From Acrocarpospora phusangensis (GTDB lineage Bacteria; Actinomycetota; Actinomycetes; Streptosporangiales; Streptosporangiaceae): a stretch of DNA of 38,050 bases. The position numbers and the translations under genes are program-made. The notes beneath the pieces are model-generated. The model was not told the origin of the DNA. It made no database searches and saw only the letters and a list, made by a program, of their open reading frames with translations. Positions within the stretch are counted from its first letter, which is position 1; every line of letters starts with the position of its first letter. Location: NCBI RefSeq assembly GCF_016862995.1, contig NZ_BOOA01000078.1, positions 1 to 38,050 on the forward strand. Reading direction: 5' to 3'. Positions 1 through 38,050 of the stretch are shown here, one piece after another.

Positions 1-582
1 GCACACGTACACCCGAGGAACACGATCAAGTGATCCTGCCCTCAGGGGCGTCATCGTCACGCTTGTGAAGCTTATGTACTTTGTTCTTGCTATGTCCTAT
101 ATTCTTTCAGTCTGTCTTCGCAGTGTCAAATCGCCCCGTTTCGGGATTCTTGACACCGACCCAACCAACTGGTGGGAATTCGGACCACCCCGTTTCCGGG
201 GCAACCCCTCTAACTTACCAGACCTTCAGTCGCCTAGCGAACGACCACCGGATCATGGCTTGTCATCGGGGATGTCGGCTCCTTCGTCGCAGCCCACGAC
301 TCATCCGCGGAAACGAGGAGGTGGATTGCGCCGGACCGGACCGACTCCAGAAGACTAACAGTTCCGCCGAGTCCTCACGCCGCAAACCGCGCGGGCGAGC
401 CTGACAACCATCGAGGTCACTCGCGCATCTAAGTAGCACCCGGTCGATCGCGTGGCCCAGCACGGCAACATGGGCAACCCGATGTCAAGCCATCCGCAAT
501 CGTCCCGGGATACGAATCAAGATGCGGGAGTCACCACCGGCGCCAACCGGACGCCGGGACTCCTGTCGTGGAGGTGGCCATC
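1..582. other. Region without a convincing gene; AT-rich stretch with stem-loops
   Basis: No open frame here has coding-like third-position GC or a good ribosome site before an initiator. The stretch 61-120 is unusually AT-rich for this DNA: 23 of 60 bases are G or C by hand count. A stem-loop lies at 123-156, with outer arms GTGTCAA (123-129) and TTGACAC (150-156) enclosing CCCG-TTT-CGGG. A second small hairpin, CCCCG-TTTC-CGGGG, lies at 188-201. This could be the regulatory or terminator region of a gene left of the window, or a degraded element. Confidence 0.5.
123..156. repeat. Nested inverted repeat (stem-loop)
   Basis: The outer arms are 7-bp perfect complements, GTGTCAA and TTGACAC. 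Inside them is CCCG-TTT-CGGG, so the RNA would fold as a two-tier hairpin. It lies just after the most AT-rich bases of the window. There is no T-run on either side. It could be a terminator or an operator; the sequence does not decide. Confidence 0.45.
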
Positions 583-993
583 ATGACGCAGCGGTCGGAG
601 TTCGACGACATCCGCGCACACATCACGGCCGAGGGCACGCACTCGGGCGATCTGCTCAGGATTGCGCGCGAGCTGCTGGACGACCTTGAGCAGGTTCGCA
701 TGCGGGAAGCGACCCTGCGCACCTACTATCTGGCGCTGCTCACCGCCAGCCGGGCGAGTGTGGCCGCGCGGGCGGCGGGCTCGGAGGAGCCGCTGCTCTT
801 CGTCATGCACGAGCTGGCCAAGCACGGCCAGTTGCCGGCCGGCGAGGAGGTCTCGCGGATTCTGTCCGACGCGACCGCGGCTCAGGCTTTGCTCGCTTCC
901 ATGGACCAGCCCCCGCAGCCGCCCCGGCGTACCGGCCCGAGCAGTAGCCGGTTGCGCCGTTGCGTGGGTGTGAGCCGATCCCTCCCGCACTGA
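583..993 (+). CDS. Small hypothetical protein (136 aa)
   Basis: I do not recognise this protein. The ATG at 583 is chosen because GAGGTGG at 571-577 is a good ribosome site; an in-frame GTG at 568 is an alternative. The N-terminal 90 residues look helical and charged (FDDIRAHITAEG, LLRIARELLDDLEQVR, ATLRTYYLALL). They are followed by an LLFVMHELAKHGQLPAGEEVSRIL segment and a Pro/Arg/Ser-rich tail that is probably disordered. There is no signal peptide or membrane segment. It stands alone upstream of azoR, separated by the inverted repeat at 1031-1060. Confidence 0.6.
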   Translation: MTQRSEFDDIRAHITAEGTHSGDLLRIARELLDDLEQVRMREATLRTYYLALLTASRASVAARAAGSEEPLLFVMHELAKHGQLPAGEEVSRILSDATAAQALLASMDQPPQPPRRTGPSSSRLRRCVGVSRSLPH

Positions 994-1030
994 TCGCGCT
1001 CCCCCGTTTCGTCCTTCCTCCCGCTCTTGT

Positions 1031-1060
1031 CGCTATGACGGTCATTCGGCCGTCATAGCG
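1031..1060. terminator. Perfect 11-bp inverted repeat, probable terminator of the preceding gene
   Basis: CGCTATGACGG (1031-1041) and CCGTCATAGCG (1050-1060) are perfect complements with an 8-base loop. The repeat starts 38 bases after the stop of the preceding small gene. There is no U-tract, which is common for actinobacterial terminators. An operator role is the alternative. Confidence 0.5.
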
Positions 1061-1090
1061 GGAAGGCGTCTCCCACGGCCTGTACGGCAC

Positions 1091-1119
1091 TTGACTAAAC
1101 GGACCACAGTCCATATCGT
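1091..1119 (+). promoter_or_regulatory. azoR promoter (-35 TTGACT, -10 TATCGT)
   Basis: TTGACT at 1091-1096 and TATCGT at 1114-1119 are separated by 17 bp, ahead of azoR. The spacer contains the first copy of a repeated operator-like sequence, GGACCACAGTCC (1101-1112). A bound protein there would block RNA polymerase. Confidence 0.55.
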
Positions 1120-1146
1120 CCTGGATCAGAAGCGGACCATAGTCCG
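1100..1146 (+). promoter_or_regulatory. Pair of repeated operator-like sites GGACC(A)CAGTCC / GGACCATAGTCC
   Basis: CGGACCACAGTCC at 1100-1112 and CGGACCATAGTCC at 1133-1145 differ by one base. Each is an imperfect palindrome with GGAC/GTCC arms. The start-to-start distance is 33 bp, about three helical turns, so both sites face the same side of the DNA. One lies in the promoter spacer and the other just downstream of the expected transcription start, the classical arrangement for repression. Azoreductase genes in other bacteria are often controlled by redox- or quinone-sensing HxlR/MarR/TetR repressors. No regulator gene lies beside azoR here, so the protein is unknown. Confidence 0.6.
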
Positions 1147-1164
1147 ATTGAGAAGGGACATCTC

Positions 1165-1791
1165 ATGGGCAAGCTGCTGCACATCTCCGCGTCCCCGCGG
1201 GGTTCCGCGTCGCACTCCCGCCGCATCGCCGACGCCTTCCTGGACGAGTACGCGCGACACGCCGGCGACGACGCCACGATCGATCACTTCGACCTCTGGG
1301 ACGGCTCGCTGCCGGAGTTCGGCCCCGCCGCGGCGGCGGCCAAGATGGCCGTACTCATGGGCGAAACGCCCACGGACGAGCAGAAGGACGCCTGGGACGC
1401 GGCCGTCGCGACCTTCCGGCGGTTCGACGCGTACGACAAGTACCTGTTCAGCGTCCCCATGTGGAACGCGGGCGTGCCGTACATCCTGAAGCAGTTCGTC
1501 GACGTGGTGAGCCAGCCGGGGATGGTCTTCGGGATCGACGGGGAGCGCGGCTACATCCCGCTGCTCGCCGGGAAGCGGGCGGCCGTCGTGTACACCAGCG
1601 CCGTGTGGGCTCCGGGGCTCGGGCCCGAGTGGGGAGAGAACGCGCAGTCGCCGTACGTCGAGGGGTGGCTGCGGTGGGCGGGCGTCGACGACATTCAGGC
1701 CATCCGGTTCCATCCCGCGCTCTGGGGCGACTACCCGGTCGAGCTCAAGAAGGCCGAGGAGGCCGCCCGCGAAGTGGCGCGGACGTTCTAG
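1165..1791 (+). CDS. azoR: FMN-dependent NADH-azoreductase
   Basis: This is a cytoplasmic flavodoxin-fold quinone/azo reductase of the AzoR/AcpD family, 208 aa, the usual length. It transfers two electrons from NAD(P)H through FMN to quinones or azo bonds. The phosphate-binding loop SPRGSASHS lies at residues ~9-17. The family motif PMWNAGVPYILKQFVD (~97-112) contacts the flavin; the Escherichia coli enzyme has PMYNFNIPTQLKNYFD here. The ATG at 1165 has AAGGGA six bases upstream. The stop overlaps the stop region of the convergent gene by 4 bp. The paired operators suggest it is induced by electrophiles or quinones. Confidence 0.92.
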   Translation: MGKLLHISASPRGSASHSRRIADAFLDEYARHAGDDATIDHFDLWDGSLPEFGPAAAAAKMAVLMGETPTDEQKDAWDAAVATFRRFDAYDKYLFSVPMWNAGVPYILKQFVDVVSQPGMVFGIDGERGYIPLLAGKRAAVVYTSAVWAPGLGPEWGENAQSPYVEGWLRWAGVDDIQAIRFHPALWGDYPVELKKAEEAAREVARTF

Positions 1792-2912
1792 CGTCCACGC
1801 CGCGCGCTCTTACGGTACGCGTCGAGGACGTCCTGCCGGAGCAGGTGCCCGAATCCGGCGCGGGCCAGGCGCAGCCCGAGGTCGGCCTCGTCCGTGCCGA
1901 GGGCGGCGGCCGTGGCCGGCATGCTCCATTCGTGTTCGGCCAGCCGGTCGAGCAGGTACCCGCGGCGGCTCTGCGCCTCGGAGAGCCGGAAGGTCTTCAG
2001 GTAGGCCAGGCGGCCGGCCTCGTCGGTAATCATCTCGCCGATGTGGTTCTCCCGCTGCCGCTCGAAGGAGGGCAGGAAACGCCGCAACGCGAAACGGCCG
2101 AGGCGATACACCACCTCGTCCCGTTTCGGGGCGGTCAGCAGGCCCGCCGCCATCACCGAGTCGTGGAACTCCGCCCACTCCCGCTCCCGCTGCTCGGCCT
2201 GCGCGCGCAGATCCGCCAGGGACGCCACCGCGGCCGCGTCGATCAGCGCGGCGAAGTCCCTGGCGGGGTAGAAGAGGGCGTATTCGTAGATCAGTTCGCC
2301 GTACAGGTCGCGGATCAGGGTGGGGTGCAGGGCCAGGTAGTCCTCCGGGTGGGGCACCACGAAGGCGCTGGCCAGGGTGTCGCCGACGTAGAGCAGCAGG
2401 CCGCACTGGCCCGGGTAGAACTCGAAGACGTGGAGCGCGTCGTCGAGGCCGTGGACCTGGGCGCCGGCGTAGGCGTCCTCGATGCGGGGGGAGAGCCCGT
2501 GGGCGAGCGCCTGGCGGGTCCACTCCTCCCACGCGAGCGTCGGGCCGCCGAAGTGCAGGGCCAGGAAGCCCTCCAGCGCGAGGTGCAGAGGCAGGAAACG
2601 CAGGCGGTTCCTGTCCACGCGCCGTGCCATCCGCCGCCGGGTCCTGACGCCCATGCGCCGCAGCGGCTCGCCGAGCTGGGTGCCGTACGCGGCGGCGGGG
2701 GTGCCGTCATCCGTCCAGGACGCGACGAAGGCGTGCGGGATGTAGGCGGTGTAGGTCGTCCTGTCCGGAAGCGCCACCAGGGAGGGCTCGTCGCCGTAGA
2801 TCTTGGCGTGGAGGCGCAGGTCCCTGATCGGCTCGGGCCGTACGAGCGGGACCAGGCGGACGGCGCCCCAGGTCTGGGCGGGCCGGGTCTCCAGCCCCGT
2901 GAGGTCGATCAT
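1788..2912 (-). CDS. ARPP-2-like partner of the TROVE/vWA protein (374 aa)
   Basis: This is a cytoplasmic protein without signal peptide or membrane segments. From memory it resembles actinobacterial proteins annotated with an ARPP-2 domain. Recognisable segments are RPAQTWGAVRLVPLVR near the N-terminus, ALHFGGPTLAWEEWTRQAL (~120-140), EFYPGQCGLLLYVGDTLASAFVVPHPEDY (~165-195) and the conserved DLYGELIYEYALFYP. The C-terminus (MPATAAALGTDEADLGLRLARAGFGHLL) looks like a Fis-like helix-turn-helix. The ATG lies in an ATGA overlap with the upstream TROVE/vWA gene, so translation is coupled and the two products probably act together. The molecular function is unknown; the ARPP-2 name is a family-level recollection. 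Confidence 0.7.
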   Translation of the reverse strand: MIDLTGLETRPAQTWGAVRLVPLVRPEPIRDLRLHAKIYGDEPSLVALPDRTTYTAYIPHAFVASWTDDGTPAAAYGTQLGEPLRRMGVRTRRRMARRVDRNRLRFLPLHLALEGFLALHFGGPTLAWEEWTRQALAHGLSPRIEDAYAGAQVHGLDDALHVFEFYPGQCGLLLYVGDTLASAFVVPHPEDYLALHPTLIRDLYGELIYEYALFYPARDFAALIDAAAVASLADLRAQAEQREREWAEFHDSVMAAGLLTAPKRDEVVYRLGRFALRRFLPSFERQRENHIGEMITDEAGRLAYLKTFRLSEAQSRRGYLLDRLAEHEWSMPATAAALGTDEADLGLRLARAGFGHLLRQDVLDAYRKSARRGR

Positions 2913-4282
2913 CGGCGGGCCGCCCGGTCCGCCAGGTAGGCGCGCAGCTCGGCCAGTCCGGTACGCCCCTGCGAGAACATGGCCAGTTCCACCAGCGCGG
3001 GCAGGTCCTCCACGTCGCGGATTCCGGCCGTGGGCACCATCGGGGAGAGCCGGAGCACGTCGAACCGCTCGGCGTCGTAGACGGGGTTCAGGTGCACGAC
3101 GGCGACCTCGCCCATCGGGTCGAGCTTGCGCCGCCAGACGCGCAGCACCTCCGCGGCCAGGCCCGGCGGCGCGTTGTCGGAGCCGTCCGAGACGATGACG
3201 AGCCGGTCGGGGCGCAGCTCCAGGGCGTCGATGATCCGCTTGCCCAGCAGGGTGGGACCGGCGGGACGGGCGCGCAGGGGGTCCTTCCGCCCGGACAGCC
3301 ACAGGCCGTGGTAGCTGCCGGCCAGGGCTTCCAGGAGGTAGTGGCAGCCGAGGGCGACCGCGAGCGGGCGGCGGCGCTTCACGGGCGAGCCGTAGGAGGA
3401 GAAGCTGTCGTCCAGGACCGCGACGACCTTCCCCCACGTCCCGGCGTGCGGGCTGGCGGCGCGGACGGCCGAGGCCCGGAGGGCGTCCGCGTGCTCGGGA
3501 CCGCGCTTGGCGACCGGCAGCGAGAGCACGTACGAGGCCAGCCGGACCAGCGGCATGGCGGCCAGGTCCGCCCGCGTGTCCACGCCCTCGCGCCGCGCCC
3601 GCTCCGTCAGGCGGAGCCGCTCCAGCCGGGTCAGCTGGGGCGCGATCCGCTCCAGGAAGACCGCGCGGCCGATGCCCAGTCGGGCGGCGAAGCCTTCCGC
3701 GACCGTGTACGGCAGCTCGTACAGGGCGGCCTTCTCGTAATGGGCGCGGCGCCACGTCTCCAGGATGGGCGTGTCGAAGCGGGTCCTGCGGCGGGGCGCG
3801 AACAGGAAGTCGCCCAGTTCGGCGGGCAGGCTGAGGTGGGTGTGCCGGACCGCCGCCTTCACCCCGGAGCGGTACTTGACGGCGTCGAAGGCGAGGTTCG
3901 GGCGCGCGTTCAGCCAGTCACGGATGATCGCGCGGGTGCGCCGGTTGTTGACGCCGTCGCGCCGCAGCTCCCGGAAGAGCCGGTACACGCGGGGCGGGCT
4001 CATCCGGGCCAGCCGCCAGGCGATCAGCCGTCCGTCGCCGGAGCCGCGTTCCCGCAGCAGGTTGCGGATGATCATCGCGGCGTTGTGGTCGTTGATGTCC
4101 AGGGCCAGCGCGGTCGCGTAGATGTCGGGGTAGTTGCCCTGGATGTACTGGTGCAGGAAGTCCAGCGACAGGCGCTGCTCCTGCCCGGTGCTGTAGAGCT
4201 CGCGCTGACCGGTGGACGTGATCGCCGCGTTGGCGAAGATGAGCACGTCCTCGCACGCGATCAGGTCGGCGTAGGTGTCCAT
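2909..4282 (-). CDS. TROVE-like/vWA domain protein (Ro60-like, 457 aa)
   Basis: The N-terminal ~250 residues are helical repeats. They contain an AFDAVKYRSGVKAAVRHTHLSL stretch (~131-152) like the VKYR..GW(T/S)HRDLLRLAH signature of Ro60 TROVE proteins. The C-terminal domain is a vWA fold with a complete MIDAS: D291-x-S293-x-S295, a Thr near 344 and D366 in VSDGSDN. Ro proteins bind misfolded and Y RNAs, and bacterial ones work in RNA surveillance with partner proteins. Here the partner is the overlapping ARPP-2-like gene. The ATG at 4282 is preceded by GGGGGA; in-frame codons further upstream lack a ribosome site. RNA binding is an inference from the fold. Confidence 0.75.
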   Translation of the reverse strand: MDTYADLIACEDVLIFANAAITSTGQRELYSTGQEQRLSLDFLHQYIQGNYPDIYATALALDINDHNAAMIIRNLLRERGSGDGRLIAWRLARMSPPRVYRLFRELRRDGVNNRRTRAIIRDWLNARPNLAFDAVKYRSGVKAAVRHTHLSLPAELGDFLFAPRRRTRFDTPILETWRRAHYEKAALYELPYTVAEGFAARLGIGRAVFLERIAPQLTRLERLRLTERARREGVDTRADLAAMPLVRLASYVLSLPVAKRGPEHADALRASAVRAASPHAGTWGKVVAVLDDSFSSYGSPVKRRRPLAVALGCHYLLEALAGSYHGLWLSGRKDPLRARPAGPTLLGKRIIDALELRPDRLVIVSDGSDNAPPGLAAEVLRVWRRKLDPMGEVAVVHLNPVYDAERFDVLRLSPMVPTAGIRDVEDLPALVELAMFSQGRTGLAELRAYLADRAARR

Positions 4283-4442
4283 CGGAAATCCCCCAGCGAA
4301 AAGGTGGACCGGCCGGGGAATGGCGGCATGAGCTGCGAAGCATCGCTTCAAAGGCGGGTTCCGGAAGTCACGCCGAAGTCCCGCGGCCAGTCTGCTGGGG
4401 ACGTTATCAAGACATATCCGGGTAACGCTCGGCAATTACCGA

Positions 4443-4477
4443 GGGGACGCCCCACCGCGCGGCGGCGAGGCGTCCCC
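4443..4477 (-). terminator. Terminator of the secreted glycosidase gene
   Basis: GGGGACGCC (4443-4451) and GGCGTCCCC (4469-4477) form a 9-bp GC stem with a GC-rich loop. It lies just after the glycosidase stop codon at 4484 in the minus direction. There is no U-tract. Confidence 0.6.
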
Positions 4478-4483
4478 GGTGGG

Positions 4484-6514
4484 TCACTGGGTTGTGCAGA
4501 CGGTTCCGTTGAGGGTGAAGACGCTCGGGACGACGTTCGGCCCGCTGTAGCTGCCGACGAAGCCGATGTTGGCGGTGGCCCCGGTAGCCAGCGGGCCGGT
4601 GCCGACGACCTTGACGTTGGAGCCGGTCTGGGTCCAGGTGGCGTTCCAGCCGCCGTCCAGGTTCTGCCAGGTACGCGGCCAGGCGAAGTCGAAGGTCCAG
4701 CCGCTGATCGCGGCGCCGGTGTTGGTGATGTCGATGGAGCCGACGTAGCCGCTGCCCCAGTTGGTCTGGTCACTCAGGCGTACGGTGCAGGAGCTGGTGG
4801 CCGGGGTGCCGGTGGTGAACGTCAGCGGCGGGGAGGACCAGGAGACGCCGCCGCCGCTGTCGCGGGCGATCACGTTGACGGTGTAGCGGGTGCCCGGCCT
4901 GAGGTTGCCGACGGTGAACGAGGTGCCGCCGGTCTCGCCGAGCTGCTCGGTGTTGGCGCCGTTCTGGCGGTGGACTTCGTACTTGACGATCGGGCGTGCG
5001 CCGGGGGTGGCGGCAGGCCAGGAGATCGTCGCGGCCTTGTCGGTGACGCCGCCGGCCGTCGGCTGGCCCGGTGCGCCCGGCAGCCCGGCCGGGACCGCCG
5101 ACGGACGTACGACGACGGTGGTCATGGACAGCGGCGGCAGTGTCTGGGTGGTCGCGGTGCCCGAGGTCGCGCTGGTGATGGCGGTGGCGCCGTTGGTGTG
5201 GGTCAGCACGGTGGGCGCTCCCCCGGCCGGGCTGAACCCGGCGTACCCGAGGGCGACCGGGTACGAGGTGTCGGAGGAGGTGTTGATCAGCAGGACCGCC
5301 AGGTCGCCGTTGGGGCGGCGCGCCGCGTGCGCGACGACCTTGGCCTGGCCGCTGGCGGCCTTGACGAACTGGTCGCCGGGACGGACGAAGCGGCTCATCA
5401 TCTGGAGCGCGTAGTACGGCGCGAAGGGCGTGTTGAGCGGCGGTTCGCACACGCTGCCGTCGCTGGTGCAGGTGGCGCTGGAGAGCAGTCCGAAGTCGCC
5501 GTAGTCGGTGTGGCCCTCGACCTGCCGTACGGGGCCGATGCCGTTGTGGGTGTTCCACCAGTCCACGCTGAACACGCCGTTGGCCATCATGGTCGCGTAC
5601 GCGTCGGCGGCGGCCAGCGCGCCCGGCTGGGTGTTCTCCCCCGCGCCGCTGGTCCCCGTGTTGAACTCGGTCACCGCGATGCCGATGCGCTCCGAACCGG
5701 GCCCGGCGTGGGCGGCGATCTGCTGCCGGGTGAGGTAGATCATGTCGGGGATGTGGGCGGCCTTGTCGTACGCGCCGGGGTACCAGTGCAGGATGACGAA
5801 GTCGATCTTGGGGCCGGCCATGGAGAGCACGACCTTGTTCCAGGTGCCGGCGTCGCCCCCGGCCACGATCCCGTCGGGCCAGTTGGCGGCCGTGGTCAGC
5901 ACCGCGCCGATCTTGATGGAGGGGTCGACGGCCTTCATCGCGTCGGAGTAGGCCACGACGTTGCGCGCGTACTCGGCCGGGCTCTTGTCGGCGTGGTTGT
6001 CGGCCTCCCAGGCGGAGCCGTAGTGGCCGTTGCCGTAGATCTCGTTGCCGATCTCCCAGTACTTCACGCCGTAGCCCTTGGTGACGTTGGCGTGACGCAC
6101 CCAGTCGGCGGCCTCCTGCGCGGTGCCGGTGCCGTAGTTCGCGGTGACCATCGGCTGCGCCCCGGTACGGCGCGCGCCGCGCATGAAGGTGTCGAAGTCC
6201 GTGTCCGGGGCCACGTAGCCGCCGGGGGCGGTGTGGTCGGCCCAGTGGTAGATGTCGGAGTACGAGCCGCCGGGGTAGCGCACCAGCTGCACGCCCGCGT
6301 CCTTGAGGAGGTCGGCCGTGTCGTTGGTCCCCAGGTTGGTGTCCCAGATCGCGTGGTTGGCGCCGATGCCGGTGTCCGGGACGGCGGCCAGCGCGGCGCG
6401 CGCGTTGACGGTCACCGCGACGGGGGCGACCTCCTCCGCGTACGCCGGGGGGATGGTCAGGGCGGTCAGCGTCAGAAGGGCGGCCGACGCGGCCCGCAGG
6501 AGGGTTCTGGGCAT
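4484..6514 (-). CDS. Secreted clan GH-A glycosidase (alpha-L-arabinofuranosidase-like) with Fn3 and CBM2
   Basis: This is a 676-aa extracellular enzyme for plant cell-wall polysaccharide. A signal peptide covers residues ~1-26 (MPRTLLRAA, hydrophobic core, AYAEE). The catalytic domain (~35-470) has WEIGNEIYG with probable acid/base Glu158 and AVTEFN with probable nucleophile Glu283, the spacing seen in GH51/GH39-like arabinofuranosidases. An Fn3 domain (~484-570) follows. The last domain is a CBM2 cellulose-binding module (~575-676) with the N- and C-terminal cysteines C576 and C673. The ATG at 6514 is chosen for GAGGTG just upstream and because it begins the signal peptide. Upstream in-frame codons at 6529 and 6574 lack ribosome sites. 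The substrate is inferred, and the exact GH family is uncertain. Confidence 0.8.
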   Translation of the reverse strand: MPRTLLRAASAALLTLTALTIPPAYAEEVAPVAVTVNARAALAAVPDTGIGANHAIWDTNLGTNDTADLLKDAGVQLVRYPGGSYSDIYHWADHTAPGGYVAPDTDFDTFMRGARRTGAQPMVTANYGTGTAQEAADWVRHANVTKGYGVKYWEIGNEIYGNGHYGSAWEADNHADKSPAEYARNVVAYSDAMKAVDPSIKIGAVLTTAANWPDGIVAGGDAGTWNKVVLSMAGPKIDFVILHWYPGAYDKAAHIPDMIYLTRQQIAAHAGPGSERIGIAVTEFNTGTSGAGENTQPGALAAADAYATMMANGVFSVDWWNTHNGIGPVRQVEGHTDYGDFGLLSSATCTSDGSVCEPPLNTPFAPYYALQMMSRFVRPGDQFVKAASGQAKVVAHAARRPNGDLAVLLINTSSDTSYPVALGYAGFSPAGGAPTVLTHTNGATAITSATSGTATTQTLPPLSMTTVVVRPSAVPAGLPGAPGQPTAGGVTDKAATISWPAATPGARPIVKYEVHRQNGANTEQLGETGGTSFTVGNLRPGTRYTVNVIARDSGGGVSWSSPPLTFTTGTPATSSCTVRLSDQTNWGSGYVGSIDITNTGAAISGWTFDFAWPRTWQNLDGGWNATWTQTGSNVKVVGTGPLATGATANIGFVGSYSGPNVVPSVFTLNGTVCTTQ

Positions 6515-6570
6515 TGATGCACCTCGCATCGAAGATGGGTACTCACTCGACGCCCCCTCCTGACCAGAAG

Positions 6571-6585
6571 GCACGATGATCGTGC
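6571..6585. promoter_or_regulatory. 15-bp palindrome over the glycosidase -10 region
   Basis: GCACGAT-G-ATCGTGC is a perfect inverted repeat with 7-bp arms. On the minus strand a TTGACG -35 (6603-6608) and an 18-bp spacer place the -10 (CACGAT, 6579-6584) inside this palindrome. It is a likely operator of the glycosidase gene. Confidence 0.5.
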
Positions 6586-6611
6586 GGGCGATGACCGGGT
6601 CGCGTCAACCG

Positions 6612-6630
6612 GCCGTGAAACTTTCACGGC
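6612..6630. promoter_or_regulatory. 19-bp palindrome, LacI-type operator candidate
   Basis: GCCGTGAAA-C-TTTCACGGC is a perfect inverted repeat with 9-bp arms, 3 bp upstream of the -35 TTGACG of the glycosidase gene. The GAAA-N-TTTC core resembles operators seen before actinobacterial xylan- and cellulose-degradation genes controlled by LacI-family repressors. The regulator is not in the window. Confidence 0.55.
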
Positions 6631-6700
6631 ACGCGCCGGCCCGGGATTCCGGTCCGGACAGAATGCCGACAAAGGTGCCCTTTGGGGGACTTTGGTGCAG

Positions 6701-6736
6701 AAAAACGAAGAAGGCCCGGAGAATCTCCGGGCCTTC
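6701..6736 (-). terminator. Intrinsic terminator of the downstream tRNA-fMet copy
   Basis: On the minus strand, GAAGGCCCGGA and TCCGGGCCTTC (6726-6736 and 6710-6720) form an 11-bp stem with a 5-base loop. The stem is followed by a T-rich tail, TTCGTTTTT, at 6709-6701. It lies 6 bases after the encoded CCA of the tRNA. Confidence 0.85.
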
Positions 6737-6741
6737 GTCTT

Positions 6742-6818
6742 TGGTAGCGGGGACAGGATTTGAACCTGCGACCTCTGGGTTATGAGCCCAGCGAGCTACC
6801 GAGCTGCTCCACCCCGCG
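6742..6818 (-). tRNA. tRNA-fMet (initiator, CAT), copy 2
   Basis: This is a 77-base cloverleaf with encoded CCA. The anticodon arm GGGCTCATAACCC carries the three G:C pairs diagnostic of initiator tRNA. The acceptor stem starts CGCGGGG and ends CCCCGCT, so pair 1-72 is a C-U mismatch, the second initiator hallmark. The T-arm is GGTTCAAATCC. It differs from the upstream copy by one D-arm base. It has its own promoter and terminator. Confidence 0.95.
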
Positions 6819-6832
6819 TCGTTGTGATCCAC

Positions 6833-6861
6833 AGCTTATCGGCGTCTCCGCCCGGAGGCAA
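6833..6861 (-). promoter_or_regulatory. Promoter of tRNA-fMet copy 2
   Basis: On the minus strand, TTGCCT (6861-6856) and TAAGCT (6838-6833) are 17 bp apart. They end 14 bases before the mature tRNA 5' end. Confidence 0.6.
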
Positions 6862-6895
6862 ATCAGCCGAGCCGGCGGCGGGCGCCGGAAACGAC

Positions 6896-6922
6896 GAAGG
6901 CCCGGAGAGCCTCCGGGCCTTC
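6896..6922 (-). terminator. Intrinsic terminator of the upstream tRNA-fMet copy
   Basis: GAAGGCCCGGAG (6896-6907) and CTCCGGGCCTTC (6911-6922) form a 12-bp stem. It is almost the same sequence and spacing as the terminator of the other copy, showing that tRNA and terminator were duplicated as a unit. Confidence 0.8.
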
Positions 6923-6927
6923 GTCTT

Positions 6928-7004
6928 TGGTAGCGGGGACAGGATTTGAACCTGCGACCTCTGGGTTATGAGCCCAGCGAGCTACCGAACTGCTCCACCC
7001 CGCG
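6928..7004 (-). tRNA. tRNA-fMet (initiator, CAT), copy 1
   Basis: This 77-base cloverleaf with encoded CCA is identical to the other copy except for one D-arm base (GCAGTTCGG instead of GCAGCTCGG). It carries the same initiator features: C1-U72 mismatch and GGGCTCATAACCC anticodon arm. The repeat period between the copies is 186 bp. Confidence 0.95.
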
Positions 7005-7019
7005 TCGTTGTGCAGTTCA

Positions 7020-7048
7020 ACTCTATCCATGCTCGGGAGCGGTGGCAA
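7020..7048 (-). promoter_or_regulatory. Promoter of tRNA-fMet copy 1
   Basis: On the minus strand, TTGCCA (7048-7043) and TAGAGT (7025-7020) are 17 bp apart, 15 bases before the mature 5' end. The promoter sequence is unrelated to that of copy 2, although the transcribed units are nearly identical. Confidence 0.65.
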
Positions 7049-7059
7049 ACGGAATGCGA

Positions 7060-7090
7060 AACCCCCGCACCCGGCGTGGGTACGGGGGTT
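7060..7090 (-). terminator. Terminator of the UPF0182 gene
   Basis: AACCCCCGCACCC (7060-7072) pairs with GGGTACGGGGGTT (7078-7090), with one mismatch. It starts 34 bases past the UPF0182 stop codon in the minus direction. Confidence 0.7.
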
Positions 7091-7123
7091 CGCCACAGGG
7101 TCAGACCGTCGCGGCTGTCGCGG

Positions 7124-10075
7124 CTACGGACCCGCCGTAGCCGCGGTCACCGGTGACGGGGACGCGGACGGTGAGGCCGTGGGTGACGGGGACGGTGACG
7201 CCGAACTCGACGCTGAACCGCTCTGGAGGGCGGCCAGCTCCGCCAGCGCCGCCTTCAGAGCCGTCTGCGCGGCTCCGTAGGCCGCCCAGTCGGGCGGGTT
7301 GGCGCTCAGCGCCTTCTGGGCGTCGTCGTAGGCCTTCTGGGCCTTGTCGACGGTCTGCGCCAGGGTGGCGGTCTCCGGCGTGGTCGTCTCCGGCTGGTTG
7401 GGCGTCTCCGCCTCCGGCTGGTTGGTGGTCGGCGCCGTGGTCCCGCCGAAGACCTGTTTCAGGGCCTCGTCGAGGTTGTTGCCGAAGCCCACCTTCTCGC
7501 CGTACAGCACGAGGACCTTCTGGAGGGTCGGGAAGCGGCCCGAGGTCTCCTCCTTCGGCTGGACGTAGACCGGCTCCACGTAGAGCAGGCCGCCGCCGAA
7601 GGGGAGGGTGAGCAGGTTGCCGTACAGGACCTCGGTGGCGCCGCCGGTGCCGCGCAGCAGGTTGAGCTGCTGCGAGACCGTCGTGTTGGACAGGAAGGTG
7701 TTCTGCGCCTGCGGTGGGCCCTGGATGGCCGTGTTGCTGGGCAGCTGGAGGATCTGCAGCTTCGCGTCGGCGCCCGCGGTCGCGTCCACGGCCATGAAGG
7801 CGGCCATGTTCTGGCGGCCGTTGGGCACGAACGTGGTGGTCAGCGAGAACCGTTCGGTGCTGCCCGGCATCTTCATGGTCACGTAGTACGGCGGCTGCTT
7901 GCTCTTCTTGGTGGCCGGGTCCTCGGGGACCTTCCAGAAGTCCTGGCCGCTGAAGAAGGCGTTGGCGTTGGTGACGTGGTACTGCGTGAGGATCTCGCGC
8001 TGGGCCTTGAACAGGTCGGCCGGGTAGCGCAGGTGGTTGCGCAGCTCCGCGGAGATGGCCGAGGTCGGCTTGATGATCCCGCCGAACGCCTTCTGCCAGG
8101 TCTTCAGGACCGGGTCGTTCGGGTCCCACTCGTAGAGGGTCACCGTGCCGTCGTAGGCGTCGACGGTGGCCTTCACCGAGTTGCGCATGTAGTTGACGAT
8201 GTCCCGCGGCACCTGCGGCACGGCCAGGCGCGAGGTGGACACGTCCGTGGTCAGCTCTTCGAGGCTCTTGGGCTCGGAGTACGGGTACGCGTCCGACGTC
8301 GTGTACGCGTCCACGATCCACACGATCCGCCCCCCGACCACCGCCGGGTACGGGTCCCGGTCCAGCGTCAGGAACGGCGCCACCTGCTGGATGCGCTCGA
8401 TCGGCTTGCGGATGTACATGATCCGCGAGTTCTCGTTGATGTTCGAGTTGAGCAGCAGGTTGGTCTCGCCGTACTTCAGCGCGTAGAGGAAGCGGGTGAA
8501 GACGCCGCCGATGGAGACGCCGCCGCGGCCGGTGTAGGTGTTGTTCTTCTGGCCGCTGGAACCCTGCTCGGGGTAGTCCAGCTCGACCGGGCTGGTGCCC
8601 GCCGGACCGCCGACGATGGAGTACTCGGGCGAGGACTCGCCGAAGTACACCCGCGGCTCGTACTTGCCCAGGGTGCCGGTCGGCGGAATGTCCTTCTCGC
8701 TGAAGTTGGGCACGCCGCTGGCGTCCACCGCGTTGCCCGGCGCGGCGACGACGCCGAAGCCGTGGGTGTAGACGAGGTGGTCGTTGATCCAGTTGCGCTG
8801 CTCGTTGGGCGGCAGGCCCATCTCCCGGACCGCCACGACGGTGTCGCGCAGCTTGCCGTCCGAGGACGGGTACCGGTCGATGTCGAGCTGCTCGGGGAAC
8901 TGGTAGTAGCCCCTGATCTGCTGCTTCTGCTGGTAGGTGGGCGAGAGCAGGCTCGGGTCCAGCAGCCGCATGCCGGGGATGGCCGCCGACTCGCTCTGCA
9001 GCACGGCCTCGGACGCGTCGGTCTTCGCGCTGTACTGCGTCACGACGGCGGTATCCACCCCGTACGCCTTGCGTGTCGCGTCGATGTTGCGCGCGATGTA
9101 CTCCTGCTCCTTGGCCTGCTGGTTGGGCTTGACCTGGAACTGCTCGACCAGCGCCGGGTAGACGCCGCCGATCAGCACCGCGGAGAGCACGAGCAGGCCC
9201 AGCGCCACGCCGGGCAGCATGCCGCCCGGCCGGACCACGCCGGCGAAGAAGAGCGCGGCGCAGATCAGCGAGATGATCGCCAGGATGCCCTTGGCCGGCA
9301 GCACCGCGTTGATGTCGGTGAAGGACGCGCCGAAGACCTTCCCCCGGTCGGAGAAGACCAGACCATACCGATCCAGCCAGTACGCCCCCGCCTTGAGCAG
9401 CACGAAGACGCCGAGCAGCACCGACAGATGGGACCGGGCCGCACGGGAGGCCTGCACGCCGCCGGGGGTCTGGATGCGGAACCCGCCGTACAGGTAGTGG
9501 ACCAGCGCCGCCGCGATGATCGACAGGATGATGGCGGTGAACAGGAAGTTCAGCACCATCCGCAGGAACGGGAAGGTGAACATGAAGAACGACAGGTCCC
9601 AGCCGAACTGGGCGTCGGTCTGCCCGAACGGAGTGGCGTTCTGGAACAGCAGCCAGGTGCGCCACTGGCCGGCCGTGGAGGACCCGGCGAACAGGCCGAG
9701 GATGGCCATGCCGATCAGGAAGACCAGTTTGCGGTGCGGGTCGACGGCCAAACGGTAGCGGTCGGCGCCCTGCGCGTTGCCGAACATGCCGGGCCCGAAC
9801 ATGGGCCGCATGCGGTGGGCCAGGGCCATGTTGCCGCCCACGATGCCGACCATCAGCACAGCGCCCGCCAGGAACAGCAGGATCTGGGTGAGCAGCATGG
9901 TGGAGAACACGGCGGTGAAGTCGACCGAGTCGAACCACAGGTAGTCCGTGTAGATCCCGGCGAAGATGAACAGTGCCACCACGAGCACCACCAGGGTGAT
10001 CGCGACGGGAATGAGCAGTCGCGGCCGGCGGGGCAAGCGCATCGCCCGACCGGCTCCGGGGCTCCGGAAGCTCAA
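7124..10075 (-). CDS. UPF0182 (COG1615) membrane protein
   Basis: This is a 983-aa integral membrane protein of the conserved actinobacterial UPF0182 family (M. tuberculosis Rv3193c), function unknown. Seven hydrophobic segments lie within the first ~305 residues. A large extracytoplasmic domain follows, with typical segments such as LDPSLLSPTYQQKQQIRGYY and YTGRGGVSIGG. The C-terminus is a predicted coiled segment (QTVDKAQKAYDDAQKAL) ending in a Ser/Pro/Ala tail. A TTG start at 10075 is preferred because AAGGGG precedes it by six bases and the -10 lies just upstream. The first ATG, at 10042, would shorten it by 11 residues. A terminator follows, so it is a single-gene unit. Confidence 0.9.
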   Translation of the reverse strand: MSFRSPGAGRAMRLPRRPRLLIPVAITLVVLVVALFIFAGIYTDYLWFDSVDFTAVFSTMLLTQILLFLAGAVLMVGIVGGNMALAHRMRPMFGPGMFGNAQGADRYRLAVDPHRKLVFLIGMAILGLFAGSSTAGQWRTWLLFQNATPFGQTDAQFGWDLSFFMFTFPFLRMVLNFLFTAIILSIIAAALVHYLYGGFRIQTPGGVQASRAARSHLSVLLGVFVLLKAGAYWLDRYGLVFSDRGKVFGASFTDINAVLPAKGILAIISLICAALFFAGVVRPGGMLPGVALGLLVLSAVLIGGVYPALVEQFQVKPNQQAKEQEYIARNIDATRKAYGVDTAVVTQYSAKTDASEAVLQSESAAIPGMRLLDPSLLSPTYQQKQQIRGYYQFPEQLDIDRYPSSDGKLRDTVVAVREMGLPPNEQRNWINDHLVYTHGFGVVAAPGNAVDASGVPNFSEKDIPPTGTLGKYEPRVYFGESSPEYSIVGGPAGTSPVELDYPEQGSSGQKNNTYTGRGGVSIGGVFTRFLYALKYGETNLLLNSNINENSRIMYIRKPIERIQQVAPFLTLDRDPYPAVVGGRIVWIVDAYTTSDAYPYSEPKSLEELTTDVSTSRLAVPQVPRDIVNYMRNSVKATVDAYDGTVTLYEWDPNDPVLKTWQKAFGGIIKPTSAISAELRNHLRYPADLFKAQREILTQYHVTNANAFFSGQDFWKVPEDPATKKSKQPPYYVTMKMPGSTERFSLTTTFVPNGRQNMAAFMAVDATAGADAKLQILQLPSNTAIQGPPQAQNTFLSNTTVSQQLNLLRGTGGATEVLYGNLLTLPFGGGLLYVEPVYVQPKEETSGRFPTLQKVLVLYGEKVGFGNNLDEALKQVFGGTTAPTTNQPEAETPNQPETTTPETATLAQTVDKAQKAYDDAQKALSANPPDWAAYGAAQTALKAALAELAALQSGSASSSASPSPSPTASPSASPSPVTAATAGP

Positions 10076-10094
10076 CGCCAACCCCTTAATGTCA

Positions 10095-10123
10095 CAGATA
10101 AGTCTCACTGAGCACGAGCACAA
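10095..10123 (-). promoter_or_regulatory. Promoter of the UPF0182 gene
   Basis: On the minus strand, TTGTGC (10123-10118) and TATCTG (10100-10095) are 17 bp apart. Transcription would start about 13 bases before the proposed TTG start, leaving room for the AAGGGG ribosome site. Confidence 0.45.
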
Positions 10124-10232
10124 CGGTCCGTGCCTGGCAACCTACACCGCGAAAAGCTCTGCTGTGATTTTTGGGAGCGCCCCCTGTGGACAAAGCCTCC
10201 CGGGGGACGGCGATCCCGGCCGGGTAAAGCTT

Positions 10233-11273
10233 TCAGGAACAGGCGGGCACGTTCCCCGATCCGGTCCGCAGCGCCTCCAGCGCCTTGATCGCCCCGTCCA
10301 GGGTCGACACCTTGACCAGCCGCAGCCCGTCCGGGACCGCGCCCAGGGCGGCCGCGCAGTTCCGGTCCGGAGTGAGGAAGATCGTGGCCCCGGCCTTGCG
10401 GGCGCCCACCATCTTCTGCTCGATGCCCCCGATCGGGCCGACCTCGCCGCTGGGCTTCATGGTGCCGGTGCCCGCGATGTTCTTGCCGCCGGTGAGCGGG
10501 CCGGGGGTGAGCTTGTCGTAGATGCCGAGGGAGAACATCAGGCCGGCGCTCGGGCCGCCCACGTCCCCGACGCTGAAGTCGATTTTGAAGGGGAACTTGT
10601 AGCTCATCCCCATCCGCACGCCGACCATGGCCCTGCCGTCCTTGCCCGCGGTGCCGACCACGGTCACGTCGGTCTTGGCGGACCTGCCCTCCACGGTGAA
10701 AACGATCTTCTCGCCGGGCTTGTGCTGCTGCACGGCGGACACCACGGCGTCGGCGTCCGCGGTCGGCGCGCCGTCCACCGCGACGATCATGTCCCCGGGC
10801 AGCAGCTTGCCGTCCGCGGGGGTGCCCTTGTCCACGCTGGAGACCTTGACCACGTCCTCCACCGGGAGCTTCAGCTGGTTCAGCGCCGCGGCGGTGGCGG
10901 TGTCCTGGGAGCCGGCCATCTCGGCGGTGTTCTGCTCCTCCACCTCCTGGACCGACCGCTCCCTGGGGAAGATCGTCTCCTCGGGCACGACGGCGATGGT
11001 GGAGTCGAACCAGCCGCGCAGCGCGGTCAGCAGCCCGATGCGGTTGCCCGGCCCGCCCTGGTACGCCACGGTGACGAGGCTGAGCATGCCGCTGGTGGGA
11101 AAGGTCTCCCGGCCCTGCACGTTGATGACCGGCTTGCCCTTGATGTCGCCGAGGGTGTTCTCGGTCGGGCCCGGGCTCAGCACCACGTACGGCACGGGCA
11201 GCATGGCGCCGCCGATGGCCAGCGCGAGCGTCAGGAAACCCGCAACGATCAAGGTGAGAGCACGTCGGGACAT
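10233..11273 (-). CDS. PDZ-domain Lon-like (S16) serine protease, YlbL family
   Basis: This 346-aa membrane-anchored protease corresponds to M. tuberculosis Rv3194c. One N-terminal membrane segment (~6-30) is followed by a PDZ domain (~120-205, GKLLPGDMIVAVDG). The Lon-type protease domain has catalytic Ser242 in DVGGPSAG and Lys287 in GGIEQKMVGARKAG, so the Ser-Lys dyad is intact. It probably degrades or processes envelope proteins on the outer face. It is the last gene of a minus-strand run of SDR protein, moaE and protease, with only 9 and 17 bp between genes, so cotranscription is likely. Confidence 0.9.
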   Translation of the reverse strand: MSRRALTLIVAGFLTLALAIGGAMLPVPYVVLSPGPTENTLGDIKGKPVINVQGRETFPTSGMLSLVTVAYQGGPGNRIGLLTALRGWFDSTIAVVPEETIFPRERSVQEVEEQNTAEMAGSQDTATAAALNQLKLPVEDVVKVSSVDKGTPADGKLLPGDMIVAVDGAPTADADAVVSAVQQHKPGEKIVFTVEGRSAKTDVTVVGTAGKDGRAMVGVRMGMSYKFPFKIDFSVGDVGGPSAGLMFSLGIYDKLTPGPLTGGKNIAGTGTMKPSGEVGPIGGIEQKMVGARKAGATIFLTPDRNCAAALGAVPDGLRLVKVSTLDGAIKALEALRTGSGNVPACS

Positions 11274-11290
11274 GCGCAGACTCTATTCGC

Positions 11291-11722
11291 TCATGACTCC
11301 TGGCCGGCGCCGACCCACTCGGCGGAGCCGTCGGCGAACAGCTGGTTCTTCCAGATCGGGACCTCGTGCTTGAGGTCGTCGATCAGGCGCCGGGAGGCGG
11401 CGAACGCCTCCGCCCGGTGCGGACAGGCCACCGCCACGATCACCGCGAGGTCGCCCAGCTCCAGGTCGCCGATCCGGTGCACGGCCGCCAGGGCGGTCAC
11501 CGGGAAGTCGGCGGCCACCTTCTCGGCGACCCTGCGCAGCTCCGTCTCTGCGGAGGGATGCGCGGAGTAGGACAGGCTGCTGACCTGCCGCCCTTCGTCC
11601 TGCTCGCGCACGGTGCCGATGAACAGCGCGGTGCCCCCGGCCGCGTGATCGGCGACCGCGCCCAGCACCTCGTCCACCGACAGGGCGGTGTCACGGATCT
11701 CCAGCAACCGGATGACGTCCAC
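11291..11722 (-). CDS. moaE: Molybdopterin synthase large subunit MoaE
   Basis: This 143-aa protein works with MoaD to insert two sulfurs into cyclic pyranopterin monophosphate in Moco biosynthesis. Family features are ALFIGTVREQDEGR (~32-45), HRIGDLELGDLAVIVAVACPHR (~82-103) and the catalytic-lysine region HEVPIWKNQLFADG.EWV (~119-136). The length is standard. No other Moco gene is in the window. It is placed between an SDR protein and a Lon-like protease in one probable transcript. Confidence 0.95.
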   Translation of the reverse strand: MDVIRLLEIRDTALSVDEVLGAVADHAAGGTALFIGTVREQDEGRQVSSLSYSAHPSAETELRRVAEKVAADFPVTALAAVHRIGDLELGDLAVIVAVACPHRAEAFAASRRLIDDLKHEVPIWKNQLFADGSAEWVGAGQES

Positions 11723-11731
11723 GAAGGGAGT

Positions 11732-12802
11732 CTAAATCCTCTTCTTGCGGCGGGCCGCGCGCACGATCGCCGCGGTGCCGATCACGGCCACGGTGGCGCC
11801 GGCCGCGGTGATGGTGGCGTCCTTGCCGGACAGGCGACGGCCGACCACGGCGTGTCTGCCCTCGCTGAGCGACAGCAGCTCCTGCAGGGCGGCCTCGTTG
11901 GTCCAGGCCGGCTTCCAGCCCGCCTGGTGCAGCGCGGTCGCGGTGACCACCCACGGGTAGACGACGTAGTGCAGGTCGGTGGCGGGGGCGGGGGTGACGC
12001 CGAGCCGGTGCAGCCGCTGGGCGGTGCTGAAGGTGAGCCCGGCCGGCAGCTCGAACCGCCGCAACCCGGACACCTCCTCCACCTGCTCCATCTCCAGCCA
12101 GCCGTCGGAGCCGACCGCCACGACGCCGGTGACCTGACCGAGCGCCGCCAGCTCCAGGGCCGAGACCAGGTCGTCGAGGTGGCAGAACTGCCAGCGCGGC
12201 AGGCAGCCCTTGACCACCAGCAGCCGGGGGGCCTCGAAGTGCCGGGTGACCACCGTGTCGACTTCGGGGCCGACCAGGGCGGCCGGGCGGAGCACGGTCA
12301 CCTCCAGGCCCGGGTGGACCCGCAGCGCGCGCCGGGCCAGCGACTCGATCTCCAGGTAGTCGCCCACCACGCCGGTGTCCGGCTCGGCCGCCACGGGGGC
12401 GTCCTCGGCCAGCGGGACCGGGTTGTCGGCGGCGGCGCCGTACACCATCGCGCTGGTGACCAGGACCACCCGGCGCACGCGCGCCGCCGCCGAGGCGGTC
12501 AGCACGGTCTGGGCGGCTCTGATGTTGTACGCCCGGCGTTCCACCGGATCGGCGTCCAGCGCGAAATCGCCCGCCAGATGCACCAGGACGTCCACGTCGG
12601 AGATGCGGTTCGCCAAGAGCGGATCCCGGATGTCCAGGACTCGCCAGGTGACGTCCGAGACGTCGCCACGCTGGTCGTCGATGGCCACGACGCGGCGGAA
12701 ATCCGCAGACGAGGCGACCTTCGCGAGGAACACCCTGCCTATCCCGGAGGCCGCGCCGGTGACGGCGACGACGGGCGGACGATGGCGTTTCGAGGTCGGC
12801 AC
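11732..12802 (-). CDS. SDR/NAD-dependent epimerase-like protein with C-terminal membrane anchor
   Basis: This 356-aa protein has a Rossmann N-terminus (VVAVTGAASGIGRVFL, ~8-23), then LDIRDP and VDVLVHLAGDF. The active-site region VVLVTSAMVYGA is followed by YLEIE, where extended SDRs have YxxxK, so the catalytic lysine position holds Glu. The C-terminus has a hydrophobic helix (ITAAGATVAVIGTAAIV) followed by ARRKKRI, a tail anchor with cytoplasmic positive end. It may be a non-catalytic NAD(P)-binding protein. GTG at 12802 follows GAGGA by four bases; GTG at 12820 is possible. It heads the transcript with moaE and the protease and is divergent from the DUF2342 gene. Confidence 0.75.
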   Translation of the reverse strand: MPTSKRHRPPVVAVTGAASGIGRVFLAKVASSADFRRVVAIDDQRGDVSDVTWRVLDIRDPLLANRISDVDVLVHLAGDFALDADPVERRAYNIRAAQTVLTASAAARVRRVVLVTSAMVYGAAADNPVPLAEDAPVAAEPDTGVVGDYLEIESLARRALRVHPGLEVTVLRPAALVGPEVDTVVTRHFEAPRLLVVKGCLPRWQFCHLDDLVSALELAALGQVTGVVAVGSDGWLEMEQVEEVSGLRRFELPAGLTFSTAQRLHRLGVTPAPATDLHYVVYPWVVTATALHQAGWKPAWTNEAALQELLSLSEGRHAVVGRRLSGKDATITAAGATVAVIGTAAIVRAARRKKRI

Positions 12803-12884
12803 GAGGTCCTCACTTTGCACTGATCCGCCCCACGACGGATAACGTGGCGGATGTGGACTCCTCCATCCTGCACGAGGTGGCGCG

Positions 12885-14159
12885 GTGACTGACCTGCCAG
12901 GTCGCGAAAACGACCCCAACGAGAATCCGTTCGCCATGTTCGGCAACCCGGAGCAGATCGCCGCGGCGATGCGGCAGTTCGCCGACATGCTGTCGGCGCC
13001 GCAAGGTTCCGGGCCGGTCAACTGGGACATGGCCAAGAACATCGCGAGACACGCGGTGATCGCCGATGGTGGCGATCCGAGTGTGATGGAAGGCGAGCGA
13101 CGCCAGATCGTGGACGCGCTCAATCTGGCCGATCTGTGGCTGAACGAGGCCACTCCTTTGCCCAGCGGCGTGTCGAATCCGCAGGCGTGGAGCAGATCGG
13201 AGTGGATCGAGAAGACCATCCCGGTCTGGCAGAAGCTGTGCGACCCGGTCGCGGCGCGGATGGTCGAGACCATGAGCGGCACGCTGGGCGCCGGGGGGCT
13301 GCCCGCCGAGGCGCAGGCCATGGCCGGGCCGCTGATGGGCATGATGAAGCAGATGGGCGGCATGATGGTCGGCCAGCAGATCGGCCAGGCCCTCGGCACG
13401 CTCGCCCGCGAGGTGATCGGCTCCACCGACATCGGCCTGCCGCTGTCGGACACGGCCGCCCTGCTGCCCGGCGGCGTCGCCGCGTTCAGCGAGGGCCTGG
13501 AGACGCCCGCCGAGGAGATCCGGCTCTACCTGGCGCTGCGCGAGGCCGCGCACCACCGCCTGTTCCAGCACGTGCCGTGGCTGCGCGGGCACCTGCTCGG
13601 CGCCGTCGAGGAGTACGCGCGGGGCATCACCGTGGACGTCGCCGCGCTGGAGGACAAGCTCCGCGCCGTGGACGTGAGCAACCCCGAGCAGCTCCAGGAG
13701 CTGCTGAGCGGCGGCGACCTGCTCAAGCCGGAGGAGACCGAGCGGCAGAAGGCCGCGCTGGCCCGGCTGGAGACCGCGCTCGCCCTGGTGGAGGGCTGGG
13801 TGGCCACCGTCGTGGACACCGCCGCCGAGGGCAAGCTCCCCTCGGCCGCCGCGCTGGCCGAGACCGTACGGCGCCGCCGCGCCACCGGTGGCCCCGCCGA
13901 GCTCACCTTCGCCACCCTGGTCGGCCTGGAGCTGCGCCCCCGGCGGCTGCGCGAGGCGGCGGCGCTGTGGCGCTCGCTCGGCGCGGAGCGCGGCCCGGAC
14001 GGGCGGGACGCGGTGTGGACGCACCCGGATCTGATGCCGACGGCCGAGGACCTGGACGATCCGTCCGGATTCGTGAAGGGCGAGGCCGAGTTCGACCTGA
14101 GCATGCTGGACGAAGCCCCCGGTGAACCCGGAGAGAAGCCGAACAATGACGCAGAGTAG
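12885..14159 (+). CDS. DUF2342 zinc-dependent metalloprotease-like protein
   Basis: This 424-aa protein belongs to the actinobacterial DUF2342 / zincin-like family (M. tuberculosis Rv3195 position). It is cytoplasmic, without a signal peptide. The N-terminus reads NPFAMFGNPEQIAAAMRQFADML. A Met/Gly-rich segment (~147-163) precedes the family's zincin helix REAAHHRLFQHVPWL (~219-233), whose Glu and His residues are the presumed metal ligands. The C-terminus holds WRSLGAERGPDGRDAVWTHPDLMPTAEDLDDP. The GTG start is preceded by GAGGTGG. The Nudix gene follows after 9 bp. The biochemical activity of this family is not established. Confidence 0.85.
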   Translation: MTDLPGRENDPNENPFAMFGNPEQIAAAMRQFADMLSAPQGSGPVNWDMAKNIARHAVIADGGDPSVMEGERRQIVDALNLADLWLNEATPLPSGVSNPQAWSRSEWIEKTIPVWQKLCDPVAARMVETMSGTLGAGGLPAEAQAMAGPLMGMMKQMGGMMVGQQIGQALGTLAREVIGSTDIGLPLSDTAALLPGGVAAFSEGLETPAEEIRLYLALREAAHHRLFQHVPWLRGHLLGAVEEYARGITVDVAALEDKLRAVDVSNPEQLQELLSGGDLLKPEETERQKAALARLETALALVEGWVATVVDTAAEGKLPSAAALAETVRRRRATGGPAELTFATLVGLELRPRRLREAAALWRSLGAERGPDGRDAVWTHPDLMPTAEDLDDPSGFVKGEAEFDLSMLDEAPGEPGEKPNNDAE

Positions 14160-14168
14160 GCTTTCTGG

Positions 14169-14732
14169 GTGAGTTTGCACACAGACGCGGTATCAGTACT
14201 GGAGGGGTGGGTTGCTCCCACCGAGGCGGAAGAACTGCTGCGGAAGGAATTCCTGACGCATCTGTCCGATCATGACGACGCGATGTGGCGGGCCTGCGTG
14301 CCCGGCCATCTGACCGCGACCACCGCGGTGCTGTCGCATGACGGGGAGCGCGTCCTGCTCACCCTGCATCCCAAGGCCGGGATGTGGCTGCCCATGGGCG
14401 GCCACTGCGAGCCCGGCGACGCCTCGCTGGCGGCGGTCGCGCTGCGCGAGGCGGTCGAGGAGTCCGGCATCGAGGGCCTGCGGCTGCTGCCGGGGCCGCT
14501 CGCGCTGGACCGGCACGAGGTGTGGTGCCATCCACCGCGCTGCTGGCACCTGGACGTCGAGTACGGCGCGATCGCCCCGCCCGAGGCGGAGGCGGTGATC
14601 AGCGAGGAGTCGCTGGACCTGCGCTGGTATCCCCTGGCCCGCATCCCGGAGCCGACCGACGACGCGACCAGGCGGCTGGCCCGCAGGGCCCGCGCGGTCC
14701 TGCTGGGCGAGCCGCTGGAACCGCTCGCCTGA
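14169..14732 (+). CDS. Nudix hydrolase
   Basis: This 187-aa protein has a Nudix box at ~77-101 (GGHCEPGD...ALREAVEESGI). REAVEES supplies the metal-binding glutamates. The loop between the GD and REAxEE parts is one residue longer than the canonical G-x5-E-x7-REUxEExGU pattern. The flanking WLPMGGH and LDLRWYP segments are typical of the fold. The substrate cannot be told from sequence. It begins with GTG 9 bp after the DUF2342 gene and is likely cotranscribed with it. Confidence 0.88.
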   Translation: MSLHTDAVSVLEGWVAPTEAEELLRKEFLTHLSDHDDAMWRACVPGHLTATTAVLSHDGERVLLTLHPKAGMWLPMGGHCEPGDASLAAVALREAVEESGIEGLRLLPGPLALDRHEVWCHPPRCWHLDVEYGAIAPPEAEAVISEESLDLRWYPLARIPEPTDDATRRLARRARAVLLGEPLEPLA

Positions 14733-14830
14733 TTTGCCCAAGCTGCACCGTATCCACACATGACCCCGGCATAACGTCCGCCGTTCGGCGCTTCTGTGCT
14801 GGTTAGGGTCGAGGGCAGAGCGGGAGGAGA

Positions 14831-15835
14831 GTGGTCAAGTCGGACGTCATCGAGGTGGGGGGCGTCATCGCGACCCCGGGTCGCGAGAAGCGGCGGTGGT
14901 GGCGGCGGCTGGCGTGGCCGCTGGTCGTGGCGTGCGCGGGCTGGGCGCTCTTCCAGCTGTCCGGGCTGCCGTTCGGGCGGCTGGGCGTGATGGTGAGCAG
15001 CGCCACGCCGTACGCGGCCCTGGGGGCGGCGGGGGCCGTGCTGGTGGCGCTGCTGGCCCGCGCTCCGGCGGCCGTGGTGGTGGGCCTGCTCGCGGCGGCC
15101 GGTCTGGGGGCGCCGGTGCTCCCCCGCGCGCTGGGCGGAGAGCAGCCGCAGAACGCCGGTCCGGCGCTGCGGGTGCTGTCGATCAACATCATGATGGGCG
15201 ACGCGGACTTCGACACCCTGCTCGATCTCGTACGGCGGCTGAAACCCGACGTGGTGAGCGTGCAGGAGCTCGACGGCTGGGCGGTCCACGGCCTGGAACG
15301 GGCGGGCCTCACGGAGCTCCTGCCGTACACGCATCTGCTGTCCCGGCGCGCGGCCTCGGGCGGCGGGCTCTACTCCCGTTTCCCGCTGACCGTGCTGCCC
15401 GAGTTCGGGCCCAGCCGGGGCCACGTCATGCCGTACGCGCGGCTGGTCGTCCCGGGCGGGCCGCCGGTGGACATCGCCGCCGTGCACCCGGTCAACCCGG
15501 TGAAGCAGGGCACCCGGCTCTGGCGGGCCGGGCTGGCCTCGATGCCCGCGCCCGGCGGGGACACGCTCCGGATCATGGCGGGGGACTTCAACGCCACCCT
15601 GGACCACCCCGAGCTGCGCGCGGTGCTGGCCAAGGGCTACGTGGACGCGGCCGAGGTGACCGGCACGGGCCTGGTCCCGACCTGGCCGGCCAACTGGCCC
15701 ACCCCGGCGATGATCACCATCGACCACGTGCTGGTGGATCCCCGGGTCCAGGTGCGGTCGGTGAGCGCGCACACGATCCCGGACACCGACCACCGGGCCG
15801 TCTTCACCGAGCTGCGGCTGCCCGCGCTCAGCTGA
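14831..15835 (+). CDS. Membrane-anchored endonuclease/exonuclease/phosphatase (EEP) family protein
   Basis: This 334-aa protein has an N-terminal cytoplasmic basic stretch (REKRRWWRR) and two or three hydrophobic segments within ~27-100. An EEP domain follows with all its motifs: LSINIMMGD (Asn), VSVQELDG (Glu), AVHPVNP (His), MAGDFNATLDH (Asp/Asn), IDHVLVDP and DTDHRAVF (Asp-His). The catalytic domain would face outside the membrane, so a phospholipid or extracellular nucleic acid or phosphate ester is a likely substrate. The GTG start has GGGAGG only three bases upstream, a short spacing. It overlaps the convergent CofC-like gene by 8 bp. Confidence 0.85.
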   Translation: MVKSDVIEVGGVIATPGREKRRWWRRLAWPLVVACAGWALFQLSGLPFGRLGVMVSSATPYAALGAAGAVLVALLARAPAAVVVGLLAAAGLGAPVLPRALGGEQPQNAGPALRVLSINIMMGDADFDTLLDLVRRLKPDVVSVQELDGWAVHGLERAGLTELLPYTHLLSRRAASGGGLYSRFPLTVLPEFGPSRGHVMPYARLVVPGGPPVDIAAVHPVNPVKQGTRLWRAGLASMPAPGGDTLRIMAGDFNATLDHPELRAVLAKGYVDAAEVTGTGLVPTWPANWPTPAMITIDHVLVDPRVQVRSVSAHTIPDTDHRAVFTELRLPALS

Positions 15836-16409
15836 GCAGGTCCCGGGTGTTGTCCCAGCCTTCCAGGCCGGGGTCGAGGCGGGCGATGTCGGCGGGCGTG
15901 CGCAGGCGGTGCCAGCCCGGTCCGGTGGCCACCCGGCGCGGTCCCGGCGCCTGGGCGCGCAGGTGCGCGACCAGGTCGGGGCGGTCGAACTCGGGCGTCG
16001 CCCAGGCGGGGAACGGCAGGCGGGCGGCCATCGCGACCGCCCCGCCGTTCTCCGCCGGGCAGACCGCGATCTCGGCCCGGCCCAGCTCCCGGAAGAGCTT
16101 GCCGATCAGCAGCGGCGGCAGGTCGGGCGCGTCCGCGCTGATCACGACGGCCTGGTCGGCCGGGGGCAGCGCGTCGAACGCCTTCTCCGGCGAGCCGATC
16201 GTGATCACCGGAGTGCCCGGCCACGCGATCTCCTCAAGCCCGGCCACCCCCGCGGCCAGGATGACCGGGCGGACGAGTTCCAGCCCGGCCACCACCTCGT
16301 AGGTGTCCTCGGCCAGAGCCATCAGGAAGGCCGCCCGGTCCACTCCCGGCGGCGCCGCGCCCCCCTGCTCGGGGGTGACGAGAACCGCCGCGATACGATC
16401 GGTCAACAT
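15828..16409 (-). CDS. GT-A/nucleotidyltransferase-fold protein (DUF2064/CofC-like)
   Basis: This 193-aa cytoplasmic protein has the pattern of DUF2064 and CofC/MobA-type proteins. The usual N-terminal nucleotide motif is poor (AAVLVTPEQGGA). A better conserved acidic segment reads VVISADAPDLPPLLIGKL (~103-120), followed by CPAENGGAVAMAARLPFP. Pyrophosphorylase or sugar-nucleotide activity is possible but not shown. Its start overlaps the end of the YgjP-like gene by 7 bp, so the two are probably cotranscribed. Confidence 0.65.
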   Translation of the reverse strand: MLTDRIAAVLVTPEQGGAAPPGVDRAAFLMALAEDTYEVVAGLELVRPVILAAGVAGLEEIAWPGTPVITIGSPEKAFDALPPADQAVVISADAPDLPPLLIGKLFRELGRAEIAVCPAENGGAVAMAARLPFPAWATPEFDRPDLVAHLRAQAPGPRRVATGPGWHRLRTPADIARLDPGLEGWDNTRDLLS

Positions 16410-16981
16410 TCCTCCGCGGAACCGCTGGCGGCCATGGAGAATCCTTCAAGGAACCCACGCGCCCGCTCAGCCTTGGGGTAGCGTTCCACCAGCGCCCAGA
16501 AGCGGGGGCCGTGACTGGGCACCAGCAGGTGCGTCAGCTCATGCATGATCACATAGTCGACCACCCAGGCCGGCATGCCGCGCAACCGGGCCGACAGGCG
16601 GATCGTGCCGTGGTCCGGCGTGCAGGAGCCCCAGCGGTGCAGCTGATTCTCCACCCAGCGCACGCTCGCCGGTTCGGCCCTGCCGTCCAGGTACCGGGCC
16701 GACAGCTCTCTGGCGCGATCCAGGAGGTCGTCGTCGCTGGGGCGTTTTCGCTGCTCCTTGGCAGCGAGGCGATCGAGCATACGCCTGACCCACTGCTCTT
16801 CATCGGTCGTGCTCAGCCCAGCGGGTAGCAGCACGATGGTCTTGTCACCATCGCGATATGCGGAAACGGTTCGCCGCCGTCGTGCGCTCCGACGAACCTC
16901 GACTGTCTCGGGGGGCACATATGCAAGGTATCCGACACGCGCGGAATTCCACAGGGGGTGGAACACGTTCTCGCTGGTCAA
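16403..16981 (-). CDS. YgjP/M48-like metallopeptidase domain protein
   Basis: This protein of up to 192 aa has the zinc signature MHELTHLLVPSHGPRFW (His-Glu-x-x-His plus a downstream His) near residues 145-161. The family lead-in VENQLHRWGSCTPDHGTIRLSARLRGMPAWVVDYVI is that of the YgjP/WLM group (DUF45). No signal peptide is seen, so it is cytoplasmic. The start is uncertain. TTG at 16981 has AGGGA eight bases upstream; GTG at 16918 would give 171 aa, close to the usual ~167 aa of YgjP. It is divergent from the ThiF-like gene. Confidence 0.8.
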   Translation of the reverse strand: MTSENVFHPLWNSARVGYLAYVPPETVEVRRSARRRRTVSAYRDGDKTIVLLPAGLSTTDEEQWVRRMLDRLAAKEQRKRPSDDDLLDRARELSARYLDGRAEPASVRWVENQLHRWGSCTPDHGTIRLSARLRGMPAWVVDYVIMHELTHLLVPSHGPRFWALVERYPKAERARGFLEGFSMAASGSAEEC

Positions 16982-17086
16982 TCAACGTTTCCCTGATGTT
17001 AAACAGCCCCCCTGACCTCTGCGGTTATCCACAGGGCGGAAAATCGGGCCCGCCAGAAGCAATAAGTATGGCAAGGTCACGCGGCT

Positions 17087-18169
17087 ATGGGACTGCGTGA
17101 CGCGCATCAGGGGTGGCCGGCCCGCCCGCGACTGAAACCGATCCTGCGGCTGCTGGCGCGCGATTCGCGCACGCTCCAGTTCGGCTCGCATCCGGCCCGC
17201 GCCGTGCTGCTGGCCGACGTGGAACCGCCCGTACGGCGGCTGATCGAGAGCCTGGACGGCACCAGGACGCTGGAGCAGGTCATCGCCGGCAGTGAGATCG
17301 GCCCGGCCGCCGCCCGGGAGACGATCGAACTGCTCGCCGTACGGGGCCTGCTCGACGACGCCGCCGTGCGGCCGGTGGCCGTCAGCACACCCGAACGCGA
17401 ACGCCTCCGCCCCGACCTGGACACCTTGTCCTTCACCGGCACGGACGGCGGGGCGGGCGCGCTGGCCCGCCGCCGGGCCGCCCAGATCCGCGTGTACGGC
17501 GCGGGCCGCGTCGGCGCCCAGATCGCCGTGCTGCTCGCCGCCTCCGGCATCGGCCACCTGTGCGTGGTGGACCCGGGTACGGCCCGCCACGACGACGTGG
17601 TCCCCGGCGGCCTGACCTGGAACGACGTGGGCAGGCCCCGGGAGGAGGGAGCGGTCGCCCTGGTCCGCGCCCAGACCCCGAGCGTCAACGCCTGGCCGGG
17701 CAGGACCGCGGCGGGTCTCGGCGACGGCGCGCCCGCTCCGGACCTGGTCGTGCTCGCGCCCATGGCTCCCCTGGATCCCGTCCTGGTCCGGGAACTGGCC
17801 GGGCGCGGCCTGCCGCACCTGCTGGTGACCTGCCACGAAGGCTGCGGCGGCGTCGGCCCGCTCGTGCTGCCCGGTGAAACCGCGTGTCTGGAGTGCCTGG
17901 ACCGGATCAGAGGCGACCGGGATCCCGGCTGGCCGGCGCTGCGGGCCCGGCCCGGCGGGGAGGCCGCCTGCGACACCGTGCTGTCCACCCTCGTGGCGGG
18001 TCTAGCCGCTGGTCACGCTCTCGCCTTCGTGGACGGGGGCAGGCCCGCTGTGAGTAATGGCACAGTAGATATTTTGCCTGATCGACGCTGGCGGCAGCGG
18101 TCCTGGCGGCGTCATCCGGGCTGCCCTTGTAGTCGGAACGCCCAGGCTGCGCTAACAATGGTCGCGTGA
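17087..18169 (+). CDS. ThiF/E1-like (TOMM cyclodehydratase-like) protein
   Basis: This 360-aa protein has an N-terminal winged-helix-like segment (LLADVEPPVRRLIESLDGTRTLEQVI, ~40-66). An E1/ThiF Rossmann domain follows (IRVYGAGRVGAQIAVLLAASGIGHLCVVDPG, ~126-157). Cysteines TCHEGC, CLEC and a C-terminal CPC could bind zinc, as in other E1 enzymes. It resembles the leader-binding/E1-like partners of azole peptide synthesis, but no precursor peptide or YcaO gene is nearby. It corresponds by position to M. tuberculosis Rv3196. The next gene, an ABC1 kinase, starts within its stop codon, so the two are coupled. Confidence 0.75.
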   Translation: MGLRDAHQGWPARPRLKPILRLLARDSRTLQFGSHPARAVLLADVEPPVRRLIESLDGTRTLEQVIAGSEIGPAAARETIELLAVRGLLDDAAVRPVAVSTPERERLRPDLDTLSFTGTDGGAGALARRRAAQIRVYGAGRVGAQIAVLLAASGIGHLCVVDPGTARHDDVVPGGLTWNDVGRPREEGAVALVRAQTPSVNAWPGRTAAGLGDGAPAPDLVVLAPMAPLDPVLVRELAGRGLPHLLVTCHEGCGGVGPLVLPGETACLECLDRIRGDRDPGWPALRARPGGEAACDTVLSTLVAGLAAGHALAFVDGGRPAVSNGTVDILPDRRWRQRSWRRHPGCPCSRNAQAALTMVA

Positions 18170-19470
18170 CTGACCTACCGCGCAACGCCGTGACGCGCTC
18201 GGCGAAGCTGGCGGCGCTGCCGCTCGGGTTCGCCGGGCGCACCGCGCTGGGGCTGGGGAAGCGGATCGGCGGCAAGTCCGCGGAGATCGTCACCCAGGAG
18301 ATCCAGCAGCGGACCGCCGAGCAGGTGTTCAAGATTCTCGGCGAGCTCAAGGGCGGCGCGATGAAGCTCGGCCAGGCGCTGTCGATCTTCGAGGCGGCGC
18401 TGCCGCCGGAGGTCGCCGGGCCGTACCGGGCGACGCTGACGCGGCTGCAGGACGCGGCGCCGCCGCTGCCGGCCGCCGCCGTGCACCGGGTGCTGGCCGA
18501 CCAGCTCGGCGACGACTGGCGGGAGAACTTCCTGGAGTTCGAGGACCGGCCCACCGCGGCGGCGTCGATCGGGCAGGTGCACCGGGCGGTCTGGCACGAC
18601 GGGCGCGCGGTCGCGGTGAAGATCCAGTATCCGGGCGCGGGCAAGGCGCTGATGTCGGACTTCAACCAGCTGGCCCGGCTCGGCAAGCTGTTCGGGGCGC
18701 TGCTGCCCGGCCTGGACATCCGGGCCGTGCTGGGCGAGCTCAAGGAGCGGGTGGGCGAGGAGCTGGACTACTTCAAGGAGGCGGAGGCGCAGCACGCGTT
18801 CGCCGTGGAGTACAAGGACGACCCCGACTTCTGCGTCCCCGACGTGATCGCGGCCAACGAGCAGGTCCTGGTGACCGAGTGGCTGGACGGAACCCCCCTG
18901 TCGAGGATCATCACCGAGGGCACGAAGGAGGAGCGGGATCGCGCCGGCCTGCTCCTCGTGCGCTTTCTGTTCTCCTCGCCCGCGCGGGTCGGCATGCTCC
19001 ACGCCGACCCGCATCCGGGCAACTTCCGCGTCCTGCCGGACGGCCGGCTGGGCGTGCTCGACTTCGGCGCGGTCAACCGGCTCCCCGACGGCTACCCGCC
19101 GGTCTTCGGGCGGCTCACCCGGATCTTCAACCAGGGCGACATGGAGACCGTGGTCCGGGGCCTGCGGGACGAAGGGTTCATCCTTCCCCACATTTCCGTG
19201 GACGGCGAGGCGCTGCGGGGTTTCCTCGCGCCGTACGTGGAGCCGACCCGGGTGGAGGAGTTCACGTTCAGCCGGCAGTGGCTGCAGGCGCAGGCGGCCA
19301 GCGTGACCGACCTGCGGCCGGGCAACGTGGTGCGGCAGCTCAACCTGCCCGCGTCGTACGTGCTGATCCACCGGGTGCACGCGGCGGGCATCGGCGTGCT
19401 GTGCCAGCTCGGCACGACCGCGCGGTTCCGGGACGAGGTCATCCGCTGGGTGCCCGGCTTCACCGAGTGA
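18166..19470 (+). CDS. ABC1/ADCK (UbiB-like) family atypical kinase
   Basis: This 434-aa protein is the equivalent of M. tuberculosis Rv3197. Motifs are the KxGQ signature in GGAMKLGQALSIF (~62-74), the Ala-rich loop AAASIGQVHRAVW (~126-138), VAVKIQYPG (ATP-binding Lys), EELDYFKEAEA, the catalytic LHADPHPGNF (~283-292) and the metal-binding LDFGAVN. UbiB-family members support isoprenoid-quinone or lipid handling. In mycobacteria this locus has been tied to macrolide response, and it sits next to whiB7 as here. The GTG start overlaps the ThiF-like stop (GTGA). A strong terminator follows. Confidence 0.92.
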   Translation: MTDLPRNAVTRSAKLAALPLGFAGRTALGLGKRIGGKSAEIVTQEIQQRTAEQVFKILGELKGGAMKLGQALSIFEAALPPEVAGPYRATLTRLQDAAPPLPAAAVHRVLADQLGDDWRENFLEFEDRPTAAASIGQVHRAVWHDGRAVAVKIQYPGAGKALMSDFNQLARLGKLFGALLPGLDIRAVLGELKERVGEELDYFKEAEAQHAFAVEYKDDPDFCVPDVIAANEQVLVTEWLDGTPLSRIITEGTKEERDRAGLLLVRFLFSSPARVGMLHADPHPGNFRVLPDGRLGVLDFGAVNRLPDGYPPVFGRLTRIFNQGDMETVVRGLRDEGFILPHISVDGEALRGFLAPYVEPTRVEEFTFSRQWLQAQAASVTDLRPGNVVRQLNLPASYVLIHRVHAAGIGVLCQLGTTARFRDEVIRWVPGFTE

Positions 19471-19490
19471 CCCGAGACGAGCGGGGATAC

Positions 19491-19524
19491 GAGAAGGCCC
19501 GGGCCGTACGGCCCGGGCCTTCTC
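19491..19524. terminator. Bidirectional terminator between the ABC1 kinase and the whiB7 unit
   Basis: GAGAAGGCCCGGGCC (19491-19505) and GGCCCGGGCCTTCTC (19510-19524) form a perfect 15-bp stem with a GTAC loop. It separates the plus-strand ABC1 gene from the minus-strand small gene behind whiB7 and can serve both. Confidence 0.9.
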
Positions 19525-19540
19525 TCGGTGAGGGTCTCGA

Positions 19541-19723
19541 CTAGGCGCGCGCGAGTGCGGCGCGGAGGCGGGCGGACGCACGCTCGGCCTGCCGGCGCGC
19601 CTTCTGCACGCTCCTTACTCGGCTGGCGATGCTGTGCTCCGCGGCCTCCTGGTGGAGCCCTCGTATTCGTTCGTCTACCAAGTCTTTGTAGATGGACGAG
19701 GCGGAGGCGGTCTGGAAGCTCAT
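19541..19723 (-). CDS. Small basic protein downstream of whiB7 (60 aa)
   Basis: The predicted product is a single amphipathic helical protein (IYKDLVDERIRGLHQEAAEHS, then RVRSVQKARRQAERASARLRAAL), rich in Arg and Ala with no hydrophobic segment. The ATG at 19723 is the first usable codon; the ribosome site is weak (AGAAAG). It lies 38 bp after whiB7 on the same strand, before the shared terminator, so it would rise with whiB7 after antibiotic exposure. I do not recognise a family. Confidence 0.6.
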   Translation of the reverse strand: MSFQTASASSIYKDLVDERIRGLHQEAAEHSIASRVRSVQKARRQAERASARLRAALARA

Positions 19724-19761
19724 GACAGTTCTGCTTTCTGTGGACGTACGTGTGTCGAGGG

Positions 19762-20025
19762 TCAGGCGGCGACGGGAGTCTTGCGGGGACGCCCGCGCGG
19801 CCGCTTCCGGGGAACGATCGCTCCCCGCAGGATGAGTTCGCCACCCCAGACGCCCCACGGCTCCTCGCGCTCCAGCGCTCGGGCCAGGCAGGCCTCTCGG
19901 ATCGGGCAGCCTCCGCAGAGCGCCTTGGCGAACTCCACGTCCTCCGGAGACTCGGCGAACCACAGGTCGGGCTCGGTACGACAGGGGATCTCGGCTTCGA
20001 TCAGGTCCATGACCGGGGCCGCCAT
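19762..20025 (-). CDS. whiB7: WhiB7-type Fe-S transcription factor
   Basis: This 87-aa redox-active regulator of intrinsic antibiotic resistance acts with the primary sigma factor. The four cluster cysteines are in IPCRTEP, LCGGCPIREAC. The GVWGGE turn mediates sigma contact. The C-terminal AT-hook RKRPRGRPRK is the feature that separates WhiB7 from other Wbl proteins. The ATG at 20025 has AAGAAGG upstream with 8-base spacing; longer frames upstream enter the attenuator. The leader carries a WhiB7-type promoter, an upstream ORF and an intrinsic terminator (entries at 20468, 20147 and 20091). Expression is expected to depend on ribosome stalling or antibiotic stress and on autoactivation. Confidence 0.92.
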   Translation of the reverse strand: MAAPVMDLIEAEIPCRTEPDLWFAESPEDVEFAKALCGGCPIREACLARALEREEPWGVWGGELILRGAIVPRKRPRGRPRKTPVAA

Positions 20026-20090
20026 CTGCGTCACCTTCTTTTGACTGGTTTGGTCGGGTGTCCTCTTCGTTGCGGGGATACGTGGCCTGA

Positions 20091-20131
20091 CAAACAAGAA
20101 GGCCGCGGATCCGGTGTGCGGATCCGCGGCC
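20091..20131 (-). terminator. whiB7 leader attenuator
   Basis: On the minus strand a perfect 13-bp stem (GGCCGCGGATCCG with CGGATCCGCGGCC, 20131-20119 and 20113-20101) with a 5-base loop is followed by TTCTTGTTTG. It sits between the upstream ORF stop (20147) and the whiB7 start (20025). By default it would stop transcription before whiB7. Ribosome-dependent attenuation of this kind is known for whiB7/wblC. Confidence 0.85.
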
Positions 20132-20146
20132 TGGAGGTGAGACCGG

Positions 20147-20401
20147 TCAGGTTATGACTGGTTCTCTCCAGGCGTGATACGGACCCTGCACTCCTCCGTT
20201 GGAGGTGTGGATGGTCATCTCGCCGCCGACCGGCCGGTCCACGTGAACCGGGGCGTAAGCGGTAGCGGGGGCGTAGGCAGACACAAGGGTGGTGCCGTGG
20301 AACGCTTCCGGACGGAAAGCCTTCTCCTGGCGCAGTTTCACTTGCGCGGCCAGACGCGTGGCGGCGAGCCACGACGGCGTCATCATGCTGATCTTCTCCA
20401 C
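20147..20401 (-). CDS. Long upstream ORF in the whiB7 leader (84 aa)
   Basis: I recognise no family. The codons are GC-rich at third positions, so it looks translated. GTG at 20401 has a near-perfect GGAGG eight bases upstream; ATG at 20386 with GGAGAAG is an alternative (79 aa). The N-terminal half is helical and basic (WLAATRLAAQVKLRQEKAFRPEAF). The second half has AYAPATAYAPVHVDRP and ends HTSNGGVQGPYHAWREPVIT. Its stop lies 15 bases before the attenuator stem. Translation of this frame is therefore well placed to control read-through into whiB7. It may also make a functional small protein. Confidence 0.65.
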   Translation of the reverse strand: MEKISMMTPSWLAATRLAAQVKLRQEKAFRPEAFHGTTLVSAYAPATAYAPVHVDRPVGGEMTIHTSNGGVQGPYHAWREPVIT

Positions 20402-20434
20402 TTGGCTCACCTCCACTCGAGTGCGATCTGTTCT

Positions 20435-20454
20435 GTCGGACAGGACTGTCCGAC
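20435..20454. repeat. 20-bp palindrome near the 5' end of the whiB7 leader
   Basis: GTCGGACAG-GA-CTGTCCGAC has perfect 9-bp arms. It lies between the predicted transcription start (~20461) and the ribosome site of the upstream ORF, so it would form a stable RNA hairpin there, or act as an operator. Confidence 0.6.
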
Positions 20455-20467
20455 TGGCTTGTCCATG

Positions 20468-20505
20468 ACCCTAAACGTCAACCCGGCAACCGGGCAACCT
20501 ATTTT
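20468..20505 (-). promoter_or_regulatory. WhiB7-dependent type promoter of the whiB7 leader
   Basis: On the minus strand the order is AAAAT (20505-20501), agg, TTGCCC (-35, 20497-20492), an 18-bp spacer and TAGGGT (-10, 20473-20468). An AT-rich patch 3 bp upstream of the -35 is the published hallmark of WhiB7-activated promoters, including its own. Transcription would start near 20461, giving a leader of about 435 bases. Confidence 0.65.
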
Positions 20506-20531
20506 CCACCTGCGATTTCGTGGATTTTTCC

Positions 20532-20610
20532 GGGTTGCTCCACCCGGATCATGGACTCCTGCACCACCGACACCGCCAAGTCCCCGGCGGGCGCGAACGT
20601 CCGGCCCCGA
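20532..20610 (-). pseudogene. Remnant of a TesB-type thioesterase 3' end
   Basis: The minus strand encodes FAPAGDLAVSVVQESMIRV, nearly the same as FTAAGDLAVSVVQECMIRV at the end of the intact thioesterase. Over the 60 bases 20541-20600 compared with 21253-21312 I count 50 identities by hand. The frame upstream of the match is broken and there is no start or remaining domain. Together with whiB7's promoter region this fills the otherwise gene-free 20417-20774 stretch. It could be an old duplication or the stump of a paralogous gene. Confidence 0.7.
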
Positions 20611-20774
20611 CACCGGGCGCGGCAGGGGTCCAGACGGACCCGCCCAGATTTGCCCGGGCTGGGAGATCGCCGGGATTCCATGGCGTACCAGGGACGGTTT
20701 CGTAGTCCGTAGCCGACCTACCCGTGGGTAACGTGACCTAAGGGTTGATATCCGACCGCAGAGGGGCCGCGGCC

Positions 20775-21218
20775 ATGGTCGACAAGTGGGCAATCAAGCG
20801 CGGGCTAGCCGACGCCATCAATGACCACGACATGCATCGGATGCTCGATTTCTTCACCGAGGACGCCGTCTTCGTCTCGCCCGCAGGAGTGGCAGAGGGA
20901 CACGAACAGATCGCGTGGCTCTTCGAGCAGTTCTTCAAGGGATTTCCGGACCTCCACCTGACCGTGTGGTACGAGGCCACCGGCACCGACAACCCCTTGA
21001 TGGTCGAGTGGACGGGGACCGGCACGCACACCGGACCGTTTCTGCTGCCCGACGGACGGGAACTGGAGGCGACGGGCCGCCGCATCACTCTGCGCGGCAC
21101 CTGCGCCTCGTTCGTCGAGAACGAAAAGATCGCCACGCACCGGGAGTACTTCGACCAACTGGAGCTGTACTCACAACTCGGCTTGCGTCTGTCACGCGAC
21201 GACTCGGCCGCCGCGTAG
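20775..21218 (+). CDS. SnoaL-like/NTF2-fold protein
   Basis: This 147-aa protein has the small barrel fold of the SnoaL/nuclear transport factor 2 group. Typical pieces are IKRGLADAINDHDMHRMLDFFTEDAVFVSP (~5-34), a FEQFFKGFPDLHLTVW segment and the strand VEWTGTGTHTGPFLLPDGRELEATGRRI (~77-104). A catalytic or ligand-binding role in a small-molecule pathway is possible, but no pathway gene is nearby. The ATG at 20775 has AGAGGGG upstream. It lies between the thioesterase remnant and the intact thioesterase, suggesting insertion or rearrangement. Confidence 0.75.
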   Translation: MVDKWAIKRGLADAINDHDMHRMLDFFTEDAVFVSPAGVAEGHEQIAWLFEQFFKGFPDLHLTVWYEATGTDNPLMVEWTGTGTHTGPFLLPDGRELEATGRRITLRGTCASFVENEKIATHREYFDQLELYSQLGLRLSRDDSAAA

Positions 21219-21245
21219 CCATTCCGAGGACTCGCAGCCCGTGTG

Positions 21246-22115
21246 TCAGCCGCTCACCCGGATCATGCACTCCTGGACGACCGATACCGCGAGGTCCCCG
21301 GCGGCGGTGAACATCTGGCCCTGGGCGAGGCCGCGGGCGTGGCCGGACCAGGGTGACTCCTGGGCGTACAGGACCCACTCGTCCACCCGGAAACGCCGGT
21401 GGAACCACATGGCGTGGTCGAGGGAGGCGCCGGTGACGTTGGAGGCGCCCCAGGCGAGGCCGTGGGCGAGCAGGACGGTGTCGACGAGGGTGAAGTCGGA
21501 GGCGTACGCGGCGAGGACGACGTGCAGGAGCGGGTCGTCGGGGAGGTCGGCGTCGTAGCGGAACCAGACGCTGTTCTCGGGGCTGATCAGGCTGGGGTCC
21601 TTCTGGGCTTCCCAGGTGAGGGCGTTGACGTAGCGGGCGTCCACGGCGCGGGGCTTGCTCAGCCAGTCCCGCCATTCGGGGTTGTCGCCGACGACGGCGC
21701 GCATGCGCTCCTGGAAGGGCGCGAGGGTCTCGGGGTCGGGCGCGGCGGGCATGACGGCGGCCTGGTGGTGCACGCCGGTCTCGGCGATGTGGAAGGAGAC
21801 CGACATGGTGAAGATGGCCTTGCCGTGCTGGATGGCCTGCACCCGGCGGGTCGTGAAGGAGCGGCCGTCGCGGACGCGTTCCACGTTGTAGACGATCGGG
21901 ATGGCGGGGTCGCCGGGCCGGATGAAGTACGCGTGCAGCGAGTGCACGTCCCGCTGATCCGGCACGGTACGGCCCGCGGCCACCAGCGCCTGCGCCGCCA
22001 CCTGCCCGCCGAAGACCCGCTGGATGCGCTCCTCCGGCGACCTCCCGCGGAAGATGTTCACCTCGATCTGCTCCAGGTCGAGCAGGTCGAGCACCTCCTT
22101 GAGCGCCGAGTTCAC
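21246..22115 (-). CDS. tesB: Acyl-CoA thioesterase II (TesB)
   Basis: This 289-aa double hot-dog thioesterase hydrolyses acyl-CoA to fatty acid and CoA. The N-terminal half has RVFGGQVAAQALVAAGRTV (~33-51) and HSLHAYFIRPGDP (~58-70). The C-terminal half has the conserved GASLDHAMWFHRRF (catalytic Asp), DEWVLYAQESPWS and GQMFTAAGDLAVSVVQE (catalytic Gln region). The GTG start at 22115 overlaps the uvrD2 stop (GTGA) and has GGAGGA upstream, so the two genes are translationally coupled. Confidence 0.93.
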   Translation of the reverse strand: MNSALKEVLDLLDLEQIEVNIFRGRSPEERIQRVFGGQVAAQALVAAGRTVPDQRDVHSLHAYFIRPGDPAIPIVYNVERVRDGRSFTTRRVQAIQHGKAIFTMSVSFHIAETGVHHQAAVMPAAPDPETLAPFQERMRAVVGDNPEWRDWLSKPRAVDARYVNALTWEAQKDPSLISPENSVWFRYDADLPDDPLLHVVLAAYASDFTLVDTVLLAHGLAWGASNVTGASLDHAMWFHRRFRVDEWVLYAQESPWSGHARGLAQGQMFTAAGDLAVSVVQECMIRVSG

Positions 22116-24157
22116 CCGTCCTCCCCCACCTTCCGACACAGTTCCAGTACGGCTTGACCGTATCGGTCCAGTTTTACCCTGCCGATACCGGCTATGGAGA
22201 GCAGCTCTTCCTCGGTGGTGGGCACCCGTTCCGCGATCGCCTGCAACGTCACGTCCGTGAAGACCACGTACGTGGGGACCTTGGTCTCCTTGGCCACGCC
22301 GGCCCGCCAGGACTTGAGGCCCTCCAGCAGCGCCTCGTCGTAGTGGGCGGGGCAGGTCGCGCAGCGCCCGAGCTTCTGTTCGGCGGCCAGGGCCAGGGTG
22401 CGGCCGCAGACCCGGCAGCCGATGGGCGCGGCCATCGCACGCCGGGGCGCGGCCGGTCGTTCCGGCCGGGGGACGGGCGGAGCCGTACGGGGAGAGAGCC
22501 CGTCCAGGAAGCGGGACGGGCGGCGGACGCGGCGGGCCTCCGGGGTGCGGGCCAGCGCCCAGGAGATGTGCAGGTGCTCGCGGGCGCGGGTGACGCCGAC
22601 GTAGAGCAGCCGCCGTTCCTCCTCGATCTGCTCGGGCGTCTCGGCGTAGACGATGGGGATCATGCCGTCGGTGGCCCCGACCAGGAAGACGGCGTCCCAT
22701 TCCAGGCCCTTGGCGGCGTGCAGCGAGGCGAGGGTCACGCCCTCCAGCGGGGGCGCGTGCTGCTCGCTGGCCCGGCGCTCCAGCTCGGCGACGAACCGGG
22801 GCAGATCCGCCCCGGTCGCGGCCATGTCCTCGGCGAGTTCGGCGAGGGCGTTGAGCGACTCCCATTTGGCCCGTGCGGTCCCGCCGGCGGGCGGCTCATG
22901 GGAAAGCCCGATTCCGGCCAGAATGGCGTGTACGGCGGGCGCCAGCGGCTCCGCGTCGTTGGCCGAGCGGGCGGCCCCGCGCAGCAGCACGACGGCCTGC
23001 CGGACCTCGGGCCGCTCGAAGAAGCGCTCCGCGCCGCGCAGCAGGTAGGGCACCCCGGCGTCGGTGAACGCCTGCTCGTACGCCTCCGACTGGGCGTTGA
23101 TCCGGAACAGCACCGCGATCTCGCGGGTGGGCACGCCGTCGGCCATCAGCTTCTTGACCGTGAGGGCCACCCCGAGGGCCTCGGCGGGCTCGTCGTCGTA
23201 CTCCGAGAAGACCGGCTGCGGCCCGGGGGGACGCTGCGCGACGAGGTCGAGCCGGTGCACCGACTTGCTCATGATCCGGTTGGCGAGGGTGACGACCTCG
23301 GGCGTGGAGCGGTAGTCGCGGACGAGGCGGACCACGGTCGCGCCCGGGTGCTCCACCGCGAAGTTGCTCAGGTAGTGCGGGGTCGCCCCGGTGAAGGAGT
23401 AGATGGTCTGGTTCGGGTCGCCGACCACGCACAGGTCGTCCCGGCCGCCCAGCCAGGTGTCGAGCAGGAGCTTCTGCAGCGGGTTGACGTCCTGGTACTC
23501 GTCCACGACGAAGTACCGGTACTGGCCGCGGATCTGGGCGGCCACCTCGCGGTGCTCGGTCATCACGGCGGCGGTGAGTTCGAGGATGGTCTCGAAGTCG
23601 ACGAGGTGGCGGGTGCGGCGGAGGTTCTCGTACCCCTCGTAGAGGCGGACCAGCTGGTCGGCGGGGACGGGCGGCGTGCGGCGGGCCTTGACGGCGGCGG
23701 CCGGGTAGTCCTCCGGGGCGACCTGGGTGACCTTGGCCCACTCGATCTCGGCGGCCACGTCCCGCAGCTCGGCCCGGTCGGGGTTGCGGCGCAGCAGCCG
23801 GGCGGCCTCGATCAGCAGCGGGAGCTTGGACTCCACCACCTGCGGGGGGTCGCCGCCGATGACGCGCGGCCAGAAGTAGGTGAGCTGGCGGAGCGCCGCC
23901 GCGTGGAAGGTCCTGGCCTGCACCCCGGGCGCGCCCAGCCCGCGCAGCCGCTGCTTGAGCTCGCCGGCCGCGCGCGTGGTGAACGTGACCGCGAGCACAC
24001 TCTGCGGATCTACGCCACCGTCCTGGACCGCGTGGGCGATCCGGTGGGTGATTGCCCGAGTTTTCCCAGTTCCGGCCCCCGCGAGCACGCAGACCGGCCC
24101 GCGCACCGCCAGGGCGACCTCACGCTGTTCCGGATCGAGACCCTCCAGAACGTCCAA
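22112..24157 (-). CDS. uvrD2: UvrD2-type SF1 DNA helicase with HRDC domain
   Basis: This 681-aa helicase is the equivalent of M. tuberculosis Rv3198c. Motifs in order: Walker A AGAGTGKTRAITHRIA (~26-41), TFTTRAAGELKQR, VVDEYQDVNPLQ (Walker B), GDPNQTIYSFTGA, RDYRSTP, ASLHAAKGLEWD and YVGVTRAREHL. A four-cysteine zinc knuckle (CRVCG, CATC) links to a C-terminal HRDC domain (EELLSIAGIGRVKLDRYG). The TTG at 24157 is preferred because GGGGAG precedes it by six bases; an upstream TTG at 24220 adds 21 residues but has no ribosome site. It acts in DNA repair or unwinding. Confidence 0.92.
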   Translation of the reverse strand: MDVLEGLDPEQREVALAVRGPVCVLAGAGTGKTRAITHRIAHAVQDGGVDPQSVLAVTFTTRAAGELKQRLRGLGAPGVQARTFHAAALRQLTYFWPRVIGGDPPQVVESKLPLLIEAARLLRRNPDRAELRDVAAEIEWAKVTQVAPEDYPAAAVKARRTPPVPADQLVRLYEGYENLRRTRHLVDFETILELTAAVMTEHREVAAQIRGQYRYFVVDEYQDVNPLQKLLLDTWLGGRDDLCVVGDPNQTIYSFTGATPHYLSNFAVEHPGATVVRLVRDYRSTPEVVTLANRIMSKSVHRLDLVAQRPPGPQPVFSEYDDEPAEALGVALTVKKLMADGVPTREIAVLFRINAQSEAYEQAFTDAGVPYLLRGAERFFERPEVRQAVVLLRGAARSANDAEPLAPAVHAILAGIGLSHEPPAGGTARAKWESLNALAELAEDMAATGADLPRFVAELERRASEQHAPPLEGVTLASLHAAKGLEWDAVFLVGATDGMIPIVYAETPEQIEEERRLLYVGVTRAREHLHISWALARTPEARRVRRPSRFLDGLSPRTAPPVPRPERPAAPRRAMAAPIGCRVCGRTLALAAEQKLGRCATCPAHYDEALLEGLKSWRAGVAKETKVPTYVVFTDVTLQAIAERVPTTEEELLSIAGIGRVKLDRYGQAVLELCRKVGEDG

Positions 24158-24283
24158 AAAGCGCTCCCCAACGTGCGGATGACCGGATCTGCTGGCATCA
24201 TCCTTCCAGCAGCCGACCAAGAGTGTCTCAGGACCGGGTCAGCCAGAGGCAAACAGGAATCCTGCGCGGGAGGAACGAGGACC

Positions 24284-25189
24284 TTGAGAACAGCCGTTGG
24301 ATTCGGTGCGCTCGCTCTGGCTGCGGTGATCCTCTCCTCGCCCGCGCCCGCGTCCGCGACGCCCGTCTGGGGCGACCCGACTCCCTCGCCGACCCCTACC
24401 GAGACCGTCACCGCGTCTCTGGAGGACCGCGCCACCTTCGCGTACGGCAAGCACCAGCGCCAGCGCATGGACATCTGGTGGCGCAAGGACGGCGTCGTCC
24501 GCCCGGCCGTCTTCGTGGTCCACGGCGGCTGGTGGTCCGGCGGCGACAAGAAGTACATGACCGAGGTGAGCCGGAGCTACTTCCAGCTCGGCTACGTGGT
24601 CGTCAACATCAACTACCGGCTGGCGCAGGACGCGGCCTGGCCGGCCCAGCGGGTGGACGCGATCGACGCGATCGCCACGGTCCGGCGGCACGCGGCCCAG
24701 TTCAACTTCGACCCGAACCGGTACGCGATGATCGGCTTCTCGGCGGGCGGCCACATCGCGGCGGCGGTCGGCACGTACGGCGACGGGGTGCCCGGGCTGC
24801 GCGGCGTGGTCGGCATCTCGCCGGTGGTGTCGCCGCAGACCGCGTACGAGGACGGCGACCTGGGCGCGACGTTCGAGCAGCGCAAGTTACGCAAGGCGAC
24901 CATCGCGCTGGCCGGCGGCTGCGACCCGACCAAGTGCCCGCGCGTCTGGGCCAGCATGGAGGTGCCGCTGCACGCCAGCGCCGCGGACGCGCCGATGCTG
25001 AGCGTGCACTCCACCGACGAGTTCGTGCCGCCGTACCAGAGCGAGATGCTGAAGCAGGCGCTGAACGAGGCCGGGGTGCCGATGACCATCCGGGCGGTGC
25101 CCGGAATCCAGCACAGCAGCCCGCTCTACCGGGAGCCCGGTGTGGCCGAGACCGTGCAGTCGTGGATCATCGCGAGACTCGCCAGCTGA
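24284..25189 (+). CDS. Secreted alpha/beta-hydrolase (esterase)
   Basis: This 301-aa extracellular esterase has a signal peptide (~1-28, MRTAVGFGALALAAVILSS, then ASATP). A Pro/Thr linker (PTPSPTPTETV) follows. The oxyanion motif VVHGGWWSGG lies at ~79-88, the nucleophile elbow GFSAGGH at ~151-157 and a probable catalytic His in GIQHSS. The HGGW/GxSAGG pattern is that of the hormone-sensitive lipase/BD-FAE group. The TTG at 24284 follows GAGG and GGGAGG and opens the signal peptide. Codon 202 is TTA, rare in this DNA, so translation may need bldA-type tRNA. The substrate is unknown. Confidence 0.85.
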   Translation: MRTAVGFGALALAAVILSSPAPASATPVWGDPTPSPTPTETVTASLEDRATFAYGKHQRQRMDIWWRKDGVVRPAVFVVHGGWWSGGDKKYMTEVSRSYFQLGYVVVNINYRLAQDAAWPAQRVDAIDAIATVRRHAAQFNFDPNRYAMIGFSAGGHIAAAVGTYGDGVPGLRGVVGISPVVSPQTAYEDGDLGATFEQRKLRKATIALAGGCDPTKCPRVWASMEVPLHASAADAPMLSVHSTDEFVPPYQSEMLKQALNEAGVPMTIRAVPGIQHSSPLYREPGVAETVQSWIIARLAS

Positions 25190-25248
25190 CCGGGAACATC
25201 GACGATCGCCCCCGTGTTGCCAATGTCGCCTAAATGAAAGGGACGAAC

Positions 25249-25485
25249 ATGGCGCTCACGGTATACACCACCACGTGGTGTGGCCCCTGCAAGCGGCTCA
25301 AGAGCCAGCTGACGCGTGAAGGCATCTCCTACCGGGAGATCGACATCGAGCGGGAACCCGAAGCAGCCCATTTCGTCATGAGTGTCAACAACGGGAACAG
25401 GACCGTCCCGACCGTGGTGTTCCCGGACGGGACGGCGTCCACCAACCCGTCCGTCATCGAAGTGAAGGCGCGGCTGGGGCTGTAG
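25249..25485 (+). CDS. mrx1: Mycoredoxin (glutaredoxin-like)
   Basis: This 78-aa thioredoxin-fold protein has the dithiol motif WCGPCKRLK near residues 11-19 and the cis-Pro loop RTVPTVVF. Mycoredoxin-1 reduces mycothiol mixed disulfides; it has CGYC in mycobacteria, CGPC here. The ATG at 25249 has AAAGGGA upstream; an ATG at 25234 is too close to be likely. Its place between uvrD2 and nudC matches the M. tuberculosis order Rv3198c, Rv3198A, Rv3199c and supports the assignment. Confidence 0.85.
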   Translation: MALTVYTTTWCGPCKRLKSQLTREGISYREIDIEREPEAAHFVMSVNNGNRTVPTVVFPDGTASTNPSVIEVKARLGL

Positions 25486-25511
25486 TTCCAATCAGTCCCA
25501 GCCAGTCCCCG

Positions 25512-26423
25512 TCACCAGTCGCCGATCAGTGCGTCGCCGTACCAGGTCTCGATCAGCCGCCGGGCGATCGAGACCGGGGGCGGCAGGCGCAGGGCGCCGC
25601 TCTCCAGGGCGGCCAGGAGTTCGGTGCGGCTGAACCAGCGGGCCTCGGCGATCTCTTCCGGATCGCGGGTGAGTTCGGTGGTGGCGGCGCGGGCGAAGAA
25701 GCCGAGCATGAGGCTGCGCGGGAACGGCCAGGGCTGGCTGCCGAGGTAGCGCGGGGCCTTGACGGTGACGCCGACCTCTTCGAGGACTTCGCGGATGACG
25801 GCCTGTTCGAGCGATTCGCCCGGCTCCACGAATCCGGCGAGCACCGACATGCGGCCTTCCGGCCACTGCGGGCCGCGGGCCAGCAGGATGCGGTCGTCAT
25901 CGTCGTGGACCGCCATGATCACGGCGGGGTCCACCCGGGGGAAGTGCTGGCTGCCGTCCTGCGGGCAGGTCCGCACGTGCCCGCCCGCGGTCACCTCGGT
26001 ACGGCTCCCGCACTGCGGGCAGAACTGGTGGCTGCCGTGCCAGGCCTCCAGCGCCACCGCGTAGACGAGCAGGCCGGCGTCCCGGTCCCCCAGCAGTGCC
26101 CCGGCCTGCCGCAGCCCGGCCACCTTCGTGCCGTCGGTCTCCGGCAGCTCGGTCCGTACGGCGAAATAGGCGATGTTCCCGGCGTCCACCCCGAGCAGAT
26201 AGCGCTGCCCGTCCGGCGCCTCGGCGGGGGTGAACAGCACCAGTTCGGCGCTCCCCTCGTCCTGCCTGAGCAGGGTGTCCCCGTTGTGCACGAGGGCCAC
26301 TCGGGTCCGGTCGTCGGCCCAGGCACGTTCCAGCCAGGCGGCGTCCTGGCGCAGCACCGCGGACCTGTCGATCGTGCTGCGCGCCAGGAGTAGCGGCCCG
26401 AGTAGGCCCTCAGAGATCTCCAC
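25512..26423 (-). CDS. nudC: NAD(H) pyrophosphatase NudC
   Basis: This 303-aa Nudix enzyme cleaves NADH to NMNH and AMP and can remove NAD caps from RNA. A zinc-ribbon segment (FCPQCGS...TCPQDGSQHFPRVDP, ~147-180) precedes the Nudix box GFVEPGESLEQAVIREVLEEVGV (~208-230). The family signature SQPWPFPRS follows (~241-249). The ribbon has CPQC and CPQD, so the fourth usual cysteine is Asp. The GTG start has GGAAGGA eight bases upstream. It is divergent from the siderophore operon and convergent with mrx1. Confidence 0.93.
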   Translation of the reverse strand: MEISEGLLGPLLLARSTIDRSAVLRQDAAWLERAWADDRTRVALVHNGDTLLRQDEGSAELVLFTPAEAPDGQRYLLGVDAGNIAYFAVRTELPETDGTKVAGLRQAGALLGDRDAGLLVYAVALEAWHGSHQFCPQCGSRTEVTAGGHVRTCPQDGSQHFPRVDPAVIMAVHDDDDRILLARGPQWPEGRMSVLAGFVEPGESLEQAVIREVLEEVGVTVKAPRYLGSQPWPFPRSLMLGFFARAATTELTRDPEEIAEARWFSRTELLAALESGALRLPPPVSIARRLIETWYGDALIGDW

Positions 26424-26531
26424 AGGCTTTATCCTTCCTCATCTCGGCGTCCACAATGGTCCAGGCTCCCCGGAATTCCGGCCGGTCGATTAGCCGCTCA
26501 CATCGCAAAGTGATCGACTACCATGGCGGAG

Positions 26532-26550
26532 TTAGGTAAGCCTTACTTCG
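26532..26550 (+). promoter_or_regulatory. Iron box (DmdR/IdeR-type operator)
   Basis: TTAGGTAAGCCTTACTTCG matches the 19-bp consensus TTAGGTTAGGCTAACCTAA at 13 positions by hand count. It lies 10 bp before the TTG start of the ATP-grasp gene, over the expected start of transcription. Fe(II)-DmdR1/IdeR binding there would shut the operon off in iron-replete cells. No clear -35/-10 pair could be assigned. Confidence 0.8.
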
Positions 26551-26560
26551 GGGGACTTCG

Positions 26561-27736
26561 TTGCGGCTGTACCTCGCCACCCTCAATCCCACCGATTCGG
26601 TTGTTTCTGGGTTCCTGCCTGCGGCGGACTCACTCGGATGGGAGGTCACCGTCCTGACCGACCGGCCCGAGCGTTATCCGGGGCGGGAGACGATCGGGAC
26701 GGACGTGCGGGACACCCGGGCGGTGATCGACACCATCGCCCGGCACCACCCGCCGGACGTGGTCTTCAGCAACTCCGACCATATCCAGGCGGAAATCGCC
26801 CTGGCCGCATCCTATTTCGGCCTGCCAGGTAAGGACTGGCGGGCGTGCCTGACCGCCAAGAACAAGTCGCTGACCCGCCGGACGCTCGCCCTGGCAGGAG
26901 TCGAGTCCGTCCGCTCGGTACGGCTCCCGCCCGGCGACCCGCCCCCCACCGACTGGCACGGCCCGGTGGTGATCAAGCCCAGGGAGGGCGTGGCCAGCGA
27001 GGACGTGCTCCTGGCCAGGAACGCCAGGGAACTGTGGACCACCGTGACGGCGGTCAAGGCGCGGCGTCCCGGCGAGACCCTGGTCGCGGAGGAGTACCTG
27101 GAGGGGCCGCTGCTGACCCTGGAGACGATCGGGGACGGGCGGGAGATCCGGGTTCTGGGCGGCTTCCGCACGACTCTGGGGCCGCTGCCGCACTTCGTGG
27201 AGGAACGCCTGGACTGGGCCGGGCCGGACGTGCCCGGCCGGGACCACGTGCTGGCCGCGCTGAAGGCGGTCGGGGCCGGCTTCGGCGCCTGCCACACCGA
27301 GTACGTGCTGACCCCGGACGGCCCCCGGATCATCGAGATCAACTACCGGGTCATCGGCGACAACTGCGACTTCCTCCTGGCCGACCTGCTGGGCGTCCCG
27401 CTGTTCCAGTGGATCCTCCGCCTGCACGCCGGCGAACCAATAGCCGACATATACGAAATATCGGAAATATCGGAGGGGCTGCGCGGGCACGGCGCGGCCG
27501 TCAGTCTGCTCGCCGAGCGGACGGGGACGGTCACCGCGGCGCCGCCCGCGCAGGAACTGGCGATGGGTGCGGCACAGGTCTGGCACAACCCCGTCCGGGC
27601 GTTGGGCGACTACGTGCGGCTCACCCACACCAACCGCGACTACCTGGGCCTGCTCCGGGTGATCGCGCCCGATCCGGCGGCCGTCGACGACGCCGTACGC
27701 CGGTTCTGTGAGGAGCAACCATGGGTGATCTCGTGA
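26561..27736 (+). CDS. ATP-grasp ligase of the siderophore operon (PvsA-like)
   Basis: This 391-aa cytoplasmic protein has ATP-grasp features: VVIKPREGVASEDVLLAR (~135-152), LVAEEYLEGPLLTLE (~173-187) and metal-binding EINYRVIGDN (~260-269). It would join an amino or carboxylic acid by an acyl-phosphate, as PvsA does in vibrioferrin synthesis with L-alanine. The TTG at 26561 is preceded by GGGGGA and lies directly behind the iron box. Near codon 300 it has four ATA isoleucine codons and a tandem GAAATATCG repeat (27455-27472). Its last 16 bp overlap the first NIS synthetase. Confidence 0.85.
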   Translation: MRLYLATLNPTDSVVSGFLPAADSLGWEVTVLTDRPERYPGRETIGTDVRDTRAVIDTIARHHPPDVVFSNSDHIQAEIALAASYFGLPGKDWRACLTAKNKSLTRRTLALAGVESVRSVRLPPGDPPPTDWHGPVVIKPREGVASEDVLLARNARELWTTVTAVKARRPGETLVAEEYLEGPLLTLETIGDGREIRVLGGFRTTLGPLPHFVEERLDWAGPDVPGRDHVLAALKAVGAGFGACHTEYVLTPDGPRIIEINYRVIGDNCDFLLADLLGVPLFQWILRLHAGEPIADIYEISEISEGLRGHGAAVSLLAERTGTVTAAPPAQELAMGAAQVWHNPVRALGDYVRLTHTNRDYLGLLRVIAPDPAAVDDAVRRFCEEQPWVIS

Positions 27737-29313
27737 TCTCGCTGCGCCGCCGGTCCCGGGCCCGGCGGGTGGTGCGGGCGGTCCCGGAGCGGGAGGCGTA
27801 CCTGGCGGGGCGGGTGCTGAACGCGCTGCTGCGGGAGGACTACGGCGGGCTGGCGGCGCGGGTCACCCGGGACAAGGCGGGGGTGGCGCTGGCGCTGGCC
27901 TCCGGGCGCAAGGTGCGCCTCACTTCGGGCGGTTTCGCCGGGCTCTTCCAGGACTTCGTGGTGACGCCCGGGGAGGATCTGGGGCTCGACGAGGTGCTGG
28001 AGACGCTGGCCGAGGTGGCCGAGCCCGCCGACGCGACGGGCGTGGCCGCGTTCGCCGAGGAGTGCCGGGAGACGCTGCTCGCCCTCGACCTGTACGACCG
28101 CCGGCAGCGACCCCTCGAGATCGATCGCACCACGATCGGCTACGAGGCGCTGGCGGCCTGCGTGGACCACCCGATCTATCCGACCGCCCGGTGCCGGTCG
28201 GGCCTGGATTCGGAGGAGTTGCTGGCGTACGCGCCGGAGTTCTCGCCGGAGTTCGAGCTGCGCTGGGCGGCCGTGCCCAGGGACGACGTCGTCGCGCGCG
28301 GGTTCGGGGAGTTCTGGCCGTCCTTCGCCGACGTCGGCCTGCCGGAGCTGGGCACGCATGTGCTGTTCCCGGTGCATCCGCTGACGGTGGCCAGCCTGCC
28401 GGGCGTGATCGTGGGGCCCCGGCCGTACCTGCGGGTGCGGCCGACGCTGTCGATGCGGACGGTGGAGGTGGACGCGCGTACGCACCTGAAGCTGCCGCTG
28501 GCGACCAGCACGCTGGGCGCCCGCAACCGCAGGTCGATCCGGCCCGGCACGCTGCGGGACGGCGCCGAGGCCGAGCGGCTGCTGCGGGGGGTGCTCGACC
28601 GGGAGCCCGGCCTGCGGGTGCTGCTGGCCGGCGAGCAGACCTACGGGCACGCGGGCGAGGAGTACCTGGCCTGGATGATCCGCCGCCTACCGGCCGGGGA
28701 GATCGTCTCGGTGGCCGCCCTGGCCGCGCCCGGCGTGTTACCCGACCTCGCCGCCCGCCACTACGGCGGCGACCTGGCCGCCCTTCTGCGCGACTACCTG
28801 ACCTGCCTGTTCACCTGGAACGTCACCCTGTTCGTTCGGTACGGCATCGCCCTCGAAGCCCACCAGCAGAACCTCGCCCTGGTCTTCGGCGACGGCCCGA
28901 TGCGCCTGCTGGTCAAGGACAACGACGGCCTGCTGGCGGCGCGGGACCGGCTGGCCGCCACCGGCCTGGACGTTCCGGCCTTCGGGGACCAGCGCATGCT
29001 GACCGACGACCCGCACGCGCTCGCCGACGTGTTCGTCACGATCACCCTGCACCTGGCCGCCGCCGCCATAACGGTCGGCGCGCTCGGCACGGCGGACCTG
29101 GTGCGCGCCACCCTTGCCGAAGCCCTGGACGCGTTCGGCGACGACCCCACGGCCCGCCTGCTGCGGGCCAGGACCCTGGACGCCGCCAGGCTGGTCGGCA
29201 AATCCATGGTCACGGCGGGCACCCTCGTGGACAAGAGCCGCACCGGCGCCCGGGACATCAACAAGTTCTACGGAACCAGTGGCCCCAACTACCTCACGCT
29301 TAGGAGCGGCTGA
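27721..29313 (+). CDS. NIS siderophore synthetase, IucA/IucC family (PvsB/D-like), first copy
   Basis: This 530-aa ATP-dependent synthetase adenylates a carboxylate such as citrate and condenses it with an amine or alcohol. Family landmarks are DHPIYPTARCRSG (~147-159), HVLFPVHPLTVASLP (~216-230), TLSMRTVEVDARTHLKLPLATSTLGARNRR (~242-271) and ALEAHQQNLALVFGDG (~378-393). The ATG has GAGGAG five bases upstream. Codon 340 is TTA (28738-28740), so bldA-dependent translation is possible. It overlaps the ATP-grasp gene by 16 bp and is followed after 3 bp by the second synthetase. Confidence 0.9.
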   Translation: MGDLVISLRRRSRARRVVRAVPEREAYLAGRVLNALLREDYGGLAARVTRDKAGVALALASGRKVRLTSGGFAGLFQDFVVTPGEDLGLDEVLETLAEVAEPADATGVAAFAEECRETLLALDLYDRRQRPLEIDRTTIGYEALAACVDHPIYPTARCRSGLDSEELLAYAPEFSPEFELRWAAVPRDDVVARGFGEFWPSFADVGLPELGTHVLFPVHPLTVASLPGVIVGPRPYLRVRPTLSMRTVEVDARTHLKLPLATSTLGARNRRSIRPGTLRDGAEAERLLRGVLDREPGLRVLLAGEQTYGHAGEEYLAWMIRRLPAGEIVSVAALAAPGVLPDLAARHYGGDLAALLRDYLTCLFTWNVTLFVRYGIALEAHQQNLALVFGDGPMRLLVKDNDGLLAARDRLAATGLDVPAFGDQRMLTDDPHALADVFVTITLHLAAAAITVGALGTADLVRATLAEALDAFGDDPTARLLRARTLDAARLVGKSMVTAGTLVDKSRTGARDINKFYGTSGPNYLTLRSG

Positions 29314-29316
29314 TCC

Positions 29317-30882
29317 ATGGACCGCCTGGTCATCGACGCCCCCGCGACGCCGCAGGAAGACGATCCCGCGGCGGACGTCGCGGAGCGGGCCACCGTCGCC
29401 GCGCTGCTGAGGTGCTGCGTGCGGGAGGTGGCGGGACCGCGCGGACATGTCTGGCCGTCGGACGAGCACCTGCTGCTGGAGCTGGGCGGCAGCTGGGTGC
29501 GGGCCAGGTCGGGCGGCGGGATCGCGCTGCGGCTGGGCCCGGCCGAGCGGCTGCGCGACGGCGTCTGGGAGCCGCTGACGTCGGCGGCGCTGGTCGAGCT
29601 GGTCACGGCCGAACTGGGCGGGGACAATCCGGAGTTCGCCGCGCAGGTGGCCTCCAGCAGGTCGGTGCTGGAGGCTCTGGCGTCGGCCCGGGAGCAGGCC
29701 GCGCCCTCGCCGGACCCGTGGCTCGCCTCCGAGCAGTCGCTGCTGCTCGGGCACGCCTTCCACCCCACGCCGAAGGCGCGGACGGCCGCCAGGGGCGACT
29801 GGCTGAGCTACGCGCCGGAGGCGTACGCGCGGTTTCCGCTGCGGCTGCTGGGGGTCCGGCGCGACGTGCTGGTCGAGGAGGGCGACGCGAGCGCGCTGGA
29901 CCGGCTGGGCACGGCCCCCGACGGGTACGCGCCGCTGCCCGTGCACCCGTGGCAGTTCGAGCTGCTGGATCCGCCGCTGGACGGACGCCTGATCGACCTC
30001 GGCCACACCGCCGCGCTCGCCACCCCCACCTCCTCGGTCCGTACGGTCTACGAGCCGGACCTGGACAAATGCCTGAAGTTCAGCCTGGACGTGCGCATCA
30101 CCAACTGCGTACGGAAGAACGCCTGGTACGAGCTGGCCGGCTCGGTGGAGCTGTCCCGGCGGCTGGCCCCCGTCTTCGACGACCTGGCGGAGACGTTCCC
30201 GGGCACGCGGTGGCTGCCGGAGCCCGGCTACCGGTCGGCCGACCTCGGCCTGCCGCTGCTGGAAGGGCTCGGGGTGCTGGTGCGGTGCAGCCCGTGGGGG
30301 CGTTCGGGCAGCGGGGTGACGCCGGTGCTGGCGGGGGCGCTGGCCGTACGGGATCTGCGCCGGGCCGATCCGATGGCGTGGTGGGTGGCGTACGTGGAGC
30401 GGGTGGCGCTGCCGGTGCTCGACGCGTACGTCCGGCACGGGGTGGTGCTGGAGCCGCACCTGCAGAACGTGCTGGTGGGGCTGGACGGCGACGGCATGCC
30501 GGTGGAGGCGATCTTCCGGGACCTGGAGGGCACGAAGCTGGTCGGGCACGACCTGTCGGGGCTGGCTCCCGAGGTGGCGGCGGCACTGACGTACGACGCG
30601 GAACGGGGCTGGAACCGGGTCGTCTACTGCCTGTTCGTGAACCACCTGGCCGAGATCGCGGCGACCCTGGAGGGCGCGTGCGCGCTGCGCGAGCTGTGGG
30701 CCGCCGCCGCCGACATCCTCGCCTCCTACGCCGACACCCGCGGCTGGCCGCAGCCCCTGGTCAACCTGCTGGCCGGGATTCCGCTGCCGGCCAAGGCCAA
30801 CCTGACCGTGCGCTGGTCCCGCGCCGCCGACCGGCACGCGACCTACGTGCCGGTCGCGAACCCGCTGGCGAGGCTCGCATGA
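29317..30882 (+). CDS. NIS siderophore synthetase, IucA/IucC family (PvsB/D-like), second copy
   Basis: This 521-aa protein has the classical IucA/IucC landmarks: GHAFHPTPKART (~147-158), LPVHPWQFELLD (~207-218), TSSVRTVYEPDLDKCLKFSLDVRITNCVR (~234-262), VLEPHLQNVLVG (~376-387) and a C-terminal iron-transport-like FhuF segment. Two different synthetases in one operon imply two separate condensations on one citrate-like core. ATG at 29317. The decarboxylase gene starts within its stop codon. Confidence 0.92.
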   Translation: MDRLVIDAPATPQEDDPAADVAERATVAALLRCCVREVAGPRGHVWPSDEHLLLELGGSWVRARSGGGIALRLGPAERLRDGVWEPLTSAALVELVTAELGGDNPEFAAQVASSRSVLEALASAREQAAPSPDPWLASEQSLLLGHAFHPTPKARTAARGDWLSYAPEAYARFPLRLLGVRRDVLVEEGDASALDRLGTAPDGYAPLPVHPWQFELLDPPLDGRLIDLGHTAALATPTSSVRTVYEPDLDKCLKFSLDVRITNCVRKNAWYELAGSVELSRRLAPVFDDLAETFPGTRWLPEPGYRSADLGLPLLEGLGVLVRCSPWGRSGSGVTPVLAGALAVRDLRRADPMAWWVAYVERVALPVLDAYVRHGVVLEPHLQNVLVGLDGDGMPVEAIFRDLEGTKLVGHDLSGLAPEVAAALTYDAERGWNRVVYCLFVNHLAEIAATLEGACALRELWAAAADILASYADTRGWPQPLVNLLAGIPLPAKANLTVRWSRAADRHATYVPVANPLARLA

Positions 30883-31949
30883 CGCTGCTCGGGGTGGCGG
30901 AACGGCTCGGCGACGTCCCGGCCTACGTATACGACCTGGCGGGACTGGACGCCCACGCGGCGGCGATCCGGGACGCGCTCCCGGGAATCGAGATCTACTA
31001 CGCGGTGAAGGCGAATCCGGATCCGCGCCTGCTGCGGGTGATCGCGCCGCATGTGGACGGCTTCGAGGTGTCGTCCGGCGGCGAGTTCGCGCACGTGCGG
31101 TCGCTGCTGCCGGATTCCAGGATCGCCTTCGGCGGGCCGGGCAAGACCGACGCCGACCTGACGCTGACCCCGCACCGCCTGCACGTGGAGAGCCCCAACG
31201 AGCTGCGCCGCCTGCTGACACGCGAGCATCCCGTGGACGTGCTGCTCCGCGCCAACCTGGACGTGCCCGTGGCCGGGGCCGCGCTCGCCATGGGCGGCGG
31301 CGCGACACCGTTCGGCATGGACCCGGCCGGCATCCGGGAATGCCTGGAACTCGTCGGCGGCCCGGTCCGCCTCCGCGGCCTGCACGCCCACCTGGCCAGC
31401 GGCCTGGACGCGCCCGACCTGCTCAAGCTGGCCACGGCCGTGATCGCGTACGCCCGGGAGATCGGCGCCGCCGAGATCAACCTGGGCGGCGGCATGGCCG
31501 TCGACTACCAGGATCCGGACCACCGCTTCGACTGGGCCGCGTACGGCCGGGGCCTGGCCGGAACGCCGGAGACGCTGCGGATCGAACCCGGGCGCGCGAT
31601 GACCGCCTACTGCGGCTGGTACCTCACCAAAGTCCTCGACCTCAAACGCGTACACGGGGAACTCTTCGCGATCCTCACCGGCGGCACCCACCACCTGCGC
31701 ACACCGGTCACCAAGGGACACAACCAGCCGTTCACCGTGTTCGGCTCATCCGGCGCTTCGGAGCCCGTCACCCTGGTGGGCCAGCTGTGCACCCCCAAGG
31801 ACGTCTTCGCCCGGCAGGTCCCGGCCGCGCTGGCGGTGGGCGACGTCGTGGCGTTCGAGATGGCCGGGGCGTACGCGTGGAACATCTCCCACCACGACTT
31901 CCTCATGCACCCGAAACCGGAGTTCCACTACGTCTCGGGAATCTCGTAG
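30879..31949 (+). CDS. PLP-dependent fold-III decarboxylase of the siderophore operon (PvsE/SbnH-like)
   Basis: This 356-aa alanine-racemase-fold decarboxylase has PLP-lysine motif YYAVKANPDP (~45-54), GLHAHLASGLD (~167-177), the glycine loop NLGGGMAVDY (~199-208), IEPGRAMTAY (~232-241) and the C-terminal active-site cysteine in LCTPKDVF. In vibrioferrin and staphyloferrin B pathways this enzyme removes CO2 from a citryl-serine or citryl-diaminopropionate intermediate. The ATG at 30879 overlaps the preceding stop (ATGA). Its 3' end overlaps the 3' end of adnB by 22 bp on the opposite strand. Confidence 0.9.
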   Translation: MTLLGVAERLGDVPAYVYDLAGLDAHAAAIRDALPGIEIYYAVKANPDPRLLRVIAPHVDGFEVSSGGEFAHVRSLLPDSRIAFGGPGKTDADLTLTPHRLHVESPNELRRLLTREHPVDVLLRANLDVPVAGAALAMGGGATPFGMDPAGIRECLELVGGPVRLRGLHAHLASGLDAPDLLKLATAVIAYAREIGAAEINLGGGMAVDYQDPDHRFDWAAYGRGLAGTPETLRIEPGRAMTAYCGWYLTKVLDLKRVHGELFAILTGGTHHLRTPVTKGHNQPFTVFGSSGASEPVTLVGQLCTPKDVFARQVPAALAVGDVVAFEMAGAYAWNISHHDFLMHPKPEFHYVSGIS

Positions 31950-34900
31950 ATCAGGGCGGTGAGGTCCTCGGACTCCATCAGGTCCACCGGGCGCACGGTC
32001 TGGTTGGCCCGGACGTAGTGGAAGGCGGCGCTCACCTTCGCCAGCGGGGTGTTCGAGAGCTGCGCCCACGCCAGCCGGTACGCGGCGAGCTGGATCGCCG
32101 CCGTCCTCGCCGCCCCGCCGCGCGGGCGTTCACCGGTCTTCCAGTCGACCACGACATACCCGTCCCGCTCCCGGAACACGGCGTCCATGCGGCCCCGGAC
32201 CAGCCGGTCGGCGATCACCGTCTCGAACGGGACCTCCAGATCGACCGGGGTGAGGGCGGCCCAGCGGCTCTGCTCGAACTTGGCGCGCAGCTCGGTCAGG
32301 CGCAGGTCGGCCTCGGAGATCGCGTCGGCCGCGCCGGGCAGCTCGAACTCGTCGATCAGGCGCTGCTGGCCCCAGCGGGACTCCAGCCAGCGGTGGAACG
32401 AGGTGCCCCGGCGGGTCAGCGGCGTGGGCTTGCGCGGCAGCGGACGCCGGACCTGCCTGGCGAAACCCGACGGATCCTGGGCGAGCGTCACCAGAGACGA
32501 CACCGACAGCCGGACCGGCAGCTCGACCACCCCGGACTCGCGGCGGCGGTCCCGCTCGCGCAGCAGCAGTTCGGTGTCCCGGGACCAGGAGCGCATGCGC
32601 TCGCGCTCCCACTCCTTCACCTCGCCCTCGCCCTCCTCCGACAGGCCGTCCATGGCCGCCGCCACCATGGCCGCGCCCTCCTTGATCGAGTCCTGGACCA
32701 CGACCTGCGGCCAGACGGCCTCCGGCGGCTCGGCCAGCAGCGGGTTCTCGTCGACCTCCCCCTCGGTCCAGCGGGGTACGGCACTCGCGTACTCCCTGAC
32801 CTCCTCAAGGAACGCGGACGGCTCCAGCGGCTTGGACGAACTGCCCCAGCGGTAACCGGAGGCGATCAGCAGGTAGTGCGCCCGGGTCACGCCCACGTAG
32901 GCCAGCCGCCGCTCCTCGCGCAGGTCGCGTTCCCTGCACTGCTCGTCGAAGTCGGCCAGGGCCTCCTTGTCCAGGCCGGTCAGCTCGGGCAGGTCCGCGC
33001 TGTCGCCGCGCAGCCCGTACGGGAGTTTGCGGGGGTTCTCGGTCCAGCGGGAGTTGGTCACCGGGGTGGCGGGGAAGATGCTGCCCTTGGCCAGGCCGCC
33101 GCGCTGGGTGGTCAGCTGGGACAGGCCGGGCACCACCACGACCGGCCACTCCAGGCCCTTCGCGGCGTGCACGGTCATCAGCTTGACGCTGTTGGTCTCG
33201 CCGACGCGGCCCTGCTCCAGGCCGAACTCCTCGCTCTCCGCCGCCTTGATGTAGGCGAGGAACGCGCCCAGGGTGGGGTCCTCCGCGTCGCCGGCGAAAC
33301 GGGCGGCCGCGTCCTGGAAGGCGTCCAGGTCGGCGCGGGCGGCCAGCGGGCTGCCGCCCCGGCTGGCCACCTCCACGTCCAGGGCGAGCCGGCGTTCCAC
33401 CTCGCCGATCAGGTCGGGCAGCGGCTGCGCGGCGTGCGAGCGCAGCAGGCGCAGCTCCAGGGCCAGCGCGGGCAGGCGCTCCCGGGCACGCTCGGAGAAT
33501 CGGGCCCGCCACTCCTCCTGGTCGGGCAGCTCGTCGAGCGCGTCGATCAGGCTGCCCCGCTCGGCCTCCAGGTCGGCGACGACCTGCTCCAGCGGGTCCT
33601 GGTTCGGCCGGTACGCGGCGTCGCGGTTGAGATCCCTGGCCAGCTCGCCCAGGACCTTCAGGTCGGCCGGGCCGATCCGCCAGCGGGGTCCCGCCAGCAG
33701 CCGGACGAGCGCGTCGCCGGCGCTCGGGTCGTACATGACGCGGAGCGTGGCCACGATGTCGGCGACCTCCGGCACGGTGAGCAGACCGCCCAGGCCCACC
33801 ACCTCCACCGGAATGTCACGCGCTTCCAGCGCTCGCCGGATCGCGGGGAACTGCGAACGTTTGCGCGCCAGAATCGCCACGTCCTGCGGCTGTACGGCAT
33901 ACGGGCCGCCGTACAGGCTGGATTTGGCCTTCGCGCGTTCGCCCTCCCCCCACGGGAGGCCGTCGGGCGCGGTCTCCTGGCCGAGCGTGCCGGCGATGCC
34001 GTCGGCGATCCAGGCGGCCTCGTCCTCGGCGGTCTCGTGGAAGGCGCAGATCACCCGGCCCCGGTCGGCGCGGTTCTCGCCCGGGACCAGGACGGGCACC
34101 TCGGCCGCCTCCCGGCGCAGGTCGGCCTGGACCCGGGCGGCCACGTCCAGGATGCGCTCGCCGTTGCGGAAACTGACCGAGAGCTGCCGGACGGGGGCCG
34201 ACTCGCCCCGCGTGGTACGGAAATCCTCGGGGAAACGGGTCAGATTGCCGGCGGAGGCGCCACGCCAGCCGTAGATGGACTGGCAGGGGTCGCCGACCGC
34301 CGTAACCGGGTGGCCGCCGCCGAACAGGGCGCGCAGCAGCACCAGCTGGGCGTGGCTGGTGTCCTGGTACTCGTCCAGGAGCACGATCGTGAACCGCTCC
34401 CGCTCCAGCTGCCCCACTTCGGGATGGTTCGCCGCGATCCGCGCGGCCAGCGCCATCTGGTCGCCGTAGTCGATGACCTCCCGGTTCCGCTTCACCCGCT
34501 GGTACGCCTGGACCAGCGGAAGCAGCTGCTCCCGGATGACCTGCACCTTCACGGGCTTCTGCTGCGGGAGGGTGATCCGGCCGGGGAGGGCGGCCAGGCG
34601 TTCCTTCAGCCAGTCGCCGGTGGCGTACACGTCGTCGACGCCGCGCAGGTGCTCGGAGAGCTCCCCGGCCAGTTCGAGCACGGCGGCCGTCACGCTGGCC
34701 GGGCCCAGGTCGATGTGGTCCATCGGGCCGTCGTACTGGCCGACCACGCGGGAGGCCAGCTGCCAGGCCACTGCGGGTGTGACCAGGCGCATCGTGGGTT
34801 CCATCGCCTCGCGCAGGGCGTGGTCGGTGACCAGGCGGGCCGCGTACGCGTGATAGGTCGAGACCGTGGGCTCGCTCTCCAGGTCGGCGATCAGGCCCGC

Positions 34901-35167
34901 CGAGACCAGGCCGGTCAGGCGTTTGCGCACCCGTTCCGCCAGTTCGCCCGCCGCCTTGCGGGTGAAGGTGAGGCCCAGGATCTGCTCCGGCCTGGCGTAC
35001 CCGTTGGCGACCAGCCAGACCACGCGGCCGGCCATGGTCTCGCTCTTGCCGGAGCCCGCGCCGGCGATGACCACCATCGGCTCCCGGTCGGCCTCGATCA
35101 CCGTGGCCTGCTCGGGGGTCGGCGGCAGCACGCCGAGCTTGGCGGCCAGCTCGTCGGGGGTCAGCAC
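31928..35167 (-). CDS. adnB: AdnB-like helicase-nuclease subunit
   Basis: This 1079-aa SF1 helicase fused to a nuclease corresponds to the AdnB subunit (M. tuberculosis Rv3201c) that resects double-strand breaks. It has Walker A AGAGSGKSET (~35-44), LTFTRKAAGELAERV, VLLDEYQDTSHAQ, GDPCQSIYGWRGA, SFRNGERIL, HAAKGLEWPVVVVPG and YVGVTRAHYLL. The C-terminal PD-(D/E)XK nuclease has RMDAVFRERDGYVVVDWKTGE (~990-1010). The GTG start overlaps the stop of the adnA-like gene by 7 bp (GTGCTGA), fitting a heterodimer made from one transcript. Confidence 0.9.
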   Translation of the reverse strand: MLTPDELAAKLGVLPPTPEQATVIEADREPMVVIAGAGSGKSETMAGRVVWLVANGYARPEQILGLTFTRKAAGELAERVRKRLTGLVSAGLIADLESEPTVSTYHAYAARLVTDHALREAMEPTMRLVTPAVAWQLASRVVGQYDGPMDHIDLGPASVTAAVLELAGELSEHLRGVDDVYATGDWLKERLAALPGRITLPQQKPVKVQVIREQLLPLVQAYQRVKRNREVIDYGDQMALAARIAANHPEVGQLERERFTIVLLDEYQDTSHAQLVLLRALFGGGHPVTAVGDPCQSIYGWRGASAGNLTRFPEDFRTTRGESAPVRQLSVSFRNGERILDVAARVQADLRREAAEVPVLVPGENRADRGRVICAFHETAEDEAAWIADGIAGTLGQETAPDGLPWGEGERAKAKSSLYGGPYAVQPQDVAILARKRSQFPAIRRALEARDIPVEVVGLGGLLTVPEVADIVATLRVMYDPSAGDALVRLLAGPRWRIGPADLKVLGELARDLNRDAAYRPNQDPLEQVVADLEAERGSLIDALDELPDQEEWRARFSERARERLPALALELRLLRSHAAQPLPDLIGEVERRLALDVEVASRGGSPLAARADLDAFQDAAARFAGDAEDPTLGAFLAYIKAAESEEFGLEQGRVGETNSVKLMTVHAAKGLEWPVVVVPGLSQLTTQRGGLAKGSIFPATPVTNSRWTENPRKLPYGLRGDSADLPELTGLDKEALADFDEQCRERDLREERRLAYVGVTRAHYLLIASGYRWGSSSKPLEPSAFLEEVREYASAVPRWTEGEVDENPLLAEPPEAVWPQVVVQDSIKEGAAMVAAAMDGLSEEGEGEVKEWERERMRSWSRDTELLLRERDRRRESGVVELPVRLSVSSLVTLAQDPSGFARQVRRPLPRKPTPLTRRGTSFHRWLESRWGQQRLIDEFELPGAADAISEADLRLTELRAKFEQSRWAALTPVDLEVPFETVIADRLVRGRMDAVFRERDGYVVVDWKTGERPRGGAARTAAIQLAAYRLAWAQLSNTPLAKVSAAFHYVRANQTVRPVDLMESEDLTALIYEIPET

Positions 35168-38050
35168 ACCTGGCCTCCGCTGTCGTTGACCGGGCAGGAG
35201 ATCTTGGCGGCGCAGGTACGGCAGCCGTCGTTGACCTTGGCCACGAAGAGCTGGGAGGACATGCCGGCGGCCACCGTGGTGACCAGGTCCTCAGCCCAGC
35301 CGGGCTCGGCGTCGTCGCTGAGCGCGCCCTGCCGCTGCTCCTTGGCGTCCTTGCCGGCCGCCTTGCCCAGCTGCACGAGAGCGGCGCCGCCGGGTTCCAC
35401 CAGGCCGTGGCGTTTGAACGCGCCCAGCAGGGTGGCGAGCTGGTAGACGCCGAGCTGGGGATGGCGGTTGAGCTCGTCGTCCTTGGGTTTGCTGGACCCG
35501 GTCTTGATGTCGATGATCACGGCGCGGCCCTCGCCGTCGCGTTCGACGCGGTCCACGCGGCCCTTGATGATGACGTTCTCGGAGACGACGGCCGTGAACG
35601 CCTCCTCCGGGGCGATGAGCTCGCGGGGATTCTCGGCGTGCCAGCGGAGGAAACGTTCGACCATCTGCTCGGCGACGTGGCGCTGCTTGCGGTTGAACCA
35701 GAGGCCGCCGAAGTCGAGTTCGTGCCAGATGTCGTCCAGGCGGCTGTTGAGGGCGTCGACGGGGTTGTCCTCGGCGGCGAGGACGGCGATGGCGTGGATG
35801 ATCGTGCCTAGGCTCTGGGAGACGCTGGCGCTGCCCGCGCCGACGGCCGTCTCCAGGACCCAGCGGAGGCTGCATTTCGTGAAGTTCTCGACGGCCGACG
35901 GGGAGATGCTGACGATGTCGTCGGGCCAGGCCAGGGGGCGGTCGTCGGAGAGTTCGGTCAGGGCGTACCAGGTCTTGGGGTCGGCGCCGGGGATGTTCGC
36001 CTCGGCCAGGCGGGCCAGGTGGCGGGCGGCGGCGCGGCGGAGGGGTTCCGGGCGGGAGGGGTCGCAGACGGTGGCGCGGAGGTCGGCGACCAGGGCGGGC
36101 ATGCTCAGCCAGCGGGCGCGGTCGTCCACGGTGGCTGTTTCGAGTTCGCCGGGCATGAGTTCGGAGAGGAACCTGGAGGGGCGTTCCTCGGCGTCCTCGC
36201 CGCCGACGGCGGTGACGACCAGTTTTCGTCTCGCTCGGGTGGCGGCTACGTAGAAGAGGCGGCGTTCTTCGGAGAGCATCTTGCTGCCCAGGGCGGCTTT
36301 CACGGCGTCCGTGCCGTCCAGGGGGGAGCCGTCGGAGACTTCTACGAGTGTTTCCGTGCCGAGGAGGGAACCGCGGAGGCGCAGGTCGGGCCAGACGCCT
36401 TCCTGTACGCCGGCGACGACTACGACATCCCATTCGAGGCCCTTGGAGCGGTGGGCGGTGAGGATGCGGACCGCTTCGCCGTCGGGGGCCTGTGCCGCCA
36501 GGGAGGTGGCGGGGATTTCCTGGGCCACCAGGTCGTCCAGGAAGACTTCTATGCCGGCTTTGGGGAGGCGGTCGACGAATTTCGCGGCGTAGTCGAAGAG
36601 GGAGACGACGCCGTCGAGGTCGCGGTCGGCTTGGGCGCCTCGGGGGCCGCCGGCGAGGCTGGTCGAGGTCCATCTGTCGGAGAGCCCGGAGGCTTGCCAG
36701 ACGTCCCAGAGGACTTCTTCGGCTGTCTGTGATTTGCGGGCGGCTTCGCGGGCCACCTTCAGGAGTTTGGCGACGCGTTCGGCGGGGGCGGCGACGTGGG
36801 GTTCCAGGAGTGCCAGTTCGCGCTCGTCCCGCAGTGCGGCGATCAGCATCTCATCCGAGGACCGCATTCCGAAGGGAAGCATCGGCTGCCGTGCTTCTTC
36901 GTCGTCCGCTTCGGTCGTGGCGGGCTGAGCGGGCTCCTCTTCTGTCGGGGCGGGGCGGGCCGACTCCTTTTCCGTGGTGGCGGACCGGGCGGGTTCCGGG
37001 GATGGGTCGCCCACGATGACGGGGTCGCCCTGGGCTGCGGCGGCTAACGCCTCGTTCTCGGCGACTCGGAGGGCGCGGCGGAGCCGTCGTACACCGATCA
37101 TGTCGGTGGCCCCCACGGGACCCGTCAGCAACTCCTCCGCTGTGGCGACATCAAGAGCCGATGGTCGTACGGCCGCCCGGAGCAACGTCACCAACGGACG
37201 AACCCCCGGCTCCTGGATCAGCGGAACCTCGTCCCCCGCGACCACCACCGGAACACCGACTGTCAGCAACGCCCTGCGCAGAACCGGCACCTGACGCGTG
37301 GCGCTCCGCACCAACACCGCCATCCGGGACCACGGCACTCCGTCAAGCAGATGAGCCCGACGCAACACGTCCGCCACCACCGCGGCCTCCTGGCTCTCAC
37401 TGTCCGCCAGGATGACCCGAACACTCCCCTCCTCCCCTTCTTCCGCAGCCACCAGATCCCGATGCCCACCCCGCTTCGTCACGCCTCGTCCAGTGGCTCT
37501 CCCCACCCACCCACCCTTTGTCTCCCCCCGGGGCTCCGCCCCGCCCCCCGACGGCCATCCCTTGGGCTCCGCCCGTCCCCCGCCCGGCCGCACCCCAGCC
37601 TCCGTCGCTCCCCTGGCACGCTGCACCCCGGACTTTGCCCCTCCTCCGGCTTGACGCATCCCGGGATCCACCCCGTTTTCCGCACGATGCCCCCGGGACT
37701 CAGCTCCATCCTCGGCACTATGTCCCCAGGGCTCCGCCCCTCCCGTTGACGTGGCCGACTGCGGCGCGCGCCGCCAGCCGTCACCGGCACGATGTCCCCA
37801 AGGCTCCGCCCCTTGCCCGGCATATGTCCCGGATTCGGCGCCGTGCTCCGCACGATGCCCCTGGGACTGCGCTTCGGTTCCCCTGCCACGGACCTGCGGG
37901 CCCTGCCCCGGCCTCGTGCCATAACCCTGGGACGGCGAGTCGGTCCACGGATCGCGGCCCTGCCACCCAATTCCCATGCGGTCCTGAAACCCCGTTCCAC
38001 CCCGCGCGTCGCGACCTGGTTCGACTGCCATGCGGTCCGACCCCGGTCCA
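35161..38050 (-). CDS. adnA: AdnA-like helicase-nuclease subunit, 5' end outside the window
   Basis: The frame stays open to the right edge, so the N-terminal helicase motifs are not seen. What is present starts with a low-complexity region (37435-38050). Then follow VRVILADSESQEAAVVAD (motif IV region), LTAHRSKGLEWDVVVVAGVQEGVWP and YVAATRARRKLVVTAV. The C-terminal nuclease has SPSAVENFTKCSLRW, GRVDRVERDGEGRAVIIDIKTGS and a final CRTCAAKISC. With the earlier Cys the last motif looks like an iron-sulfur staple of AddB type. A 30-bp tandem repeat interrupts the helicase domain at 36901-36990. It is cotranscribed with adnB. Confidence 0.88.
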   Translation of the reverse strand, partial: GPGSDRMAVEPGRDARGGTGFQDRMGIGWQGRDPWTDSPSQGYGTRPGQGPQVRGRGTEAQSQGHRAEHGAESGTYAGQGAEPWGHRAGDGWRRAPQSATSTGGAEPWGHSAEDGAESRGHRAENGVDPGMRQAGGGAKSGVQRARGATEAGVRPGGGRAEPKGWPSGGGAEPRGETKGGWVGRATGRGVTKRGGHRDLVAAEEGEEGSVRVILADSESQEAAVVADVLRRAHLLDGVPWSRMAVLVRSATRQVPVLRRALLTVGVPVVVAGDEVPLIQEPGVRPLVTLLRAAVRPSALDVATAEELLTGPVGATDMIGVRRLRRALRVAENEALAAAAQGDPVIVGDPSPEPARSATTEKESARPAPTEEEPAQPATTEADDEEARQPMLPFGMRSSDEMLIAALRDERELALLEPHVAAPAERVAKLLKVAREAARKSQTAEEVLWDVWQASGLSDRWTSTSLAGGPRGAQADRDLDGVVSLFDYAAKFVDRLPKAGIEVFLDDLVAQEIPATSLAAQAPDGEAVRILTAHRSKGLEWDVVVVAGVQEGVWPDLRLRGSLLGTETLVEVSDGSPLDGTDAVKAALGSKMLSEERRLFYVAATRARRKLVVTAVGGEDAEERPSRFLSELMPGELETATVDDRARWLSMPALVADLRATVCDPSRPEPLRRAAARHLARLAEANIPGADPKTWYALTELSDDRPLAWPDDIVSISPSAVENFTKCSLRWVLETAVGAGSASVSQSLGTIIHAIAVLAAEDNPVDALNSRLDDIWHELDFGGLWFNRKQRHVAEQMVERFLRWHAENPRELIAPEEAFTAVVSENVIIKGRVDRVERDGEGRAVIIDIKTGSSKPKDDELNRHPQLGVYQLATLLGAFKRHGLVEPGGAALVQLGKAAGKDAKEQRQGALSDDAEPGWAEDLVTTVAAGMSSQLFVAKVNDGCRTCAAKISCPVNDSGGQVC
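36901..36990 (-). repeat. Three-unit 30-bp tandem repeat inside adnA
   Basis: The encoded units are ARSATTEKES, ARPAPTEEEP and AQPATTEADD. They form an acidic, disordered linker between the helicase segment VAENEALAAAAQGD and RQPMLPFGM. The period is ten residues, and the copies have diverged. Confidence 0.75.
37435..38050 (-). repeat. Low-complexity repeat region in adnA
   Basis: About 200 codons encode Gly/Ala/Arg/Glu-rich sequence with recurring GHRAExGAES and GAEPWGHxAxDG units. At DNA level, GGCTCCGCCC recurs near 37532, 37568, 37732 and 37805, and CGCACGATGCCCC recurs near 37680 and 37848. The frame stays open throughout, so it is an in-frame expansion rather than an interruption. It continues past the right edge. 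Confidence 0.75.

Follow-up and report, generated by a model that had tools for sequence, protein, structure and literature searches.

Which pathway is encoded by four closely packed biosynthetic genes behind an apparent iron box in an actinomycete, and is it controlled by iron? The window analysed here, the whole 38,050-nucleotide stretch from Acrocarpospora phusangensis (contig NZ_BOOA01000078.1), carries at 26561-31949, on the + strand, four genes whose products are an ATP-grasp ligase, a pair of IucA/IucC synthetases and a PLP decarboxylase of fold III. The first-pass annotation had described these, from the letters alone, as a vibrioferrin-like NIS operon with the content and order of pvsA, pvsB, pvsD and pvsE. 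The operon and its iron box were confirmed and that reading is supported. It is highly probable that this is an iron-repressed four-gene NIS operon making a vibrioferrin-type carboxylate siderophore.

The four reading frames are all open. They encode a PvsA-like ATP-grasp ligase (P0001; 26561-27736, 391 aa, TTG start), a PvsB-like IucA/IucC NIS synthetase (P0002; 27721-29313, 530 aa), a PvsD/AcsD-like IucA/IucC NIS synthetase (P0003; 29317-30882, 521 aa) and a PvsE/AcsE/SbnH-like fold-III PLP decarboxylase (P0004; 30879-31949, 356 aa). As had been claimed, the genes overlap or nearly touch: genes one and two share 16 nt, a gap of 3 nt separates the second and third, and genes three and four share 4 nt. 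Pfam domains above cut-off were ATP-grasp_3 in P0001, IucA_IucC and FhuF in both synthetases, and Orn_Arg_deC_N and Orn_DAP_Arg_deC in P0004. When compared with annotated pvs operons from Vibrio fortis, Cupriavidus and Rhodococcus, each protein found its namesake as best match (34-53% identity). These one-to-one matches in the order PvsA-PvsB-PvsD-PvsE, together with a synthetase tree, bear out the proposed gene content.

The tree, which also took in AcsA/C, Sbn-like, IucA/C and rhizobactin-type synthetases and was rooted by midpoint only with some long rows, placed P0002 in the PvsB clade (22 rows, support 100/99), with AcsA and an SbnC-like protein as sister. P0003 fell in the PvsD/AcsD clade (25 rows, support 100/99), where AcsD itself lies among PvsD proteins. 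Neither synthetase therefore clusters with non-siderophore families, and P0001 has PvsA as its best match among the references (44% identity in Cupriavidus, 44% in Rhodococcus, 35% in Vibrio fortis). P0003 is 34-42% identical to PvsD and matches the PDB entry for AcsD, 2w02, with an E-value of 5e-59. Residues identical to AcsD S279, R281, T282, K293, R305, H444 and D464, which we take to be active-site residues with a catalytic role, are aligned in P0003. P0004 shares 42-53% identity with PvsE, groups with actinobacterial PvsE (35 rows, support 100/100) and matches PDB 6knh, presumably SbnH, at 1e-73. The PDB matches of P0001 were L-amino acid ligases only, and its best NCBIfam model was an argininosuccinate-lyase subfamily far below cut-off. 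The best NCBIfam models for P0004, an exosortase-associated decarboxylase and LysA, were both below cut-off, which we count against our explanation.

The closeness of P0003 to AcsD and of P0004 to 6knh, with AcsD among the PvsD proteins, would also suit an achromobactin- or staphyloferrin B-type pathway, in which several NIS synthetases join citrate to serine or diaminopropionate. However, the Sodalis acs locus and a Pseudonocardia sbn-like locus have three NIS synthetases each, whereas the window operon has two, neither of which falls in the AcsC/SbnF-like/IucC clade. The window operon also includes a PvsA-type ATP-grasp gene, with none annotated in either of those clusters, and gene calling revealed no SbnA-like or diaminobutyrate transaminase gene beside it. 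Such a pathway is thus very improbable here.

A closer question is whether vibrioferrin-type enzymes make vibrioferrin itself. Identity to the annotated Pvs enzymes is modest, P0002 being 36-42% identical to PvsB, and some otherwise invariant positions have changed: P0001 keeps 73 of 85 residues invariant across five PvsA proteins (12 changed), and P0002 keeps 98 of 112 PvsB-invariant residues, with 14 changed, for example K274R and H367N. The ATP-grasp or the PvsB-like enzyme may accordingly take another amino acid or keto acid, and two negatives described below point the same way, the lack of a PvsC relative and, in three genomes of the window's genus, of a close match to a pvs-linked binding protein. 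Against this, P0003 and P0004 keep nearly all invariant residues (85/88 and 78/82), and Rhodococcus relatives with a full pvsABCDE set branch beside the window synthetases. A product differing in this way is a serious possibility, at somewhat less than an even chance.

Under the vibrioferrin-type reading, P0003 would adenylate one prochiral carboxylate of citrate and esterify it with L-serine, and P0004 would decarboxylate the resulting O-citryl-serine to O-citryl-ethanolamine. P0001 would then attach an amino acid to the free amine, as alanine is attached in vibrioferrin, and P0002, as a PvsB near AcsA/SbnC-type enzymes, would couple 2-oxoglutarate, giving vibrioferrin or a close analogue. 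In the available text of one study, AcsE acts on O-citrylserine (PMC7857480). Two reviews, as far as their available text goes, propose another division of labour, with PvsE acting on free serine and PvsA as the ester former (PMC5577590, PMC6836290); we count this against our best explanation, along with the changes in P0002.

Regulation was approached through the iron box, a DmdR/IdeR-type palindrome at 26532-26550 that touches the ribosome-binding site GGGGGA preceding the TTG start. Boxes were scored against a 19-bp consensus that we take to be that of DmdR/IdeR. The claimed 13/19 box just before the first start was found as described, matching that consensus at 13/19 on the + strand and 14/19 on the - strand, and it is conserved in relatives. 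A strict consensus with at most three mismatches gave no site in the window, while a degenerate one with three mismatches gave this box as the only site in the window, against 0.01 expected. The same degenerate pattern found 24 forward and 26 reverse sites in the strain's own genome, compared with 5 and 10 for a reversed control.

Among family loci including the present one, 30/30 have a 14-17/19 box starting at -28 to -40, while none of 726 control windows reached 14 or more. Likewise, all 80 named loci, the best of 575 related loci, have a 15-17/19 box at -28 to -55, and the 3588 control windows for that scan peaked at 13/19, with none at 14 or above. In longer loci the box was present in 21/21 and, if an overlapping register is set aside, was the sole site scoring at least 14. 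The iron box is genuine, and its conservation is strong indirect evidence that expression depends on iron. With iron present, a DmdR/IdeR-type repressor would sit on the box; with iron absent, the operon would be read as one message. The weakest boxes among the family loci scanned, at 14/19 each, are those of the window and of a 4.2-Mb family genome (G321), and the weakness of the window box is another point we count against our explanation.

Transport genes are where the locus departs from a complete pvs operon. The window was judged from its gene lists, in which, as claimed, we noticed no gene for an exporter, a receptor or a binding protein; searches with pvs transport proteins covered related loci and genomes. 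The absence of pvsC, noted in the first-pass annotation, recurred in every related locus of the family that was tested: in the best 80 of 575 related loci the operon adjoins neither a PvsC exporter gene nor genes for an aldolase or pvs-type uptake, and PvsC is absent between B and D in 21/21 family loci. A PvsC relative was found at 1e-15 in none of 41 genomes, a set without a known positive. In the strain's own genome, Rhodococcus PvsC gave one weak 78-residue match (E 4e-6) in a 664-codon frame, which was not accepted as an orthologue. Because no clear PvsC-type exporter was found there, a point also counted against our explanation, that export is encoded elsewhere is something we infer. The siderophore would leave through a non-PvsC exporter, for which an iron-boxed ABC pair at C104 is the leading candidate, and return through an unlinked binding-protein/ABC system.

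The suggested search for iron-box-linked binding proteins gave three in the strain's own genome, none of them general to operon-bearing genomes, which we also count against our explanation; the best of the three is C104. Candidate uptake partners were profiled across two sets of 40 genomes, one carrying the operon and the other lacking a P0001 match, and all were rejected. Binding protein C5 occurred in 34/80 at 1e-20 (24 with and 10 without the operon) and in neither of two other genus members searched. For C104, orthologues at E<=1e-100 were present in 12/40 genomes with the operon and 1/40 without; they were missing from 28 with it, and kinship could explain the enrichment. At the same threshold, C20 occurred in 8/40 and 4/40, respectively. 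A pvs-linked binding protein from a locus outside the family (L195, probably Streptomycetaceae) had E<=1e-25 matches in 23/41 genomes, 18 of the 23 at 49% identity or more, and no match in three genomes of the window's genus. Ten of those 18 genomes were read, and each has an SBP/FecCD/FecE set, unlinked to the operon, whose arms flank an iron box. The set also occurs in 2/4 Nonomuraea without the operon and is therefore independent of it.

The decarboxylase gene is likewise not always in place, being absent from the operon locus in 15/77 related family loci, which we also count against our explanation. No iron box was found at unlinked or second decarboxylase copies (0/12 loci examined), a further point against it. 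A proposed association of unlinked copies with transport genes failed in 12 loci, and a scan of 10 frames gave no confirmation that five second copies sit in an integrative element of actinomycetes, showing two GntR-UTRA, one IS transposase and seven frames without matches.

These gaps could signal a cryptic or decaying operon with its exporter gone, its iron box weakening and its siderophore not secreted. The missing PvsC relatives, the weak window box and the decarboxylases absent from the locus fit decay, but the four open frames, the AcsD active-site residues kept in P0003, the boxes in all of the best 80 of 575 loci and the retention of the operon even in G321 do not, and we consider decay unlikely.

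The vibrioferrin-type reading also agrees with the distribution of the operon. In Streptosporangiaceae, the ATP-grasp gene is present in 226/341 genomes; P0001 (E<=1e-40) and P0004 (E<=1e-50) occur together in 225, P0001 alone in 1 and P0004 alone in 8. The chromosomal place is conserved as well. Homologues of a NUDIX-type gene (25512-26423, - strand) lie upstream in 77 of the best 80 of 575 loci, and homologues of a convergent UvrD/AddA-type helicase gene (31928-35167, - strand), which overlaps the operon end by 22 nt, lie downstream in 66. Both flanking genes were named from translation only and are not part of the pathway.

Related operons are known in other bacteria. For example, A, B, D and E of Vibrio pvsABCDE (via a V. 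fortis plasmid copy) are orthologous and in the same order, at 34-42% identity, but the Vibrio exporter and TonB-dependent receptors are absent here, and a DmdR/IdeR-type box replaces the Fur control of the Vibrio operon. The plasmid pvsABCDE operons of Rhodococcus sp. WAY2 and R. oxybenzonivorans, both with a 16/19 iron box, also have orthologous A, B, D and E, but unlike the window operon they include MFS exporter, aldolase/citrate-lyase, binding-protein and permease genes. Plasmids of Streptomyces chartreusis NBC_00851 and Embleya NBC_00896 carry exporterless pvsA-B-D-E in the same order, with B and D adjacent, 14-16/19 iron boxes upstream of pvsA and synthetases 44-48% identical to the window's. 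In a class-wide sample, 7/11 related loci outside the family likewise lack PvsC and keep this order with B and D adjacent, and exporterless operons are therefore common in actinomycetes. FhuF-like or SIP genes often adjoin exporterless pvs loci of other families, whereas none was noticed beside the window operon.

The four-gene layout has precedent in print, in avsABCD of Streptomyces avermitilis, a species that presumably belongs to another family than Acrocarpospora. In the available text, avsABCD (SAV 7320-7323) is a 'vibrioferrin-like polyhydroxycarboxylate siderophore' operon of four genes in which, as in the window, a diaminopimelate-decarboxylase-type gene comes after three for synthetase components, with no exporter named (PMC9394381); the likeness is to this published description. 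In the text available to a literature search, no isolated product turned up for avsABCD or from Streptosporangiaceae.

In summary, the window operon is a well-supported addition to known vibrioferrin-type operons, with orthologues of PvsA/B/D/E whose conserved residues are mostly intact and an iron box that is itself conserved. More tentatively, and with some doubt, the family may have fixed a stripped vibrioferrin-type pathway at one chromosomal spot, exchanged its exporter for an unrelated one and scattered its uptake genes over the genome, along with the decarboxylase in some genera; the product may be a new family-specific citrate/amino acid/2-oxoglutarate siderophore. Nonomuraea, Streptosporangium, Microbispora, Acrocarpospora and other family members include several antibiotic producers. 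If the vibrioferrin-type reading is right, the operon would be a clear example of biosynthetic genes that have lost their exporter and kept their regulation, and many Streptosporangiaceae, these genera among them, would share a core iron-repressed carboxylate siderophore.

The four-gene operon comprises an ATP-grasp gene (P0001, 26561-27736), two IucA/IucC genes (P0002, 27721-29313; P0003, 29317-30882) and a fold-III PLP decarboxylase gene (P0004, 30879-31949), all on the + strand and overlapping or almost touching. The first-pass annotation gave this order, which is seen at these coordinates and agrees with Pfam. An NCBIfam search of the four proteins returned no models above cut-off; the top models below it were an argininosuccinate-lyase subfamily for P0001 and an exosortase-associated decarboxylase for P0004. 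PDB relatives include two L-amino acid ligases (P0001), NIS enzymes (P0002, best 7cbb, E 1e-9), AcsD (P0003, E 5e-59) and 6knh (P0004, E 1e-73).

Plasmid records of Vibrio fortis, Cupriavidus H16, Rhodococcus WAY2, R. oxybenzonivorans and Pantoea soli supplied annotated pvs operons as references. In each of the Cupriavidus, Rhodococcus WAY2 and Vibrio sets, the best match of every window protein is its namesake, with respective identities of 44, 44 and 35% (P0001 and PvsA), 37, 42 and 36% (P0002 and PvsB), 35, 42 and 34% (P0003 and PvsD), and 44, 53 and 42% (P0004 and PvsE). Residues invariant in the reference Pvs proteins are kept at 73/85, 98/112, 85/88 and 78/82 positions in P0001 to P0004, respectively. 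The comparison with Pvs, Sbn-like and other NIS enzymes suggested by the first-pass annotation places P0002 inside the PvsB clade (22 rows, 100/99), adjoining AcsA and an SbnC-like protein, and P0003 inside a PvsD and AcsD clade (25 rows, 100/99). This tree of 58 synthetases, midpoint-rooted and with several long outside rows, included 14 of the 21 longer family loci, alongside Sodalis AcsA/C/D, a Pseudonocardia sbn-like set, Pantoea aerobactin synthetases and two rhizobactin-type proteins.

By analogy, P0003 would act first, followed by P0004. A passage of PMC7857480 describes decarboxylation of O-citrylserine by AcsE, and this substrate supports the order PvsD then PvsE. Passages of two reviews (PMC5577590, PMC6836290) present a rival scheme, in which free serine is the substrate of PvsE, and PvsA forms the ester; the former also states that the Pvs functions remain untested. 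From clade membership, P0002 would use 2-oxoglutarate and P0001 would take alanine.

The operon is widespread in the family, Streptosporangiaceae. P0001 has matches in 232 of 341 family genomes at 1e-20 and 226 at 1e-40, P0004 in 233 at 1e-50, and both at the stricter thresholds in 225; the closest named relatives among the matches listed are Acrocarpospora species. Among the best 80 of 575 relatives, 77 loci have a NUDIX-type gene upstream, and in 66 a gene of helicase type lies downstream. Since these neighbours are kept, the locus is for the most part inherited and did not arrive recently.

Iron control was predicted from a box before the first start codon (26532-26550), which matches the DmdR/IdeR consensus at 13/19 positions on the + strand and 14/19 on the - strand; a strict consensus with three mismatches does not find it. 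The box proved to be conserved. All 30 family loci scanned, window included, carry one of 14-17/19 starting at -28 to -40 (maximum 12/19 in 726 control windows), as do, at 15-17/19 and -28 to -55, all 80 named loci, which are the best 80 of 575 relatives and so closest kin (maximum 13/19 in 3588 control windows). In 21 longer family loci, no site other than this box reaches 14/19, overlapping registers apart. The weakest copies are those of the window and genome G321 (both 14). One half-site in the window differs from its genus mates (CGAAG vs TGAGG or GAAGG), and repression through this box may be weaker. Elsewhere in this genome the pattern recurs next to genes for a bacterioferritin-like protein, an FTR1-like permease and a SufB-like protein, and next to siderophore-transport genes; these names were read from translations, with a few checked by Pfam.

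The decarboxylase gene is less fixed in place. Of the named loci of the best 80 of 575 relatives, 77 have 7 kb or more of sequence beyond the start of the ATP-grasp gene; in these, the decarboxylase is on the same strand in 59, inverted in 3 and not at the locus in 15. Four of the longer family loci (L063, L069, L078, L081) lack it, and each of those genomes carries the gene elsewhere. Unlinked, inverted and second copies are nested among linked ones in the decarboxylase tree, and no iron box occurs at any of 12 loci that hold an unlinked or second copy. Five genomes (G300, G303, G170, G042 and G214, at L085, L087, L088, L089 and L093) carry a second PvsE-like decarboxylase directly 3' of a shared-cluster gene, GntR-UTRA by Pfam in both members scanned. 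The five decarboxylases form one clade (92/88); their neighbourhoods, without pvs genes by gene calling or an iron box, are unlike each other and may be mobile.

The reported lack of pvsC extends to the relatives: PvsC, aldolase, binding-protein and FecCD queries had no match in the loci of the best 80 of 575 relatives or in 21 other family loci. At 1e-40, P0002 matched 30 of 394 genomes in a class-wide sample: 19 Streptosporangiaceae, counting the window's own, and 11 from other families. Nine of these 11 belong to one genus, probably Streptomyces, since one of them has a neighbour gene with 94% identity to that of S. chartreusis. PvsC adjoins PvsB in four of the 11 (three between B and D, one at a contig end) and is absent there in seven; three of the four also have a binding protein and permeases beside the operon. 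With Rhodococcus branching outside in the midpoint-rooted NIS tree, the actinobacterial ancestor may have possessed the exporter, which would then have been lost, perhaps several times. Elsewhere in the window's genome, an iron-boxed operon (L105:9108-13993, contig C104) encodes a siderophore-type binding protein along with two ABC half-transporters of the exporter type, and is a candidate for siderophore traffic.

Close matches (at least 49%) to the pvs-linked binding protein occur in 18 of 41 family genomes and in none of three from the window's genus; the closest full-length protein in the window's genome, on contig C5, reaches 29-31%. In all ten examined of those 18, the binding-protein gene lies away from the operon and is accompanied by FecCD/FecE genes, with an iron box. 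These sets (L203-L212), with boxes between their arms, are 47-73% like binding proteins of Rhodococcus and of L195, a pvs locus outside the family. Such a set also occurs in two of four Nonomuraea without the operon. The set of G340, a divergent family member (L209:5294-9227), is 73-83% identical to that of the L195 genome, which looks like horizontal transfer. A probable second siderophore locus of the window's genome (L106:4031-19001, contig C60) has an NRPS-like frame of more than 2300 codons, which encodes an AMP-binding domain close to its start; the stretch contains three iron boxes, and the frame adjoins a gene read from its translation as a FecCD-like permease.

Precedents exist in actinomycetes. 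In a passage of PMC9394381, avsA-C are siderophore synthetase components and avsD a diaminopimelate decarboxylase, in a cluster called vibrioferrin-like, and for another Streptomyces a passage of PMC7385001 gives a vibrioferrin match of 18%. Titles and abstract openings of the literature searched, on vibrioferrin in actinobacteria and on NIS in Streptosporangiaceae and their kin, mention no isolated vibrioferrin-type product from Streptosporangiaceae. In two Streptomyces loci (L097:8247-12777, L100:8409-11578), a PvsD-like synthetase is accompanied by a divergent NIS synthetase, which has its own branch in the 58-synthetase, midpoint-rooted tree (100/99); PvsA was not found in L097, where PvsE is also present, and is not annotated in L100. 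These are possibly another NIS type. Judged from sequence, the vibrioferrin-type reading of the operon is right in substance, the operon belongs to an already known kind, and support for its predicted iron control is stronger than the window alone could give.
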